64,000 nt of DNA from Synechococcus sp. CBW1004 (GTDB lineage: Bacteria; Cyanobacteriota; Cyanobacteriia; PCC-6307; Cyanobiaceae), in assembly GCF_015840715.1 (NCBI RefSeq), contig NZ_CP060397.1:558001-622000 (forward strand), given 5' to 3'. Below, piece by piece: positions 1 through 64,000 of this stretch. The stretch's first letter is position 1. Each line of letters starts with the position of its first letter. Under the pieces are notes generated by a model. That model searched no databases. It was not told where the DNA came from and saw only the letters and a list, made by a program, of their open reading frames with translations. Position numbers and translations under genes: made by a program.

Positions 1-1428
1 GGCCAGCAGATCCCGGCGTGCCTGTTCCAGTCCCTGGCTGAAGCGCTCACAGGATTCAGGGGTGAAATTCTGCGACAGCGGCATCGCCATCACCTCGGCG
101 GGGGTGAATCCACGTATCCGCTCCACGGAGGGGCTGGCATAGCTGAATCGGCCATCCAGGCTGATCGACCAGACGACATCAAGAATGTGATCCGCTAGGC
201 GCCGGTGCCGTTCTTCACTCTGCGTGAGACTGGTCATGGCGTTGACCAGGTCATCGATCAGCCGGAAGTGACCCACGAAACCATCAAGACGGCCGTTGGT
301 GGTGATGAAGGGCGTGCAATGGGTTTCGATCCAGTGAACCGTGCCATCCTTGGCGTAGATCTGATCGCGCGCGAGGATCGGCGATCCATTTTCGATCAGG
401 TGCTTCAGATTGGCCTGGTACTCCGCACTCTCGCCCTGATGCACAAGAAACAGGGTGCAGGGCTGTCCGATCCACTCCTGGGGATCCCAGCCCAGGGCGG
501 TGGTCAATGAAGGGGATACCCAGCGCACGCTGCCATCGGTATTGATCAGAAAGACCACATCACCGGAGTTTTCGGCGAGCAGCCGAAACTGCTCTTCGGA
601 GGCTTCCAGCTGGGACGTTGCCTGCTTCAGGGCGGTGATGTCGGTCGAACATCCGATCAGGAACTCGCTTTCCCCCGAGGAGGGATAGAGCAGCTTGCGA
701 CTGAGAAAGACCCGCTCGCCACCATCGGGGAAGGGGAGCCGCTCCTCTTCGCACAGGGGACCACCATGCTCAAACACCCTGCGATCGAACGCGACGATCG
801 CATCGGCCCACGGCTCCGGCAGGATGTCGTGATCGCACTTACCGATGATGTTGGGGCCGGGGGGGTAGTCGGCCTGATTCAGATGGGCACCATGGTTGAG
901 ATAAATGTAGCGACCACGCCTGTCTTTCATGTAGACATGGGCATCGATATTCGACAGCACGGTCTGCAGCAACGACGGCCTGGCCGCGCTGCCATTCGAT
1001 GCCACACCACTGTGGGGGCGGAGGATCTGGGCCAGCAGCTGTCGCTCGCCCGAGGGCGATCGGCCGGAGCACAGCAGCTGCAGCAGGACGACAGGATGCT
1101 GCTCCGCTGAGAGCCGTCCCTCGAACTGAACCAGCGGCTGAAGCTGGGTGATGACTTCGGCGAACAGATGCAGGCAGCGTTCCTGATCATGGGCATGAAA
1201 GAGATCCCAGATGCGCAGCTGCTGCAGATCGGTTTCCTTGCGTCCGACCTGGTGGCAGAAGCTGGGATTGCCACTCCGGATCGAACCATCGGACTCAAGA
1301 ATGGCCAGGCCGATCTCTGCCTGCTGGATCGTGGCCTCCCAGCTGGCGCCGCCGGAGTCGCCCTCGTTCGAGGAGGTGAACGGGGAGCCTGCCCGTTGGC
1401 GCAGGGTGGAATCTTCGACCTGCTTCAC
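1..1428 (-). CDS. Multi-PAS signalling protein, C-terminus beyond window
   Basis: The frame is open from a GTG at 1428 down to base 1, so the C-terminal output domain is not visible. A TGA lies shortly upstream in frame, which makes GTG 1428 the only good start; the preceding bases read ggactcggg. Four PAS-like units can be read: about residues 30-130, 155-270 (NIDAHVYMKDRRGRYIYLN), 278-400 (SEEQFRLLAENSGDVVF, a classic PAS entry) and 405 to the edge (SEERHRRLADHILDVVWS). No membrane segment is visible, so a soluble sensor is likely. The output could be a GGDEF, EAL or histidine kinase domain; this cannot be decided here. Confidence 0.85.
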   Translation of the reverse strand, partial: MKQVEDSTLRQRAGSPFTSSNEGDSGGASWEATIQQAEIGLAILESDGSIRSGNPSFCHQVGRKETDLQQLRIWDLFHAHDQERCLHLFAEVITQLQPLVQFEGRLSAEQHPVVLLQLLCSGRSPSGERQLLAQILRPHSGVASNGSAARPSLLQTVLSNIDAHVYMKDRRGRYIYLNHGAHLNQADYPPGPNIIGKCDHDILPEPWADAIVAFDRRVFEHGGPLCEEERLPFPDGGERVFLSRKLLYPSSGESEFLIGCSTDITALKQATSQLEASEEQFRLLAENSGDVVFLINTDGSVRWVSPSLTTALGWDPQEWIGQPCTLFLVHQGESAEYQANLKHLIENGSPILARDQIYAKDGTVHWIETHCTPFITTNGRLDGFVGHFRLIDDLVNAMTSLTQSEERHRRLADHILDVVWSISLDGRFSYASPSVERIRGFTPAEVMAMPLSQNFTPESCERFSQGLEQARRDLLA

Positions 1429-1649
1429 TGAAATCCCGAGTCCTGCGTTCTGGGGCTGGTGCGCATCAGCTCAACCGGTTCAGACATTGCGGTGGCGTGT
1501 GCGACAGCAAACAGTGGATGGCGACGTGCCATTTCCATTCGGTGGAGATTAAACGGGTTTTCGCTTGCGTGGGTGCCGGACCTTCCCGCCCGCGCCGCTT
1601 GCCGGCAAGCACTGCCGGAACGGCGTCCGCCGACCGCCACAATCAAGCC

Positions 1650-2345
1650 ATGGAACTGCACGCCGATCTCGGTCAGCGGGCCGTGCTGGACACGCTGGCA
1701 CTCCCCTGGATCCCGTCCCCGATGCCGGGGGTCGAGCGCCGGATGCTCGACCGGCGCGGGGCCGAGGTGGCCCGGGCGACCTCGATCGTGCGTTACGCCC
1801 CTGGCAGCCGCTTCGAGCGCCACAGCCATGGGGGCGGCGAGGAGATCCTCGTCCTGGAGGGAACCTTCCGTGACGAATCCGGCGACTATCCGGCCGGAAC
1901 ATACCTGCGCAATCCCGCAGGATCCGGTCACGCCCCCTCCAGCGCAACGGGTTGCACGCTGCTGGTGAAGCTCTGGCAGATGCATCCCGCCGACCAGCAG
2001 CGGGTGGTCATCGATACGGGCGAGGCCGTCTGGCGGCCGGGCCTCGTGCCGGGCCTGGAGGTGCTGCCCCTGCATGGCTTCGGCTCGGAGCACGTCGCCC
2101 TGGTGCACTGGGCTCCCGGCACCCGCTTCCCACCCCACAGCCATCCCGGTGGCGAGGAGCTCTTTGTGCTGAAGGGCGTGTTCGAGGACGAGCACGGTCG
2201 CTACCCCGCCGGCCACTGGCTGCGCAATCCCCCGGGGAGCGTGCACCGGCCCTGGAGCGAGGTCGGCTGCACCATCTGGGTGAAGACCGGCCATCTGCCC
2301 GCCAGCATGGCGCCCGATGGCGATCCGGCTCCGCTGGTCCCCTGA
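1650..2345 (+). CDS. Double-cupin ChrR-like protein
   Basis: A 231-residue protein made of two similar cupin halves. Each half carries a metal-site motif: HSHGGGEE near residue 56 and HSHPGGEE near residue 170. Each continues into a VLEGTFRDE/VLKGVFEDE strand and a P-x-G-S-x-H element. This matches the ChrR-type cupin family (the zinc cupin fused to anti-sigma factors in Rhodobacter), but the N-terminal anti-sigma zinc domain is absent. It may therefore be a stand-alone metal-binding sensor or dioxygenase-like enzyme; the substrate is unknown. The ATG at 1650 is chosen because homology begins right after it, although the frame is open further upstream. Confidence 0.8.
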   Translation: MELHADLGQRAVLDTLALPWIPSPMPGVERRMLDRRGAEVARATSIVRYAPGSRFERHSHGGGEEILVLEGTFRDESGDYPAGTYLRNPAGSGHAPSSATGCTLLVKLWQMHPADQQRVVIDTGEAVWRPGLVPGLEVLPLHGFGSEHVALVHWAPGTRFPPHSHPGGEELFVLKGVFEDEHGRYPAGHWLRNPPGSVHRPWSEVGCTIWVKTGHLPASMAPDGDPAPLVP

Positions 2346-2452
2346 GCCTCGGTGGATGCGTCAGGAAGCCCCGCGACGGCTCCCGCATCGGGTGAGCGGA
2401 GCAAGCCGTGCCTGCCGCTGACCGGGCAAGCTGGGGCCAGATCGGATTCTCC

Positions 2453-2869
2453 ATGCCCCAGACCTCCCGCCAGAAGAGTGACGCCGCCGGCCTGGCCGCC
2501 TCGCGCCGTGGCTCCAGCGACGGATCTGCAGCAGGACGCCAGCCTCGCCGGGTTGCTGAGGATGGCGAAGTCCGTGGCTTTGCCGCCAGCGGTGGGGCTC
2601 GTGGTCCGCGGCGGAAACAGTCCCGTCGGCGCAGCCCCTCGCTCAGCAAGGCCGACTGGGGGCCGCTGGGCAAGCACCCCGATCTCGACGCGATCGTGGC
2701 CCGCCAGCGCCTGCAGTTGCCGCTCTCGGGCCGGCTCAGCGCTGCGGCGGTGAATCAGGCCTGGAAGCGCTGTGCCGCCGAGCACCACCCCGATCGCGGC
2801 GGAGCCCACGACACGATGCAGCTGGTCAACGGCGCCCGTGATCGTCTGCTGGGCCGCGGTGAGGCCTGA
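2453..2869 (+). CDS. J-domain (DnaJ-like) protein
   Basis: A 138-residue protein with a basic, low-complexity first half rich in Arg/Ser/Gly. Its C-terminus resembles the end of a J domain: an amphipathic helix, then AEHHPDRGGAHDTMQLVNGA, which holds the HPD signature that stimulates DnaK ATPase. No G/F or zinc-finger region follows, so it is a minimal, type III-like J protein. The ATG at 2453 is preferred to an ATG at 2408. It lies 108 bases after the cupin gene on the same strand. The Hsp70 partner and client are unknown. Confidence 0.75.
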   Translation: MPQTSRQKSDAAGLAASRRGSSDGSAAGRQPRRVAEDGEVRGFAASGGARGPRRKQSRRRSPSLSKADWGPLGKHPDLDAIVARQRLQLPLSGRLSAAAVNQAWKRCAAEHHPDRGGAHDTMQLVNGARDRLLGRGEA

Positions 2870-3012
2870 TCCGGCCACCCTGACTCGACCACCACGTCGA
2901 ACAGCACGCCGTCTCGATGCCGCAGCCTCCATGCCGCCGAGGGTCTGGTCATGCCCCAGGCGTGGCGGATGGCTGCCTGAAGATTGCTGCCTGCAGAGGG
3001 GGCTGCCGGGCG

Positions 3013-3969
3013 TCAGTCCCGCCGTGCGTCCTCAAGCTGCAGGGTGGTCTTGCGGATGCCGAGCTCCTGCAGGCGCCCACGGGCCTCGGCCAGCAGCTGA
3101 TCCCGGCTGAGGCCCTCGGCCGCCAGCCGATGCGGATCGATCCGCACATGGGCGGTGAGGGCTGTACGCGACGTGCTCAATCCCCAGACATGCAGTTCCT
3201 CCACCTGCTGCACTCCCGGCAGGGCCGCCAGGGCGGCTTCGACCCGGCCCAGATCGACATGGCGGGGGGCGGCATCGAGGCTGAGGGCGACGGCCTCGCG
3301 CAGGAGGCCCAGGGCGCTCCAGATCACGGCGCCACCGACGCCGATCGCCACCAGCGCATCCAGCCTCACCCAGCCGGTGGCTGCCACCGTCAGGGCACTG
3401 AACAGCACCGCCACCGAGACCGCGGCATCGGTGAGCAGGTGCAGCACCGCCGCCCGCTGATTGAGGTCATGGTGATGGTCGTGGCCGAACAGCCGTGCCG
3501 AGAGCAGGTTGATCGCAATGCCCGCCGCCGCCGCCCACACCACTGGTCCGGCGTCCAGGGTGCCCGGCTCGATCAGCCGCTGGATCGCCTCGACGATCAC
3601 CACCGCGCCGGCCCCGAGGATCAGCAGGCCATTGGTCAGGGCGGCCAGATGGGTGCTGCGGCCGTAGCCATAGGTGAAGCGGCCCCGCCCGGGCCGGCGA
3701 CTGAGCCGATCCGCCGCCCAGGCCAGCACCAGCCCGACCACATCGCCGAGATTGTGCAGGGCGTCCCCGATCAGGGCGAGCGAACCGCTGCTGAAGCCCA
3801 CCACCAGCTGCAGGGCCGTCAGCCCGGTGTTCAGCGCGATGCTCCAGCGGAAGGCCTGACCGCTGCGCCCGTCGCCGGGGTGTTCGTGTCCAAGGCCGTG
3901 GTGGGCATGGCCGATGGACTCATGGCTGTGGCCACCGGCATGGTCCTGGCCGGGATGGGGGTGCTCCAT
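3013..3969 (-). CDS. Cation diffusion facilitator (CDF/CzcD-like) metal exporter
   Basis: A 318-residue inner-membrane proton/metal antiporter of the CDF family. The N-terminus is His-rich (MEHPHPGQDHAGGHSHES and more). Six hydrophobic segments follow, with the family motifs SLALIGDALHNLGD (metal-site His/Asp) and LHLLTDAAVSV (second His/Asp pair), and a cytoplasmic loop FGHDHHHD. A C-terminal CDF dimerisation domain starts near residue 220 (HVDLGRVEAALAALPGV). The likely substrate is Zn2+, possibly Co2+ or Cd2+. The ATG at 3969 is 4 bases after the stop of the upstream RHH gene, so the two are probably translationally coupled; an earlier in-frame start at 3984 would overlap that gene. Confidence 0.92.
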   Translation of the reverse strand: MEHPHPGQDHAGGHSHESIGHAHHGLGHEHPGDGRSGQAFRWSIALNTGLTALQLVVGFSSGSLALIGDALHNLGDVVGLVLAWAADRLSRRPGRGRFTYGYGRSTHLAALTNGLLILGAGAVVIVEAIQRLIEPGTLDAGPVVWAAAAGIAINLLSARLFGHDHHHDLNQRAAVLHLLTDAAVSVAVLFSALTVAATGWVRLDALVAIGVGGAVIWSALGLLREAVALSLDAAPRHVDLGRVEAALAALPGVQQVEELHVWGLSTSRTALTAHVRIDPHRLAAEGLSRDQLLAEARGRLQELGIRKTTLQLEDARRD

Positions 3970-3973
3970 CCGC

Positions 3974-4165
3974 TCAGGCCTCACCGTGGGCGGCCAGATA
4001 GGCGGCGATCATGTCCTCCATGCCCTTCTGGGTGCGCCCATGGGGGCGCAGGCCCTTGGCGGCCCAGAGCTGGTCGAGCCGCATGCGCAGCTCCGGGGTG
4101 ATCCAGCACGAGAGCAGCAGCTTGCCGTCGCGACTGGAGCTGCAGCGCCTGGGGGTCATGGGCAT
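3974..4165 (-). CDS. Ribbon-helix-helix DNA-binding protein upstream of CDF exporter
   Basis: A 63-residue basic protein. The segment GKLLLSCWITPELRMRLDQL followed by a helix ending KGMEDMIAAYLAAHGEA fits the beta-alpha-alpha fold of CopG/MetJ-Arc (RHH) regulators. Start 4165 follows gcgaggcggag; an alternative ATG is at 4159. Its stop lies 4 bases before the CDF exporter start, so it probably co-regulates that exporter. It lacks the C-terminal metal-binding domain of NikR, although Cys and His residues occur. An antitoxin role is less likely because no toxin gene adjoins it. Confidence 0.65.
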   Translation of the reverse strand: MPMTPRRCSSSRDGKLLLSCWITPELRMRLDQLWAAKGLRPHGRTQKGMEDMIAAYLAAHGEA

Positions 4166-4180
4166 CTCCGCCTCGCTGAG

Positions 4181-4192
4181 TACATGTATACA
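4181..4192. promoter_or_regulatory. Possible operator: overlapping palindromes upstream of RHH gene
   Basis: The sequence tacatgtataca lies 16-27 bases upstream of the RHH start. It contains the palindromes tacatgta and gtatac, and is strikingly A/T-rich in a GC-rich background. It is a plausible core promoter or operator for the RHH-CDF pair. No experimental consensus is known to me. Confidence 0.35.
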
Positions 4193-4241
4193 AGTGGGTG
4201 GGCGCCCCTGCGGGCCGCGCACCGTCGCGCTGCGCCCGCGA

Positions 4242-5309
4242 TCACTCGGTGGCCAGGAGCTCCGGAGCCCTGAGCGCGCTGTCGAGGCCGTCCGGGACGG
4301 CTGGTGGATCCTGCGGCACCAGCTCCGGGGGGTTGGGCTCGGTCTCAGGGCCGATCACATCCACGGACACGCGCTGCACGACCAGCCGGTAGCGGATGGG
4401 TTGATGGTCATTGATGTAGGCCTGAACCTCCGCCACCTGCTTGGCTGTCGGCAGGCGTGGATTGGTCACCCGCACGGAGGCCCGGATCAGCGGCGGGTTC
4501 TGGGTCCAGTCAATGCGGACCGTCACCAGCTCCGAATCCTTGCCGAGCGTGAGCGTGCGGTTCTTCAACGACGCCGTGATCGCCTTCTCGATCTCCACCA
4601 GGGCGGCCGTGCGCCGTGCCTGAGCCATCAGCGAGACAAAGCTTCCCGACAGCGGGATCAGCAGCAGAGCGGTGAGCAGGAGGCTGACCAGTCCGAGGCG
4701 ACTGCGCCAGAGATTCACCCGGAATTCCGGCTGGCTGATCGCCAGGGTGATCAGTCCGCCGCTCAGGATGCCGAGCAGGTTGGCGGCAAACAGCAGGGCG
4801 GCCCCCAGCGCATCGCTCCACTGCGCCTCGGAGAGCAGCAGCCCGAAGGCGCAGACCGGCGGCACCAGGGCCACGGAGATCGCTGTTCCCGCCAGCGAGG
4901 AGACGGCCTTGGCGCTCACGGCGGCATAGGCCGCGATCGCACCGGCCACGAGGGCCACGCCGAGATCCAGGAGGTTGGGCTGGGTGCGGGCGGCCACCTC
5001 TGCGCCGAGGATCGGCAGCCCCACCAGCGATCCGAGCAGCACCGACAGCGCCACCGTGATCGCCAGCCCGATCAGCAGCGTCAGCAGGGCCCGGGCCACC
5101 AGACCCAGACGGCCCTGCAGGATCCCGAAGGCGGCGGAGCGCAGCGGCAGCATCCACGGTGCGATCAGCATCGCCCCGATCACCACGGCGCTGCTGTCGG
5201 CCAGCAGGCCCAGGGTGGCGATCGTCCCGGCGGCGAGGGTCAGGACGAGGAATTCCTGATCGCTGCGGGCATCGTCCTCGAACTGTTCGGCGAGGTCCTG
5301 CTCGGTCAT
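4242..5309 (-). CDS. DUF389 family membrane protein
   Basis: A 355-residue integral membrane protein. After a short acidic N-terminus come the family signature SSAVVIGAMLIAPWMLPL and about six hydrophobic segments up to residue 225. A soluble C-terminal domain of about 120 residues follows, predicted alpha/beta, with a Pro-rich tail. This is the DUF389 (TIGR00341) family, whose function is not established. The ATG at 5309 is preferred to an upstream GTG at 5336. It is transcribed toward the RHH-CDF pair with a 76-base gap, so read-through is possible. Confidence 0.85.
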   Translation of the reverse strand: MTEQDLAEQFEDDARSDQEFLVLTLAAGTIATLGLLADSSAVVIGAMLIAPWMLPLRSAAFGILQGRLGLVARALLTLLIGLAITVALSVLLGSLVGLPILGAEVAARTQPNLLDLGVALVAGAIAAYAAVSAKAVSSLAGTAISVALVPPVCAFGLLLSEAQWSDALGAALLFAANLLGILSGGLITLAISQPEFRVNLWRSRLGLVSLLLTALLLIPLSGSFVSLMAQARRTAALVEIEKAITASLKNRTLTLGKDSELVTVRIDWTQNPPLIRASVRVTNPRLPTAKQVAEVQAYINDHQPIRYRLVVQRVSVDVIGPETEPNPPELVPQDPPAVPDGLDSALRAPELLATE

Positions 5310-5370
5310 CTCCGCCCGGTCATGCCCTCCCAGCACACCACGAGCCGGGCCTGGGGGACCAGCCGCCAGG

Positions 5371-5430
5371 CCACTGGATGACGGGCCACTGGATGACGGG
5401 GCACTGGATGACGGGGCACTGGACGGCGGG
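5371..5430. repeat. Four tandem copies of a 15-bp unit
   Basis: Four head-to-tail units of ccactggatgacggg (units 3 and 4 start with g, and unit 4 has two extra changes) occupy exactly 60 bases. They lie between the divergent DUF389 and SulP genes. No coding role is supported; they could arise by slippage or be binding sites. Confidence 0.9.
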
Positions 5431-5617
5431 CTCGCCCGGATGCAAGAGGCTCCATTCGGAACATGGCTGGCCCGCTGCCGTGCCGCCCGAAGGGTTCCGG
5501 ATGGCGCTGATAGGTTGTGCCCATGGTGAACAGTCCCCCGTAGCAGGGCCGTTGTGCTGCTGGAGCCCCGGGAGGGCCCTCGACGACCGCTGTGACTGAA
5601 CGCTGAGACTGAACCTC

Positions 5618-7165
5618 GTGACCTTCTCCCTCAAGGAGTGGTGGGACCGGCCCCACCGCGACATCCTCTCGGGCCTGGTGGTGGCCTTCGCCATGATCCC
5701 GGAGGCGATCGCCTTCTCCGGCATCGCCGGCGTCGATCCCCGGGTGGGGCTGTTCGGAGCCTTCCTGCTGTCGGTGACGCTGGCGGTCGTGGGCGGGCGC
5801 ACCGCGATGATCACCTCGGCCACCGGCTCCACCGCCCTGCTGATGACGGGTCTGGTGCAGCAGGGCGACGCCCTCGGCGAGGGCATGGGACTCCAGTTCC
5901 TGCTGGCGGCCGGCATCCTCACGGGCCTGCTGCAGATCGCCTGGGGCTATCTGCGCCTGGCCCATCAGATGCGCTTCGTGCCGCAGCCGGTGATGGCGGG
6001 CTTCGTGAACGCGCTGGCGATCCTCATCGCCCTGGCCCAGCTGCCGCAGCTGGGGCTGGACTGGTTCCAGCCCGAACCGGTGCCGGTCACGGCATCTCAG
6101 CTGCCTGCCGTCTGGGGCCTGATGCTGCTCACCCTGTTGATCATCTACCTGCTGCCGCGGCTCACAACCGTCGTGCCCTCGGCCCTGGTGGCGATTCTGA
6201 TCAGCACCGGTCTCTCGATCGGGCTGGGGCTCGACATCCCCACGGTGGCCAGCCTCGGCACCCTGCCCGACGGCCTGCCGCAGTTCGGCCTGCCCCAGGT
6301 GCCGTGGACCCCGGCCACCCTCGGACTGATCCTCCCCACTGCCCTGGCGATCTCGCTGGTGGGTCTGATGGAGACCTTCCTCACCCAGGACATCCTCGAT
6401 GACCTGACCGACAGCTCCAGTCCCAAGAACCAGGAAGCGCGCGGTCAGGGCCTCGGCAACATCGTCAGCGCCCTCTTCGGGGGCATGGCCGGCTGCGCCC
6501 TGGTGGGGCAGTCGGTGATGAACGTGGGCTACGGCGGTCGCACCCGCCTCTCGACGCTCACCTCCGGCGTGGCCCTGCTGGCGATGATCCTGCTCGCCAG
6601 CCGCTGGGTGAATCAGATCCCGATGGCCACCCTGGTGGGGGTGATGGTGATGATCGCGATCAACACCGCCAACTGGGACTCGATCCGCGCCATCCGCCGC
6701 ATCCCCAGAAGTGACACGGCGGTGATGCTGCTCACGGTGGTCGTGACGGTGCTCACCCACAACCTGGCCGTGGGGCTCCTCTCCGGCGTGGCCCTCGCTG
6801 GCATCCTCTTCAGCCGAAAGGTGGCCAAGGTGATCGCCGTGCGCAGCGAACGGCTCGCCCCCGACCACCGCCTCTACCGGGTGCGGGGTCAGCTGTTCTT
6901 CGTGAGCAGCATCTATTTCCGCCAGGGATTCGCGCTGCATGAGCAGCCCCATCCCGCGCGCGTCACCATCGACATGGGTGAGGCGCACATCTGGGATCAG
7001 AGCGGTGTGACCGCCCTCGATCAGGTGATCCGCCGTCTCAAGCTCGGTGGCAGCGTCGTCGAGGTGGTGAACCTCAATCCCGAGAGCACCGACCTGTTCG
7101 CCCGCATCGGAGTCGCCGAGGAAGCCGGTGGGAGAGTCGGAACGGCGCTGAACGCGGCACATTGA
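5618..7165 (+). CDS. SulP-family anion transporter with STAS domain
   Basis: A 515-residue inner-membrane transporter. The N-terminus DILSGLVVAFAMIPEAIAFS is the SulP (SLC26-type) entry motif. About 10-12 hydrophobic segments follow, with MAGCALVGQSVMNVGYGGRTR in the middle. A cytoplasmic STAS-like domain begins near residue 430 and includes VTIDMGEAHIWDQSGVTALD. The family carries sulfate, bicarbonate or other anions. The sequence resembles generic bacterial SulP permeases more than BicA, so the substrate is left open. The start is GTG 5618. Confidence 0.9.
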   Translation: MTFSLKEWWDRPHRDILSGLVVAFAMIPEAIAFSGIAGVDPRVGLFGAFLLSVTLAVVGGRTAMITSATGSTALLMTGLVQQGDALGEGMGLQFLLAAGILTGLLQIAWGYLRLAHQMRFVPQPVMAGFVNALAILIALAQLPQLGLDWFQPEPVPVTASQLPAVWGLMLLTLLIIYLLPRLTTVVPSALVAILISTGLSIGLGLDIPTVASLGTLPDGLPQFGLPQVPWTPATLGLILPTALAISLVGLMETFLTQDILDDLTDSSSPKNQEARGQGLGNIVSALFGGMAGCALVGQSVMNVGYGGRTRLSTLTSGVALLAMILLASRWVNQIPMATLVGVMVMIAINTANWDSIRAIRRIPRSDTAVMLLTVVVTVLTHNLAVGLLSGVALAGILFSRKVAKVIAVRSERLAPDHRLYRVRGQLFFVSSIYFRQGFALHEQPHPARVTIDMGEAHIWDQSGVTALDQVIRRLKLGGSVVEVVNLNPESTDLFARIGVAEEAGGRVGTALNAAH

Positions 7166-7196
7166 AGCCCTGGCCCCCCTCCACCTCTGGATCCCG

Positions 7197-7643
7197 ATGA
7201 CCTCCTCACTGCGCCATGGCCTGCGGCTGATCAGCCTCTGGATGGTGTGGCTGCTGGCCATGCTCTTCCACGTCGATCTGGGCCTGATGCCGCTGTTCCA
7301 CGGTCAGTCACCGGAGATCCACAGCCATGTGCACAGCGGGGCGCTCCCCTGGCTGTTCGGGGCGATGCTCGCCTATTTCCTGTTGCCCCTGATCGCGATT
7401 CTTCTCATCGCTTATGCCTGCACGTCCGAAGCGCCCGCGCAGCGCTGGCGCGGCTGGCGGCGGCTGCATTTCTGGTTCAGCATCGTCTACACGATCACCA
7501 ACATTCCCCACCTGCTCGCCGACATCCTGGTGCCCGACTCCAGGGTGGATCAGGTCGTGCTGATGGTGGCGCTGGTGGTGTTCGGGCTGCTCATCAACCT
7601 CGAGGGATGGCGCTGGTGGCGCCAGAGTTCCAGCATTGCCTGA
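7197..7643 (+). CDS. Hypothetical four-helix membrane protein
   Basis: A 148-residue protein with four hydrophobic segments (about residues 9-30, 48-72, 88-108, 116-138). His residues occur between the first two (FHGQSPEIHSHVHSG) and in the third (TNIPHLLAD). I do not recognise the family. It starts 31 bases after the SulP stop on the same strand, so it is probably co-transcribed with that transporter. The His-rich loop facing one side of the membrane could bind metal or heme, but that is inference. Confidence 0.7.
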   Translation: MTSSLRHGLRLISLWMVWLLAMLFHVDLGLMPLFHGQSPEIHSHVHSGALPWLFGAMLAYFLLPLIAILLIAYACTSEAPAQRWRGWRRLHFWFSIVYTITNIPHLLADILVPDSRVDQVVLMVALVVFGLLINLEGWRWWRQSSSIA

Positions 7644-7650
7644 GGGCCGC

Positions 7651-7674
7651 GACAGAGCGACACGCGGCTCTGTC
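7651..7674 (+). terminator. Hairpin after the SulP-membrane protein pair
   Basis: A perfect 8-bp inverted repeat gacagagc/gctctgtc with an 8-base loop, starting 8 bases after the stop at 7643. There is no T-run behind it, so it is at best a terminator without a U-tract or an mRNA 3' end stabiliser. Confidence 0.4.
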
Positions 7675-7685
7675 ACAAATGTCAC
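7671..7685 (+). promoter_or_regulatory. TGTCAC-N4-GTCAC motif upstream of feoB
   Basis: A direct repeat of GTCAC with 9-base periodicity (tgtcacaaatgtcac), overlapping the end of the upstream hairpin. The same pattern (tgtcacatcggtcac) occurs at 10173-10187 before feoA. A role as a shared regulator site is inferred only from this co-occurrence. Confidence 0.3.
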
Positions 7686-8007
7686 GCCCCCAGCCACCTG
7701 GGGCGGTTGCATCAAGGATCCCTGTCTTCCTAGAGAGGCATTGGCACCACAATCCCGTGTCGATGCAAAGACGGACCCGAACGATCCATCACGCACTTGT
7801 GTCTGCTGTCGCGATGGAATGTCGGGTGAGGGAACAGGAGCCCAGGCCCGCCCATCGCCTTCAGCACAGGCCTCTCACCTGGCGGCCTTTCGTTCCGGTG
7901 ATGCTCACCACGCTGCATGGCTTGGGCCGCACCGTCACCGCCTTCCTCCACCTCCACCGGCTGACTGGTTCAGCCAAGGCTCCTGGAGCGGCCGGCGGAG
8001 CCCTTTC

Positions 8008-9882
8008 ATGAGTGCCGCCCGCTCCCGCCGCAACGGCTGCCACGGGACCACCACCGACCCTCGCCCCAGGGGCGGGGTGGTGACCGTGGCGCTGCTGGGC
8101 ATGCCGAACACCGGCAAATCCACCCTCTACAACCGGCTCACCGGCGGCAACGCTCAGATCGCCAACTGGCCGGGCCTGACGGTGGAGCTGCTGCGCGGCG
8201 CCATGCCCTCCGACCGCCAGGGCCGCGCCTATCAGCTGGTGGATCTGCCCGGCATCCACGACCTCAGCGGCAGCAGCGAGGACGAAGCGGTGGTGCAGCG
8301 CTTCCTGAGGCAGACGCCGCCGGATCTGCTGCTGCTGGTGCTCAACGCCAGTCAGATCGCCAGCCAGCTGCGCTTCCTGCTGCAGCTCAGAGCCCTGGCC
8401 ATCCCCACGGTGGTGGCCCTGAACATGAGCGATGAGGCGCGGCGCTTCGGCCTCTCCATCGATGCTCACGGCCTGGAGCATGCGCTGGGAGTGCCCGTGC
8501 TGGCGGTGAGCGCTCGCCGCAACCAGGGCATCTCGGAGCTGATCGCGAGCGTGCACCAGCTGGGCGAGGGCCTGAGCGGCCCACCGCGGGAGGCCGATCT
8601 GGATCAGGCCCTGGCCGACATCCCCCAGGAGTGGGTGGAGACCCTGCTCTCGCAACACGTGCAGCTGCCGCCGCGCCAGGTGAACCGCCGCACGCGCCGG
8701 GCCGATCGCCTGCTGCTCCACCCCTTGGTGGGAGTGCTGCTGTTTCTGGCCATCGTTCTGGGCCTGTTCCAGCTGCTCTATGCGGTGGGCACGCCGGCTC
8801 AGGATCTGGTGGGCAGTGGGATCGACTGGATCCAGGAGGCGCTTCTGGAGCCGGTGCTGACGGCCCTCAACACCCCCCGGTTCCTGCGCGATTTTCTGAT
8901 CGACGGCGTCTGGCTGGGGGTGGGCACGGTGGCCACCTTCCTGCCGATCATCTTTCTCTTCTACCTGGTGCTCGCCGTGGTGGAAGACTCCGGCTATCTG
9001 CCCCGGGCGGCCTTCCTGATGGATGGCTTCATGCGCTGGCTCGGCCTGGATGGCCGCGCCTTCGTGCTGCAGGTGATCGGCTTCGGCTGCAACGTGCCCT
9101 CGATCATGGGCACGCGGGTGATCCGCGACCGCGGCATGCGCCTGCTCTCGATGCTGGTGATTCCGTTTGCGCTCTGTCAGGCGCGGTTGACGGTGTTCCT
9201 GTTCATGGCCGACGTGTTCTTCCCGAAGCCCTGGTGGGCGCCGGGATTGGTGGTGTTCGGCTTCTATGTGCTCAGCTTCGTGGCAGTGGTGATCACCGGA
9301 CTGGTGTTCAAACGGGTCTATCCGAGCCAGGAGGCCTTCGTGCTGGAGTTGCCTCCCTATCGCGCGCCGAGCCTCAGCACGATCCTGCGGCGGGGATGGA
9401 CGCAGATGCTGAACTTCATGGTGACCACCCGCAGCTTCATCGTGCTCGGGGCAGCGGCGATCTGGCTGCTCACGAACCTGCCGCCCGGTGCGATCCAGGG
9501 CAGTGGCAGCACGATCGCCGACTGGATCGGTGGCCTGTTCCAGCCGCTGCTCGGGCCGATCGGCATGAATCCGGCACTCACCGTGTCGCTCTTCTTCGGC
9601 TTCATCGCCAAGGAGATCCTGCTCGGGGCGATGGCCGTGATCTACCGGACGAGTGAAGTCGATCTGGGCGGGGTGATCAGCGGCCTGATCACCCCCTTGC
9701 AGGCACTCAGTTTCATGACCTTCGTGCTCCTCTACACCCCCTGCCTGGGGACGGTGGCGGCCCAGCTCCAGGAATCGAAGAGCCGCGCCTTCGCGCTGCT
9801 GTCGCTTGGCTGGTCGTTGCTGCTCGCCTGGCTGATGGCCCTGGTGGTGTTCCAGGGCGGTCGCCTGCTGGGTTTCGGTTGA
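8008..9882 (+). CDS. feoB: Ferrous iron transport protein B
   Basis: A 624-residue inner-membrane Fe2+ importer with an N-terminal G-protein domain. G1 is GMPNTGKST near residue 31, G3 is DLPGIHDL, and G4 is LNMSD. Two Gate-type membrane domains follow, with GFGCNVPSIMGTRV in the first, and the protein ends in hydrophobic helices. It is shorter than E. coli FeoB (773), mainly in the loops and C-terminus. The ATG at 8008 is chosen because homology starts about 25 residues later; upstream in-frame codons look non-coding. Its stop abuts the stop of convergent feoA, an unusual arrangement because feoA usually precedes feoB. Confidence 0.95.
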   Translation: MSAARSRRNGCHGTTTDPRPRGGVVTVALLGMPNTGKSTLYNRLTGGNAQIANWPGLTVELLRGAMPSDRQGRAYQLVDLPGIHDLSGSSEDEAVVQRFLRQTPPDLLLLVLNASQIASQLRFLLQLRALAIPTVVALNMSDEARRFGLSIDAHGLEHALGVPVLAVSARRNQGISELIASVHQLGEGLSGPPREADLDQALADIPQEWVETLLSQHVQLPPRQVNRRTRRADRLLLHPLVGVLLFLAIVLGLFQLLYAVGTPAQDLVGSGIDWIQEALLEPVLTALNTPRFLRDFLIDGVWLGVGTVATFLPIIFLFYLVLAVVEDSGYLPRAAFLMDGFMRWLGLDGRAFVLQVIGFGCNVPSIMGTRVIRDRGMRLLSMLVIPFALCQARLTVFLFMADVFFPKPWWAPGLVVFGFYVLSFVAVVITGLVFKRVYPSQEAFVLELPPYRAPSLSTILRRGWTQMLNFMVTTRSFIVLGAAAIWLLTNLPPGAIQGSGSTIADWIGGLFQPLLGPIGMNPALTVSLFFGFIAKEILLGAMAVIYRTSEVDLGGVISGLITPLQALSFMTFVLLYTPCLGTVAAQLQESKSRAFALLSLGWSLLLAWLMALVVFQGGRLLGFG

Positions 9883-10110
9883 TCAGCCGCAGGGGCGCAC
9901 GCGCATCTCGCGGGCGTGCTCATCGCGCAGCATGAACTCCACAAACCCGCAGGCCAGGTGCAGGATGCCGCCCGGTCTGCCCCGACGCACCACCTCCACT
10001 TCGGCTCCGGGACGGATGCCAAGGGCCTTCAGTCGCTGCATCAGCACGGGATGGGACGGCAGGCTCTCGATGCGCACCATCACGCCGCGTTCGATGCTGC
10101 TGAGGGGCAT
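9883..10110 (-). CDS. feoA: FeoA-like ferrous transport accessory protein
   Basis: A 75-residue SH3-like protein. The core RLKALGIRPGAEVEVVRRG, followed by a short strand-rich end, matches FeoA, the cytosolic partner thought to modulate FeoB. It lies convergent to feoB; the two stop codons form tgatca with no gap. It lies downstream of the porin gene on the same strand, 123 bases away, so it may be transcribed with the porin or from its own promoter. The ATG at 10110 is the first start before the conserved region. Confidence 0.88.
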   Translation of the reverse strand: MPLSSIERGVMVRIESLPSHPVLMQRLKALGIRPGAEVEVVRRGRPGGILHLACGFVEFMLRDEHAREMRVRPCG

Positions 10111-10150
10111 GAAAACAACCTGAAGCAGTCTTCACCCTACGACCGGCATC

Positions 10151-10169
10151 CAGCAGCGAGAGGCTGCTG
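10151..10169 (-). terminator. Hairpin between porin stop and feoA
   Basis: A perfect 7-bp stem cagcagc/gctgctg with loop gagag, between the porin stop (10234) and the feoA start (10110). It could end or attenuate porin mRNA before feoA. There is no T-run, so confidence is low. Confidence 0.35.
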
Positions 10170-10172
10170 CGT

Positions 10173-10187
10173 TGTCACATCGGTCAC
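10173..10187. promoter_or_regulatory. TGTCAC-N4-GTCAC motif upstream of feoA
   Basis: The sequence tgtcacatcggtcac matches the direct-repeat pattern found before feoB. It lies 63-77 bases upstream of the feoA ATG, in the opposite orientation relative to its gene. Confidence 0.3.
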
Positions 10188-10233
10188 AGGGTCGCGTGGT
10201 CAATGACGCGGCCCTGAGTGGACGCAGCCCCGC

Positions 10234-11796
10234 TCAGAACCGGAAGGAGGTCTTCACCAGGCCGCCCAGCTGCCGGAAGCTCTCGCCGCTCGGCGTGTCT
10301 CCTCCCAGCGGCCGGCTCAGATAGAACAGTGCCGGCGTGATGGCGATGTTGTCCGTCACCTGGAACTTGTACCACCACTCCCAGACGACGTTGCCGTCAT
10401 TCGGTGTGGCGCCACCCTCCAGGCTCGTCGCGAAGGTGGGCTGTCCCACCCCCATCCCCAGCGCGTTGCCCGCCGCAAACACGTCCTGCCACTGCAGGCC
10501 CACGCTCCACGACTGGCTGGTCGTCACCAGGCCGTCGCTGGCGACACCGCTGTCATAGCTGGTGCTGTTCACGCCCCAGCCGGCGCTGATCGAGGGGATC
10601 CAGCCCGCCCTGGCCGGTTGCCAGTAGCCGCTCAGCCCGAAGGCCGAGGTGGTGCCGGGGTTGCTGAAGCTGCTCAGCGCGAAGTTGGTGCCATAGACAA
10701 TCAGGTCGTTGCCGTTCTGGATCGACGAATAGATCGCCGCCAGGCCCCAGTTCTCCTGGCTGTAGCCCACCTGCACCGTGCCGGTTCCCCCGGATCCCGC
10801 CGTGGCGATGCCACCGTCTGCCGGTGATCCCACATCCCCGTTGGCGGCCACATAGTTGGCGCTGATCGCAAAGCCGTTCTTCTGCCACCACACCCCGGCG
10901 CCGGCGCCGAGGTTCTTGTTGTAGGCCGCCGGTGCACCGCCGAGGGTGAGCACATCCAGCACCGTTTCAGCCGGATACACGCTCGGCCAGATCGCCAGCA
11001 TGTCCTCCTGACCGATGCGGCCGCCGATGCTGAAGGTGAAATCGCCGAGCGGGAACTGATAGAAGAGACGATCGATCGCCACCACATCACGGCCATCGGC
11101 GCCGCCGAGATCCTCCTGGAACGCCACCTCCAGCTGCGACAGGCTGCTGGGCCCCGCCCCCCCGAAGCTGCTGGCGGCAAAATTGCCGCCGCGCAGGTTG
11201 GTGCGCAGCAGATCCTTACCGCTGAAGCTGGTGTCGAACGTCAGCTGCAGGTCGTAGTTGAACGTGGTGGCTCCATAGAGCTCCCGGCTGCCGTCCACCA
11301 GTGCATCGGCGCTGCCGCCGAAGCTGTTAGCGCCCAGCACGAAGGTGGCCTGGCCCGACAGCTTGGTGGTGGTCGAGAACTGGGTGCTCTCCAGCTCTCC
11401 CACCTTGGCCTCCAGGCCATCGACCCGGCCGCGCAGCACCGCCAGCTCCTTCTCGAACTCCGCCATCAGCGTCCTGAGCTCGTCGGTCACCTCGCTGATG
11501 CGATCGAGGCAGGCATTCAGCAGGGCCGCGGCCTCGTAGCGGCTCATCGCCTGCCCCCCCTTGAAGGTGCCGTTGGGATAGCCCGCCACGCAGCCGTAGC
11601 GCTCGATCAGGTTGCTCAGCGCCTGATACGCCCAGTCCGTCGGACGCACATCCGAGAACTGGCTGATCGAGGTCACCTGCTCCCTGGTGGCGTAGGCATT
11701 GACCCCGGCAAGATTCAGCTCGGCGGCCTGGCCTGACAGCGGGACCAGGAACCCCAGGGCCATCGGTGCCAGGGCCCAGCGCTGCATAGGTGTCAT
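10234..11796 (-). CDS. SLH-domain outer membrane porin (iron-uptake porin type)
   Basis: A 520-residue outer-membrane protein with a signal peptide (hydrophobic run to about residue 24, cleavage near GQAAEL). An SLH domain follows at about residues 45-95 (FSDVRPTDWAYQALSNLIER, then YPNGTFKGGQAMSRYEAAAL), which binds the cell wall. Next come a short coiled coil (105-135, ending GLEAKVGELES) and a long OprB-like beta-barrel ending in the aromatic KTSFRF. Cyanobacterial porins of this layout are annotated as iron-uptake porins. It is divergent from ferritin across a Fur-box-like site, which supports iron regulation. The start is ATG 11796, with a second ATG at 11787. Confidence 0.92.
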   Translation of the reverse strand: MTPMQRWALAPMALGFLVPLSGQAAELNLAGVNAYATREQVTSISQFSDVRPTDWAYQALSNLIERYGCVAGYPNGTFKGGQAMSRYEAAALLNACLDRISEVTDELRTLMAEFEKELAVLRGRVDGLEAKVGELESTQFSTTTKLSGQATFVLGANSFGGSADALVDGSRELYGATTFNYDLQLTFDTSFSGKDLLRTNLRGGNFAASSFGGAGPSSLSQLEVAFQEDLGGADGRDVVAIDRLFYQFPLGDFTFSIGGRIGQEDMLAIWPSVYPAETVLDVLTLGGAPAAYNKNLGAGAGVWWQKNGFAISANYVAANGDVGSPADGGIATAGSGGTGTVQVGYSQENWGLAAIYSSIQNGNDLIVYGTNFALSSFSNPGTTSAFGLSGYWQPARAGWIPSISAGWGVNSTSYDSGVASDGLVTTSQSWSVGLQWQDVFAAGNALGMGVGQPTFATSLEGGATPNDGNVVWEWWYKFQVTDNIAITPALFYLSRPLGGDTPSGESFRQLGGLVKTSFRF

Positions 11797-11853
11797 CGGC
11801 TCTTCAGATCAGAAGGAGGAACAGGACAGGCCGGGTGACGTCCTGACGCGCGG

Positions 11854-11873
11854 GAATGATAACGGTTCTCATA
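11854..11873. promoter_or_regulatory. Fur-box-like operator between porin and ferritin
   Basis: The sequence gaatgataacggttctcata resembles the Fur consensus GATAATGATAATCATTATC, with a gaatgat half and a ttctcat half. It lies 58 bases upstream of the porin start and 98 bases upstream of the ferritin start, so it could control both divergent genes. Matching was by eye. Confidence 0.6.
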
Positions 11874-11970
11874 CGGTCTGGCAGTGGCGGGCCCGGTAGG
11901 TGCACGGCGCTCGGCGCCGGCGGCCCGGCAGCGGAGGCGCTAGACACCATCCAGCCCAAGGCCGGAAGCC

Positions 11971-12507
11971 ATGAAGGAACTCACCCGCGCGATCAACGAC
12001 CACCTGGCGTCGGAGTTCCAGGCCAGCCACACCTATCTGGCGATGTCGATCTGGCTGCGGGAAAAGGATCTCGCCGGCTTCTCCACCTACATGCTCGACA
12101 AGAGCAACGAGGAGCGCGGCCATGCCGCACGCATGATCGCCTATCTGGTGGACAGCGACGAACAGGTGGAGCTGCCGACCGTGGAGGCACCCGAGCGCCC
12201 GTGGAGCTCGGTGCAGCAGCTGTTCGATGCCGTCTACGAGCTCGAGAAGCGCGTCACCGCTTCGATCAACCGCCTCTATGGCATCGCCGAGCAGCAGGGG
12301 GAGCGCAGCGCCACGGCGATGCTCGACTGGTTCGTGGCCGAGCAGCTGCAGGAGGAGGCCGAAGCCCGCTTCGTCTGCAAGCGCCTGCGTCTCGCCGCTG
12401 ACAACAGCGCCGCCCTGCTGCTGCTCGATCAGCAGTTCCTCGAAGGCACCGCCCTCAGTCACGTCAAGGGGGGCCTGAGCGCCAACGGCGGCACAGCCGA
12501 GGCCTGA
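11971..12507 (+). CDS. ftnA: Ferritin
   Basis: A 178-residue ferritin-like protein that oxidises and stores iron in a 24-mer cage. Ferroxidase-site residues fit the bacterial FtnA pattern: Glu15 in ASEFQASHTY, EERGHA near residue 50, and Glu in the third and fourth helices (AVYELEKRV and EQLQEEAEAR). A C-terminal extension (SHVKGGLSANGG) follows the bundle. It is divergent from the porin across a Fur-box-like site. The start ATG is preceded by ggaagcc. No heme-binding Met as in bacterioferritin was noted, so plain ferritin is preferred. Confidence 0.93.
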   Translation: MKELTRAINDHLASEFQASHTYLAMSIWLREKDLAGFSTYMLDKSNEERGHAARMIAYLVDSDEQVELPTVEAPERPWSSVQQLFDAVYELEKRVTASINRLYGIAEQQGERSATAMLDWFVAEQLQEEAEARFVCKRLRLAADNSAALLLLDQQFLEGTALSHVKGGLSANGGTAEA

Positions 12508-12532
12508 GCGACGCCAGGGCACACCGCACCTC

Positions 12533-13870
12533 TCAGCGCTCCAGCAGCTGCCAGAAGCTCCACTTCTGGCCGAAGGCCTCCCGCAGCCTCCCCGCGAAGC
12601 TGCTGTGGGGCTCCACCCCCTGCCAGTCGTCGATGCAGGCGGCGAGCCGCTCGCACTGGCGCAGGTGCTCGGCCGCGTAGCGGTAGCGCTTCGAGCGGCC
12701 CATCGACAGGGCGAACACCACCATCGCCCGCAGCAGCAGGCTCGCGGCCACCGGATGCTCGGCGCTGAGGCGCTCGGCGGCGGGTTCATAGATCTCGAAG
12801 GCGTCGCCATCCCAGACCTCCCAGTGCTCGATCACGAACCGGGCCGCCCGCGGCAGGGAGGGCCAGAACACCAGGAACTGCAGTGCCGCCAGCCGCAGCG
12901 GATGCGCCTCCGCCACCGCCAGCGCCCGCTCCTCCGCCTCTACATCGGCGAAGTCATCGAGCCGCCTGAGGTAGTCGCGCAGCAGCGGAATCGAGAGGGT
13001 TCTGCCGAACACCAGCCAGCGGTGCGCCTGGGCGTCGTCGCTGCGGCCGAGGGCTTCGAGCACGGCGATGCGCGTGGCGTGCCACACCTCGGCCTCCATG
13101 ATCTGCGTCGCGCCGGCGGCGTGATCCAGCACGGTCAGGGCCTGCTCGGCGCGGCCGGCCTGCAGGAGATGGCCCGCCACCTCGGCGGCGGTGGCGGGCC
13201 AGGTGAGCTGGGAGGGCTCGAACAGCTCCAGATAGCCCTCCAGATCGCCCCGGCCGCGGGCGAGCTGCTCCATCGTGAAGCGATCGATGCCGCCGCGCTC
13301 CAGCAGGGCCTCCTCCAGCTGCCGCAGGCCTGCCTCCCCCAGCACCGGCGCCAGCGCCGGGATCAGGCCCTCGAACTGGCCGTAGCCGTGCTCCTGCAGC
13401 AGATCCGCCGCGTGCTCCACCAGGGTGCCTGTGGGGGTGTTCGCTGCGGCGGCCAGGCTGGCCAGGGTGTCCACCCCCCGCTGGAACAGGCCGATCACCG
13501 CCCCGGTGGAATCGGAGCACCGGTCCAGCACCCCCTCGCTCAGCTCCAGCAGGCGCACCTGCAGCTCCACCGCCAGCGCCGGATCGGCGGCGGCGATCGG
13601 CCCTGTGATCGCCTGCTGCTGGGCCTCCAGATCCGCCAGCAGCGCCTTGCGCCTGGCCGAATCGATGAAGGTGGTGGACCGGGCGATCGCTGCCAATCGC
13701 TTGCGCACCTCCCGGGCCGCCTCCGCGGCGCCGCCGGCTGCGGCAAGCGCCAGGCGCAGACGCCGCTGGATCACGGCATGGCCGGCGCTCACCTCAATCA
13801 ACAGCTCCGCCAGGACCGCCGCCCCCAGCGCCTCCAGGTTCCTGGCATTGAGGGTGCGCTTGGGGGCCAT
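12533..13870 (-). CDS. DUF6880-type helical repeat protein
   Basis: A 445-residue soluble protein. Its start (KRTLNARNLEALGAAVLAELLIE) matches the opening of proteins annotated DUF6880; function is unknown. The rest is strongly alpha-helical, Ala/Leu-rich, and suggests TPR-like repeats in the second half (residues about 200-400). No catalytic motif or signal peptide was seen. It is convergent with ferritin (26-base gap) and shares direction with the next upstream gene at 13933, 62 bases away. Confidence 0.7.
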   Translation of the reverse strand: MAPKRTLNARNLEALGAAVLAELLIEVSAGHAVIQRRLRLALAAAGGAAEAAREVRKRLAAIARSTTFIDSARRKALLADLEAQQQAITGPIAAADPALAVELQVRLLELSEGVLDRCSDSTGAVIGLFQRGVDTLASLAAAANTPTGTLVEHAADLLQEHGYGQFEGLIPALAPVLGEAGLRQLEEALLERGGIDRFTMEQLARGRGDLEGYLELFEPSQLTWPATAAEVAGHLLQAGRAEQALTVLDHAAGATQIMEAEVWHATRIAVLEALGRSDDAQAHRWLVFGRTLSIPLLRDYLRRLDDFADVEAEERALAVAEAHPLRLAALQFLVFWPSLPRAARFVIEHWEVWDGDAFEIYEPAAERLSAEHPVAASLLLRAMVVFALSMGRSKRYRYAAEHLRQCERLAACIDDWQGVEPHSSFAGRLREAFGQKWSFWQLLER

Positions 13871-13932
13871 GGCCTCCGGTCAGGTGAGCTGAGCATGCCG
13901 GGGCCGGTGGGCCTCTGAGGGCAGAGACGGCG

Positions 13933-15291
13933 CTATCCGCCCGGCAGCCACTGGGCCTGGGTCACCGATGGCGGCAGCGGCTGGACCGTGAGTCGCTCCC
14001 CATCGATCAGCACGGCCCGGGCCGCCTGCCTGCCGTCGCCCCTCCAAGACAGGGGCCGCAACACCGTCAGCAGCTGGCCGGTGCTGGGATCCCAGTGCAG
14101 ACCGGCGCCGGGTTCAGCTTCCCACTCCGGCAGATTGCGACGTGCCAACAGCCGTCCATCGCCACTGAACCGGGCCACGCTCAGGCGCGGCTGCCGGATG
14201 CCCTCCAGCAGCAGTGCCCACGCCCCCTGGCCGCCACGACTGCAGGCACTGGCCAGCAGCGCCTCCCCGCCCAGCCAGAGCTGCCGCGGGGCCTGCCCCG
14301 GCTCCACCAGCTCCAGGGAGCGGCGGTAGTCGGGCCAGTGGCGCACCAGCAAGGCGCGCCCGGCCTGCGGGCAGAAGCTGCTCAGATCGCGGCTGCCCGG
14401 CAGGATCTGACGACGGACCGGTTCGCTGCCCCCCAGCGACGCCGGCAGGGTCTGGAGGCTGAGGCCCTCCGGTTCGGGCACGAGCATGGCGCCGCCTTCC
14501 GGGGCCAGACGGATCGGGCCTCCGGCCTGGGTGGTGAGTGCGTGGATGCCCCCACCTGCGGCATGCATCACGGTGGAGCTGCCGTCGGCTTCGAGCCGAC
14601 CGCTCTGCACCAGCAGATCGCCGCGGCGGTTGCTGCTGAAGTGGGCATAGAACACCGGTTCGTCCGCCAACGGAATCGCGCGGCCGATCTCCAGGTCGCC
14701 CTTCTGCGCTGATGCCCGGCGGGGGTTGTGCTGCTGCAGCGGAATGCGCCACAGCTGCAGACGGCCGTCGGCAAGCTGGCTGGCGGCCGCCACCGCGGAG
14801 CCATCCCCCAGCGGCAGCATCATCGGAATCGCCCGCCAGATCGGACTGATCGGCCGCCAGCGACCGGTGTGGTCGCGCAGCTGCAGCTGCTCCCCTCCGG
14901 CGACCTGCACCACAGCCACCACCGACGGGCGCGGATCCCAGTGCCAGCGGCTGGGGCGCAGAGCCAGGCCGCGCGGGTCATGGCCGGCCAGCAGCAGGTT
15001 CAGCGGACCCTCGATCCGCTGTCCCTCCTCGAGCGTCAGCAGCAGGGTGCTGCCCTGCCCGAGCCAGCGATGCGTCAGGGGAGGATCGAGGCGACTGTCC
15101 TTCTCCAGTCCCGCGGCCGTCATCGGCCGGCTGAAGCGCACCTGCAGGGCCGCCGGACCGGAGCTTGCCGGAGCCTGCCGGAGCTGCTCGAGCCGCGGGG
15201 GCTGGCGCTGGAGGAGCTGCTGCTGCACCAGCGCCAGGAGCGCCGGCAACCCCAGGGCCAGCACCAGCGGGCGTTTCCAGAGGGGAGTCAT
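13933..15291 (-). CDS. Secreted or anchored Big_5/propeller-like protein
   Basis: A 452-residue protein with an N-terminal hydrophobic segment (residues 9-23). A bacterial Ig-like (Big_5-type) stretch follows near residue 48 (ALQVRFSRPMTAAG). The remainder is beta-rich with repeating G-D/W blades and could form a beta-propeller. Its start overlaps the stop of the TIGR03943 gene by 4 bases (ATGA), so the two are translationally coupled. It may therefore be a periplasmic component of the DUF318/TIGR03943 system. The specific family is not recognised. Confidence 0.65.
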   Translation of the reverse strand: MTPLWKRPLVLALGLPALLALVQQQLLQRQPPRLEQLRQAPASSGPAALQVRFSRPMTAAGLEKDSRLDPPLTHRWLGQGSTLLLTLEEGQRIEGPLNLLLAGHDPRGLALRPSRWHWDPRPSVVAVVQVAGGEQLQLRDHTGRWRPISPIWRAIPMMLPLGDGSAVAAASQLADGRLQLWRIPLQQHNPRRASAQKGDLEIGRAIPLADEPVFYAHFSSNRRGDLLVQSGRLEADGSSTVMHAAGGGIHALTTQAGGPIRLAPEGGAMLVPEPEGLSLQTLPASLGGSEPVRRQILPGSRDLSSFCPQAGRALLVRHWPDYRRSLELVEPGQAPRQLWLGGEALLASACSRGGQGAWALLLEGIRQPRLSVARFSGDGRLLARRNLPEWEAEPGAGLHWDPSTGQLLTVLRPLSWRGDGRQAARAVLIDGERLTVQPLPPSVTQAQWLPGG

Positions 15292-15968
15292 GGCTCGAGC
15301 GGCCGGGCCGGCCTCGGGATGGGTCGGATCCGGTCGGGCACCACCACCACATGGTCTCCCTCCACCTGCATGCGGCCCTCGATCGCCAGCCAGGTGTCGG
15401 CGACAGGGGATGGTGCGTTGGCGGGCCAGCGAACCGGCAGCCCCACGGGAGTGGCATCGGCCAGGCAGCAGCGCACCAGCAACCGCGCCAGCTGGGGCGG
15501 CTGGTCCGGCATCGGCAGCACGAAGCCGCTGATGCGCACCGGATCGCCCGCATGCAGCTGTGGGTCGGGCTGCTGGCGCAGCAGCCGCACCCAGTCCGTG
15601 AGGCTGCGCTGGGCCGGCGGCAGCACGAAGCTGAGGGATTCCGTCACGGTGTCGTCGGCTGGCCGCTGGCGGGCCAGATCCGCGAAGGAGGGTGCGGGAG
15701 GCACCGCCAGCAGAAGCAGGGCGATGGCGGCACTGAAGAGGGCCTGGCGCCGATCGCGCCGCAGCCCGGTCCGCTCGGCGGCGACCGACCGCTGCTTCCA
15801 GCCCAGCACCAGCTGAAGCAGGGCGATCAGCAGCAGGGCGAGTCCTGCCACAAGGACCAGGGGATGGAAGGCAGCGCGCAACAGCAGATCAAGCCGGCCG
15901 TCGACGCTGCTGCGCAGCAGCACGGCGGCCCACAGGCCCAGAACGGCAGCACGGATCAGAGACGCCAC
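15288..15968 (-). CDS. TIGR03943 family membrane protein (YcgQ-like)
   Basis: A 226-residue protein with two N-terminal hydrophobic segments, a Pro/Arg-rich linker and a C-terminal OB-like periplasmic domain. The C-terminal domain contains GFVLPM, RCCLADATPVGLPVR and WLAIEGRMQ. This is the TIGR03943/DUF1980 family, the usual partner of DUF318 permeases (B. subtilis YcgQ with YcgR). The GTG at 15968 overlaps the permease gene by 13 bases; another GTG is at 15980. The Cys pair in RCCLADA is conserved in the family and may bind metal. Its exact role is not established. Confidence 0.8.
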   Translation of the reverse strand: MASLIRAAVLGLWAAVLLRSSVDGRLDLLLRAAFHPLVLVAGLALLLIALLQLVLGWKQRSVAAERTGLRRDRRQALFSAAIALLLLAVPPAPSFADLARQRPADDTVTESLSFVLPPAQRSLTDWVRLLRQQPDPQLHAGDPVRISGFVLPMPDQPPQLARLLVRCCLADATPVGLPVRWPANAPSPVADTWLAIEGRMQVEGDHVVVVPDRIRPIPRPARPLEP

Positions 15969-16912
15969 AGGTTCACCCACTGACCGATGAGCAGGACCAC
16001 CAGCACGGCACCGGCGCTGGTGAGCAGCAGGGCGCGGGGTCGCAGCAGCAACCCGAGCAGGCCCACGAGCTTGAGATCGATCACCGGACCGAGAAGCAGA
16101 AAGGCGAGCAGGGCCCCGGGGGTGACATGCGCGGCGAACCCCAGGGCCAGGAAGGCATCGACGCTGGAGCACACCGACACCACCAGGCTGAGCAGCATCA
16201 GCGCCAGGATCGAAAGGGTCGGGGCACCCCCCACCGCCAGCAGCCACTCGCGCGGCAGCAGGGTCTGCACCGAGGCGGCGATCGCACAGCCGATCACCAG
16301 CAGCAGCGCCAGGCTGATGAATTCGCGGCTGCCATGGCGCAGCACCTCGCTCCAGGGGGGCCTGATCACCCGGGCCGGAGCAGGCGTCGCGCCGACCGGC
16401 AGACCGATCACCCCCGAACCGCGCTCGAGCAGGCTCACGCTCGCCAGGGGTTGATGCAGGCGCCGCTCCTCCAGCAGATCGTCCTGCAGCAGTTCTCCCT
16501 CCGGAAGCTGTCGCAGCAGCAGGGCCAGGGCCAGGGCCAGCAGCACCGCACCGAGCGGGCGGGCCACCAGCATCCAGGGTTGATCGGGGAAGGCGGCCCA
16601 GGTGCTCAGGAGCACGATCGGGTTGAGCACCGGCGCGGCGAACAGAAATCCCAGGGCGCTGCCCATCGGTGCACCGCCCACCAGCATGCGGCGCGCCACC
16701 GGCACATTGCCGCACTCACAGGCCGGCAGGGCGAAGCCGAGCGCCGCGCCGCTGAGGGGCCCGAGCACGGGATGGGGCGGCAGCCGCCGCAGCCACTCGC
16801 CCCCGGGACTCCACCACCGGGCCAGGGAGGCGATCAGCACGCCGATGAACAGAAACGGCAGCGCTTCGATCAGCAGCCCCTGGAACAGGGCCCAGGCCGT
16901 GGCCAGTCGCAC
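15956..16912 (-). CDS. DUF318/COG0701 permease (YcgR-like)
   Basis: A 318-residue inner-membrane protein with about eight hydrophobic segments. The signature GFALPACECGNVPVARRM (CxC plus GN) and SVCSSVDAFLAL identify the COG0701 permease family, linked in the literature to metal, arsenic or methylated-metalloid handling. The middle loop is long and charged. The start is GTG 16912. It is coupled to the TIGR03943 gene and lies 81 bases downstream of the P-type ATPase gene on the same strand, suggesting a shared transcript. Confidence 0.85.
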   Translation of the reverse strand: MRLATAWALFQGLLIEALPFLFIGVLIASLARWWSPGGEWLRRLPPHPVLGPLSGAALGFALPACECGNVPVARRMLVGGAPMGSALGFLFAAPVLNPIVLLSTWAAFPDQPWMLVARPLGAVLLALALALLLRQLPEGELLQDDLLEERRLHQPLASVSLLERGSGVIGLPVGATPAPARVIRPPWSEVLRHGSREFISLALLLVIGCAIAASVQTLLPREWLLAVGGAPTLSILALMLLSLVVSVCSSVDAFLALGFAAHVTPGALLAFLLLGPVIDLKLVGLLGLLLRPRALLLTSAGAVLVVLLIGQWVNLWRL

Positions 16913-16993
16913 CGGAAGCCTCCTGGTTTCAGCCGCAGATTCTGGGCAGACGAGCAGGCACCTGGGTGCGCCGCGGCGCCCTGGCGTCCGGCA

Positions 16994-19723
16994 TCACTTC
17001 GGTGAAAGCGGGAGCGCAGGCCCGGGCCGCGCGGCTCCATCGGTGGGATCGAGCTGTTCGCCCAGCCAGGCCACCGGCAGCATCAGCAGCATGGGCAGCG
17101 CGCAGATCAGAAGCAGTTCCAGATCCAGCGGCGCCGTGCCGAAGAAGCTGTTCATCGCCGGCGTCTGACTGAACACAGCCTGCACGGCCAGCGTGCCGGC
17201 GATTGCCAGCAGGGTGGCGGGTGCCTGCATCAGCGCACGCCAACCCAGCCGGGGCAGGGTCCTCAGACCACGGCGCAGCTGGCTGATGCTCACCAGATAC
17301 ACCAGGTGGGCCAGCACCAGGCCCTGCACGGCCATGGTGCGGGCCAGGGCCAGTCCGCCGCTGTGATGCTGACCCCAGAAGAACAGCCCGTAGATCACCG
17401 CCCAGTTGAACAGCGAAACCACCAGCACGCGACGGATCAGGCCGCCGGTGAGCAGGGGCTGCTCGGGGGGGCGCGGCGGCTGGACCATCAGCTGCGGAGC
17501 GATCGGCTCGAACGCCAGGGCCAGCGACATCGTCAGCGAGCAGATCATGTTGAGCCAGAGCACCTGCAGCGCCGTGATCGGCAGAGGGGCACCCAGCACG
17601 GCGGACAGCAGGATCGTCATCGAGGCGCCACCATTCACCGGCAGCACGAAGGCCAGGGTCTTGCGCAGGTTGAGGTAGACCGTGCGCCCCTCCTCCACCG
17701 CCGCCTCGATCGTGGCGAAGTTGTCATCGGTAAGGAGCATGTCCGCCGCCTGCCGCGCCACTTCGGTGCCGCCTTCCCCCATGGCAATGCCGATGTCCGC
17801 CTGCTTGAGGGCCGGGGCGTCGTTGACGCCGTCACCGGTCATCGCCACCACCTCGCCGTTGGCCTGAAGGGCACGCACCAGCTGCAGCTTCTGGGCGGGC
17901 GCCACCCGCGCGAACACATCGACGCGATCCACCAATCCGGCCAGGGCATCGGGGTCGACTGTCGCCAGTTCCGGTCCATCGACGGCCACCACCTCCGGCG
18001 GTGGCCCCGCGTTCTGCCCCAGGTCCCTGCCGATTCCAAGCTGGAGCGCGATCGCCCGGGCGGTCTCGAGGTGATCGCCGGTGATCATCTTGACCCGGAT
18101 GCCCGCGGCCTGGCAGGCGGCCACGGCCCGGATCGCCTCGGGACGCGGCGGATCGAGCATCCCCTGGAGACCGAGGAAATCGAGGTCTGCCGCGACGTGG
18201 CGATGCTCCAGCTGGTCGAGGCTGGGATCGGCCTGGCCGATGGCAAAGGCGAGCACCCGCTCGCCCTGGGCCGCCATCCTCGCCACGGCGGCTTCGATGG
18301 CAGCGCGATCGAGCGGCCGGGGCCGACCGGCGGCATCGAGCTGACGGCTGCAGCGCTGCAGCACCGCCTCCACGGAACCCTTCAGCAGGATCCGCTCACT
18401 GCCATGCAGGGTGGCCATGAACTGCTGTTCGGATTCAAACGGGATCGCGTCTCGGCGCGGGTGGCGGTCCATGGCCGCCTGGCGATCGATGCCGATCGAA
18501 TGGGCCGCCGCCAGCAGGGCCGTTTCCGTGGGATCCCCCACCAGGCCCTCCCGCGTACTGGGCCGGGCGTCATTGCACAGCAATCCGGCCAGCACGGTCT
18601 CCTGAAGCGCCACATTGCTGAAGGAGCCGTTGGCCGGCCAGAGCTCCTCGATGGCCATGAGGGCACCACCGCCGTAGAGGTGGCGCACCGTCATCCGGTT
18701 CTGGGTGAGTGTGCCGGTCTTGTCGGAGCAGATCACCGTGGTGCTGCCCAGGGCTTCCACAGCCGGCAGGCGGCGAATGATCGCCCGACGCCGCGCCATG
18801 CGGTGCACCCCGATCGCCAGGGTGATCGTGACGATCGCCGGCAGCTCCTCCGGGATGGCCCCCACGGCCAGGGCCACGGCGCCATCGAACATCTCCTCGG
18901 CACCCCGCCCCCGCACCACCCCCACCAGGAACGTGAGAGCGGCCACCACGAGAATCGCCCTGAGCAGGGTGCGGCTGAAGCGCGCGAACTTGCGGGTGAG
19001 CGGGGTGGTGAGATCCACCTGCTCCTGCAGTGAGGTGGAGATGCAGCCCACCTGCGTGCGGTCACCCGTGGCCACCACAAGGCCCAGACCCTGGCCAGCC
19101 GTGACGAAACTGCCGGCGTAGGCCATGCCGATCCGCTCGGCCAACGGCGCCTCCGCTTCGACGGCCGTGGTGCCCTTACCCACCGGCAGCGACTCTCCGG
19201 TCAGGGCGGACTCATCGGCCTGCAGGTTGCGGCATTGCAGCAGGCGCAGGTCGGCCGGCACCCGTGCGCCGGCCTGCAGCGACACCAGGTCGCCGGGAAC
19301 CAGCTGGGCGGAATCCAGACGGCGGCGCCGGCCGTCCCGCACCACCTCCACCTCGGTCTGCACGGAGCGGGCCAGGGCAGCGATCGCATCCTCGGCCTTG
19401 CTCTCCTGCACGAAACCGATCACGGCATTGATCACCGTGACGCTCCAGATCACCAGGGCATCGCGAGGATGGCCCTGGGCCAGCTTGACGCTGCCCACCA
19501 CGAGCAGGGTGATCAGCAGCGGATTGTTGAACTGCAGCACAAACCGCAGCCACCAGGGCGTGCCGCCGCGCCGGGTGAGGGTGTTCGGTCCGTGGCTCTG
19601 CAGGCGCCGCTCGGCCTCGGCGTCGCTCAGGCCTCGTACGGCATCGCTGCCCCACAGCTCCAGCACCCGGGAGATCGGTTCCGCGTGGGGCTGGGGAAGG
19701 GCAGGCAAGGGAGCTGTCGGCAT
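16994..19723 (-). CDS. P2-type cation-transporting ATPase
   Basis: A 909-residue inner-membrane pump, numbered here from an upstream in-frame GTG at 19744. Visible motifs in order: actuator TGES (about 182), TM4 GAIPEELP (about 296), phosphorylation DKTGT (about 341), hinge TGDGVND (about 636), and six C-terminal membrane helices. An N-terminal cation-ATPase domain precedes them. PEELP replaces the PEGLP of SERCA-like Ca2+ pumps, so specificity (Ca2+, Mn2+, Na+ or H+) is uncertain. The ATG at 19723 has a good Shine-Dalgarno sequence (aggag) 4 bases upstream. Confidence 0.9.
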   Translation of the reverse strand: MPTAPLPALPQPHAEPISRVLELWGSDAVRGLSDAEAERRLQSHGPNTLTRRGGTPWWLRFVLQFNNPLLITLLVVGSVKLAQGHPRDALVIWSVTVINAVIGFVQESKAEDAIAALARSVQTEVEVVRDGRRRRLDSAQLVPGDLVSLQAGARVPADLRLLQCRNLQADESALTGESLPVGKGTTAVEAEAPLAERIGMAYAGSFVTAGQGLGLVVATGDRTQVGCISTSLQEQVDLTTPLTRKFARFSRTLLRAILVVAALTFLVGVVRGRGAEEMFDGAVALAVGAIPEELPAIVTITLAIGVHRMARRRAIIRRLPAVEALGSTTVICSDKTGTLTQNRMTVRHLYGGGALMAIEELWPANGSFSNVALQETVLAGLLCNDARPSTREGLVGDPTETALLAAAHSIGIDRQAAMDRHPRRDAIPFESEQQFMATLHGSERILLKGSVEAVLQRCSRQLDAAGRPRPLDRAAIEAAVARMAAQGERVLAFAIGQADPSLDQLEHRHVAADLDFLGLQGMLDPPRPEAIRAVAACQAAGIRVKMITGDHLETARAIALQLGIGRDLGQNAGPPPEVVAVDGPELATVDPDALAGLVDRVDVFARVAPAQKLQLVRALQANGEVVAMTGDGVNDAPALKQADIGIAMGEGGTEVARQAADMLLTDDNFATIEAAVEEGRTVYLNLRKTLAFVLPVNGGASMTILLSAVLGAPLPITALQVLWLNMICSLTMSLALAFEPIAPQLMVQPPRPPEQPLLTGGLIRRVLVVSLFNWAVIYGLFFWGQHHSGGLALARTMAVQGLVLAHLVYLVSISQLRRGLRTLPRLGWRALMQAPATLLAIAGTLAVQAVFSQTPAMNSFFGTAPLDLELLLICALPMLLMLPVAWLGEQLDPTDGAARPGPALPLSPK

Positions 19724-19744
19724 CGCGCTCCTGTCCATGCGCAC

Positions 19745-20076
19745 GGGCCTCGTTCTAGGAGATCAGATCAGGCCGTGAAGCGGACACCTCGGCGGAGCGG
19801 CGCGAACCCAGGAGACATGTGGGTGCCCTTCACCCTGAAGCCCCAGCACTTCCCAGGCGAAGGGGTCTTGAAAGCAGAACCATGCAGCGCGGAATTGATG
19901 ATGAGGAATCAGCTGGAATCCTCACCCGTTCGCTCACGACAGATGCTCCAGAGCAGCGATGGCACAACGAGCACGCTCCGAACCACCCCGAGTCAGGATT
20001 CTGTGGCGATGCGCTGCCGCATTCCCCTCTCGTCCTGGCGGCGATTTCGGTGCCTCCAGCTCCTGGCGCCGGCGCC
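19745..20076. other. Gene-free stretch between ATPase and GGDEF genes
   Basis: These 332 bases lie upstream of the ATPase start and downstream of the GGDEF-gene stop. No coding frame with homology, no strong hairpin and no recognisable operator was seen. It presumably holds the ATPase promoter. Confidence 0.4.
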
Positions 20077-23000
20077 TCAGCTGATCGCGATCACCCTGTC
20101 GCGGCCGCCGCTCTTGGCCTGGTACATCGCCTGATCGGCCCGCGCCACCACCGCGTCGATCGCATCGCCGGTCTGGATCAGGGTGACGCCGATCGAGAGG
20201 GTGGGTACCACCTCCCCATCCTCCAGCTGCAGGGGCGCGTGGGCGGCGGTGTGGACCTTGGCGGCGATCGCCAGTGCCGCCTGCAGGGAGGGCACGGCCT
20301 GCAGCACCACCAGCAGTTCGTCGCCGCCGATGCGACCGACCAGGTCGCCCTGGCGGATGTTCTGCCGCAACCGATCCGCGAGAGCCTGCAGCACCTTGTC
20401 CCCACCGCCGTGGCCGTGACGGTCATTGATCGCCTTGAAGTGGTCGATGTCGCAGAACAGCACCGCCAGAGCCCCATCGCTGGCCCGACGGTGATGCTCC
20501 AGCTGCTCGAGCTGCTCGAGAATCTCCTGGCGGTTGAACAGGCCCGTGAGCGGATCGGTGCGGGCGCGCCTCTCGAGAGCAAACTCGCTCTCCATCTCGG
20601 CCTGGGCATCCCGCCAGCTGCCCACCAGGCTCGTCACCCTGCCGTCGCTGTCCACGACGCCCCGGGCATTGACGCCCACCCAGTGGTAGCCGCCATCCTT
20701 ATGGCGGACGCGCAGGCGGAACTGGCGCCGCTCGCCCCGCCGGAAGGCGGCCCGCATGTCCATCAGCAACTCCAGGTCGCCTGGATGCACGAAGTCAGCG
20801 AACGGCTGTTGCTCCAGTTCGGCCGGGGCCCAGCCGAGCAGGGGGGTCACCGAGGGGGTGATCCACTCGGTCTCGCCCGTCAGATTGGCGCGGAACACCA
20901 CATCGGAGGCGTTCTCGGCCAGCAGGCGGAAGCGCTCCTCCGAGCTGGCGATCCTGTGGCTGGCCTGCCGCCGCTCGCTCACATCACGGAAGCTGAGCAC
21001 CAGCCCCTGGCGCATCGCCACCGCCCGCAGATCGAGATACAGCGGCGGCTGCTCTTCGCACAGCCACAGCGGGGATTCATCGGCAAGCCAAGGCGGTCCG
21101 CCACGTGCCACCGCCATCAGCCTCTGATGGAGGTGTTCATTGCAGGTCACTGGTATCGCCTCAGGCAACGGCTGGCCCAACAGCTGCGGCTGGCTGCGAC
21201 GGAAGAAGGCGGCAGCGGCGGGGTTGATCTCGGCGATCCGCAGCTGCGGATCGCCCAGCGCCGACTGGTCGAGGGTCAGGAACAGCAGAGGATCGACCAG
21301 AGCATCGATGGTGGCCGACAGCAGCTGGCGCTGCTGCTGCACCTCCTGCTCACGCTCCACCTGTTCGGTGATGTCGTAGTTGACGCCGATCATCCGCAGC
21401 GGCGTGCCATCGGGCCGGAGGCTGAGGCGACTTCGGGCCTGGATGGTGTGAATCGAGCCGTCAGGCCAGATCACCCGGAAGCGGGGCTGGTATTCCCGCC
21501 AGCCCCGCAGAGCGCCCTGCAGCTCCTGCAGCACGAAGGCCTTGTCGTCCGGATGCACGGCCTTTTCCCAGGCTTCCCGGGTGCCCTCGAAGTCCTCCGC
21601 CCGCAGGCCGTAGAGGCGGTACATCACCGGGTCCCAGGTGAGCACATCGGAGGTGATGTCCCAGTCCCAGATGCCCACCACCCCGGCGCTGGATGCTGCC
21701 TCCAGGTAAGCCGTCTTGGCCACCAGCTCGCTCACGTCGGCGATCTGTCCGATCAGGTCGCGGATGCTGCCGTCAGGGTCGCGGGTGCAGGCCACCACCA
21801 GGTCACCCCACTTGCTGCTGCCATCGCGGAGCAGGAAGCGTTTGCGCAGCCGGTAGCTGTCGAACTCGCCGTGATGCAGCCGGACCGCCAGCTTCTGGTC
21901 GGCCTCCAGATCCTCCGGGTGGGTCAGATCCTGCCAGGTGCACCGCAGCAGCTCGGCGTCACTGCGGCCGAAGAACGCGCACAGGGCTGCGTTCACCGTG
22001 AGAAACCGCCCCGAGAGCGGATCGCACAGGCACATGCCCACGCCGGCACTCTGTTGCACCGTTTCGAGGCGCTGCTGCAGGCGCCGCTCCTCCTCCTTCA
22101 GCTGCTCGAGGTGGCGCCTGTAGATGACGAGGCCGACACTGCCGGCGGCCGCCAGTCCGTAGAGCAGGGCCACCAGCGCCAGACCGACGGGCTGGGCGAA
22201 GACAGAGGTGCGGTGGAGCGCATCCGCCGGCACCTGGATCACCACCGCCAGCGGTTGCCGCTGACGGTCTCTGTCGAACACGAACAGCCCCTCACCCGAG
22301 CCGCCCTGGGCCGGCGGGAGCAGGGGATCAGCGAAATAGAGAAACAGCCCCTGGTCGGTGTGGACCACCCCGCGGGGCTGGCGCTGGATCTGCTGCCACA
22401 CCCGTGGGAAGCGGGCGGCGAAGTTCATGCCGGCGCTGCCACCGGGTGGCGCGTTGATCGTGCGGCCGTCGTCGCTGAGGAGGTAGCCGAGCTCCAGGGC
22501 TGGACCGCTGTTGGTGATCCGGTTGAAGTCGTGGGCCAGGGGCGTGAAGGCCACCACCGCCAGCAGCAGGCCGCTGCGCTGGCCGGCTGCGTCGACCAGG
22601 GGACGGGCGGCGAGCAGCTCCGGGGCATCCCGCGCCGGCCATTGCACGCTGGAGAGCCACAGCTGATCGGGCTTGAGGGTCTGCGCCCTGCTGAGGGCGC
22701 TGGCCACAGCCGCCGCCGGCAGCGGGGTGGTGTTGCGGCTGCCTTGCGCCAACAGGCGGCCGTCCGTGCTGACCACCGCCAGGGCCCTGAGGCGTTCGTA
22801 TCCCCGCAGCTGGGAACGGAACACCGCCTCCAACCGCTGTCGTCTCGCGGGGCTGGGACTGGACACCCCCAGCACATCGCGCATCGCCGGCACGGTGGTG
22901 ATCACCGCGGTGTTGGCGGCCACCTCCTGGAGTGTGAACTCCACCTGCTTGCTGCCGGCTTCCAGCAGCCCTTCCACCTGCGCCTCCAGGGCCTGGCGGC

Positions 23001-23127
23001 GACTGTGCTCGTAGAGCGCCACCATCGGCAGCAGCACCAGACTGATGGCGCCGCTGATCGGCAGGAACACCCACAGGCAGCGCCACAGGAGACGCGGAGT
23101 CAGCGAAGAAGGCCAGGGTCTGCCCAT
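20077..23127 (-). CDS. Cache-PAS-GGDEF membrane sensor (probable diguanylate cyclase)
   Basis: A 1016-residue protein. TM1 is at about 15-38, a periplasmic Cache-like sensor at 40-300, TM2 at about 312-336, four PAS domains at about 352-470, 475-590, 605-720 and 728-845, and GGDEF at 850-1016. The active-site loop reads GGDEL (934-938) instead of GGDEF/GGEEF, with the metal-binding Asp in FCDIDHFKAIND. The RQGD at 925-928, five residues before GGDEL, fits the RxxD c-di-GMP inhibitory site, favouring an active, product-inhibited enzyme. No EAL domain follows. The start ATG 23127 is divergent from the serine hydrolase. Confidence 0.92.
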   Translation of the reverse strand: MGRPWPSSLTPRLLWRCLWVFLPISGAISLVLLPMVALYEHSRRQALEAQVEGLLEAGSKQVEFTLQEVAANTAVITTVPAMRDVLGVSSPSPARRQRLEAVFRSQLRGYERLRALAVVSTDGRLLAQGSRNTTPLPAAAVASALSRAQTLKPDQLWLSSVQWPARDAPELLAARPLVDAAGQRSGLLLAVVAFTPLAHDFNRITNSGPALELGYLLSDDGRTINAPPGGSAGMNFAARFPRVWQQIQRQPRGVVHTDQGLFLYFADPLLPPAQGGSGEGLFVFDRDRQRQPLAVVIQVPADALHRTSVFAQPVGLALVALLYGLAAAGSVGLVIYRRHLEQLKEEERRLQQRLETVQQSAGVGMCLCDPLSGRFLTVNAALCAFFGRSDAELLRCTWQDLTHPEDLEADQKLAVRLHHGEFDSYRLRKRFLLRDGSSKWGDLVVACTRDPDGSIRDLIGQIADVSELVAKTAYLEAASSAGVVGIWDWDITSDVLTWDPVMYRLYGLRAEDFEGTREAWEKAVHPDDKAFVLQELQGALRGWREYQPRFRVIWPDGSIHTIQARSRLSLRPDGTPLRMIGVNYDITEQVEREQEVQQQRQLLSATIDALVDPLLFLTLDQSALGDPQLRIAEINPAAAAFFRRSQPQLLGQPLPEAIPVTCNEHLHQRLMAVARGGPPWLADESPLWLCEEQPPLYLDLRAVAMRQGLVLSFRDVSERRQASHRIASSEERFRLLAENASDVVFRANLTGETEWITPSVTPLLGWAPAELEQQPFADFVHPGDLELLMDMRAAFRRGERRQFRLRVRHKDGGYHWVGVNARGVVDSDGRVTSLVGSWRDAQAEMESEFALERRARTDPLTGLFNRQEILEQLEQLEHHRRASDGALAVLFCDIDHFKAINDRHGHGGGDKVLQALADRLRQNIRQGDLVGRIGGDELLVVLQAVPSLQAALAIAAKVHTAAHAPLQLEDGEVVPTLSIGVTLIQTGDAIDAVVARADQAMYQAKSGGRDRVIAIS

Positions 23128-23243
23128 GGCTGGAGGGTAGGCATGAAGACCTCCGCGAGATCGTCGACGGGGGGCGGGCCGTCACTCCCCTGGCAGCGAG
23201 GGGGATCCCTGCGCATGCTGGGAATGCCAACGAGGGCGTTTTC

Positions 23244-24521
23244 GTGGTGCGGGAGAGCTTGCGTTCAGCCCTGCGCGTCCTGGCCGCCCTGGCGATCGCC
23301 CTGCAGCCGGTCGGCGCCTGGGCCCGGGCCTCGCTCGATGGACTGCTCGAGCCCGTGCGCTTGCGCCATGGGCTGCCGGCCCTGGCCGCCGCGGTGGTCG
23401 TCAGGGGGGAGGTGGTGGCGGCCGGTGCGGTGGGGCTTCGCCGAGTCGATGCCGCCACACCGGTCACGCTGCAGGACCGCTTTCACCTGGGTTCCTGCAC
23501 CAAGGCGATGACGGCGCTGCTGGCGGCGATAGCCGTGGAGCGGGGCCTGCTGCGCTGGGACTCGACCCTGGCTGAGCTGTTCCCGGGGCTGCGGGCAACG
23601 ATGCGCCCGGCGATGGCCGGCGTGACCGTCCGCCAGCTGCTGAGCCACAGCAGTGGAATCGGCGACGATGCTCTGGCGGCGGCGTTGCAGCAGATCGGGG
23701 AGAACGGCAAGGCCAACCTTGATGGCCTGCGCCTCGAGATGGTGAAGATCTTCGTGCGCCAGCCGCTACAGAGCCCGCCAGGCACGCGCTTTCTCTATGG
23801 CAACGCCAACACCATCCTGGTGGGAGCCGCTCTGGAGCGGCTGCAGGGGCGCACCTGGGAGGAGCTGATCCAGGAGCAGATCTTCCAGCCGCTGGCGCTG
23901 GCAGGCGCGGGGCTGGGTCCGCAGTCGACCCCAGGTCTCACCGATGCGCCGCTCGGCCATCGACGCGTGCAGGACACGCTGCTGCCGATGCTGGCCGGTC
24001 CCAATGGCGACAACCTCCCGGTGATCGGACCGGCGGGCACGGTTCACATGGGCCTGCTCGGCGCCGCCCGCTGGCTCGGCTGGACGGCGGGTGAGGGACG
24101 CCGCGGGCCGGAGCTGGTGTCGCCGGAGAGCCAGCGGTTGCTGCACACGCCGGTGATCGTCACGGATCCGAACCGGCCTGAAGACGGGAGCTATGCCCTC
24201 GGTTGGGGTGTGGTGAAGCCGGCCTGGGCCTCAGGTCCGTGGTTGATGCATGCAGGGTCCAACACGATGAATCTGGCCCAGTTCTGGGTGGATCCCCGCC
24301 GTGACGTGGCTGTGGTGCTGCTCACGAACACGGCGGGCCCGCAGGCGGAGCAGGCCCTGCGAACCCTGGCGCCCCTGCTGGTGGAGAAGGCCGGGCTTCC
24401 ACCGGGAGATGCACGTGGCGACCGGCCGCCAGCGCGGCAGGGTGTTCGACCGAAAGAACCCCAGCGCTCCCGTCTGCTTCCGATGCACAATCCGCTCAAC
24501 GCAGCTGCTGAGCGGTGGTGA
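23244..24521 (+). CDS. Serine hydrolase, class C beta-lactamase fold
   Basis: A 425-residue exported enzyme of the beta-lactamase/DD-peptidase superfamily. A signal peptide spans about residues 1-28 (hydrophobic LRVLAALAIAL, cleavage near AWARA). Catalytic motifs visible are S-x-x-K as GSCTKAM (about residue 84) and Y-x-N as LYGNAN (about 192). A late HAGSNTMN could be the third (H/K)xG motif. The C-terminal 40 residues are polar and probably unstructured. The substrate could be a peptide, ester or beta-lactam; the sequence resembles CubicO-type hydrolases rather than AmpC. The start is GTG 23244 behind a GAGGG. Confidence 0.85.
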   Translation: MVRESLRSALRVLAALAIALQPVGAWARASLDGLLEPVRLRHGLPALAAAVVVRGEVVAAGAVGLRRVDAATPVTLQDRFHLGSCTKAMTALLAAIAVERGLLRWDSTLAELFPGLRATMRPAMAGVTVRQLLSHSSGIGDDALAAALQQIGENGKANLDGLRLEMVKIFVRQPLQSPPGTRFLYGNANTILVGAALERLQGRTWEELIQEQIFQPLALAGAGLGPQSTPGLTDAPLGHRRVQDTLLPMLAGPNGDNLPVIGPAGTVHMGLLGAARWLGWTAGEGRRGPELVSPESQRLLHTPVIVTDPNRPEDGSYALGWGVVKPAWASGPWLMHAGSNTMNLAQFWVDPRRDVAVVLLTNTAGPQAEQALRTLAPLLVEKAGLPPGDARGDRPPARQGVRPKEPQRSRLLPMHNPLNAAAERW

Positions 24522-24664
24522 TGATTGTTCCGTCGGTGGCAGCAGTCCCAACGATTCTGGCTTCTGAATGAACGATCACTCTCAAGGAAGCTCTGGAAAA
24601 CCCAGCCGCCGCCGGGAGTGCAGACGCACCCGACTGAGATCTCGGCGCTTCACCAAGGCTGATC

Positions 24665-25651
24665 ATGGGTTTTCCAGAGGTTCCTCAACTGAACCCTGGG
24701 CTCGATGCCATCACCTTCATGCCTGCTGATCCGCTTCCCTCCTGGAATGAGGGCCCAACCAAGCAGGGCATTCTCGCGTTCGTCGCCAGGGTGACAGACG
24801 AGACATCACCCGACTTCCTGCCTGTGGCAGAGCGGATTGCCGTTCATGACAACGATGGCACGCTCTGGCCGGAGAACCCCATGCCATTTCAGGCCGCTTT
24901 TGCGATTGACGAACTGAAGCGACGTATCCATGTTGAACCCGAACTCACGGGCGATCTCATGGTGCAGGCCGCCCTGGCGGGTGATCTGCAGGAGCTCCTC
25001 AAAGGCGATGACTTCGCCGGCCTGATGCGGATTCTGGCGCTCACCCATGCAGGAATGACCACCGATGACTTTCGCCATGCTGTGGAGTCATGGTTGACGA
25101 CGGCAACGCATCCAAGGTTTGGCAGGCCTTATGACGCACTCACCTACCAACCCATGCAGGAACTGCTCGATCTTCTCCGCGCGCACGATTTCAAGAACTT
25201 CATCGTTTCCGGCGGTGGAGTGGACTTCATGCGCGTCTGGGTGGAGCGTGTGTATGGCATACCAAATGAGCAGGTTGTCGGTTCTGTGGCTCGCACTGTC
25301 TTTGAGCTTCGCGATGATGGCCCGGTGTTGACCAAGACCCTCGACCATCTCTTCGTCAATGACAGGGAAGGCAAGCCGGTCGCCATTCATCACCATATCG
25401 GCCGTCGACCTGTCGTCTGTTGTGGCAACAGCGACGGCGATCATGCCATGCTTCAGTACACCACGATCAAGAACCCACGCCCCAGCATGGGCATCCTTGT
25501 TCACCATACAGATGATGAACGAGAATATGCCTATGACGCCAGGACGACGAGCACCGGCAAGCTTGTTGAAGCTCTGAAGGCAGCCCCGGAAAGGGGTTGG
25601 CTCGTTGCGGACATGAAACAGGATTGGAACACCATCTTCCCGAATCAGTAG
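24665..25651 (+). CDS. HAD-superfamily hydrolase (acid-phosphatase-like)
   Basis: A 328-residue HAD hydrolase. Motif I is HDNDGTLWPEN near residue 60, motif II is FIVSGGGVDFM near 180, and motif III/IV is CCGNSDGDHAM near 258. A cap lies between motifs I and II. No signal peptide is clear. It is likely a phosphatase on a small substrate. Base composition is visibly less GC-rich than neighbouring core genes, suggesting acquisition. The ATG at 24665 follows aaggctgatc. Confidence 0.85.
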   Translation: MGFPEVPQLNPGLDAITFMPADPLPSWNEGPTKQGILAFVARVTDETSPDFLPVAERIAVHDNDGTLWPENPMPFQAAFAIDELKRRIHVEPELTGDLMVQAALAGDLQELLKGDDFAGLMRILALTHAGMTTDDFRHAVESWLTTATHPRFGRPYDALTYQPMQELLDLLRAHDFKNFIVSGGGVDFMRVWVERVYGIPNEQVVGSVARTVFELRDDGPVLTKTLDHLFVNDREGKPVAIHHHIGRRPVVCCGNSDGDHAMLQYTTIKNPRPSMGILVHHTDDEREYAYDARTTSTGKLVEALKAAPERGWLVADMKQDWNTIFPNQ

Positions 25652-25765
25652 ACGGAATCCCGCATAAGACCCATGGCCCCGGCCCATGGCACAGTTCGCT
25701 CGCGCGTCCGAGCGGCAGCATCCGGCCTGTAGGCCGTCCTGCGGCCCTCTGCCCTTGAGTTGAAG

Positions 25766-26164
25766 ATGCACGAGCAAAAGTCCAGGGTCGTGGCAGGTTC
25801 GATCGTGCTGGCCTCCGATGATCCGGCCGCACTGGCTCAGTTCTATGGCGCCTTGCTTGGCGTTGAGCCGCAGCCGGGCGTGAGCGGCACGCACTGGCGC
25901 TTGCCCTGGCCGGCCGGAGGTTGGCTGGAGCTGTACGCCCCTTCCAGGACCAGGCCGCAGCCACGTCAGCAGGGTCGCCTGGCCCTGTGCCTGCAACGTC
26001 AGGCGGATGGCCAGGATGCCGTCGCCGTGCTCAATGCCTGGATCACCACAGCCCTCACTGTCGGGGCCTCGCTGGCGGTTCCGCCGCGGCAGGAACCGTT
26101 CGGTGCCGAGGCCTGGCTTCTGGATCCGGAGGGCAACCGCCTGCTGTTGTTGGTGCTGCCCTGA
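25766..26164 (+). CDS. VOC (glyoxalase/bleomycin-resistance fold) protein
   Basis: A 132-residue protein of the vicinal oxygen chelate superfamily. The first beta-alpha-beta unit reads AGSIVLASDDPAALAQFYGA, and the last strand motif is PFGAEAWLLDPEGNRLLLL. Only about one and a half betaalphabetabetabeta modules are present, as usual for small VOC proteins. The substrate is unknown. ATG 25766 is chosen over an in-frame TTG at 25760. It lies 114 bases downstream of the HAD gene. Confidence 0.8.
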   Translation: MHEQKSRVVAGSIVLASDDPAALAQFYGALLGVEPQPGVSGTHWRLPWPAGGWLELYAPSRTRPQPRQQGRLALCLQRQADGQDAVAVLNAWITTALTVGASLAVPPRQEPFGAEAWLLDPEGNRLLLLVLP

Positions 26165-26212
26165 GGGTTGGGCGAGGCTGGGTTGAGTTCCCCCACCCAT
26201 CATCAGGAGTCC

Positions 26213-26532
26213 ATGGGCAAGCCGGTGACCTGGATCGCGGTGGGCACCTTCGTGCTGCTGGATGAAGGCCGCGGGGAACTGAACTGCGCGGTCACAACCG
26301 TGAGCGGGCCGAGCAGCGCTTCTCGCCGGCCTGCACCTTCAAGGTTGCCAATGCCCTGATCGGTCTCTCCCTGGGGGCAGTGACGAGCGTGGACGCTCTG
26401 ATCCACTACACCGGCGATGCCAACCCGTTCATGCGTGAGTGGCTGGAGCCGATGGGAGAGTGCTCCTGGGCGGCAGACAGCAGCGGGCGACCATCCGGCC
26501 ATTGCTCCGATACTCCCGACGGACTTCTGTAG
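26213..26532 (+). pseudogene. Class D beta-lactamase relic, frameshifted
   Basis: Two frames together read GTFVLLDEGRGELN, then after a one-base shift near 26290-26300 NRERAEQRFSPACTFK, then VANALIGLSLGAVTSVD and YTGDANPFMREWLEPMG. This is the class D (OXA-type) beta-lactamase/BlaR-sensor core around the S-x-x-K site. The catalytic Ser of PASTFK is Cys here. The signal peptide is missing, and everything after about residue 90, including the YGN and KTG motifs, is absent before the stop at 26530-26532. It ends 37 bases from the mntH stop. Confidence 0.75.
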
Positions 26533-26569
26533 CCCTTGGGTTGTCACGCAAGTCGACGTCTGCCAACCG

Positions 26570-27184
26570 TCAGCCTGCAATGCCGCTGACCAGCAGAAAA
26601 GCGTTGATCAGAACGATCAGCCCAGCGCAGAGCCAGCCCAGCTGCAGCAGCCAGCGGGGAGTGGGGAGAGCGGCCATCAATTGCCGATTCGCGCAGAAGA
26701 TCATCAGCGGGATGACAGCAAAGGGCAGCTGCAGGCTGAGCACCACCTGGCTGAGCACCAGCAGTTCTGTTGTGGCGCCCTCACCCATCCACACAACCAC
26801 TGCCAAAGCCGGAATCAACGCGAGGCTGCGGGTGAGCAGCCGTCGCTGCCAATCGGGCAGCCGCAGCTGCAGAAAGCCCTCCATCACCACCTGGCCGGCC
26901 ATGGTGCCGGTGATCGTGGAGCTCTGCCCGGCTGCCAGCAATGCCAGCGCAAACAACAGGCTGGCCAGTGGGGTGCCGAGCAGCGGGCTCAGCAGGCGAT
27001 AGGCCTCGGCGATCTCCTCGATCGGCTGCTCCACCACGCCGTGGAAACTGCCAGCAGCCACCACCAAAATCGCGGCGTTCACCAGAAACGCCAAGGTCTG
27101 GGCCACCACCACATCAGCGGTGGCGTAGCGCAACGCACGCTGCACACCACCCACCAGATCACCCCAACGGCGCGTCTGCATCAA
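26570..27184 (-). pseudogene. mntH: mntH 3' part (NRAMP transporter C-terminal half)
   Basis: Encodes MQTRRWGDLVGGVQRALRYA onward, through five hydrophobic segments with AGQSSTITGTMAGQ (the TM10-type motif of NRAMP) to the stop at 26570. It continues directly from the fragment at 30147-30783: removing the intervening IS and one tcaa target copy restores HTGLMQTRRW. NRAMP proteins import Mn2+ (or Fe2+) with protons. This half has lost its own start and cannot make a functional transporter. Confidence 0.92.
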
Positions 27185-27313
27185 GGGAACCTCGAATAAT
27201 CGCCGTCCATCTGTAGGCAGAACGGACAAAAAGCCTGCATCATCTGACCCTGCTTTCAGCAGGGAGCAGCAGTTCGGAAAGAGCGCTAGTCTTTGATCTG
27301 TTTGCTTGTCTCT

Positions 27314-27495
27314 TCAGGCAGCCGCCATTGTCGCGCCAGTGCAGTGCAGATACCGGAGAAAGTTGTAGGTCAGATTCCTGAGTCCCCACCATATCTGGTT
27401 TCTGGCCAACCCAATCCGCCTGGTCAGCTTCCCGCGCATGCAGGTTGTCATCGCGCCAAATACGTGTTCAACTCGGGCTCTCACCTTTGAGCGTA
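27314..27495 (-). pseudogene. IS5-type transposase, C-terminal fragment
   Basis: Encodes LRSKVRARVEHVFGAMTTCM, then GKLTRRIGLARNQIWWGLRN and an ending in CTGATMAAA. VRARVEHVFG carries the third acidic residue (Glu) of the DDE catalytic triad. It continues the frame of the fragment at 29225-29784; the IS66 insertion separates them. The TSD gcttattc (27496-27503) lies at the break. Confidence 0.88.
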
Positions 27496-27503
27496 GCTTA
27501 TTC

Positions 27504-29216
27504 GTACCCATTCAGGGGGGCGGGACAGCTCATCGCGAACATCGATACGACTGAACCCTTGACGTCGGCTTGAATCCCGGTTGCATCTCAGGCAGAGACT
27601 TCCTGCGATGACCACCCCTCCGGCCGGGATTTCAGAAGCGGACTGGGCTTCCACTCCGGTGGGCGTGAGGGCTGGCTTCCTTGAGGTTCTTGCACAGCTC
27701 CAGAGACAACAGCAGGAGAACGACCAGCTCCGAGCGCAGCTCACCGACCTGGCGACGGAACTGGCCAGCCTGCGCGAGCGGATCGGCCGCAACTCCCGCA
27801 ACTCCTCCAAGCCGCCCTCCAGTGACGGCACGGGTTTTAAGCCGCCCACCCGCTGCAAAGGCACTGGTCGCAAGCGGGGTGGTCAGCAGGGGCACCCGGG
27901 AGCAGGGCCGGAGCTGCTGCCGATCGCGCGTGTGGATGAGGTGCTCGAGCACCACCCGGACGCCTGCCGCCGCTGCGGCACCCTGCTACAGGGGGAGGAT
28001 GCGGAGCCGCTGCGCCATCAGGTGATCGAGATTCCACCGATCAGCCCGGTGGTGATCGAACACCGTCTGCACCGTCTGGTCTGCCCCTGCTGCTCCACCA
28101 GCACCTGCGCCGAGCTGCCGGCGGATGTGGAGCCCAGCCGCTACGGCCCACGCCTGAGCGGCCTGGTGGGACTGCTGGGCAGCGCCTTTCCCCTGAGTTT
28201 CGGCCGAACCCAGGCGCTGCTGGATCAGCTGCTGGGTGTGGAAATCAGCCGCGGCGCTATCGCCACCATCCGGGCACGTCTGAGCGCAGCCCTGCAGCAG
28301 GCGGTGGAGGAAGCCCTGGAGGTGGCCCGGCAGCAGCCGGTGGCCTACGTGGATGAAACCGGCGCCCCCACCGGCAACGCCGACGGTTGTAATCCTGCTG
28401 GCAGGCGCGGCTGGCAGTGGGTCATGGTCACACCACTGGTTACGGTGTTCCTGCAGGGCCTGAGCCGCTCAAGTGCAGCGGCAATGGAGCTTCTGGGCCA
28501 TACCTTTGCAGGGATCGTGGTGAGTGATCGCTTCTCGGCCTACAACCACCTGCCCGTGGAGCAGCGGCAGCTGTGCTGGGCCCACCTGATCCGGGATCTG
28601 GCGGCCATCGCTGAACGCCAGGGCGCCAGCAGGGAGATCGGAGCCCAGATGCTGGCTCTGCAGCAGCATCTGTTCGCTCACTGGCACCAGTGGAAGAGCG
28701 GAGCGATCGACCGGCCCCAGCTCCTGCATCGATGCCACCCCCTCCGCTTGGCGTTCGAGGCCACGCTGCAGCGGGTGGTGGATCTGGGCTGTGAGCGGGG
28801 CGAGCAAACGCCCTGGGCCCAGACGGTGCGAACCTGTCGCCAGTTGCTGCAGCGCAAGCAGGCGCTCTGGACTTTTCTGGAAACGCCAGGGATCGAGCCC
28901 ACCAACAACGCTGCCGAGCGGGCACTGCGGCAATCGGTGATTCACCGCAAGATCAGCCATGGCGTCCAGTCCTCCGGCGGCGCCATCTGCCGCAGCCGGT
29001 TGCTCACCGTCACCGCCACCCTGCGGCAGCAGGGCCGCGATGTCTGGCAATTCCTGGAGCAGGCCTGGATTGCCCATCGCCTCGGCGGCGTGATGCCATC
29101 GCTGGTGCCGGATCGCTGAGGCAGCGATCACACGTGGAAGGAACAGATGGCCCCTCTCAGAGGAGAGATCGGAGATTGACTGACGCACTGGGGTGTCCCG
29201 ACCCCTGAACGCTTAC
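27504..29216 (+). mobile_element. IS66-family element with a single transposase gene
   Basis: This 1713-bp element is bounded by gtacccattcagggg (left) and gtaagcgttcagggg (right end, reverse complement), both then running into cgggaca. Outer bases GTA(A) are typical of IS66. An 8-bp direct repeat gcttattc flanks it (27496-27503 and 29217-29224), the IS66 target size. It carries only the tnpC-type transposase and no tnpA or tnpB, like the ISBst12 subgroup. Its target was the IS5-type transposase gene, so it arrived later. Confidence 0.93.
27608..29119 (+). CDS. IS66-family transposase (TnpC type)
   Basis: A 503-residue transposase. A coiled-coil N-terminus (about 25-55) leads to RNSRNSSKPPSSDG, the IS66 hallmark. 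A zinc-ribbon-like Cys set follows (CRRCG near 120, CPCC near 160). DDE residues fit YVDETG, VVSDRFSAY and NNAAERALR. The frame is intact, so the enzyme could still be active. The ATG at 27608 is preferred to a TTG at 27581. Confidence 0.95.
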   Translation: MTTPPAGISEADWASTPVGVRAGFLEVLAQLQRQQQENDQLRAQLTDLATELASLRERIGRNSRNSSKPPSSDGTGFKPPTRCKGTGRKRGGQQGHPGAGPELLPIARVDEVLEHHPDACRRCGTLLQGEDAEPLRHQVIEIPPISPVVIEHRLHRLVCPCCSTSTCAELPADVEPSRYGPRLSGLVGLLGSAFPLSFGRTQALLDQLLGVEISRGAIATIRARLSAALQQAVEEALEVARQQPVAYVDETGAPTGNADGCNPAGRRGWQWVMVTPLVTVFLQGLSRSSAAAMELLGHTFAGIVVSDRFSAYNHLPVEQRQLCWAHLIRDLAAIAERQGASREIGAQMLALQQHLFAHWHQWKSGAIDRPQLLHRCHPLRLAFEATLQRVVDLGCERGEQTPWAQTVRTCRQLLQRKQALWTFLETPGIEPTNNAAERALRQSVIHRKISHGVQSSGGAICRSRLLTVTATLRQQGRDVWQFLEQAWIAHRLGGVMPSLVPDR

Positions 29217-29224
29217 GCTTATTC

Positions 29225-30068
29225 CTCTCTTTGGCCTCCTTGCTGAGTGGATGATTCCTCGTTCCCTTTTCGTGGATATTGCTTTCATATCCAGCTAATT
29301 CCAGTAACTCCTCAAACTTCACTCCTGCATAGCCTGAATCCGCCCAGACGAAGTCATCGCTGTTCTCGGGATCGAGAACGTGGGTAAGCATCTGACTGTC
29401 GTGGATGTTGGCCGGGGTGATTGCGTATCTGCGGATGAAGCCATGAGTCGCATCGATGCAAATGCTATTCTTATATCCGTAGTGGCTGGTGCCGTTCTTC
29501 TTCACCCAGCGGGCGTCAAGGTCCTTCTGGCGCAAGCGGTTTGGCTTGTCTTCCCATCCTTCGGGCAGCTTGCCCTGCTTGATGGCTTCGTTCTCAGCTC
29601 GAGTATTTCTCTGCTTCGGCACAGGTACAAGCGTGGCATCGATAATCTGTCCACCACGAGCTTCCAGCCCTTGGGCTCGTAGGTGCCCCTCAAAACGCTC
29701 GAACAGCTCCTCAATGACGCCGGCATTGCGCAGCCGTTCGCGGAAGAACGCAACGGTGGTTGCATCGGGAATCGAGTTCATCACTCCAAGGCCGATGAAC
29801 TCCTCGAACGACCGCCTGTCGTTGACCTGGAATCCAGCTCCTCATCACTGAGGTTGAACAGCTGCTGCAACACCAGCATCTTGAAGAGGATAAGGGGGCC
29901 GATCCTTTTCCTGCCGGCATTGCTCTTGCGCTCATGGGTATATCCCTGTTCCAGCAGCGACCGAAAGCTCTCCCAGGGAATCGACTCGGAGAGGGTCGTC
30001 AATACAGGCTTCTTGTGGCGAAGCTTTTGGATCCTCTTCTCTTCATCCCAGAATCCGCGCTGGCCCAT
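29225..30068 (-). pseudogene. IS5-type transposase, N-terminal and central part, frameshifted
   Basis: It starts MGQRGFWDEEKRIQKLRHKK at 30068. After NLSDEEL a one-base deletion near 29840 moves the frame to a premature stop; the correct frame resumes FQVNDRRSFEEFIGLGVMNS. Catalytic Asp residues lie in GGQIIDATLVPVP and DDFVWADSGYAGV. It ends at ERNKRK, where the IS66 element entered. Some IS5 subgroups use programmed frameshifting, but relatives as I recall them are read in one frame here, so a disabling deletion is favoured. Confidence 0.88.
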
Positions 30069-30146
30069 TCAGGTATGCTGAGCTTTTCTTATCTTAGCTC
30101 TTATTTCAGGTCAGGCCAGGCCATGGCGTGATTTTTCGAGGTGCCC

Positions 30147-30783
30147 TCAAGCCGGTGTGCAGATAGAGATTGTGGGGCATCACGGTGGCGCCCAGGATCC
30201 CGGAGGCGAGGTAGAGCTGATGGCTGTCCTGGAGAAACCCTCCACGAGGAAGCAATCCTGCAGCAACTTGACTCCAATCGGGCTGCACCAGGAGCAGCTC
30301 GACCGCAAAGCAGGCACCCACCAGGGCCACCAGGGCGATGATCAGGGCTTCCAGGCGCCGCAGCCCCTGCTGCTGCAACACCAGCACCAGCAGCGTGTCG
30401 AAGCCGGTGAGCACCACACCCCAGACCAGGGGCAGTCGTAAGAGCAACTGCAGGGCAATGGCACTGCCCACCAGTTCGGCCAGATCGCAGGCCACGATGC
30501 CCACCTCCGCCAACAGCCAGAGCGGAATGCGCGAGCGTCTCGGCAGATGCAGCCGGCAGGCCTCGGCCAGGTTCAGGCCGGTGGCCAGGCCAAAACGGCA
30601 GCAAAGCGATTGCAGCAGCATCGCCATGGCACTGGAGAGGGCCACCACCCAGAGCAGGGCATAGCCGTAGCGCGACCCTGCCGCCAGGTCGGTGGCCCAG
30701 TTGCCCGGATCCATGTAGCCCACAGCCACCAGATAGGCGGGGCCGGCGATCCGCAGCAACCAGCTGAGGCGTTGACTCCTCAT
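30147..30783 (-). pseudogene. mntH: mntH 5' part (NRAMP transporter N-terminal half)
   Basis: Starts at ATG 30783: [20 protein letters not shown], then GYMDPGNW, the NRAMP metal-binding DPGN motif in TM1. Further helices follow, with [14 protein letters not shown] (the MPH motif of TM6). The frame then enters the IS5 end and stops within 15 codons. Spliced with 26570-27180 it would give a normal 415-residue MntH. Transcription is toward lower coordinates, so the promoter survives but the product lacks its C-terminal five or six helices. Confidence 0.93.
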
Positions 30784-31000
30784 GGCAGGCGATCCGTGCC
30801 GCCAAGGTCCAGGCGAATGTGAAAAGTCAAGCTCCAGCGCTTCTTGCGTGATGGCCCAGCGGCCCAAGATCCTGCCAGCAGCTCCGCGATGTGTGTGAGC
30901 ACAGCACTGAGGGATGCGCAGGGGCTGATCGGCGTACCGGAGCAAGCAGGCAACGGCCTGGGGCCGACGCTCCTGGCTTTGTTGTAGGGATCGAGCACGT

Positions 31001-31100
31001 TCAGATCACCCCACCCAGCCGGATCAGGCCACCCACCACCACGAAGGTGATCGCCAGGCCGGTGATGCCACGGATGTGCCAGGCCAGGCCAGGCCAGTGA
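31001..31100 (-). pseudogene. 3' end fragment of an unidentified membrane protein gene
   Basis: One frame reads WHIRGITGLAITFVVVGGLI and then RLGGVI, and stops at 31001-31003. It looks like the last membrane helix of a transporter. The upstream side is lost at about 31100, exactly where RND pump sequence begins on the other strand, with short repeats of ggccaggcca at the junction. The family is not recognised. The rest of 30784-31107 shows no gene. Confidence 0.4.
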
Positions 31101-31107
31101 GGTTGTC

Positions 31108-31901
<794 letters not shown>

Positions 31902-31905
<4 letters not shown>

Positions 31906-32962
31906 ACCTCAGCCTTCCCCACCTCACGGGTCGTCTGCGTCAGCCCCGGGTGCTGCTTCCTGTGGCGATCGGCGCATCGCTGCTGCTGGGCATCGCGCTG
32001 GGGCGCCTGCAGGGCAGCCCAGGCAAAGCCCCGTCAGCTGCCGAAACAGCCAGCACCGAGCGCAGCGACTCCCTCGCGTTCAGCGACGAGCAACTGCGTC
32101 GCTCCGGCCTGGCCGCGGTGCGCCCGGAGGTGAGCAGCGGCACCGAACGGCCGATCTCCGGCTTTGTGGAGGCCAGCGGTAGGGGCGAGTTCCAGCGTCG
32201 GCATGCCGGTGGCGGGTCGGATCGTGCGCGTGCTGGTGGCACCGGGTGCTGCCGTCGAGGCCGGCGCGCCGATCGCTGAAGTGCAGAGCCCCGATGCAGC
32301 CGTGGTGCGCGCCGATGCGGATGCAGCGCGGGCCACGGCTCAGTCGCTGGCCTATCAATACCGCCTGGCCCTGCCCATGGCCCGCCAGGGTGCCCTCTCC
32401 GCGCAGGAGCTGGAGAGTCTGTCCGCCGCATCGCCAGCGTGACGGCAGCGGCTGAAGCCCGGGCCGCAGCAGCCAAGGCCATGGCGATGGGCCAGCCCGA
32501 TGGCATGGGCCGTCTGCTGATCCGCACCCCGATCCAGGGCCAGATCGCGGCTGTCAAGGCCTCACCGGGAGCGGTGCTCCAGGCCGGTGAGGAGGTGGCG
32601 CAGGTGAGCGATGCTCGCGGCAGCGAACTCCGCTTTCTGGTGTCGCCGGTGCTGGCCGCCAACCTGGCGAGCGGCCAGCTGCTGCGGGTGCGGGCAGGAT
32701 CTCGCGAGCTGCGCGCCCGCGTACTGGCCGTGGCTCCAGACAGCGGCAGTGCCAACCGGGTCAACGTGGTGCGTGCCGAGGCCGTCGATGCACCCCTTCC
32801 TCCGGCTGGCACGGCGGTGACCGCCCAGTGGTCGTGGGGCAGCAGTCCGCTGATCGGGTGGAGATCCTGCAAGGTCTGCGCAGCAGCGATGTGCTGCTGA
32901 GCGGCAATACGGGCAAGCTGCGCGATGCCATGGCGGGTCCACAGCCGACAACCCGGAGCTGA
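31902..32962 (+). pseudogene. RND membrane-fusion (adaptor) protein, multiple frameshifts
   Basis: Reading successive frames gives an N-terminal anchor (VLLPVAIGASLLLGIALGR), then GMPVAGRIVRVLVAPGAAVE (lipoyl-like), a helical hairpin, LLIRTPIQGQIAAVKASPGA (second lipoyl half), a beta-barrel, and finally VEILQGLRSSDVLLSGN. At least three frameshifts are needed, near 32190, 32430 and 32840. This is the CusB/CzcB-type adaptor of the adjacent truncated pump. No outer-membrane factor gene is visible nearby. Confidence 0.8.
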
Positions 32963-33162
32963 GCGAGCACGAACCTTCCGCCGGATCGAGATCTTCGTCG
33001 GCTGGTGGTCACAGTTCAGGATCGGTCGAATGATCCCGGCCGAGATGGCTGGTCGATCCCGGCTGAATCATGAGATCGCGCAACGCACAGAGAGGCGGAC
33101 CTCACCCCCTCAGGAACCCGTCTGGCTGCATACACTCTGGAGACAGGCACGAGTGGCAAGCC

Positions 33163-33969
33163 ATGCCATTTCAGAGGATTGGAGACCTCGATCTCTTCTA
33201 CCAGCAAATCGGTAGCGGGCCCGATGTGGTGATGATCTCTGGACTCAGCGCCGATCACCAGATGTGGGAAACAGCGCGATTGGCGCCTGATTTTCGCGTC
33301 ACCGTCTTCGACAACCGAGGCTGCGGTCAAAGCAGCATTCCCGAGGGGCCCTATCGACTGGAGATGCTGGCCCGCGACACCCTCGACCTGTGCGCAAGCC
33401 TCGGCATCCACAAGGCCCATCTCGTGGGCCACTCGATGGGTGGACACATTGCCCAGATCATTGCGGCGATAGCCGCCGATTTTGTAGACCGGCTGGTGAT
33501 TGCCTGTAGCGAGCCAATATTCTCCGTGATCTCACAGTTGGCGACAAGCCAGCAGATCGCCCTTTACGACTGTGGAGTACCGCTCGAGGTGAGGGCAAGA
33601 AACTATCTCCCAGTGCTGTTCGATATGCCCTTTCTCAAGGACAGTGAGAGGGTCGAGAGCTACATCCGATCGGTTGTCAGTCATCCTCATCCCATGACGC
33701 AACAGGGCTATGTTGCCCAAACCGAGGCTCTGCGCGTCTTCGACACACGGGCGCTTCTGAAGCAGATCCGTTGCCCTACGCGGATCATCGCCGCGGAGCA
33801 TGACCTGCTCACCCCGATGGCTGGCTCTGAATTCCTCTGCTATGAAATCCCGGGAGCTGAGCTGAGTGTGATTCCCGATAGCGGCCATGGTGTCTTCATC
33901 GAGCGCCCTGAGATGTTTTATGGACTGATCCTGGAGTTCTTGAAGGGCGGATGCGGATCATGGCGTTGA
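33163..33969 (+). CDS. Alpha/beta hydrolase
   Basis: A 268-residue alpha/beta-fold hydrolase. Nucleophile elbow VGHSMGGHI (Ser91), acid in RIIAAEHDLLTP, and catalytic His in DSGHGVFIE are all present; FDNRGCGQSS is the usual loop after strand 4. No signal peptide. The substrate is unknown; the sequence resembles ester/lactone hydrolases and haloperoxidase-like enzymes. Codon use is visibly more A/T-rich than the core genes, suggesting acquisition. ATG 33163 starts at the homology boundary. Confidence 0.88.
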   Translation: MPFQRIGDLDLFYQQIGSGPDVVMISGLSADHQMWETARLAPDFRVTVFDNRGCGQSSIPEGPYRLEMLARDTLDLCASLGIHKAHLVGHSMGGHIAQIIAAIAADFVDRLVIACSEPIFSVISQLATSQQIALYDCGVPLEVRARNYLPVLFDMPFLKDSERVESYIRSVVSHPHPMTQQGYVAQTEALRVFDTRALLKQIRCPTRIIAAEHDLLTPMAGSEFLCYEIPGAELSVIPDSGHGVFIERPEMFYGLILEFLKGGCGSWR

Positions 33970-34152
33970 GATCATCTTTGCCGCCCTGGCAGCTCGTCAG
34001 CTGAAGCGGGGAAGCTTGCGCACCGGGGCATGCACAGCCCAGGGGCTGCTCAGGTCCTACAGGACCTGGGTGCCAGAACTGGGCAACAGCGCAAGCAGGG
34101 CCTCCAACAGCGTGCTCCTGTCCCCGCCGTTGGGAGACGATCCCATCAGCCT

Positions 34153-35145
34153 TCAACCACCGAAGGCCTGAATCAGAGCGGCTGCGTTCTGTCGCATCAC
34201 CTGCAGATAGGTTCCCGGATCCTTGGCGGAATTGAGGCTTCCCGTTTCCAACGGGTCAAACACAACGATCTTCACCCCAAGATCCTGGGCCAGGGTGTTG
34301 AACGAGCGCCGCCCCTCCTGCGGTTCGCTCAGCAAAGCCTTGAGCTGCGTTGACCTGACCTCGGCCGCCACCCGCTGCAGATCGGCGGGACTGGGGTTCA
34401 GTTCCGGCACATCCACCAGGAATTCGGCCTTCAGGCCATAGCGCTGGGCGAAGTAGGGGGCGACATCGTGGAAGGCGATGAAGGTCTTGCCGCTGTAGGG
34501 ATTGAGCTGATCGGCGATCTCGCTGTTGAGCTTCTGCAGCTGGGTGATGTACGCGGCTGCATTGCGCTTGTATCCCTCGGCGCAGCTCGGGTCCGCCTTG
34601 ATCAGGCCATCGCGGATGGTTTCCACCTGCTGCACGGCCCGCAACGGATCCAGCCAGATGTGGGGGTTGACCGCCCCATGGGCATGACCGTGGTCACCAT
34701 CCTCTCGATGCTCGTCGCCATGGGCATGGCCGTGCTCCGCTTCGGCTTCCGCCGAGTCGATGGTGTCAATACCCCGGCTGGAATCAATCACGGCGAGATC
34801 GCTGTTGCCGGCGGAGGCCACCAGCTTGTCGAGGAAGCTCTCCAACTCCAGCCCGTTCTTCACCAGCACCCGGGCCTGGCGCAAGGTCGTCAGATCGGCT
34901 GGCCTGGCCTGGAACTCATGGGGCCCTGTGTTGGCAGGGATGAGGGGGGTCACCGTGGCGCAGTCCCCGGCGACGGCCCGGGTGAACAGGGTGATCGGCA
35001 GGAAGGTGGTGACCACCTTGAACGTCCTGTCAGCTGCGGCATCAGGGGGCTCCTGGCGTGGTGCGCCGCAGGCGGCCAGCAACAGGACCCCGATCAGCCC
35101 CCCGGTCAACCTGAACAGGGCCTGGAGCCCGACAGGAGAACGCAT
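34153..35145 (-). CDS. znuA: Zinc ABC transporter substrate-binding lipoprotein
   Basis: A 330-residue periplasmic binding protein of cluster A-I. A lipobox LLAAC places the lipidated Cys at 26. Metal-site His residues are seen in NTGPHEFQA, NPHIWLDPLRA and FIAFHDVAPYF. The acidic/His-rich loop between (EAEAEHGHAHGDEHREDGDH) is diagnostic for zinc rather than manganese. A Zur-like palindrome lies 16-32 bases upstream. No znuB or znuC is adjacent within this window, so the permease and ATPase must be elsewhere. Confidence 0.93.
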   Translation of the reverse strand: MRSPVGLQALFRLTGGLIGVLLLAACGAPRQEPPDAAADRTFKVVTTFLPITLFTRAVAGDCATVTPLIPANTGPHEFQARPADLTTLRQARVLVKNGLELESFLDKLVASAGNSDLAVIDSSRGIDTIDSAEAEAEHGHAHGDEHREDGDHGHAHGAVNPHIWLDPLRAVQQVETIRDGLIKADPSCAEGYKRNAAAYITQLQKLNSEIADQLNPYSGKTFIAFHDVAPYFAQRYGLKAEFLVDVPELNPSPADLQRVAAEVRSTQLKALLSEPQEGRRSFNTLAQDLGVKIVVFDPLETGSLNSAKDPGTYLQVMRQNAAALIQAFGG

Positions 35146-35160
35146 CCGAAGTCCCCGGCG

Positions 35161-35177
35161 AGAATGGTTCTCATTCT
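35161..35177. promoter_or_regulatory. Zur-box-like palindrome upstream of znuA
   Basis: The sequence agaatggttctcattct is an inverted repeat AGAATG-N5-CATTCT centred 24 bases upstream of the znuA ATG. Its position and symmetry fit a Fur-family (Zur) operator that overlaps the promoter. Confidence 0.6.
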
Positions 35178-35234
35178 AGAGCTGAGCCCTGTGGCAGGCG
35201 CCAGCAAGCCGATCAGCAGGTGTTGTCGATGCGC

Positions 35235-35453
35235 TCAGACCGGAATGGTTGATCTGGCAGCGGGGCCGATTTGCAGAGGGCTGAGACCACCCGACACAGG
35301 CGCGGCGCCGCCTTGCCAGCGCAGGTCGGAGGCCAGGGGCCAGAGGTCGTCGGCCCCGAGGAACCACTGGAGCAGGGCGCCATCAGCGCAGAGCTGCCAG
35401 CCAGCCAGCGTTCCTGTTGTATCGGCTTCAGCCTGACAGCTCTGAAGGCTCAC
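35235..35453 (-). CDS. Small hypothetical protein (weak)
   Basis: A 72-residue frame (MSLQSCQAEADTTGTLAGWQ...) overlapping the end of the upstream small gene by 26 bases. It contains no recognisable motif. It is kept because start overlap with a same-strand gene is common in operons, but it could be chance. Confidence 0.3.
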   Translation of the reverse strand: MSLQSCQAEADTTGTLAGWQLCADGALLQWFLGADDLWPLASDLRWQGGAAPVSGGLSPLQIGPAARSTIPV

Positions 35454-35667
35454 GGCAGAGAGGCAGGTCAGAGGCTCTGGCGGGGTTGAGCCGGCAGCTG
35501 CTGGTGTCGATCAGTGCGATGATCTGACGGGTGAGGGGCTCGATGATCCTGGTGTTGCGACCATCGGAACAGCATCTGGCCTGGGCCTCCTGATAAGCCC
35601 AGTATTCGATCCTGGCGCTGCCCTGCTCTCTCCAGCCATCGGGGTGGAGCGACTCGATGATGTACAT
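35428..35667 (-). CDS. Small hypothetical protein
   Basis: A 79-residue protein starting MYIIESLHPDGWREQGSARI with a balanced, protein-like composition. No membrane segment or known motif. ATG 35667 is chosen over an upstream start at 35721. The closest idea is a short cyanobacterial conserved protein of unknown role; a link to znuA downstream is not evident. Confidence 0.5.
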   Translation of the reverse strand: MYIIESLHPDGWREQGSARIEYWAYQEAQARCCSDGRNTRIIEPLTRQIIALIDTSSCRLNPARASDLPLCREPSELSG

Positions 35668-36015
35668 GCTGACTCGGGGAGACTGAGGACAGTCCAGCAA
35701 TCCCTGAGGCCTGCCACGCAAAACTGCAGAGGATGTTTGGGATCAGTGTAATGGATTTGACCGTTCATCTCCGCGGCTCTTCTGGTGCTGCTAGCCGTGA
35801 GGATTTCGGCGCGCACCCGATGCCTATGGGCAGCTGACCTCTGCATGGCCCTTGCCGGTCAGCACGGTCGAGCCTGATTGTGGATGGAGCCCAAGGATCA
35901 GATTGATCCAGGTTCTCGCCTTGTCGTGATGTTCCGCTCCGTCCAACCTGAACATCGATTCAGCCCAGCAGCTGTCAGACCTTGCATTGTTGTCCGCACA
36001 TCCAGATCGATCAGG

Positions 36016-36687
36016 ATGGCTGAAGCCGGCAATGACTCCGACCGCCTCGATCCGCTCAGCCACCACGAGCCAGAAGAGCGTCCGGCGGCGGTGCTGACCT
36101 GGCTGCAGCAGGGTCACGAGCGCTTTCTTCAGGGACATTCCCTGCACCCCCACAGCACACGGGAGCGGATGCAGGCCGTGATCGAGGGGCAGCATCCCCT
36201 GGCCGCCGTGCTGGGTTGCGCCGATTCGCGCGTGCCGGTGGAGCTGCTGTTCGACAGCGGCTTCGGGGATCTGTTCGTGGTGCGCAACGCCGGCACGATG
36301 AGCACCACAGCCGCGATCGCCTCCCTGGAATACGCGGTCGGGCACCTGGATGTGCCCCTGATCGTCGTGCTGGGGCATGAAGGCTGTGGTGCCGTCTCAG
36401 CCGCCCTGCATCCGGAGCTGCTGCTCACCCCGAGCCTGTCGCAGGTGGTCGGTCAGCTGCGGATGGAGCTGCTGCAATACGGCGATCACCGTTCCCTGGA
36501 GGAGTCCTGCCGGCGCCACACGCTCAGTGCCGCCGGCAACCTGGTGCATTCCAGCGTGCTGCTCACCGATCGCCTCAGGGCCGGCCATCTGGCCGTGGTG
36601 GCGGGCTACTACGATCTGCACAGCAGCCGCATCGAGTGGATGGGTGATGTCACGCCCGTGCGCTATCGCGGGGCCGGCGAGCGCTGA
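36016..36687 (+). CDS. Beta-class carbonic anhydrase
   Basis: A 223-residue beta carbonic anhydrase, which hydrates CO2 to bicarbonate. Zinc ligands are Cys68 in LGCADSRVP, His121 and Cys124 in LGHEGCGAV; the catalytic Asp70-Arg72 dyad is present. No signal peptide, so cytosolic. In a cyanobacterium a free cytosolic enzyme would affect CO2 concentration; it lacks the extensions of the carboxysomal CcaA/CsoSCA enzymes. ATG 36016 is at the start of the conserved region; the frame is open further upstream. Confidence 0.93.
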   Translation: MAEAGNDSDRLDPLSHHEPEERPAAVLTWLQQGHERFLQGHSLHPHSTRERMQAVIEGQHPLAAVLGCADSRVPVELLFDSGFGDLFVVRNAGTMSTTAAIASLEYAVGHLDVPLIVVLGHEGCGAVSAALHPELLLTPSLSQVVGQLRMELLQYGDHRSLEESCRRHTLSAAGNLVHSSVLLTDRLRAGHLAVVAGYYDLHSSRIEWMGDVTPVRYRGAGER

Positions 36688-36765
36688 ACAGCAGAGCGCG
36701 TGTCTCAGTCAGCATGAGGGGAAGCTGGCTCCGGTTTGCCTCCTCACCCAGCAGGGAGACCTGAT

Positions 36766-37290
36766 TCAGGGCAGAGGGTCCATCTGCCTGACGTCCACCT
36801 GCATCGGTTGGCCTGACGGTTCGACCTCCACCCGCAGCGGCTCCTCACTGGCTGCCACCTTCACCGGTGCATTCAGGTTCACCGCGGCCTTCACCGGCAG
36901 CTCCTTCTCTGAGCTGACAACCGCTTGGATGGGGGAGCGGACCTGCACCGGTGCCACCTGGAGACCCCCGGCAGGGCTGGTGAGCTGGACGTCCGCCTGA
37001 ATCGGGGAGCGGACCTGCACCGGTGCCACCTGCAGCCCTCCGACCGAGCTGGTGAGCTGGGTTTGCAGACCGCCCGATCGCTCGGCCTGGATCGACACCG
37101 GCAACCGCGAAGCCACCGCAATGGTGAGGGGGATGGCGCCGCTGATGGCGACTGGCACCGGCTTGGACAGCAGCTGCTTGCCTGCTTCTCCCAGCGCTAC
37201 GGCACTCAGCACGAGGGCCAGCGGCCAACGCCAGATCAGGCTGAGCTGAATCCAGATCGGTCGCTGCTGCTGAGGAGGGAGTGGAGCCAT
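36766..37290 (-). CDS. Single-pass membrane protein with 24-residue tandem repeats
   Basis: A 174-residue protein with one hydrophobic segment (about residues 18-36) and a beta-prone C-terminal region. That region contains two copies of a 24-residue unit GGLQVAPVQVRSPIQA(D/V)V. Short alternating V/P-rich strands follow to the end. It is likely anchored in a membrane with the repeat domain outside the cytoplasm. The family is not recognised. It overlaps the next upstream gene (37236-37613) by 55 bases in another frame. Confidence 0.55.
   Translation of the reverse strand: MAPLPPQQQRPIWIQLSLIWRWPLALVLSAVALGEAGKQLLSKPVPVAISGAIPLTIAVASRLPVSIQAERSGGLQTQLTSSVGGLQVAPVQVRSPIQADVQLTSPAGGLQVAPVQVRSPIQAVVSSEKELPVKAAVNLNAPVKVAASEEPLRVEVEPSGQPMQVDVRQMDPLP
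36932..37060. repeat. Two 57-bp near-identical repeats at 72-bp spacing within a gene
   Basis: Copy 1 begins at 36932 and copy 2 at 37004; both begin ggggagcggacctgcaccgg and end ggtgagctgg. A few mismatches lie in the middle. They encode the 24-residue protein repeat, so a recent internal duplication is likely. Confidence 0.85.
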
Positions 37291-37613
37291 GGCTTGAGGA
37301 TCGACCCGCGTGTTTCGACCATGAACCTCCATGCCGACACCACCGCAGGGCGGAGCGGCTCCTGTCGTGCCTTGGCCGACTGGAACAGATCGCAGGCGAT
37401 CGGGAAATCAAGCGGCGAGGCGTGCTGCGCCGCGTCGAGCAGTTCGGCCAGGGCCACCTCCAGCTCCTGCAGGCTGTCGCGATAGCGGCCGTCCGCCAGG
37501 CGGGAACGGGCGTCCTGGCGCAGGGCCTCGGCGTTGATCGTGCGCACATCCCGCAGGCCGCGGAAGATGGCATCGACCTCGCCGGCCACCAGGCGCAGAT
37601 CGGCGCGGATCAC
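37236..37613 (-). CDS. Hypothetical helical protein
   Basis: A 125-residue, mainly alpha-helical soluble protein (VAGEVDAIFRGLRDVRTINA, then SLQELEVALAELLDAAQHAS). No known motif. Its start overlaps the stop of the upstream gene by 4 bases (ATGA), and it overlaps the downstream gene, so three genes form one translationally coupled unit. Function unknown. Confidence 0.6.
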   Translation of the reverse strand: MIRADLRLVAGEVDAIFRGLRDVRTINAEALRQDARSRLADGRYRDSLQELEVALAELLDAAQHASPLDFPIACDLFQSAKARQEPLRPAVVSAWRFMVETRGSILKPWLHSLLSSSDRSGFSSA

Positions 37614-38671
37614 ACCCCATCGGGGATCAGGGCGGTGGTCTGCAGGTTGCCGCGCTGCAGGGGCGCCCTCCAGCTGTCGTGGCGCACTTGAGACAGAGCT
37701 GGGGCAGTGCCCCTCACCACCCGGCTGGGCGTGAGCTCCAGCCAGGCGTAGGAGGTCAGGGCCTGCACGGTGAACACCCCGTCGCGGGCCGGAGCCCCCT
37801 GGATCAACCAGCCCTGGGCGTTGAGAGGCGAAGCAGCCAGGCCCGCAGGGTCGAGCATCCGCCGCCCATAGCGATCGGGGGGCAGGGCGGGGATGCGGAT
37901 CGTCTCGCTCTCCCCGTCAAAGCCGCCACTGGCTGAGCTGAAATGCCGGACCCGCCAGAGGTCCTCACCAGCCGCCGGGCCGAGCACGGTGACCAGGCCC
38001 TGCCAGCGACCGGTGATCTGCACGGGCGGCCGGGCGATGCGCAGCGTTCCGCCTTCTGGGGTCAGCGCCTCGAGGCTCACACCCTCCAGCTCCACCGTCA
38101 GGTCGTCACTGCGGCGAGCTCCTGCCAGCGACTGCAGCGGCCCGACCCGTCGACCATCCAGTCGGATCGGCACTTCATTGCCTTGGGCCGCAGCTTGCCG
38201 GGCCTCTTTGCCCAGCTGGATGGTCGTGGTGACGGTCTCCACCAGGCGCTGCAGCTCCGCGCGATCCGCCCAACGCAGCCTCAGCCGCTGACCGATGAGC
38301 GCCTGATGGTCGAACGGGGCCTGCTCCAACGCGATCCACACCCAGTCCTCACGCGGGGCCTCAGGAGCGGCAATCTCCTGCGGCGTCGGCAGGATCAGGC
38401 GCCCGATCCACTCAGCGCTGGCGCGATACAGATCCGCTCTGGGCCTTTGATCCAGCGGGTAGCTCTCCGGCCGGCTCCAGATCGAGCGACTCGCGAGCAC
38501 CTCGCTGCTCTGCGGCAGTGGCTTTGTTGGGGTGCCACGCGCGGCCGGCGGCAGTGAGGCTGAGGTCTCAAGCCCAGAGAAGACGCCCTGCATGAGGCCC
38601 AGGGCGAGCACCGTGGCGAGCAGCCATCGGGACAATCCACCCAGGATCCGTCGACGTCGGCGAACTTCCAC
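37610..38671 (-). CDS. Hypothetical membrane-anchored envelope protein
   Basis: A 353-residue protein. A basic stretch (RRRRRILGG) and a hydrophobic segment (LLATVLALGLMQGVF) lie near the N-terminus, followed by a large beta-rich domain with no motif I know. The GTG at 38671 is my best start; there is no clear Shine-Dalgarno sequence, and the frame is open further upstream. It heads the coupled three-gene set 38671 to 36766. Similarity to known peptidases or carbohydrate enzymes was not seen. Confidence 0.6.
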   Translation of the reverse strand: MEVRRRRRILGGLSRWLLATVLALGLMQGVFSGLETSASLPPAARGTPTKPLPQSSEVLASRSIWSRPESYPLDQRPRADLYRASAEWIGRLILPTPQEIAAPEAPREDWVWIALEQAPFDHQALIGQRLRLRWADRAELQRLVETVTTTIQLGKEARQAAAQGNEVPIRLDGRRVGPLQSLAGARRSDDLTVELEGVSLEALTPEGGTLRIARPPVQITGRWQGLVTVLGPAAGEDLWRVRHFSSASGGFDGESETIRIPALPPDRYGRRMLDPAGLAASPLNAQGWLIQGAPARDGVFTVQALTSYAWLELTPSRVVRGTAPALSQVRHDSWRAPLQRGNLQTTALIPDGV

Positions 38672-38813
38672 GACGCGCCGTGAACTGCACTTTGGCGCGG
38701 AAGGTAGTGGCAAGTTCTGCAGATGGCCACAGGGCATTCGTCTCTGTGGGGATCCATGAAAAGTGGCGCCCTTTGCTGAGCGCCCTGTACTCAATCGTCC
38801 GAGGCGTTCACGC

Positions 38814-39431
38814 TCACCCAGCCAGCTCCAGCCACCAGCCGGTCCCAGGACCCTCGACCATCCAGCGCCGTCCCCAGTTCCGCTCCGAGTAGCGCTGAGC
38901 CTTGCCACTACCCAACGCAGTGCTCACATAGCCGCCGCCGACCAGATCGGCCTCGCCGTTGGGGTCATGCATCAGCAGCGTGCGGGTGGCCGGATCCCAG
39001 CCGATCACCAGGCTCCAGTGGCCGCCACCCGAGGGAGCCGACACCGGACCGTGATGCAGCCAGCCCACAGGAACAGGAATCCCCATCCTGAGCTGGGCGA
39101 TCAGCTGCTCGATGCGGCCATCGGTGCGGAACTCGGCCTGAATCCCCAGAGTTTGCAGCGTCCGGATCTGGGCAGCTGCAACGGTGGTATCCCCATGGCG
39201 CTGCAGCAAGGCCAGGTAGCGATCATCCAGCTGCCCGGCTCCGGCAAGGCACCCCGGCCTGAGGAAGGCGGCGGCCATCGCGCAGGTGGAGGAGAAGCAC
39301 ATCCGCAAGCCCTGGCTGGTGGCGCTGTCGCGCTGGCACAGGTACGGCACCGGAAGGGTGATCGGCTGGTTGAACGCCGCGCTGGCCTTGTTCGTCTTGA
39401 ATTTCTGGGTTGAGATCGTGGACGGGGACAT
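38814..39431 (-). CDS. C39-like papain-fold peptidase
   Basis: A 205-residue protein. QGLRMCFSSTCAMAAAFLRP holds a Cys in the position of the C39 nucleophile (Cys50). SGGGHWSLVIGWD supplies the His, and MHDPNGEAD the Asp. This is the peptidase_C39_2 pattern. Because no ABC transporter or signal peptide is fused, a cytosolic or surface processing role is possible. ATG 39431 precedes the conserved part; the frame stays open upstream to 39602. It is divergent from the small gene at 39498. Confidence 0.65.
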   Translation of the reverse strand: MSPSTISTQKFKTNKASAAFNQPITLPVPYLCQRDSATSQGLRMCFSSTCAMAAAFLRPGCLAGAGQLDDRYLALLQRHGDTTVAAAQIRTLQTLGIQAEFRTDGRIEQLIAQLRMGIPVPVGWLHHGPVSAPSGGGHWSLVIGWDPATRTLLMHDPNGEADLVGGGYVSTALGSGKAQRYSERNWGRRWMVEGPGTGWWLELAG

Positions 39432-39497
39432 GGAGCACACGGCAGGGCCCCAGAGGGTTCCGCCCGCCCACGAACCGGTGACGGCCAGAGGAGGGCC

Positions 39498-39725
39498 ATG
39501 ACCGAGAGTCAGCAGATGCCACCACACCTGAGCGAACTCAGCCCCGACGACTGGCGCCGCATCGTCGATGCCCTGCGCTACCTCGGCAGAGACCTCCACC
39601 ACCGCTCCTTTGCGGTGAGCGATGACCGTCGCCGCCTGCTGTGGGAGGAGATGGACCAGTGCCTGGCTCTGGCGGAGCGCCTGCAGGAACAGATCGGCGC
39701 CGACATCACGACCCCCGAGGGCTGA
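39498..39725 (+). CDS. Small hypothetical protein
   Basis: A 75-residue, highly charged, helical protein (LSPDDWRRIVDALRYLGRDL). No domain is recognised. It is divergent from the C39-like gene, 66 bases away, and precedes the membrane protein gene at 39796 by 70 bases on the same strand. Confidence 0.55.
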   Translation: MTESQQMPPHLSELSPDDWRRIVDALRYLGRDLHHRSFAVSDDRRRLLWEEMDQCLALAERLQEQIGADITTPEG

Positions 39726-39795
39726 TCACCTCCCGGCACCGGCCACCAGTCACCCACCAGCCCGGAACCCTCAGGAGTTCTCCGCACGCTCCGGG

Positions 39796-40203
39796 ATGGA
39801 ACCCCGCCGGCTGGTGGTCTGGATCGCGGCCGGCATCCTGGGTTTCCAGGGCGGCACACTCGCCCTCGACCTGCTCAACTGCACCGTCCTCTCCTGGCTC
39901 TACGTCCGCCGGTATGGGCTGGAGCGGTTGGAGCCATCCGTCACGATCGAGCAGAGGCCACCAGCGGGACTCGGAGGGCCTGAAGCCGGTGACAGGTCGC
40001 GTGATCAGCCCCAGCCCGCCAGTTCACCGCATCAGACGCCTCCGAAGCCGGGCCCTGGGACGGTGACCATCGATCCCACCGAGGTCTTCTGCAACCGGCC
40101 CCGCAGCCGCGTGGATGACGCGGTCGGCCAGGGGCTCAGCATCCTCGCCGGCCTCGCCCTGGGGGGATCGGTGGGGACTGGTGGCCCAGGGCAGAAGCCC
40201 TGA
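39796..40203 (+). CDS. Hypothetical membrane protein
   Basis: A 135-residue protein with one N-terminal hydrophobic segment (VVWIAAGILGFQGGTLALDL) and a second near the C-terminus (GLSILAGLALGGSVG), joined by a Pro-rich, polar linker. The family is not recognised. The ATG at 39796 follows a GGG. It lies upstream of the HTH gene in the putative island end. Confidence 0.5.
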   Translation: MEPRRLVVWIAAGILGFQGGTLALDLLNCTVLSWLYVRRYGLERLEPSVTIEQRPPAGLGGPEAGDRSRDQPQPASSPHQTPPKPGPGTVTIDPTEVFCNRPRSRVDDAVGQGLSILAGLALGGSVGTGGPGQKP

Positions 40204-40268
40204 GTTCAGCGACCAGACAGCCAGTGAACGGTGGGTAGCCTTCCGCGTTCGCTGGACAACCTGCTGAG

Positions 40269-40457
40269 ATGTGGTTGGAGACCGAGGAGATCAGCAAGCA
40301 GCTCCGGATCAGCCGTCAGACCCTCTGGCGCCTGCGCCGCCGTCGTCTGCTGAAGGAAGGGCAGCACTGGACCCGCAAGACCCCAGGCTGCCCCCGTTCC
40401 GACATCCTGTGGCACTCGTTCCGCTGTGAGCTCGCCCTGGGCCGGGTTCCCCACTAG
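40269..40457 (+). CDS. AlpA/excisionase-like HTH protein
   Basis: A 62-residue protein whose MWLETEEISKQLRISRQTLW followed by RLRRRRLLKEGQHW is the winged-HTH of AlpA/excisionase-type proteins (first helix, turn, recognition helix, short wing). It lies convergent to the integrase; the two TAG stops overlap on ctag (40454-40457). Such proteins direct excision or regulate the integrase of genomic islands. Confidence 0.7.
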   Translation: MWLETEEISKQLRISRQTLWRLRRRRLLKEGQHWTRKTPGCPRSDILWHSFRCELALGRVPH

Positions 40458-41941
40458 CCCAAGCCGGCAGCCTGGAGTTTCCTGGCCAGAGCGATGAGCT
40501 CTGGCGTCACACCCGCCGGCAACGCCGGAGTCACCCCTGCCGCAGCGGTCGCAGGGGCTCCGGCATCCCTTGCCTCAGGATTGCGCCCTTCATCAAGGTC
40601 CCGCTGACGCAGCAGGTGGGCCAACTTGTGCTCCGCACGCTCCTCGACCAGATAGCGGCTGGCGTGCACCGCTTCGCTGTGACCCATCGAGGCCGCCTTG
40701 ACGGCTGTGGACCAGGTGGTCGTCGCTTTGGCCCGCAGCGCCCAGGCATGGCGCAGGTCATAGAGCTTGCAGCGGTCGCGCTTGGCCTTGGGTTTCGGCT
40801 TGCCGGGCAGCTGCCGCGGTTGGTGATAGCCGTAGAGCTTCACCGGGATCTCCCGATCCTCACGGCCGCGGTTGCGCAGCCAATGGGCCAGGTGGATCGA
40901 CAGCTCGCCATTGTTGAAGAACTGCACGGTGCCGTCCGCCCGCATCGCGGTCTTGACCGGATGGCGGCGCCTCAGCTCCGCGAGCATCGCCTTCGAGAAG
41001 TCGCGATCGTCCAGGCGGTACCGCTCCACCCACTCCCTGGGCAGGGGCAATGCAAAGCGATGCCCCGTCTTGGTCTCGGCGCCATCGCCATGGCTGACGA
41101 AGCTCCCGACCTCGATCACGCCGGCGTCGGCCTCCACGTCTCCGGGCAGCCGGTCGATGTGCCACACCTCATGGCCGCGCAGGCCGTAGGTGGCGATGAC
41201 GGCCATCACCCAGCCCCTCAGTGGATCGCTCTGTTGGAGGTGGTCCAGCCAGGCCTGGATGTCCTCGGTCCTTGGAATGAAGCGGGGAGCGGGAGCGCGC
41301 AGCTTGCCGGCGCTTTTCTTGAGCTGGTCGAGCTTGGCGCGTAGGTCGGGGGTGGCAATCGGAATGCCTCGCTGGGCGAGCTAGTTCACCATCTGGATCA
41401 CGCCATAGAACCCCTTGCTGTTGTATGGCCGGCGGATCAGCTGATGGCTTGGATCTTCACGCCAGAGTTGCAGTGAGACAGGTGTGTACAGGCAGAACTC
41501 CTCCAGCTGGCCGGTGGTGGCGATCTGATCCGGATCGAAGGTCAGTCCGAAATAGCCCTTCGGCCGGAAGCAGACGAATGGATTGCGGTCCCGTGCCTTG
41601 GGCCCTCCCGGTGCGATCCAGGTCTGGACCAGTCCGCACAGCTCCCCCCAGCTGAGTTGCCGCTGCAACGGCTCGCCAGCCCTGGAGGCCTCCAGTTCGT
41701 CCCAGATCCGGACAGGCCAGCCCTGGGTGCCCCGCTCGTGGACCCTCAGCAGCAGGTCGGCCAGATCCCAGCAGGCCTGGTCGTCATCCACCCGGTATCC
41801 GCGCGCGGCCTGCTGGCGGCGGGGCGGAAGGGTGTCGTACACCTGGATGAAGGGGCTTCTGGGCGCCTGCTTGATCCGGTAGCGGCAGCCTGCGGCCTGG
41901 AGCCGCAGCTGTGCCTGAGTGAACGTGTCCTTGGCACGCAT
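40454..41941 (-). pseudogene. Tyrosine recombinase (integrase) with in-frame amber stop
   Basis: One continuous frame of 495 codons interrupted by a single TAG at 41381-41383 (after GFYGVIQMVN; downstream continues LAQRGIPIATPDLRAKLDQL). The catalytic half has TYGLRGHEVWHI (Arg), YDLRHAWALRA (His-x-x-Arg) and MGHSEAVHASRY (His, Tyr). The first half would be the core-binding region. It sits 180 bases from tRNA-Lys, the usual integration target. Either the gene is dead by point mutation or the TAG is read through; both the upstream (186 residues) and downstream parts are otherwise intact. Confidence 0.85.
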
Positions 41942-42084
41942 GACAGGGGGGTCTGTCTCAACCCCTCAGTCTCGCCAGGGCTTGAGGAACTCAGTTCCTC
42001 AAAACTGCTACGCAGGGGGTCACCTGGCTACGCACTGGTACAGCTGAACCCCTGTTTCCGGGAGGCTGAGAGCCCTTGCGATTA

Positions 42085-42100
42085 CTGGCTTTTGAGCCAG
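42085..42100 (-). terminator. Hairpin downstream of tRNA-Lys
   Basis: Perfect 6-bp inverted repeat ctggct/agccag with a 4-base loop (tttg), 21-36 bases beyond the 3' end of the minus-strand tRNA. No long T-run follows, so the call is tentative. A second palindrome gcaagcttgc lies at 42103-42112. Confidence 0.35.
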
Positions 42101-42120
42101 AAGCAAGCTTGCGTCTGATA

Positions 42121-42192
42121 TGGGTCGCCTGAGATTCGAACTCAGGACCAATCGGTTAAAAGCCGAGTGCTCTACCGCTGAGCTAGCGACCC
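42121..42192 (-). tRNA. trnK: tRNA-Lys (anticodon TTT)
   Basis: Cloverleaf on the minus strand: acceptor gggtcgc/gcgaccc, D arm gctcagcggtagagc, anticodon loop cttttaa (TTT), variable loop, and T arm with ttcgaat. No CCA is encoded. The tRNA 3' end faces the integrase, the normal orientation for a tRNA-embedded attachment site. A displaced second copy of the 3' end was not found in this window. Confidence 0.95.
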
Positions 42193-42355
42193 TGGTTGCA
42201 GTACGCCTTCCCTGCTGGGGACTGCGTTCTGGCCTGCCTCCGGACTGATGGCCCTGCAGACCCCAAGAACGTATCACCCGACCATCCCCCCTCTGCAAGC
42301 GCCCGACACCTGGTGTGCAGGTTGGCCGGGAGGGGCTCTGAGAGCACGGCGGACA

Positions 42356-42895
42356 ATGGCATCAGACCGTTCTGTCGTCATGCCCCGAGCCCCCTGGCCC
42401 GATCCGCAGATCCATCCCGAGGCCTGGGTGTCGGAGCAGGCCGTGCTGATCGGTGATGTGCGCATGGCGGCCGGAGCCAGCCTCTGGCCCACCGCCGTCG
42501 CCCGCGGTGATGTCTGCCCGATCACGATCGGTGGGGACAGCAATGTGCAGGACGGTGCCGTGCTGCATGGCGATCCCGGACAGCCGGTGACCATCGGCCG
42601 TGAGGTGACCATCGGCCATCGGGCCGTGATCCATGGAGCCACGCTCAACGACGGCTGTCTGATCGGCATCGGCGCGATCGTGCTCAATGGCGTCACGGTG
42701 GGCGAAGGGGCCCTGGTGGCCGCCGGTTCGGTGGTCACGAAGGACGTGCCTCCCGGCGCTCTGGTGATGGGTGCGCCGGCGCAGGTGAAACGCGAGCTCA
42801 GCGCCGAGGCGATCGCCGGCCAGCGTGAGCACGCCCGCCGCTATCGGCTGCTGGCGATGGTGCATGCCGGGCGGGGACACGATCCCGGTTTCTGA
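42356..42895 (+). CDS. Gamma-carbonic-anhydrase-like hexapeptide-repeat protein
   Basis: A 179-residue left-handed beta-helix protein. Hexapeptide repeats ([30 protein letters not shown]) and His residues at VLHGD, TIGHR and VIHGA resemble the zinc ligands of gamma-CA/CaiE/PaaY proteins. Several gamma-CA family members lack measurable activity, so the function is uncertain. Starts at 42356 or 42380 (ATG) are both possible. Confidence 0.85.
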
Positions 42896-43097
42896 TCGAC
42901 CTGCGGACCTGAACGCCGCGCAGAGGCTGCCAGCAGCATCGGCCATGCACCCGCCGTGCCCCTGTCGCATGCGCTCAGCGGCTTACAGATGCTCCTGTCT
43001 GTCGCCATGGGGGGGGACTTGTCACTGGCGCCGCCCGTCGATTGCGTCGAAATCGCAAGCCTGGGCCGTGGGTGAGCGTTTCCCGCGGCTGGGTCCT

Positions 43098-43103
43098 TAA
43101 GAT
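43098..43103 (+). promoter_or_regulatory. Possible -10 element for psbY
   Basis: The hexamer taagat lies 28 bases before the psbY ATG and is one of few AT-rich hexamers in this region. No clear -35 element was seen. Confidence 0.25.
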
Positions 43104-43130
43104 CGGCCGAACCTTCTTCCGCCTGCCGCC

Positions 43131-43253
43131 ATGGATCTCCGGGTCGTGCTCGTCGCTGCTCCGATCGTGCTGGCGGCGTCCTGGGCCGTGTTCCATATCG
43201 GCCGCGCCGCTGTTGGCCAGCTTCAACTGATGCTCAAGCGCGCCCGCGCCTGA
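43131..43253 (+). CDS. psbY: Photosystem II protein Y
   Basis: A 40-residue single-pass thylakoid protein: MDLRVVLVAAPIVLAASWAV, then FHIGRAAVGQLQLMLKRARA. The sequence fits PsbY (N-terminal DxRV, a hydrophobic helix with APxxxA, and F.IGRAA..QL). PsbY sits at the edge of PSII near cytochrome b559. It lies 32 bases upstream of trmFO on the same strand. Confidence 0.88.
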   Translation: MDLRVVLVAAPIVLAASWAVFHIGRAAVGQLQLMLKRARA

Positions 43254-43285
43254 TCCCTGTTCCATTGTCCTGAGCTGGCCGCCCG

Positions 43286-44734
43286 GTGACCGCTGAACTC
43301 CTGGTCATCGGAGCCGGCCTGGCCGGCACGGAAGCCGCCTGGCAGATCGCTCGAGCTGGTCTGCGGGTGCGGCTTGTGGAGATGCGCCCGGTGGTTCGCT
43401 CTCCGGCGCACCACAGCGCTGAATTCGCCGAGTTGGTCTGCAGCAACAGCTTCGGTGCCCTGAGCAGTGATCGGGCTGCGGGCCTGCTGCAAGAAGAGCT
43501 GCGGCGCCTTGACTCGCTGGTGATCGGCACCGCTGACTCCCATGCCGTTCCCGCCGGCGGAGCCCTGGCCGTCGATCGCGGTCGCTACAGCGCTGCCCTC
43601 ACCGCCGCCCTCGAGCAGCATCCGCTGGTGACGGTGGAGCGTCGCGAGCAGACCGAACTGCCGCCGCAGGGCCAGATTGCCGTGCTGGCCACCGGTCCGC
43701 TCACCAGTGAGCCTCTGGCGGAGCACCTGCGCTCCTTCACCGGTCTGGACGATTGTCATTTCTTCGATGCCGCCAGCCCGATCGTCGAGGGCGAGAGCAT
43801 CGATCTGAATGTGGCCTTCCGCGCCTCCCGCTACGACAAGGGCGACGCCGACTACATCAACTGCCCCATGGATCAGGAGCAGTACCTCGCCTTCCGCGAG
43901 GCGCTGCTGGCCGCCGAGCAGGCCGAACTCAAGGACTTCGAGCAGGAGAGCGCCCATTTCTTCGAGGGCTGCCTGCCGATCGAGGAGCTCGCTCGCCGCG
44001 GTGAGGACACGATGCGCTACGGGCCGCTCAAGCCGATCGGCCTCTGGGATCCCCGATGGGGCGATGTCAACGACCGCGACGTGCGCCGTGCGAAGCGCGC
44101 CTATGCCGTGGTGCAGCTGCGTCAGGAGGATAAGGACGGCCGGCTGTGGAACCTGGTCGGCTTCCAGACCAACCTCAAGTGGGGGGAGCAGAAGCGGGTG
44201 CTGCGTTTGATTCCGGGCCTGGAGAACGCCGAGTTCGTGCGTTTCGGCGTGATGCACCGCAACACCTTTCTGGAGTCACCGCGGCTGCTCGATCCCACCC
44301 TGCAGTTCCGCACGCGCCCCACGCTGCTGGCGGCGGGCCAGATCACCGGCACCGAGGGTTACGCGGCGGCGGTGGCCGGTGGCTGGCTGGCGGGCACCAA
44401 CGCCGCCCGGCTGGCGCGGGGCCTGGAGCCGCTCGTGCTGCCGCGCACCTCGATGATTGGTGCGCTCACCCACTTCATCGCCGAAGCCCCCTGTGGCGGG
44501 GCGGGCAAACGGGGCGGCTTCCAGCCGATGCCCCCCAACTTCGGCCTGCTGCCGGAGCTGAGCGAGCGCATCCGCGACAAACGGCGTCGCTACGGCGCCT
44601 ACCGCGACCGGGCCCTGGCGGATCTGGCGGCTGTGATCCGGGCTCAGGATGTCCCGCCAGGAGTCGCCATCCACACGGGCGCAGCCTTGGGGCCGCTCGC
44701 TGAGCCGGCGCCCCTGCTGCACACCGTCCCCTGA
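43286..44734 (+). CDS. trmFO: FAD/folate-dependent tRNA (m5U54) methyltransferase
   Basis: A 482-residue enzyme that methylates U54 of tRNA using methylene-tetrahydrofolate. [14 protein letters not shown] is the FAD-binding motif, [20 protein letters not shown] and [16 protein letters not shown] are TrmFO signatures, and NCPMDQEQY and CEAGAG-type end segments follow. The start is GTG 43286. It is 53 bases upstream of crtH on the same strand. Confidence 0.95.
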
Positions 44735-44787
44735 CGTGGCGATCCCGCTCTGAGGTCTAGGGTCGCCCGAGCCCTCCGGAGCCCACG

Positions 44788-46380
44788 GTGACCGCAACCC
44801 TTTCCGACCGATCCGCCCTGGCTGCCTCGGGTGGACAGGACTGGGACGTGATCGTGATCGGCTCCGGAATCGGCGGTCTGGTGACCGCCAGCCAGCTGGC
44901 CGCCAAGGGGGCGAAGGTGCTGGTCCTGGAGCGCTACCTGATCCCTGGTGGCAGCGGCGGCAGCTTCCGGCGTGAGGGCTACACGTTTGATGTGGGCGCC
45001 TCGATGATCTTCGGCTTCGGCGAGAAGGGGCACACCAACCTGCTCACCCGTGCCCTCGCTGATGTGGGCGAGCGCTGCGAGACCCTCCCCGATCCGGCCC
45101 AGCTCGAATACCACCTGCCCGGCGATCTTCATGTGGCGGTGGATCGCGACTACGAGCGCTTCATCGCCGATCTCACCGCGTTGTTTCCCCATGAGGCGAA
45201 GGGTATCCGCGCCTTCTACGACACCTGCTGGCAGGTGTTCCACTGCCTCGATGCGATGCCGCTGCTGTCGCTCGAGGATCCGGCGTACCTCACCAAGGTG
45301 TTCTTCAAGGCGCCGCTGGCCTGCCTCGGCCTGGCCCGCTGGCTGCCGTTCAACGTCGGTGATGTGGCGCGGGCCCACATCCAGGATGAGCAGCTGCTGC
45401 GCTTCATCGACATGGAGTGCTTCTGCTGGAGCGTGATGCCGGCGGACCGCACGCCGATGATCAATGCCGGCATGGTGTTCTCCGACCGCCACGCCGGCGG
45501 CATCAACTATCCCAAGGGTGGTGTCGGTGTGATCGCCGAAAAGCTGGTGGCGGGGTTGGAGAGCCACGGCGGCTCCATCCGCTATCAGGCCCGCGTCACC
45601 AAGGTGCTGATCGAGAACAACCGCGCCGTCGGTGTGGAGCTGGCCAGCGGCGAGACGATCCGGGCCCGCCGCGTCGTCAGCAATGCCACCCGCTGGGACA
45701 CCTTCGCCGGCGAATCCGGCCGTGAGGGGGCTGTGGCCCAGCCGCTGGTGGACGCCGCCCACACCCCTGCGGCCGAAAGCACCTGGCGCCGCCGCTACCG
45801 GCCCTCGGCGTCGTTCCTGTCACTGCACCTGGGCATCGATGCCTCCGTGGTGCCCGCAGGCTTCCACTGCCACCACCTGCTGCTGGAGGACTGGGCGCAG
45901 ATGGAGGCCGAGCAGGGCGTGGTGTTCGTCTCGATGCCCACGCTGCTTGATCCGTCCCTTGCGCCGGAGGGCTGCCACATCCTGCACACCTTCACCCCCA
46001 GCTCGATCGAGGCCTGGAAGCACCTGTCTCCTTCGGAGTACAGGGCCAAGAAGCAGGCGGATGCCGACCGGCTGATCCAGCGCCTCGAGGCGATCCTGCC
46101 CGGTCTGCAAGGCGCCATCCGTCATCGGGAGGTGGGCACGCCGCGGAGCCACCGGCGTTTTCTGGGTCGCATGGGCGGCAGCTATGGGCCGATCCCGGCG
46201 ATGCGCCTGCCCGGCCTGCTGCCGATGCCCTTCAACCGCACCGGCCTGAGGAATCTCTACTGCGTCGGCGATTCCTGCTTCCCCGGCCAGGGCCTCAACG
46301 CCGTCGCCTTCAGCGGCTTCGCCTGCGCCCACCGCATCGGCGCCGACCTGGGTCTCAACCCCTGGAAGTTGCCGGACTGA
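44788..46380 (+). CDS. crtH: Prolycopene isomerase (carotenoid isomerase)
   Basis: A 530-residue FAD enzyme converting tetra-cis-lycopene to all-trans-lycopene, needed for carotenoid synthesis in cyanobacteria in the dark. VIVIGSGIGGLVTASQLAAKG is the dinucleotide-binding motif (shown in part), LIPGGSGGSFRREGYTFDVG and CFCWSVMPADRTPMINAGM are CrtISO features. The C-terminal motif YCVGDSCFPGQGLNAVAFSG is intact. The start is GTG 44788. It is convergent with gadB. Confidence 0.95.
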   Translation: MTATLSDRSALAASGGQDWDVIVIGSGIGGLVTASQLAAKGAKVLVLERYLIPGGSGGSFRREGYTFDVGASMIFGFGEKGHTNLLTRALADVGERCETLPDPAQLEYHLPGDLHVAVDRDYERFIADLTALFPHEAKGIRAFYDTCWQVFHCLDAMPLLSLEDPAYLTKVFFKAPLACLGLARWLPFNVGDVARAHIQDEQLLRFIDMECFCWSVMPADRTPMINAGMVFSDRHAGGINYPKGGVGVIAEKLVAGLESHGGSIRYQARVTKVLIENNRAVGVELASGETIRARRVVSNATRWDTFAGESGREGAVAQPLVDAAHTPAAESTWRRRYRPSASFLSLHLGIDASVVPAGFHCHHLLLEDWAQMEAEQGVVFVSMPTLLDPSLAPEGCHILHTFTPSSIEAWKHLSPSEYRAKKQADADRLIQRLEAILPGLQGAIRHREVGTPRSHRRFLGRMGGSYGPIPAMRLPGLLPMPFNRTGLRNLYCVGDSCFPGQGLNAVAFSGFACAHRIGADLGLNPWKLPD

Positions 46381-46402
46381 GTCCCCGCAGCGATCTGGAG
46401 TC

Positions 46403-47800
46403 TCAGTGGTGGAACGAGGAGGGCCGTTCGGCCGGCATCGGCATCGGCCCATCGAGACTCTCGAACCACTCCACGGCCCGTTCGATGTCATCGAGCAACA
46501 GATCGGCCATGTCGCGGCTGAAGCCAGCCCGCACCACGAAGCGCAGCACCGCCACATCCTCACAGTGGGCCGGCAGCGTGTAGGCGGGCACCAGCCAGCC
46601 CCGCTCGCGCAGTTTCGCCGAGAGGTGAAACACATCCCACCGGGTCACTGCGGCATCCGTTGCCACGGCGAACACCGGCAGCTGGCCGGCCGGGTGGCTG
46701 AGCAACCGCAGCCCCGGCAGAGCGGCGATGCCATCAGCCAGGTGGCAGGCGATCGCCTCCAGCGTGGTCATGCGCTGGCGGTAGCCGTCCTGGCCGAGAT
46801 GCAGGAAGTTGAAGTACTGGCCCACCACCATCGCGCCGGGGCGGGAGAAGTTCATGCCGATCGTCGGCATCTCGCCACCCAGGTAGTTGACGTTGAAGCG
46901 CAGTTGTTCAGGAAGCACCTCCTGATCGCGCCACAGAGCCCAGCCCACTCCGGGCAGGACGCCACCGTATTTGTGTCCGCTGCTGTTGATTGAGAGCACC
47001 CGCGGCAGGCGGAAATCCCACACCAGCTCAGGCGAATTGAACGGAGCCACGAAGCCGCCGGAGGCGGCATCGACATGGATCGGCAGATCGAGGCCGGTGC
47101 GCTGCTGCAGATCATCGAGAGCCGCATGCAGCTCGGCGATCGGCTCGTAGCTGCCATCGAAGGTGCTGCCCAGAATGCCCACGACGCCGATCGTGTTCTC
47201 GTCGCACAGCGCGATCGCCTCCGGCACCCCCAGCTGCAGCCGCTGCGGCGTGATTGGCACCAGCCGTGGCTCGACATCGAAGTAGACGCAGAACTTCTCC
47301 CAGCAGATCTGGGTGTTGATGCCCATCACCAGATTGGGCCGGCTCGCGTCGAGACCGGCCGCCTGCCTGCGCTGACGCCAGTGCCACTTCATCACCAGAC
47401 CGCCAAGCATGCAGGCTTCGCTTGAGCCGGTGGTGGAGGTGCCGACGACGCGCTCGGCATCGGGGGCATTCCAGAGATTGGCGAGGATCCGCAGACAGCG
47501 CGCCTCGATCTCAGCGGTCTGGGGATATTCGTCCTTGTCAATGATGTTCTTGTCGCTGCACTCCTCCATCAGCCGCCGCGCTTCGGGCTCCATCCAGGTG
47601 CCGACGAAGGTCGCCAGGTTGAGGCGGGAATTGCCATCCAGCATCAGATGGTCGTGGATCAGCTCATAGGCCAGATCCGCCTGCAGGCCCTGTTGCGGCA
47701 GCTCATCCCTGGGAATCTCGGCCGGAAGGTTCGCCGCCGCCAGGCGCGCGCTGAGCTCGGCGGTCACCCCCAGCGTTGTGGGGCGTCGGCGGGCGGGCAT
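46403..47800 (-). CDS. gadB: Glutamate decarboxylase
   Basis: A 465-residue PLP enzyme producing GABA from glutamate. TSTTGSSEACMLGGLVMKW, IHVDAASGGF and the PLP-Lys motif NSSGHKYGG (Lys277) are present; the length matches the family. In cyanobacteria GABA can feed the open TCA bypass. ATG 47800 lies 99 bases from the divergent nitrilase start, so a shared regulatory region is likely. Confidence 0.95.
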   Translation of the reverse strand: MPARRRPTTLGVTAELSARLAAANLPAEIPRDELPQQGLQADLAYELIHDHLMLDGNSRLNLATFVGTWMEPEARRLMEECSDKNIIDKDEYPQTAEIEARCLRILANLWNAPDAERVVGTSTTGSSEACMLGGLVMKWHWRQRRQAAGLDASRPNLVMGINTQICWEKFCVYFDVEPRLVPITPQRLQLGVPEAIALCDENTIGVVGILGSTFDGSYEPIAELHAALDDLQQRTGLDLPIHVDAASGGFVAPFNSPELVWDFRLPRVLSINSSGHKYGGVLPGVGWALWRDQEVLPEQLRFNVNYLGGEMPTIGMNFSRPGAMVVGQYFNFLHLGQDGYRQRMTTLEAIACHLADGIAALPGLRLLSHPAGQLPVFAVATDAAVTRWDVFHLSAKLRERGWLVPAYTLPAHCEDVAVLRFVVRAGFSRDMADLLLDDIERAVEWFESLDGPMPMPAERPSSFHH

Positions 47801-47899
47801 GAGGAGGTGGCGAAACACTCCATTCAAGCCCAGGCCTCCAGATCCACCAGTCCTGCCGCTGCCGGCCAGCGTGCCGGGGGAGACTGAGAGCCGCTCCTG

Positions 47900-48841
47900 A
47901 TGCCGATGGATCTCCACTACCGCTTGCAGTGCTTCGTCCGGCCGCAGCCACCGGGTTTTGCGGAGGGGCTGCGGCTGGCGCTCTGGCAGGGCACCGGCAC
48001 GGCTGCCACCGCCGCTGCGGTGCAGCAGAACCTGGAGCGACTCGATGCCGTGGCTGCGATCGCCGCCAGCCAGCAGGTGCAGTTGCTCGCCTTCCCCGAG
48101 CTCTATCTGAGTGGCTACATCGTCACACCTGAGCTGGCGCGTCTGCTTGCGGAACCTGTCGATGGCCCCTCGCTGCAGCGGGTTGCCGCCGCTGCACGCC
48201 GCCATGGGCTGGCGATCGCCTGTCCCTATCCGGAGCGGGTCGTGGTGGCCGGTGAGGAGCGTTTCTACGACGCCATTGCCCTGTTCGATGACCAGGGCGT
48301 GCTGCTGCGCAACTACCGCAAGACGCATCTGTGGGGTCCCGATGAACAACGCTGCTGGACGCCCGGCTATCTGTTTGCGGAGGAGGGCGAGGCGCTGACC
48401 GTGCAGCAGGTGCATGGATGTGCTGTTGGTTTGCTCAACTGTTATGAGGCCGAATTCCCGGAGCTGAGCCGGCGGCTGGCGTTGCAGGGCGCACAGATGA
48501 TCCTGATTCCCACCGCCGCCGATGCCTGGGCCCTGCTGAGTACCGGTGAGCGCACCGATCGGCCCTATCCCGATGTCTCACGCAGCCTGATTCCGGCCCA
48601 TGCGATTCACAATCAATGCTTCGTCGCCTACGCGAACCGCTGTGGTGTCGAGACGGTGGACGGACGCGAGATGGCCGCTTATCTGGGCAACAGCATCGTC
48701 GCCGGCCCCCATGGCGACGTGCTCGTGGCGGCACGGCCGGAGCCGACACTGCTGATCGCCGACTGCCTTCCCAGCGACTACGGGCCGTTTCATCCGGCCG
48801 GCACGCGTTATCTCGACGATCGTCGGCCCGAGCTGTATTGA
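47900..48841 (+). CDS. Carbon-nitrogen hydrolase (nitrilase superfamily)
   Basis: A 313-residue hydrolase. The catalytic triad is visible: Glu67 in LLAFPELYLSG, Lys141 in NYRKTHLWG, Cys181 in LLNCYEAEFPE. The sequence resembles amidases acting on small nitrogen compounds (for example N-carbamoylputrescine or C4-amide hydrolases), but the substrate cannot be fixed. It is divergent from gadB; a role in 4-carbon amino-acid metabolism is inferred only from this. Confidence 0.9.
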   Translation: MPMDLHYRLQCFVRPQPPGFAEGLRLALWQGTGTAATAAAVQQNLERLDAVAAIAASQQVQLLAFPELYLSGYIVTPELARLLAEPVDGPSLQRVAAAARRHGLAIACPYPERVVVAGEERFYDAIALFDDQGVLLRNYRKTHLWGPDEQRCWTPGYLFAEEGEALTVQQVHGCAVGLLNCYEAEFPELSRRLALQGAQMILIPTAADAWALLSTGERTDRPYPDVSRSLIPAHAIHNQCFVAYANRCGVETVDGREMAAYLGNSIVAGPHGDVLVAARPEPTLLIADCLPSDYGPFHPAGTRYLDDRRPELY

Positions 48842-48853
48842 ACCGGCGGCCGG

Positions 48854-48868
48854 CCCCGTCAAGCGGGG
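48854..48868 (+). terminator. Hairpin after the nitrilase gene
   Basis: A ccccg/cgggg stem with a five-base loop, 13 bases after the nitrilase stop. There is no T-run. A weak call. Confidence 0.3.
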
Positions 48869-48939
48869 GAACCCCGCTCGCCTGCGGCTCACGCCCGGGC
48901 CAGGGGGTCCATAGGCTGGGCGCCCCGCTGCCGCAGTCG

Positions 48940-49224
48940 ATGGGCGCCGCCCCGCTCCCCGCTTCCGAAGATCTGGCCCGCTACCTGGAGCAGCGCGGTG
49001 AGCTCGGCAAGCCCTGGATGTGGCATCTGCTGCGCCTCGCCAAGCTGCAGGAGGCCAAGGAGAGCATGGATCCCCAGCAGTTCATCGAGGAGCTGCAGCA
49101 GGCCCATGCCGATCTGATGCGGCTCGGGGAGTTCTGGAAGGGCCGCGAGGCCGAGGTGTTCGGTGGCCAGTACCGCCCTCCCGAGGTGATCGAACCCCTG
49201 CCGGGTTCCGCCGACGATCGATGA
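48940..49224 (+). CDS. Small conserved cyanobacterial-type protein
   Basis: A 94-residue charged helical protein (SEDLARYLEQRGELGKPWMW) with a C-terminal EVFGGQYRPPEVIEP. No domain is recognised. Its stop overlaps the next start by 4 bases (ATGA), so it is coupled to the membrane protein at 49221. Similar short proteins occur in picocyanobacteria in my recollection. Confidence 0.65.
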   Translation: MGAAPLPASEDLARYLEQRGELGKPWMWHLLRLAKLQEAKESMDPQQFIEELQQAHADLMRLGEFWKGREAEVFGGQYRPPEVIEPLPGSADDR

Positions 49225-49760
49225 CGGGGGCTTCCACCTACCGGATGGCGCCGCTGATCCGGGGCACGCTCGTGCTGCTGTATCTGGTGTTGGTGTTGCC
49301 GCTGGCGCCGCTGGCCCCACCTTCGCTCAAGCCCCTGCTGCTCGTGGCTCTGCCCCTGGGCCTGCTCCTGGTGCTGGCGATCAGCAGCGAACAGGTCGTG
49401 CTCAACGACGACGGCATCGCCGTGGGCCATCCGCTCTGGTGCCGCTGGCTGGTGCGGCGCGGCTGGCAGCTGCCCTGGCGTGAGATCCGCTCGATCACGC
49501 CGGTGGCCACCAGCCAGGGAGGGCGCGTGTTCTACCTGCGGGCTGCCGATGGATCCGCCTGGCTGCTGCCGCAGCGTGTGGAGCGGTTCGACGACTTTCT
49601 CGCACGTTTCGCGGGCCATTCCGGCCTGGACACCACGGCGATCGGTCGCATCAGCCCGCCCTGGACCTATCGGTTGCTGGCGATTCTTTGCGCTCTGATG
49701 CTCTCAGCTGAGCTGATCCTGGGATTGTGGCTCTGGCATCAGGGCACGGCTGCCTTCTGA
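49221..49760 (+). CDS. Membrane protein with PH-like middle domain
   Basis: A 179-residue protein with two N-terminal hydrophobic segments (about 13-55), a beta-rich PH/YdbT-like section (EQVVLNDDGIAVGHPL, ..WQLPWREIRSITPVATS) and one C-terminal helix. Function unknown. Translationally coupled to the small gene before it. Confidence 0.65.
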   Translation: MTGASTYRMAPLIRGTLVLLYLVLVLPLAPLAPPSLKPLLLVALPLGLLLVLAISSEQVVLNDDGIAVGHPLWCRWLVRRGWQLPWREIRSITPVATSQGGRVFYLRAADGSAWLLPQRVERFDDFLARFAGHSGLDTTAIGRISPPWTYRLLAILCALMLSAELILGLWLWHQGTAAF

Positions 49761-49761
49761 T

Positions 49762-49777
49762 CCATCAATCCTGATGG
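49762..49777. terminator. Bidirectional terminator between convergent genes
   Basis: Perfect 6-bp stem ccatca/tgatgg with loop atcc, between the stops at 49760 (plus) and 49779 (minus). Followed by ttc only, so intermediate confidence. Confidence 0.5.
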
Positions 49778-49778
49778 T

Positions 49779-50543
49779 TCAGCGGGAGCTGTTGGGCGTC
49801 AGCGAGTTGACGTTCGAGCTCCCGGGCACCGGCGCCGGCATCTCGGTGACTTCAGGAAGATTGTCGAGGCTGAAGCGATAGCCCTGCTGGCGCATCGTCT
49901 CGATGCCGCCACCTTCTCCCAGCCCGGCCTGCTCGAGCTTGCGGCGCAGGGTGAGCACCTGGGTGTCGACCGAGCGTGGCCCACCGCTGAACGGAGGCCA
50001 GGCCATGCGGAGCAGTTCCTGACGGCTTCGCACCACCCCCGGCGGCATCAGCAGGGCACAGAGCAGGGCGAACTCCCGCGGGCTGAGCTCCACCGGTTGA
50101 TCGCGCAGGGTCACCTGGCGCAGCAGCAGATGCACCTCCAGAGGCCCGACACAGACCCGTTCCTGCAGGCCGGAAGTGTTGCGGCGCAGCAGGGTGCGGC
50201 AGCGGGCCGCCAGCTCCTCGAGACCGAACGGCTTGCGCAACACGTCATCGGCACCGGCATCGAGCAGGGTGACGACGGGTTCGGAGCCGGTCCGGGCGGT
50301 CAGCACCATGACCGGACAGTGCAGCTGGGCCGCCAGGCGCAGCGCCGAGGTGCCCTCCAGGAGCTCGGCGCTGACCAGAAGGTCGGGTGCCTGGTCGTGG
50401 CAGATCTCCAGTGCTTCGCGGGCCGTGGCCACAGCGGCAGAGAGGTGGCCGTCCTGGCGCAGGCGCTGGGCCAGCACGGTGCGGAGGGTGGCATGGGGAT
50501 CGACCACCAGGACGCGCTTGGGAGAACCTGTGGGATCGCTCAT
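49779..50543 (-). CDS. OmpR-family response regulator lacking phospho-Asp
   Basis: A 254-residue DNA-binding regulator. The receiver (about 9-125) has the first acidic residue (Asp15) and conserved Thr82 and Lys104. The phosphoacceptor position reads PDLLVSAELL, with Ala59 where Asp is expected. A winged-helix output domain follows (about 130-225; SPREFALLCALLMPPGVVRS and VDTQVLTLRRKLEQ). It is therefore a phosphorylation-independent or ligand-controlled regulator, not a canonical one. No histidine kinase adjoins it. The promoter side holds a perfect palindrome at 50624. Confidence 0.9.
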   Translation of the reverse strand: MSDPTGSPKRVLVVDPHATLRTVLAQRLRQDGHLSAAVATAREALEICHDQAPDLLVSAELLEGTSALRLAAQLHCPVMVLTARTGSEPVVTLLDAGADDVLRKPFGLEELAARCRTLLRRNTSGLQERVCVGPLEVHLLLRQVTLRDQPVELSPREFALLCALLMPPGVVRSRQELLRMAWPPFSGGPRSVDTQVLTLRRKLEQAGLGEGGGIETMRQQGYRFSLDNLPEVTEMPAPVPGSSNVNSLTPNSSR

Positions 50544-50874
50544 CGGCCCCTCCCGGTCACCGTGCCGGAGACGTTGGAACGGCAGAACCTGGATTGTGGT
50601 GGAAAAGCCATCATTGCCACGAAGGTTCCAGGAACCGCAAAGGGGGAGTCAGGGACTGACCCACCATTCATGGGGAATTGCGACCCAACGTAACGGTGTT
50701 TGCGCATTCGCGCGAGTCCCGCGCCGGCCATGGCGCCCCGTTCGCGTGGATTCGCTGACCTGGCCGGGATCATGGGATCACGGCCTGCGAGGGGCGTCCA
50801 GCCCGGCTGCCGCCCTTGCAAGTCACTCCACTGCCGCGTTCAGGAGACAGAATGGCCGCACGGCTCGGACATCC
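50544..50874. other. Intergenic region between divergent regulator and small gene
   Basis: These 331 bases hold the start side of the response regulator (minus) and of the gene at 50875 (plus). The only clear structure is the palindrome ggttccaggaacc at 50624-50636. No supported gene was found. Confidence 0.4.
50624..50636. promoter_or_regulatory. Perfect 13-bp palindrome upstream of response regulator
   Basis: ggttcc-a-ggaacc, 81-93 bases upstream of the regulator ATG. It is a candidate autoregulatory operator; this is inference from symmetry and position. Confidence 0.35.
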
Positions 50875-51147
50875 ATGACCGCCCTGCAGCACCCCGACGC
50901 CATCCGCCACTTCCAGTCGCTCTGTGACGCCTGTCAGGAGCTGGCCCATCGCTTCCATACCCCGGCCGAGCTCCGCCTCTATGCCGATGGGTATCTGCAT
51001 GCGCTCCGCCGCACAGCTGTGCTTGATCCCCTCTCCCAGCGGCGTCTGGAGGAACTCATCGATCGCTGGATTCAGGACCCCTCCTCCTTCGTCGGACCGG
51101 ATGGTGATCCACGCGCCCTGTTCGAACCAAATGCGGGACGGTATTGA
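50875..51147 (+). CDS. Small conserved hypothetical protein
   Basis: A 90-residue helical protein (HFQSLCDACQELAHRFHTPA, then YADGYLHALRRTAVL). No motif identified. The ATG at 50875 is preferred; the frame is open upstream. Divergent from the atypical response regulator. Confidence 0.6.
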   Translation: MTALQHPDAIRHFQSLCDACQELAHRFHTPAELRLYADGYLHALRRTAVLDPLSQRRLEELIDRWIQDPSSFVGPDGDPRALFEPNAGRY

Positions 51148-51248
51148 ACCCAGGCTTGCCCCCTCCAGACGCCTGCACAGCGCCGGCTCAGCGGACTGAG
51201 GACGACAGCCACGCGGCCTGAGAGTCAGGGAGATTGGGGTTTGGCAGG

Positions 51249-51274
51249 GATGGCGCCATCGCTGTGGCGCCATC
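51249..51274. terminator. Strong hairpin between convergent genes
   Basis: A perfect 10-bp inverted repeat gatggcgcca/tggcgccatc with a 6-base loop, between the small gene (stop 51147) and grx4 (stop 51360). It could terminate both transcripts. No T-run. Confidence 0.5.
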
Positions 51275-51359
51275 TGAGAGAAGCGCGACGCCCGAATGCC
51301 GGACGCCGCGGCTCGGGTTCAAGCCTGGTGAGCGCCCAGGCCGACCGGTCCTCGCTCCC

Positions 51360-51683
51360 TCAGGAGGCCAGGGCGATTTCCAGCTTCTCGCGCAGTTCGC
51401 CGTTGTTGTACATCTCGATCAGGATGTCGGAGCCGCCCATGAACTCACCACGCACGTAGACCTGCGGGATGGTCGGCCAGTCGGAAAACTCTTTGATGCC
51501 CTGGCGAATCTCCGGATCGGAGAGCACATCGAAGGTTTCGAAGGGCACGCCAAGTGCATTGAGAATCTGCACGACGTTGTTGGAGAAACCGCATTGGGGC
51601 ATCAGCTTGTTGCCCTTCATGAACACGAAGACCGGGCTGCTGCCGATCAGGGTTTCGATGCGTTGCTGAGTCGAGGCGTCCAT
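51360..51683 (-). CDS. grxD: Monothiol glutaredoxin (CGFS type)
   Basis: A 107-residue glutaredoxin with Cys31 in [20 protein letters not shown] and GGSDIL. CGFS glutaredoxins bind and transfer [2Fe-2S] clusters, often with BolA. It is downstream of bolA on the same strand (146 bases), supporting a Grx4-BolA partnership. Start ATG 51683. Confidence 0.95.
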
Positions 51684-51786
51684 CGCTGCGAGAAGAAGGA
51701 AGGCGGAAAGGAGTTGTTCAGACGATCATCGTCTGAGCGGGAACATGATGACGAGGCCGTCGGTCAGGCCTCGTCGAGGAGAGCCC

Positions 51787-51852
51787 GTCCGGACGGTGAG
51801 TTCATGGAGTTGCCGTCTGGACGAAGAATTCATGGAGTGGCCGTCTGGACGG
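51787..51852. repeat. 28-bp imperfect tandem repeat at the 3' end of bolA
   Basis: Two units (51787-51814, 51815-51842) and a partial third share ttcatggagt and gtctggacg. The second unit and the partial third overlap the last codons of bolA. Confidence 0.7.
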
Positions 51853-52060
51853 CCAGGGCATGAATCGCTTCGCTGGCCAGCTCCTGACGCAGGGCGCCAT
51901 AGACGAGTTGGTGCTGTTTCACCCGGCTGAGCCCTGCGAAGGCGGAGGAGACGACGCGCACCTGCAGGTGATCGCCTCCCCCGGTCAGGTCTTCGACCTC
52001 CACCGCCGCATCGGGCAGGGCTCGGCGGATGGCGTCCTGAACAGCATCCGGCTGAACCAT
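51830..52060 (-). CDS. bolA: BolA family protein
   Basis: A 76-residue protein with the BolA fold: [20 protein letters not shown], then [18 protein letters not shown]. The conserved His near SRVKQHQ fits the cluster-coordinating His used with CGFS glutaredoxins. Upstream of grx4 on the same strand. Start ATG 52060. Confidence 0.93.
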
Positions 52061-52148
52061 GGGATCGGGGAAGCGGTGAACTGGAACGGGCGGGAATCTA
52101 GGGGGCCGGGCGGGCAGCTGCCGAATCGGGTTAGCCGTTCAGCCCAGA

Positions 52149-52709
52149 TCAGCTGCCGCCGGCAGCGGCGTAGGGGGTGCTGACGAAGCCGATCTCCAGC
52201 AACTGCTGGTAGGCCTTGCGTCCCTGCTCGGAGGCCGGGGTCATCGCGGTGACCACCTCGACCAGCAGCGGAACGGCCACCTCGGGCTGCCCCTGGCGGC
52301 GGAGCAGGGCGGCGAGACGCAGGTTGGCCTGGGTGAGCAGATCAAGAGCCTGGCGCCCCTTATCGTCCATCTCGCGCGGAATGCGGGCATCGAGGCCCCG
52401 GAAGGCCCCGGCGATGCTGCGATAAAAGCCCACCAGGTTGCGGCTGGCGGTGCGGGCTTCGTCGTACAGGCGGCGGGCTTCGCCCAGGTTTCCGGCGGCC
52501 ACCGCGGCATCACCCCTGCTGAGCAGGGTGCGGACCGCATTGGCATCGAAGGCACCGGTCACGGCCTGGGTCTGGGCCGGATCGCTCTGCGCTCGCGCTG
52601 CCGGAGCGGCCATGGGCAGAGCCAGGCAGACCAGGGAGGCGACCAGGGCCAGGGAACGGCGGCGCCGTGTCAGGCGAGCGGACGCGGGCTGGGAGAGGGG
52701 CCGGGGCAC
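52149..52709 (-). CDS. Exported conserved hypothetical protein
   Basis: A 186-residue protein with a basic N-terminus, a hydrophobic segment (LALVASLVCLALPMAAPAAR) and a predicted cleavage near ARAQS. The mature part is helical with a TPR-like pattern (SRGDAAVAAGNLGEARRLYD). No known domain. GTG start at 52709 is the earliest; downstream alternatives would remove the basic stretch. It lies 27 bases after the acyltransferase on the same strand in transcript order. Confidence 0.7.
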   Translation of the reverse strand: MPRPLSQPASARLTRRRRSLALVASLVCLALPMAAPAARAQSDPAQTQAVTGAFDANAVRTLLSRGDAAVAAGNLGEARRLYDEARTASRNLVGFYRSIAGAFRGLDARIPREMDDKGRQALDLLTQANLRLAALLRRQGQPEVAVPLLVEVVTAMTPASEQGRKAYQQLLEIGFVSTPYAAAGGS

Positions 52710-52735
52710 GGAGTCGGCGCTGGGAGACCGGAACT

Positions 52736-53503
52736 CTACGGGGATTGCAGTGGCCGCCCCACGGCCTCCCGGGCCGCTTGCTCGGCCGACTGCATCGCCG
52801 CCATCAGCTGCTGATTGAAGAGGCGGGCGGCATCGCGCCCCTGGCCCTCGGGCCGCAGCGGCTCGCTGAAGCTCACCGCTGCCGCATCCCCCAGCCGCGG
52901 CCGGGAGTGTCCGTAGGCGATCCCCACCGGCACCACGGAGACCGGTACCCCCTGGCCGAGCGCCAGCAGGGCGAGCCGGGCCAGGCCCTGGTGCAGCCGG
53001 ATCGGGCTGTCATCGCGGCGGATGCAGCCCTCCGGAAACACCACCAGCTGCTCTCCCGCCTCGAGCAGATCGATGGCGTAGCGCAGGCTCGCCAGCGTCG
53101 GACGTCCCTGATCCACCGGGAAGCAGCCGAGGCGGTGCAGGAACCAGCCCTGCACACCCTGCATCTCGTCCTTGGTGACCATGAAGCGGCAGTCGCGGCC
53201 TGTGACGCGGCGACCGGCCGCATGGGGCAGCAGCAGCGCATCCCAGCGAGCCCGATGGGTGGGCGCCAGCAGCACCGGGCCCTCCCGGGGCAGGTGGTGG
53301 TGGTTGAGCACCTCGATGCGGCGGAAGTAACCCTGCAGGGCCACGTCCTGCGTGAGCACCATCGCCAGCGGCGACAGCCAGGGACTGATCCCGTTGCACA
53401 GCCCCCTGGCGCGCTCGATCGGGGCCGCCGAACGGCTCGGATTCCCCACCGACTGCTCCGACTGCACCGCCAACACCGGTTTCGGGTCTGCTCGACAACG
53501 CAT
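52736..53503 (-). CDS. plsC: PlsC-like acyltransferase
   Basis: A 255-residue 1-acyl-glycerol-3-phosphate acyltransferase family enzyme for phospholipid synthesis. HX4D is [10 protein letters not shown], with later motifs FPEG as [10 protein letters not shown] and PVGIAYG. No long N-terminal membrane anchor is visible. ATG 53503 is chosen; the frame is open upstream over the pdxJ start region, which is not coding on this strand. Divergent from pdxJ. Confidence 0.88.
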
Positions 53504-53693
53504 TCCGAACCTAGGGGCAGGGGGTGGCCCCGGTCGGTGTGCGCAGGCAGTTGCCTCTGCGGCCGCCAACGTCCGCCGGGGTCCATGCGGCAGGGTCGTG
53601 TCGGCGGGTGGAGCGTTCCATGCCGCGGTGGTGCACCGGCGGCTCGATACGGTCGTGGCGGCCTGCCGGTCCCCTCTTCTCCGCTGCTCGTCC

Positions 53694-54443
53694 ATGGCCA
53701 GTCTCGGCGTCAACATCGATCACATCGCCAACGTCCGACAGGCACGCCGGACGGTGGAGCCCGATCCCGTCTCCTACGCGCTGCTGGCGGAACTGGGGGG
53801 CGCCGATGGCATCACCGTGCATCTGCGGGAGGACCGGCGCCACATCCAGGACCGCGACGTCGAACTGCTGCGGGCCACGGTGCGCACCCGCCTCAATCTC
53901 GAGATGGCCGCCACCGCCGAGATGGAGGCGATCGCCCTGCGCCTGCGGCCCGACATGGTGACCCTGGTGCCGGAGCGCCGCGAGGAGGTGACCACCGAGG
54001 GTGGCCTGGACGTGCGCGGCCAGCTGCCGGCGTTCACGGCCCTCACCCGGTCCCTGCAGCAGGCGGGGATCGGCGTCAGCCTGTTCGTCGATGCCGACCC
54101 GGACCAGCTGGAGGCCTGCCGCCAGAGCGGGGCCCGCTGGGTGGAGCTGCACACCGGTCGTTATGCGGAGGCGTCCTGGGCTGAGCAGCCGCAGGAGCTG
54201 GCGCGCCTGGAGAAGGGCACGGCCCTGGCCCGCGAATTCGGCCTGCGCGTCAACGCCGGCCATGGCCTGACTTATCAGAACGTCGAGCCGATCGCCGCCA
54301 TCCCCGGCATGGAGGAGCTCAACATCGGCCACACGATCGTTGCCCGCGCCCTGGCGGTCGGTCTCGAGCAGGCGGTGCGGCAGATGAAGGCCCTGGTTCA
54401 GAATCCACGCCGCGAACCCCTCTTCGGCCAGCGTCATCCATGA
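53694..54443 (+). CDS. pdxJ: Pyridoxine 5'-phosphate synthase
   Basis: A 249-residue TIM-barrel enzyme condensing 3-amino-1-phosphoacetone with deoxyxylulose-5-phosphate. [32 protein letters not shown] and [10 protein letters not shown] are PdxJ signatures. The ATG at 53694 begins the homology. Its stop overlaps the ycf54 start (ATGA). Confidence 0.96.
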
Positions 54444-54760
54444 GCACCTACCACTTCGTCGCCGCCAGCGAGGCCTTCCTGTGTGAGGAGGAGCCGCTCG
54501 AGGAGGTGCTGCGCGAGCGGGTGCGTCACTACGGCGAACAGGGCAGGGAGATCGACTTCTGGCTGGTGCGTCGTCCCGCCTTCCTGGAGGCTCCGGAGCT
54601 GGCCGACACCGCGTCCAACGTGCCTCGGCCGGCGGCGGCGGTGGTGTCCACCGATGAGACCTTCATCACCTTCCTGAAGCTGCGCCTGGAGTTCGTGGCC
54701 CGAGGCCGGTTCGAGGCCCCCAGCCCCTCGATTCCCGATGCCCTGGCGTCTCAGGCCTGA
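54440..54760 (+). CDS. ycf54: Ycf54 (Mg-protoporphyrin monomethylester cyclase factor)
   Basis: A 106-residue protein ([20 protein letters not shown], then [20 protein letters not shown] and [15 protein letters not shown]), matching Ycf54/DUF2488. Ycf54 is needed for the oxidative cyclase that makes protochlorophyllide in oxygenic phototrophs. Overlaps pdxJ by 4 bases, a translational coupling of PLP and chlorophyll synthesis. Confidence 0.92.
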
Positions 54761-54798
54761 TCGCCCTGGCCACTGCGACGGCGGTGGCGGGCAGCGCG

Positions 54799-54818
54799 GC
54801 CACCGTCTCACCGGTGGC
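54799..54818. terminator. Hairpin between convergent ycf54 and the gene at 54836
   Basis: A gccaccg/cggtggc stem with loop tctcac. No T-run. Placed 39 bases after the ycf54 stop. Confidence 0.4.
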
Positions 54819-54835
54819 GCACGCGGTGGTGGCGC

Positions 54836-55177
54836 TCAGAAGAGGCCCAGGAATTTCCGGCGCGGTGCCTCCTGTCCGTCAGCGGTCCCCTGGGCCGCCG
54901 GGGCATCCTGCTGGTAGCGGGGCTTGCGATCGCCGACAGTGAACACCGCCTCCTTGTTCTTCCACCACACCCAGTCCCGGATCGGCGGCGTGTTCTGAAG
55001 CTCCTGACGGGTGAGACCGAGGCCGAGCCTGGCCGAGGCGTTGAGCAGCACGTCCAGCATCGCCTCCCCGTCCTGACAGGCGGCCAGTGCTTCGTTGGTG
55101 CGCCTGGCTCCATCCAGTGCCTTCACCAGCAGGGCCACCCGTTGGGTCACGGGCAGGGATCGGGGATCGCGCTCCAT
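54836..55177 (-). CDS. Conserved hypothetical protein (possibly Nif11-like)
   Basis: A 113-residue protein with a helical region (VTQRVALLVKALDGARRTNE, LDVLLNASARLGLGLTRQEL) followed by PPIRDWVWWKNKEAVFTVG and a disordered tail. The pattern is reminiscent of Nif11-like helical modules, but the similarity is weak. The start is uncertain: ATG 55177 is given; the frame stays open to 55264. Confidence 0.6.
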   Translation of the reverse strand: MERDPRSLPVTQRVALLVKALDGARRTNEALAACQDGEAMLDVLLNASARLGLGLTRQELQNTPPIRDWVWWKNKEAVFTVGDRKPRYQQDAPAAQGTADGQEAPRRKFLGLF

Positions 55178-55342
55178 CCAGGCGTCGGGCGGGACCGGCA
55201 CCGTATCAGCGATGACCGGCTGCCGTCGTCTGCGGCACGGGCGTTTTCGGCCAGGGCGAGGCACCGATCAGCGGCGCTGATCATGCCGGGGGGCTGACAG
55301 CGGGTCGCGCGGCGAGCAAAAGTAGGGCATCGCACTTGCCCG

Positions 55343-56122
55343 ATGTCGCCCCAAGCGATCACCCCGACAGCGCCGGTCGCGCCATCGGGCAGTCCAACTT
55401 CCGGCAACAGGCCGGCTCCAGGCCCCAGCCCGGCCATTGACAACGCCGCACCGGCGTCACCGTCGCCTCGTCACTGGGTGATCAGTGATGTGCACGGCTG
55501 TGCCGATGCGCTGCATCAACTGGTCGGCCTGCTGCCTGCGGACGACCGGGTGGTGCTCTGCGGTGATGTGATCAACCGCGGCCCCCGCATCGAGGCCGCC
55601 ATGGAGCTGGCCTGGCATCTGGTGGCGAGCGGGCGGGGTGTCTGGCTGATGGGCAACCATGAGCAGCGGCTGGTGCAGCAGCTGCGGGGCGAGGCCTGCG
55701 GGGAGCGCCACCTGCTCGCCGGCAGCGATACCTACCGCCAGCTGGGCGGCCGGTCGTGCCGCCGCTGGCTGGAGCGCCTCGAACAGCTTCCCCTGGTGCA
55801 CTGGGGGGAGGGCTGGACCGCCACCCATGCAGGCTTCGACCCGCTCACCTGGCAGCCGCACCTCACCGTGCGCATGGCCTTCTGGCAGCACTACAACGGG
55901 CGCTTCGGGACGGTCATCGTCGGCCACACGCCGGGGCCTCAGGTGCGCCGGATCCGCGACATCGTGCTGATCGACACCGGCGCCTGCTACGGCGGTCCGC
56001 TGACTGCCTTCTGCGCGGACACCGGGGAAGAGCGCTCAGTGGCCGGACTGTCCGCCCCGCGTCACTCCGACCCCTCCTGGACGACCGGTTCGCCCGGGCG
56101 TCTGGCCGGCAGCCTGAGCTGA
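55343..56122 (+). CDS. Metallophosphoesterase (PPP/ApaH-like)
   Basis: A 259-residue phosphatase. Dimetal motifs in order: VISDVHGCADAL (GDxHG-type), LCGDVINRGPRIEA (GDxxxRG), and LMGNHEQRL (GNHE). His residues of ATHAGFD and VGHTPGPQ complete the site. Most similar in order to PPP-type Ser/Thr phosphatases and ApaH. The N-terminal 40 residues and C-terminal tail are Pro/Ser-rich and disordered. It is 34 bases upstream of recC. Confidence 0.85.
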   Translation: MSPQAITPTAPVAPSGSPTSGNRPAPGPSPAIDNAAPASPSPRHWVISDVHGCADALHQLVGLLPADDRVVLCGDVINRGPRIEAAMELAWHLVASGRGVWLMGNHEQRLVQQLRGEACGERHLLAGSDTYRQLGGRSCRRWLERLEQLPLVHWGEGWTATHAGFDPLTWQPHLTVRMAFWQHYNGRFGTVIVGHTPGPQVRRIRDIVLIDTGACYGGPLTAFCADTGEERSVAGLSAPRHSDPSWTTGSPGRLAGSLS

Positions 56123-56156
56123 GGCAGCTCCAGCCCGATCCGGAGCCCAGCCCATC

Positions 56157-59100
56157 GTGCTGACCCTCTACCGCAGCAATCGCGCCGAGCTGCTCGCCCA
56201 GGTGCTGGCCACCCGCCTGTGGTTGGAGCCGCCCGGCCCTCTGGATCAGATCCAGGTGGTGGTGAACACCTGGCCCACGAGCCGCTGGCTGGCGGAGCAG
56301 ATCGCCCTGGCCAGACCCGATCCGGCCGAGCCCGCCGGTGGCGGCATCGCTGCCAATCTGCGCTTCCCGTTCCCCGCCAGCCGCCTGCGCGCGCTGGTGG
56401 ATCAGCTGCTGGCCGGCGAGGAGACCGCTATCGAGGGGGCTGACCCCTGGCGCGCCCAGAACCTGGTGTGGCCGGTGCTCGAGCTGCTGCCGGCCCTGCT
56501 GAAGGAACCCGAGGCGGCACCGCTGCGGCAGTGGCTGGAGCGGCGTGGCGCCGATCAACGCCAGCTGGATCGCCCCCTCTGGCAGCTGGGCCGTGCCATC
56601 GCCGATGCCCTCGACGACTACGGCCTCTACCGACCCGCCATGCTTGAGGCCTGGCTGGAGGGCCGCGATTGCGATGCGGCCGGACAGCCCCTGGCCGAGG
56701 CGTTGCGCTGGCAGCCGTTGCTGCTGCGTCGGCTGGCGCAGCGGTTGACGCGCCTGCCCTTCGGCCTGCGCGCCCGTCAGGCGATGGCCCTGCTGCAGCA
56801 GGGCCACCCGTCTGAGGAAGGTGGCGTCGGGGCCGGGCAGCCACTGCGGCTGTTCGGTCTGAGCAGCCTGGCGCCGGTGCAGGTGGAGCTGCTGCAGGCC
56901 CTCTCGCAGCGGATGGCGGTGGAGCTCTACCTGCTCACCCCCTGCCGCGACCTGTGGCAGCGCCACGATGCCCGCTCCGGGGAGCCGCTGGGCAGCGACT
57001 GGTTGCTGGAGGTGCCCGGTCTGGAGGCCCGCTTCGGACGGCTGGGAGCGGAGTTCCAGCAGTTGCTGGAGGCCAGCGGCGAGACCCAGCCGGGAACGTG
57101 GGATGACTACGACGCCTTTTTCCTGCCGGCCACGGCCGCTCGTGGCCCGGCCAAAGGCGCCCGCGGCCAGACCACCGCCTCTCACGGCCGGTCGGCAACG
57201 CTGCTGGAGCAGCTGCAGGAGCTTCTGGCGACGGGGGAGACACCCCCTGGGGAGGAGGAGACAGACGAGGCAGAGACTGCCGGCGCCTCGGGGGGCGAGG
57301 AGGCCGACACCGGTGCAGCCGCCGACCCCCTTGCAGACGCGGCCGAAGGCCGATCCGCGCGACTCCTCCACCGCGCCCCCGATGACCGTTCCCTGGAGTT
57401 CCACGCCTGTCCCGGCCGACTGCGCCAGCTGCAGATCGTGCGCGATCGGCTCCTGCAGCTGCTGGCTGCGGATGACACGCTCGAACCACGCGACATCCTG
57501 GTGATGACGCCCCAGGTGGAGGCCTTCGCGCCGCTGGTGGGGGCGGTGTTCGGCGACAGCGAGGCCACCGGGGTGGCGCTGCCCTGGCGCCTCACGGACC
57601 GCAGCCAGCAGAGCGAAGCCGGCATCAGCCAGGGCCTGCTCACCCTCCTGCAGCTGGCCGGTGACCGGCTCACGGCCACCGCCCTCGAGGCCGTGCTCAG
57701 CTGTGGGCCACTGCTGCAGCGGCAGGGGATCGACCCGGCCGAAGCCGGTGAGATCACGGCACTGCTGCAGCGCTGCGGCTTCCGTTGGGGCCTCGATGCC
57801 CGTGCCCGCGCCGGTGATCCCTGCCACAGCTTCAGCTGGGCGATCGACCGGCTGGTGCTCGGCCTGGTACTGCCCGAGACGCCGGGGCTGGCCCCGGCGG
57901 AGACGGCGCCGCTGGCCTTGACAGGGACCCTGGAGCAACAGGGCCGCTGGCTGGCCCTGTTGCGGCAACTGCGGCAGAGCCTCACCTGGCTGGGGCAGGC
58001 CCGCACCGTCGCCGACTGGGTGCAGGGACTGCGCGACCAGCTGCCGCTGTTGTTCGGCGATGGCGGCGAACGGGCCTGGGAGCTGCAGGGCCTGCAGGCG
58101 GTGCTCGCCGACTGGAAGGCGATCGCCGGCGACAGCCCGCTGCTGCTCGAGGCGCCGGTGGTGGCGGAGGTGCTGGCGGAGCGGCTGAGCGAAGGCAGCG
58201 GCCGCTTCGGCCATCGCTCCGGTGCGCTGACGATCAGCGCCCTGGAACCGATGCGCGCCATCCCCCACAAGGTGGTGGTGCTGCTGGGTCTCGATGCGGG
58301 CGCCTTCCCCCGCCAGCGGCAGCGGCCGGGCTTCCATCTCCTCGAGCAGCAGCGGCGCCTGGGCGATCCGAACAGCGGCGATCAGGACCGCTACGTGCTG
58401 CTCGAGAGCCTGCTCTCGGCCCGGGCGCACCTGCTGATCAGCTGGAGCAACCGCGATGAGCGCACCGGCGAGGGCCAGGAACCGGCCGCGCCGGTGCGCC
58501 AGTGGCTGGATCTGCTGGCGCAACAGCTGAAAGGCCCGCTGCCCCTGCGCGAGCACGCCGCCAGCCCGCTGGAGCGCCGCAACTTCCTGGCCGAGCCGCC
58601 CTGGCCGCCCGCCAGCTGCGATCTGCGCCTGCTGCAGGCCCGCCGCCAGCTGGAGCAGGCGCCCGAGGCGGCGGTGTTGGGCCTCGCGTGCCGTGAGCCG
58701 GAGCCGAGCGTGGGCGTCGACGAGGCGCACAGCGGTCGCGGCGGCGTGGCGCCACCGAGCCCTGCTGACGACCAGCCCATGGCGGCGGAGCCGGCTGCTC
58801 ACTTCCCCGCGGAGAGCGCATCGCCTGCTGAAGCCTGGGCCGACCTGCGGGCCTGGATCGAAGCCCCGCAGGCCCGCTGGCTGGAGGAGTTGGGTCTGCG
58901 GCCGCGTGAGTGGGACGAGCCGGTGCGCGACCTGGAGGATCTGCAGCTCGATGAACGCCGGCGCGCCTCCCTGCTGCGAGCCCAGCTCGATGGCGACGGT
59001 CTGCCGCCGCCGGAGGTCGAACCCGACTGGGCCGGACTGGAGCGGGGCCGGGGCGTGCTGCCGCCACGGGCCGCCGGGGAGCTGGAGGTGGTCCAGCTGC

Positions 59101-59696
59101 AGACGCGTTGGCGATCGCTGCAGGCGTGTCTGGAGGGTCTCGGGCCCGCCCACCATGAGCCCGCCAGCTGGCAGGGCCTGGAGGCGGTGTTGCCCTGGCG
59201 GGGCGACCAGCTGGTGCTCGCGCACACCGCCAGACCCCGCTGCCGCCAGCGACTGCGGCTGTGGCTGGAGCTGCTGCTGGCGTCAGCCGCAGGCCATGCC
59301 CCGACTGGTGCCGCCCTGGTGGGGCGCGACAAGCAGCGGTTCCGGCTCCTGGAGCAGATCCAGGCCCCAACGCCCTCCCGCGCCACCGAACTGCTGGAGC
59401 AGCTCATCCAGTGGCGCGAGGAGCATCGCCTCAGCTGCTGGCCCCTGCCTCCGGAGACCGGCTGGGCCTACGCCGCGGCCGAGGCGGCGAAACCGGGCGA
59501 GGGCAGGGGCTGGAGCAAGGCGCGGGAGGCCTGGGAGGGGGGCTTCCACAGTGATGGCGAGCGACGTGATGCGGTCCAGGCCCTGTGCTTCGGCAGCGAT
59601 CAGCCCCTGGCCGAGCTGCTCACCCCAGTGGTGGAGGAGCTGGCCCTGGCGCTGCATGGGCCGATGCTCGAGCTCCGGCAGGAGGTGAAGGCGTGA
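56157..59696 (+). CDS. recC: Exodeoxyribonuclease V gamma subunit
   Basis: A 1179-residue RecC-type protein: MLTLYRSNRAELLAQVLATR, then NTWPTSRWLAEQIALA at the start, with long helicase-like and pin domains and a central Glu/Ser-rich linker around residues 355-400. RecC scaffolds the RecBCD helicase-nuclease and reads Chi. No intact Walker A, as expected. GTG start 56157; stop overlaps recB (GTGA). Confidence 0.92.
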   Translation: MLTLYRSNRAELLAQVLATRLWLEPPGPLDQIQVVVNTWPTSRWLAEQIALARPDPAEPAGGGIAANLRFPFPASRLRALVDQLLAGEETAIEGADPWRAQNLVWPVLELLPALLKEPEAAPLRQWLERRGADQRQLDRPLWQLGRAIADALDDYGLYRPAMLEAWLEGRDCDAAGQPLAEALRWQPLLLRRLAQRLTRLPFGLRARQAMALLQQGHPSEEGGVGAGQPLRLFGLSSLAPVQVELLQALSQRMAVELYLLTPCRDLWQRHDARSGEPLGSDWLLEVPGLEARFGRLGAEFQQLLEASGETQPGTWDDYDAFFLPATAARGPAKGARGQTTASHGRSATLLEQLQELLATGETPPGEEETDEAETAGASGGEEADTGAAADPLADAAEGRSARLLHRAPDDRSLEFHACPGRLRQLQIVRDRLLQLLAADDTLEPRDILVMTPQVEAFAPLVGAVFGDSEATGVALPWRLTDRSQQSEAGISQGLLTLLQLAGDRLTATALEAVLSCGPLLQRQGIDPAEAGEITALLQRCGFRWGLDARARAGDPCHSFSWAIDRLVLGLVLPETPGLAPAETAPLALTGTLEQQGRWLALLRQLRQSLTWLGQARTVADWVQGLRDQLPLLFGDGGERAWELQGLQAVLADWKAIAGDSPLLLEAPVVAEVLAERLSEGSGRFGHRSGALTISALEPMRAIPHKVVVLLGLDAGAFPRQRQRPGFHLLEQQRRLGDPNSGDQDRYVLLESLLSARAHLLISWSNRDERTGEGQEPAAPVRQWLDLLAQQLKGPLPLREHAASPLERRNFLAEPPWPPASCDLRLLQARRQLEQAPEAAVLGLACREPEPSVGVDEAHSGRGGVAPPSPADDQPMAAEPAAHFPAESASPAEAWADLRAWIEAPQARWLEELGLRPREWDEPVRDLEDLQLDERRRASLLRAQLDGDGLPPPEVEPDWAGLERGRGVLPPRAAGELEVVQLQTRWRSLQACLEGLGPAHHEPASWQGLEAVLPWRGDQLVLAHTARPRCRQRLRLWLELLLASAAGHAPTGAALVGRDKQRFRLLEQIQAPTPSRATELLEQLIQWREEHRLSCWPLPPETGWAYAAAEAAKPGEGRGWSKAREAWEGGFHSDGERRDAVQALCFGSDQPLAELLTPVVEELALALHGPMLELRQEVKA

Positions 59697-62600
59697 CGCT
59701 GCCTCCCTTCGAGCCCAACGCCATGCCGCTCACTCCGGGCATCCGCCTGCTCGAGGCCAGTGCCGGCACGGGCAAGACCTTCGCTCTGGCCCATCTGGTG
59801 CTGCGGCTGGTGAGCGAGGGCTCGCGGCCCCTGGCGATCGAGCAGCTGCTGGTGGTCACCTTCACCGCCGCCGCGGCCGCCGAACTGCGCGACCGCATCG
59901 CCGGCCGTCTGCAGAAGGCCCTCGGGCTGCTTGAAGCGATCGCGGCAGCCAGCGCGGACCCCGACGATCCGGCGCCTCCACTGCCGCCCGATCTGGATCA
60001 GCCGCTGCGCGAGTGGCTGGCGGCCCAGGGGCCGGATCCGGCTCCGCTGCTGCGTGGCCGTCTCCTGCTGGCCCTGGAGCAGCTCGATCGCGCCGACATC
60101 ACCACCATTCACGGGTTCTGCCGCCGCACCCTGCAGCGGCAGGCCCTGGAGGCGGGACTGGGGCCGGCGGTGGCGCTGGAGAGCGGCGCCGCCGAGCGCC
60201 GCGGCCAGATCGTGCATGACTACTGGCAGCAGCAGGTGCTGCCCCTGCCCGCCGGGCACCTGGCGGGCCTGATCAGTCGCGGCGTCGGCCCCGATCGTCT
60301 GGCCGTTGTGCTGCAGGCCCTCGATGGCGATCCGGCCCTGGAGCTCGATCCCCTTCCTGAGGGTGTGGAGCTGGAACAACCCCTGGCCACCCAGCTGCAG
60401 GCCCGCTGGCAGGCGAGCTGGACGCGGTTCGCGGAGCTCTGGCGGCGCGACGCCGAAGAGCTGGAGCACAACCTGGCCGCCAGCGCCAATGCCGCCAAGG
60501 CGAGCGGCATCGACTACCGCCCCTATCGGCTCAAGCCCAGGCCGGACAAGCTCGACACCGTGAATGGCTGGCTGTCTGGCCTCGAGGAGCCTCCCGGCTA
60601 CGGAGATCTCCTGGAGGTGAAGCCGCTGCGCGACTACTTCCACCCCGGCCCGGTGCAGAAGCTGGAGAGCGCTGCGCACCCCGAGGGCACCCGCCTGCCC
60701 CAGGCCGAGCTGCTGCAGGCCATCGCCGATCTGGTGGATGGCCCTGCGGAGCTGCTGCTGCTGCATTTCGCCCACTGGGGCCGCGCCGAACTGGCGCGTC
60801 GACGCGAGCGCAGCGGCGAGATGGGCTACGGCCAGCTGCTCGAGCAGCTCGATCCCGGCGAGCAGGTTGACCCTGGCGACACGTTGGGGCCTCGCGAGCA
60901 GCCGGATACACCGCTGCTGCGCGCCGTGGCCGCTCGCTACCGCGCCGCCCTGATCGACGAATTCCAGGACACCGATCCGATCCAGTGGCGCATCCTGCAG
61001 GGAGCCTTCGGCGGCGATCCCCCCCGCCATCTGCTGGTGATGGTGGGCGACCCCAAGCAGGCGATCTATCGCTTCCGCGGTGGTGAGCTGGCCACCTACC
61101 GCCGGGCCGCCGTGCAGGCGGAGGCCCGCTACGGCCTCGTGGAGAACCGCCGCTCCAGTTCCGGCCTGATTGACGGGCTGAATGCGCTGATGCGACCCGG
61201 TCTGGTGCGCTCCGAGCTGGAGGTTCCCGAAGTCCTCTGCCGGGCCCGTGGCGAGGAGCTGACCCTGGAGGCCGGAGAAGCGTCACTGCAGCTGCTGCAG
61301 CTGGAGCCCGACCAACTGGAGAAGCAGGTGGCGGCGTTCTGCCAGAGCCTGCTCGAGCGCCATCTGCGACTCTGCAAGGGGGCCAGCCACCGGCTGTTGG
61401 AGCCGGGCGACCTCTGCCTGCTGGTCAGCACCCACAAGGAGGCGGAGGCCCTGCGGGTCGCCCTGGAGCGCCGCGGCCTGCCCAGCCGGTTGGTGAGCCA
61501 GGGGGATGTGTTCGCCAGTGAGGGAGCCCTGGCCCTGCAGCGGTTGCTCGATGCCCTCGGCGCCCCTGGTGATCCGGGCCGCCTGCGGCTGCTGGCCGCC
61601 TCCACCCTGCTCGGGTGGAGCGCCGAGCGGATCCGCAGCGCCACGCCCCAGGCCTGGGATGGGCTGGCAGAGCGGATCGCCCGCCTGGCGGAACGACTGC
61701 CGCAGCAGGGGTTGACCGCGGTCCTCGGACAGCTGCTGTCCGGCGAGGGCCTGGCCCGGCTGGCCCTGCGCGGCCGCGCCCTGGCCGATCTGCAGCAGGC
61801 GGCCGAGCTGCTGCAGGAGCAGATGCATCGCCAGGGCCTGAGCCCGGTGGCCGCCGCCGACTGGCTGCGAAACCTGCGCCTGCAGGAGGAGCGCGAGGTG
61901 CCTGAGGAGCACCGCTGCCGCAGCGATGCGGCCGAATCGGCGATCGCCGTGGTGACCATCCATCGCAGCAAGGGTCTGGAGTATCCGGTGGTGATCTGCC
62001 CCAGCCTGTGGCGTGGCGAACGGGCCACCCGCGGCGGCAGCGCCAGCGTGGGCCGTCGCTGGCGGCCGCCCGGCAGCCGGCGCCCCCGCTTCGATCTGCA
62101 CCTTGACCCTCGCTGGGGACCGGGCCGCGACGCCGCCCTCCAGAACGCCGAGGCCGAACGTCAGGAGGCCGAGCGCAAGGCCTATGTGGCCTGCACGCGG
62201 GCCCGTCACCTGCTCGTGCTCGGTTGGCCGGGTGCCGATCAGGCCCAGCAGGGCAATCCGCTCAGCCCCTGGCTGGTGGACGAAGGCTCGGAGGACGGTC
62301 TGCGGCGGTTGCCCCTGCACAGGATCGATCCCGACGCCCTTCCACCCGCCCGGCCACGCTGGCGACCCGGTCCATCTCGCGGAGAGCTTCAGGCGGGACC
62401 GCGGCCGGAGCGCAGCCTCGACAGCCGCTGGGGACGCGCCAGTTATTCCGCCTGGACCCACGCCGCCGCCGCCCTGCCGCCGGAGGCGCGCGATGAAGGC
62501 CGCGACAGCGACGCCCTCAGCCGCGATGGCGAGGACGCCGTCGCCGAGGTCGGCGAGGGTGTGGAACCGGGCGCTGAACGGAGCCACGATCAGCTGCCCG

Positions 62601-63460
62601 CATCGGCATCCGCATCCGCATCCGCATCCTGGCCTGCCCTCGGCCCCCTGGCCCGCTTCCCCCGCGGGGCGGGGCCGGGGGATGCCCTGCACCGCATGCT
62701 CGAGCTGATCGACTACCCCGCCCTGGCGGCCGGCGACCTCGAGGCGGCCGCTGGTGTGGTGTCGCGGGAGCTGGACCGCGCCGGCCTGGCGGCCGATCTG
62801 GCCGGCGGCGTGCTCACGGCCTTCCAGCAGCTGGTGCAGACCCCCCTGGGCGGTGAGCTGGGCAGCCTGCGACTGGCTGATCTCGAGCCGGCTGGCTGGC
62901 TCAATGAACTGGCCTTCGATCTGCCCCTGTCCATCGGCCCGGAGCGGCTGGTGCGCAGCAGCGGCCTGGCGGAGGTGTTCCGCCGCCACAACGGCGGCCG
63001 TTTCGGCAGGGACTACGCCACCCAGGTGCAGGCCCTGCGTGTGGCCAGTCGCGGTTTCCTCACCGGTTCGATCGATCTGGTGTTCCGCTGTGGGGAGCGC
63101 TGGTGGGTGGCGGACTGGAAGAGCAATTTCCTCGGCCGGCGCGATGCTGGCGGTGCCGTGCTCCGCTGCGGCCCGGCCGATTACTCCGGTGCGGCGATGG
63201 AGCAGCTGATGGCGAGCAACCATTACCCGTTGCAGGCGCACCTGTACCTGGTGGCGCTGCATCGCTACCTGCGCTGGCGCCTGCCGGGCTATGCCCCGGA
63301 ACGCCATCTGGGTGGCTACGCCTACGTCTTCCTGCGGGGCGTGCCGGGTCCGGTGGCAGGCGAGATCTGCGCCGATGACGTACCGGGGGTGCTCGTGGAG
63401 CGGCCGCCTCTGCAACGCCTGCTGACTCTCGACGCGCTGCTGCGGGAGGGCCAGCCGTGA
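59693..63460 (+). CDS. recB: Exodeoxyribonuclease V beta subunit
   Basis: A 1255-residue SF1 helicase-nuclease. Walker A EASAGTGKTFALAH near residue 25, Walker B-like LIDEFQDTDPIQWR near 420, motif IV/V VTIHRSKGLEYP near 760, and the C-terminal nuclease with LTGSIDLVF and VADWKSNFLG (Asp and Asp-x-Lys). A Ser-Ala repeat encoded by the hexamer run at 62600 lies in the linker. GTG start 59693 overlaps recC; the stop overlaps recD. Confidence 0.95.
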   Translation: MTLPPFEPNAMPLTPGIRLLEASAGTGKTFALAHLVLRLVSEGSRPLAIEQLLVVTFTAAAAAELRDRIAGRLQKALGLLEAIAAASADPDDPAPPLPPDLDQPLREWLAAQGPDPAPLLRGRLLLALEQLDRADITTIHGFCRRTLQRQALEAGLGPAVALESGAAERRGQIVHDYWQQQVLPLPAGHLAGLISRGVGPDRLAVVLQALDGDPALELDPLPEGVELEQPLATQLQARWQASWTRFAELWRRDAEELEHNLAASANAAKASGIDYRPYRLKPRPDKLDTVNGWLSGLEEPPGYGDLLEVKPLRDYFHPGPVQKLESAAHPEGTRLPQAELLQAIADLVDGPAELLLLHFAHWGRAELARRRERSGEMGYGQLLEQLDPGEQVDPGDTLGPREQPDTPLLRAVAARYRAALIDEFQDTDPIQWRILQGAFGGDPPRHLLVMVGDPKQAIYRFRGGELATYRRAAVQAEARYGLVENRRSSSGLIDGLNALMRPGLVRSELEVPEVLCRARGEELTLEAGEASLQLLQLEPDQLEKQVAAFCQSLLERHLRLCKGASHRLLEPGDLCLLVSTHKEAEALRVALERRGLPSRLVSQGDVFASEGALALQRLLDALGAPGDPGRLRLLAASTLLGWSAERIRSATPQAWDGLAERIARLAERLPQQGLTAVLGQLLSGEGLARLALRGRALADLQQAAELLQEQMHRQGLSPVAAADWLRNLRLQEEREVPEEHRCRSDAAESAIAVVTIHRSKGLEYPVVICPSLWRGERATRGGSASVGRRWRPPGSRRPRFDLHLDPRWGPGRDAALQNAEAERQEAERKAYVACTRARHLLVLGWPGADQAQQGNPLSPWLVDEGSEDGLRRLPLHRIDPDALPPARPRWRPGPSRGELQAGPRPERSLDSRWGRASYSAWTHAAAALPPEARDEGRDSDALSRDGEDAVAEVGEGVEPGAERSHDQLPASASASASASWPALGPLARFPRGAGPGDALHRMLELIDYPALAAGDLEAAAGVVSRELDRAGLAADLAGGVLTAFQQLVQTPLGGELGSLRLADLEPAGWLNELAFDLPLSIGPERLVRSSGLAEVFRRHNGGRFGRDYATQVQALRVASRGFLTGSIDLVFRCGERWWVADWKSNFLGRRDAGGAVLRCGPADYSGAAMEQLMASNHYPLQAHLYLVALHRYLRWRLPGYAPERHLGGYAYVFLRGVPGPVAGEICADDVPGVLVERPPLQRLLTLDALLREGQP
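62600..62629. repeat. Hexanucleotide microsatellite in recB linker
   Basis: Five tandem units of gcatc(c/g), coding alternating Ala-Ser. In frame, so length change would not disrupt recB. Confidence 0.85.
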
Positions 63461-64000
63461 GTGTCCTGGCCCCGGCTCTGCTCGACAGCCTGCGGCGTCT
63501 GTTGCCCATCCCCACGGCCGCCCGCCTGGACGCGACCGCCGACCTCGCCCTGCAGCAGGTGGTGACGGCCCTGGCCGCTGCCCTCGAGCGCGGTGAACTG
63601 GGCCTCGATCTCGACGCTCCTGCCCCGGAAGCCGTCCTGGTGGCGGAGAGCGAGCCGATGGCGGAGAGCGAGCCAACGGTGGTCGAGTCCGGGCCGGAAC
63701 CGCGATCGGGACCGTTCCGTTCCGCACGCACCAGCGGCGCATCCGGCGCTGCCCACAGCGGCGCGGGCAGCCCAGACGCGAGTCAGAGCGACAGCCCTGT
63801 CACCAGGGCCAGCGTTTCTCCCACGCCGCCGGCCTGGCCCGACGACCATCTCGCGGCACTGGAGGCCTGCGGCTGGCTGGTGGATGCCAGCGCTCTCGAC
63901 GAGGCGCCGGAAGCCCCGGTGGTGCGCGATGGGCACTGGCTGCGCTGGCGGCGCTGGCATCAGCAGCTGCACCACTGCACCTCCACCCTGATCGCCCGTG
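63457..64000 (+). CDS. recD: Exodeoxyribonuclease V alpha subunit, N-terminal part
   Basis: Begins GTG 63457 (overlapping the recB stop) and is open to the edge: SVLAPALLDSLRRLLPIPTA, then ARLDATADLALQQVVTALAA resembles the RecD N-terminal helical domain. A long Pro/Ser/Glu-rich insert (about residues 65-125) follows, then a second conserved block ending RWRRWHQQLHHC. The helicase domain is beyond the window. Position after recC-recB makes the assignment firm. Confidence 0.85.
   Translation, partial: MSVLAPALLDSLRRLLPIPTAARLDATADLALQQVVTALAAALERGELGLDLDAPAPEAVLVAESEPMAESEPTVVESGPEPRSGPFRSARTSGASGAAHSGAGSPDASQSDSPVTRASVSPTPPAWPDDHLAALEACGWLVDASALDEAPEAPVVRDGHWLRWRRWHQQLHHCTSTLIAR

Follow-up and report, generated by a model that had tools for sequence, protein, structure and literature searches.

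The window analysed here is a stretch of 64,000 nucleotides (bases 558001–622000) of the single-contig genome of Synechococcus sp. CBW1004 (3,672,318 bases). Beside a tRNA-Lys gene it contains an interrupted integrase gene and, convergent with the latter, a small gene for an HTH protein, arranged as follows:

40269–40457, plus strand: candidate excisionase or directionality factor, an HTH protein of 62 aa (weak matches to HTH_17 and excisionase profiles, same-place homologues, family alignment)
40454–40457: CTAG common to both convergent stop codons, the 4-nt overlap of the HTH and integrase genes
40454–41941, minus strand: interrupted frame of the integrase (tyrosine recombinase), 495 codons (alignment and model of a 75% identical homologue)
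41381–41383, minus strand: in-frame amber codon TAG, codon 187 of the integrase
42121–42164, minus strand: putative attL core of 44 nt, corresponding to tRNA positions 29–72, from the anticodon region to the 3' end
42121–42192, minus strand: intact tRNA-Lys (anticodon TTT), the predicted integration target (ARAGORN)

The integrase starts about 180 bp from tRNA-Lys(UUU). An inverted repeat, TGGCTCAAAAGCCA, is located between them at 42060–42115, and similar repeats were seen by eye in several relatives.

The integrase was not assigned to any Pfam, PHROG or NCBIfam family in profile searches at E up to 1, and no match was obtained in a profile search of PDB sequences. A genome-wide PF00589 scan detected five other recombinases of this family and also missed the integrase of the window. 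The tyrosine recombinase motifs R, K, (H/Y)xxRH, (G)H and the nucleophilic Y are, however, recognizable in an alignment with its homologues (alignment A1), and the catalytic fold is present in a structure model of the 75% identical homologue L121 (pLDDT 76.9, pTM 0.49). Comparison of this model with solved structures returned lambda Int, protelomerase, XerA and Cre, with probabilities of 0.89–0.99 for the top 14, a best E-value of 1.6e-3, hence no match at E ≤1e-3, and low TM scores; viral integrases were matched as well (best E 3.2e-6). By its motifs and modelled fold, the protein is a diverged tyrosine recombinase with lambda Int as the nearest fold. The only phage records matched by the protein are three entries of cyanophage P-SS2 (29.6% identity over 58% of the query), and of 201 genomes surveyed in the bacterial family, 70 gave some match at E 1e-3, the majority of them short.

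Codon 187 is the sole in-frame stop (41383–41381, minus strand) ahead of the terminal TAG at codon 496, in agreement with the preliminary description of this DNA, which had noted a 495-codon frame with a TAG at 41381. Residues R255, K291, Y394, R397, H398, H421 and Y430 occupy the positions with catalytic roles in tyrosine recombinases. The same description had listed all catalytic residues as present; this holds for R255, K291, R397, H398, H421 and Y430, all of them downstream of codon 187, but box II begins with a Tyr (motif Y394-xx-R397-H398), which is nearly invariant among the homologues. Among the 16 distinct homologues covering the codon (50–84% identity, from matches of at least 48% identity), the position is occupied by TAC in 13, TAT in two and CAT in one, the last being a decayed fragment with further stops. 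The position thus holds a Tyr codon in 15 of 16. Five far homologues (37–39% identity, alignment A1) have Leu at this position. A single base change would have produced the amber codon, before the entire catalytic domain.

The part of the gene behind the stop is well preserved. The dN/dS ratio between the window and its closest homologue, L120 (84% identity), is 0.27 upstream of the stop and 0.08 downstream. Amino-acid replacements polarised by two outgroups number eight in the window lineage and six in that of L120 before the stop, and five and nine, respectively, after it. Of the columns conserved in the other near homologues, the window deviates before the stop at 7 of 54, and the seven others at 1–5; after the stop it deviates at 1 of 104, which is the stop column itself. 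In this latter part the window branch carries 10 polarised synonymous changes and a single codon-polarised nonsynonymous change versus roughly 30 expected, a rough figure that assumes neutrality along the whole branch. These figures point to a young stop or to a product that remains in use. The stop is considered recent because the post-stop part is still so strongly constrained, and the integrase was probably under purifying selection until lately.

The preliminary description had called the HTH gene excisionase-like and noted that it converges with the integrase gene on ctag. The 4-nt overlap is confirmed, and both homology and position support the gene as a candidate excisionase, a small HTH protein encoded beside an integrase as is usual for Xis/RDF proteins. 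The convergent overlap is 4 nt also in a near relative (L093) and in a marine siphovirus contig (L133), 6 nt in P-SS2 and 32 nt in the G134 element, and is replaced by a gap in G193; to judge from these gene arrangements, it is an old feature. An HTH match lies convergently right behind the integrase in 14 of the 40 other loci searched, and on the other strand in L042 and L046; none was found at the near-group integrase loci L041, L043, L044, L045 and L047. In P-SS2 the small hypothetical gene ACT65662 (L165:6982–7188), which overlaps the integrase stop, is homologous to the HTH gene of the window (E 3.9e-10 in a two-sequence search), yields weak excisionase profile matches and aligns with the HTH family. 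The authors of the P-SS2 paper found no excisionase (PMC2784084), and ACT65662 is therefore a candidate for this function.

The same tRNA-Lys(ttt) adjoins the integrase in 17 of 18 longer-match loci besides that of the window, and the remaining locus has 44 nt of the tRNA. In the named-genome set (29 loci) it was found at 19 of the 26 loci scanned, in Cyanobium, Vulcanococcus and Synechococcus strains and MAGs; the distant short matches L145–L148, with no tRNA-Lys in their stretch, were left out. The distance from the tRNA to the integrase match is about 180–200 bp in the near group and 240–310 bp in the far group. Within the genus (35 of 42 genomes examined), an integrase of this family, whole or in part, is located at tRNA-Lys in 15 genomes, with identity from 84% to about 37%, and no integrase match was found there in the other 20, two of them represented by short stretches. 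In nine genus loci (L089–L092, L095–L097, L103, L104), without an integrase of the window family at the site, the tRNA-Lys reads CCGACTGG instead of CCGATTGG, a difference that may reflect the clade.

The preliminary description had suggested a search for duplicates of the tRNA-Lys 3' end outside the window. None was detected in the window's own genome, so that a direct att repeat at both ends was not found here, while relatives do carry such duplicates. In a genome-wide search of 27 genomes, chosen for having the integrase or a duplicate and including drafts, tRNA positions 29–72 are repeated as a 44–45 bp copy in 15, on the same contig as the tRNA in seven; one further genome has a weak 32-nt match, and 11, including that of the window, have none. 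The spacing of the copies delimits elements of 6.9, 18.6, 31.7, 40.5, 48.5, 71.3 and 92.3 kb. Remnants of the 44-nt core were likewise not detected in positions 9001–42050 of the window (best local score 11, versus 10–14 in 30 shuffles) or at 505–558 kb of the genome (13, versus 11–15 in 20 shuffles). A 17-base att pattern with up to three mismatches has 12 sites in the genome, versus two for a reversed control; one is the tRNA itself. The other 11 were rejected: all have three mismatches, seven of them are accounted for by two repeated motifs, and the interval from 190 to 980 kb contains none.

A second att copy is present in 13 of the 19 genomes whose integrase is intact and in 1 of the 6 whose integrase is broken (Fisher p 0.056; some genomes were picked for the duplicate and drafts are included), and in 3/3 versus 0/3 of the single-contig genomes alone (p 0.10). 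Integrase integrity and att presence are thus only weakly associated. This table covers 25 of the 27 genomes, G222 being excluded as its contig ends within the gene and G009 as no such integrase was found at the tRNA. G134, initially scored as broken by a TGA, was counted as intact, since the match had overrun the natural stop of a 462-aa frame. Stacked copies also occur (L051, L052, L058): in G134 and G148 a partial tRNA-Lys directly precedes a second integrase or a decayed copy.

Behind the HTH gene, away from the tRNA, the window encodes further element-type genes followed by a mixed cargo:

39796–40203, plus strand: 135-aa protein of no known family, adjoining the HTH gene here and in L093 and L039
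39498–39725, plus strand: 75-aa ORF whose homologues in three genomes lie past the distal att
38817–39407, minus strand: endolysin C39-like domain (phrog_10051, E 8.5e-63), matching only residues 220–400 of a 403-aa relative
37362–37598, minus strand: remnant of a DnaB helicase of phage type, about 78 aa, 52–54% identical to element helicases and 39% to P-SS2 DnaB
11797–37361: mixed cargo with ArsP permease, P-type ATPase, GGDEF protein, serine hydrolase, Nramp and AcrB fragments, IS66 and DDE transposases, and ZnuA

The endolysin lacks a GH24 lysozyme domain, and the C39-only form is found also in L093 and L133. The gene order differs from that of the far relatives, whose 135-aa gene and full endolysin (GH24 plus C39) are found at the opposite end, flipped and immediately inside the distal att. 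The cargo region probably belongs to the same island as the integrase. Its Nramp (26573–27229) and AcrB (31117–31902) transporters are represented by C-terminal parts only, apparent signs of cargo decay.

The tRNA has a conserved 5' side and a variable 3' side, as expected for the site of a tRNA-targeted element. Among the 35 loci with the whole tRNA, the gene at 42248–42895 is present in 34 and that at 43286–44734, recognized by eye as TrmFO, in 32. In nine integrase-free relatives, the first 3.6 kb of the 3' side contain a regulator gene, LuxR-type by eye, followed by an OprB/SLH porin; in five of the nine the regulator lies 49–69 bp from the tRNA. The best DNA match of this regulator in the genome of the window is at 516692–517375, with an unchanged relative orientation and at a distance of 82.7 kb from the tRNA, and other genes of the integrase-free neighbourhood match at 359–366 kb. 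No hallmark element gene was found at 505–558 kb. The porin at 10234–11796 was dropped as the backbone edge of the island, being inverted relative to the porin of the nine relatives and multicopy in the genome. With the regulator so distant, the neighbourhood genes elsewhere and the porin inverted and multicopy, the insertion may extend over about 83 kb or rearrangement may have affected the region.

The preliminary description had proposed that this is where an island ends that recently lost its mobility. The conserved 5' side of the tRNA, the regulator displaced by 82.7 kb, the att duplicates in relatives and the young stop support this proposal at the level of sequence. The TAG need not have been the first or only loss, as the second att is probably absent from this genome too.

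The related elements in G134, G193 and G150 have in common genes for DnaG primase, DnaB helicase and Gp157 as well as Rad52-like, exonuclease-like and sigma-like genes, each identity being based on a single member. Cyanophage P-SS2 (GQ334450), a siphovirus of Prochlorococcus, resembles the window in its integrase (29–30% identical), convergent overlapping HTH gene, C39 endolysin domain and DnaB helicase, and its sigma factor and exonuclease-like gene match the elements of the window's relatives. It differs in its putative att, reported as a 53-bp match with 36 bp of tRNA-Met (PMC2784084), and in its virion genes, which were not found in the relatives' elements at the sensitivity used. A marine siphovirus contig (IMGVR_UViG_2775506767_000005 / PBTG01000079) shares with the window a 40% identical integrase, the HTH gene and the endolysin, and with the related elements also a primase. 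About 200 bp before its integrase it carries 42 nt of tRNA-Lys with a 95% match, which by its position is a putative attP. Unlike the window, it has scaffold, major head and tape-measure genes, and none of the searched phage ORFs encoding them matched the island of the window. A contig binned as ‘Myxococcales bacterium NP66’ (L133 / L149 / L166) shares size and match range with the IMG/VR virus record; the bin label looks wrong, because the contig has siphovirus structural genes and a tRNA-Lys attP.

In six att-bounded elements no virion gene was found among the tblastn matches (E 1e-5) of the phage ORFs searched, namely those at 1–50.0 and 83.4–96.2 kb of P-SS2 and at 29.5–62.3 kb of the marine contig. 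A phrog_2 terminase scan gave one weak match inside att-bounded elements (19 bits, G150); this profile also missed the phage contig itself and is thus a weak control. Elsewhere, in the G148 genome, a terminase-like frame with two stops (L161, G148:C45; phrog_2, E 5e-34) shares a contig with a partial integrase match and is perhaps a decayed prophage.

Several other explanations of the interrupted gene were considered. If the gene were intact and the TAG an error of sequencing or assembly, a difference of just one base and the preserved constraint would be accounted for; this is improbable, as the missing second att, the DnaB relic and the fragmented cargo indicate decay independently of this codon. 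Somewhat less likely still is read-through of the amber codon, by natural suppression or a suppressor tRNA, which would yield a little full-length integrase and keep the island mobile. The preliminary description had offered it as an alternative, and the fully constrained appearance of the post-stop region would fit, but a recent mutation accounts for this constraint equally well. No homologue examined has a stop at this position, and no second att was found as an excision partner. TAG is also used as a terminator: of the 41 ORFs predicted in the window with 150 aa or more, 36 terminate in TGA and five in TAG. The amber codon and the integrase's own stop account for two of these TAGs; apart from them, TAG terminates 3/39 ORFs and also the HTH gene. 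The read-through alternative is thus unsupported.

It is hardly credible that the two halves still act together, with a catalytic fragment restarted at codon 245 joining the N-terminal half, or that another integrase acts in trans. The GTG/ATG at codons 245–246 is the earliest ATG/GTG/TTG restart past the stop and five other PF00589 recombinases are available, but the restart drops residues 187–244 with many conserved columns, and no partner att site was found in the genome. A resident chromosomal integrase, inherited vertically outside any mobile element, would explain the nearly constant tRNA and the conserved 5' flank, but this was rejected as scarcely tenable given the patchy distribution in the genus, the second att copies bounding elements of 7–92 kb and the existence of phage relatives.

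Most probably, an integrative element derived from a cyanophage is in decay here, and the window contains its end next to the tRNA. Relatives carry the integrase at the same tRNA, frequently together with a convergent xis-like gene, and in several of them 44–45 bp repeats of the tRNA 3' half mark the boundaries. The integrase would have recombined attP with the half of tRNA-Lys(UUU) from the anticodon to the 3' end, an event that restores the tRNA and places a second copy of this half at the distal boundary; the HTH protein, acting as a directionality factor, would let the integrase excise the element again. The copy in the window would now be immobile and the island most likely fixed, because no far att copy was found, the recognized phage replication genes are reduced to the DnaB relic, and the amber codon lies ahead of the catalytic domain. 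The amber codon itself is ordinary decay.

More tentatively, the att-bounded tRNA-Lys elements of freshwater picocyanobacteria might be phage satellites, a possibility that we regard as rather doubtful. They would be relatives of P-SS2-type siphoviruses that retained the genes for integration, replication, lysis and a sigma factor, exchanged virion genes for metal and defence cargo and used the capsids of a tRNA-Lys-integrating helper similar to the marine contig, the window being a burnt-out copy. The tycheposons of Prochlorococcus, attributed to Hackl and co-workers in 2023, are reportedly also tRNA-bounded, with a tyrosine recombinase and large cargo. Compared by description only, islands of the window type share these traits and differ in the use of tRNA-Lys(UUU), in their Cyanobium, Vulcanococcus and Synechococcus hosts, and in the phage-type endolysin and replication genes. 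A second-hand account of tycheposons is given in PMC10872708. Island remnants reported in Synechococcus RS9917 resemble the window in being located at tRNA genes and carrying P-SS2-like lysozyme and integrase genes; they differ in occupying tRNA-Met and tRNA-Ser, in belonging to a marine strain and, in one case, in having a terminase gene (PMC2784084).

Lysogeny of picocyanobacteria is a long-standing puzzle. Early picocyanobacterial genomes had no identifiable prophage, yet integrase-bearing siphoviruses exist (PMC2784084; PMC6157547). Two prophages have since been reported in freshwater Synechococcus (PMC6157547), and 89 incomplete prophages in coastal sequences (PMC10696648). Among titles and abstract openings of the open-access literature, no paper was found on a tRNA-Lys integrase family in Cyanobium. 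A single tRNA site, the 44-bp att core, the integrase and the conserved HTH gene tie islands of freshwater strains to a marine temperate siphovirus. The tRNA-Lys int/HTH pair offers a defined test system and a candidate for the excisionase missing in the P-SS2 paper, and this integrase family and the P-SS2 excisionase candidate matter more than the amber codon itself.
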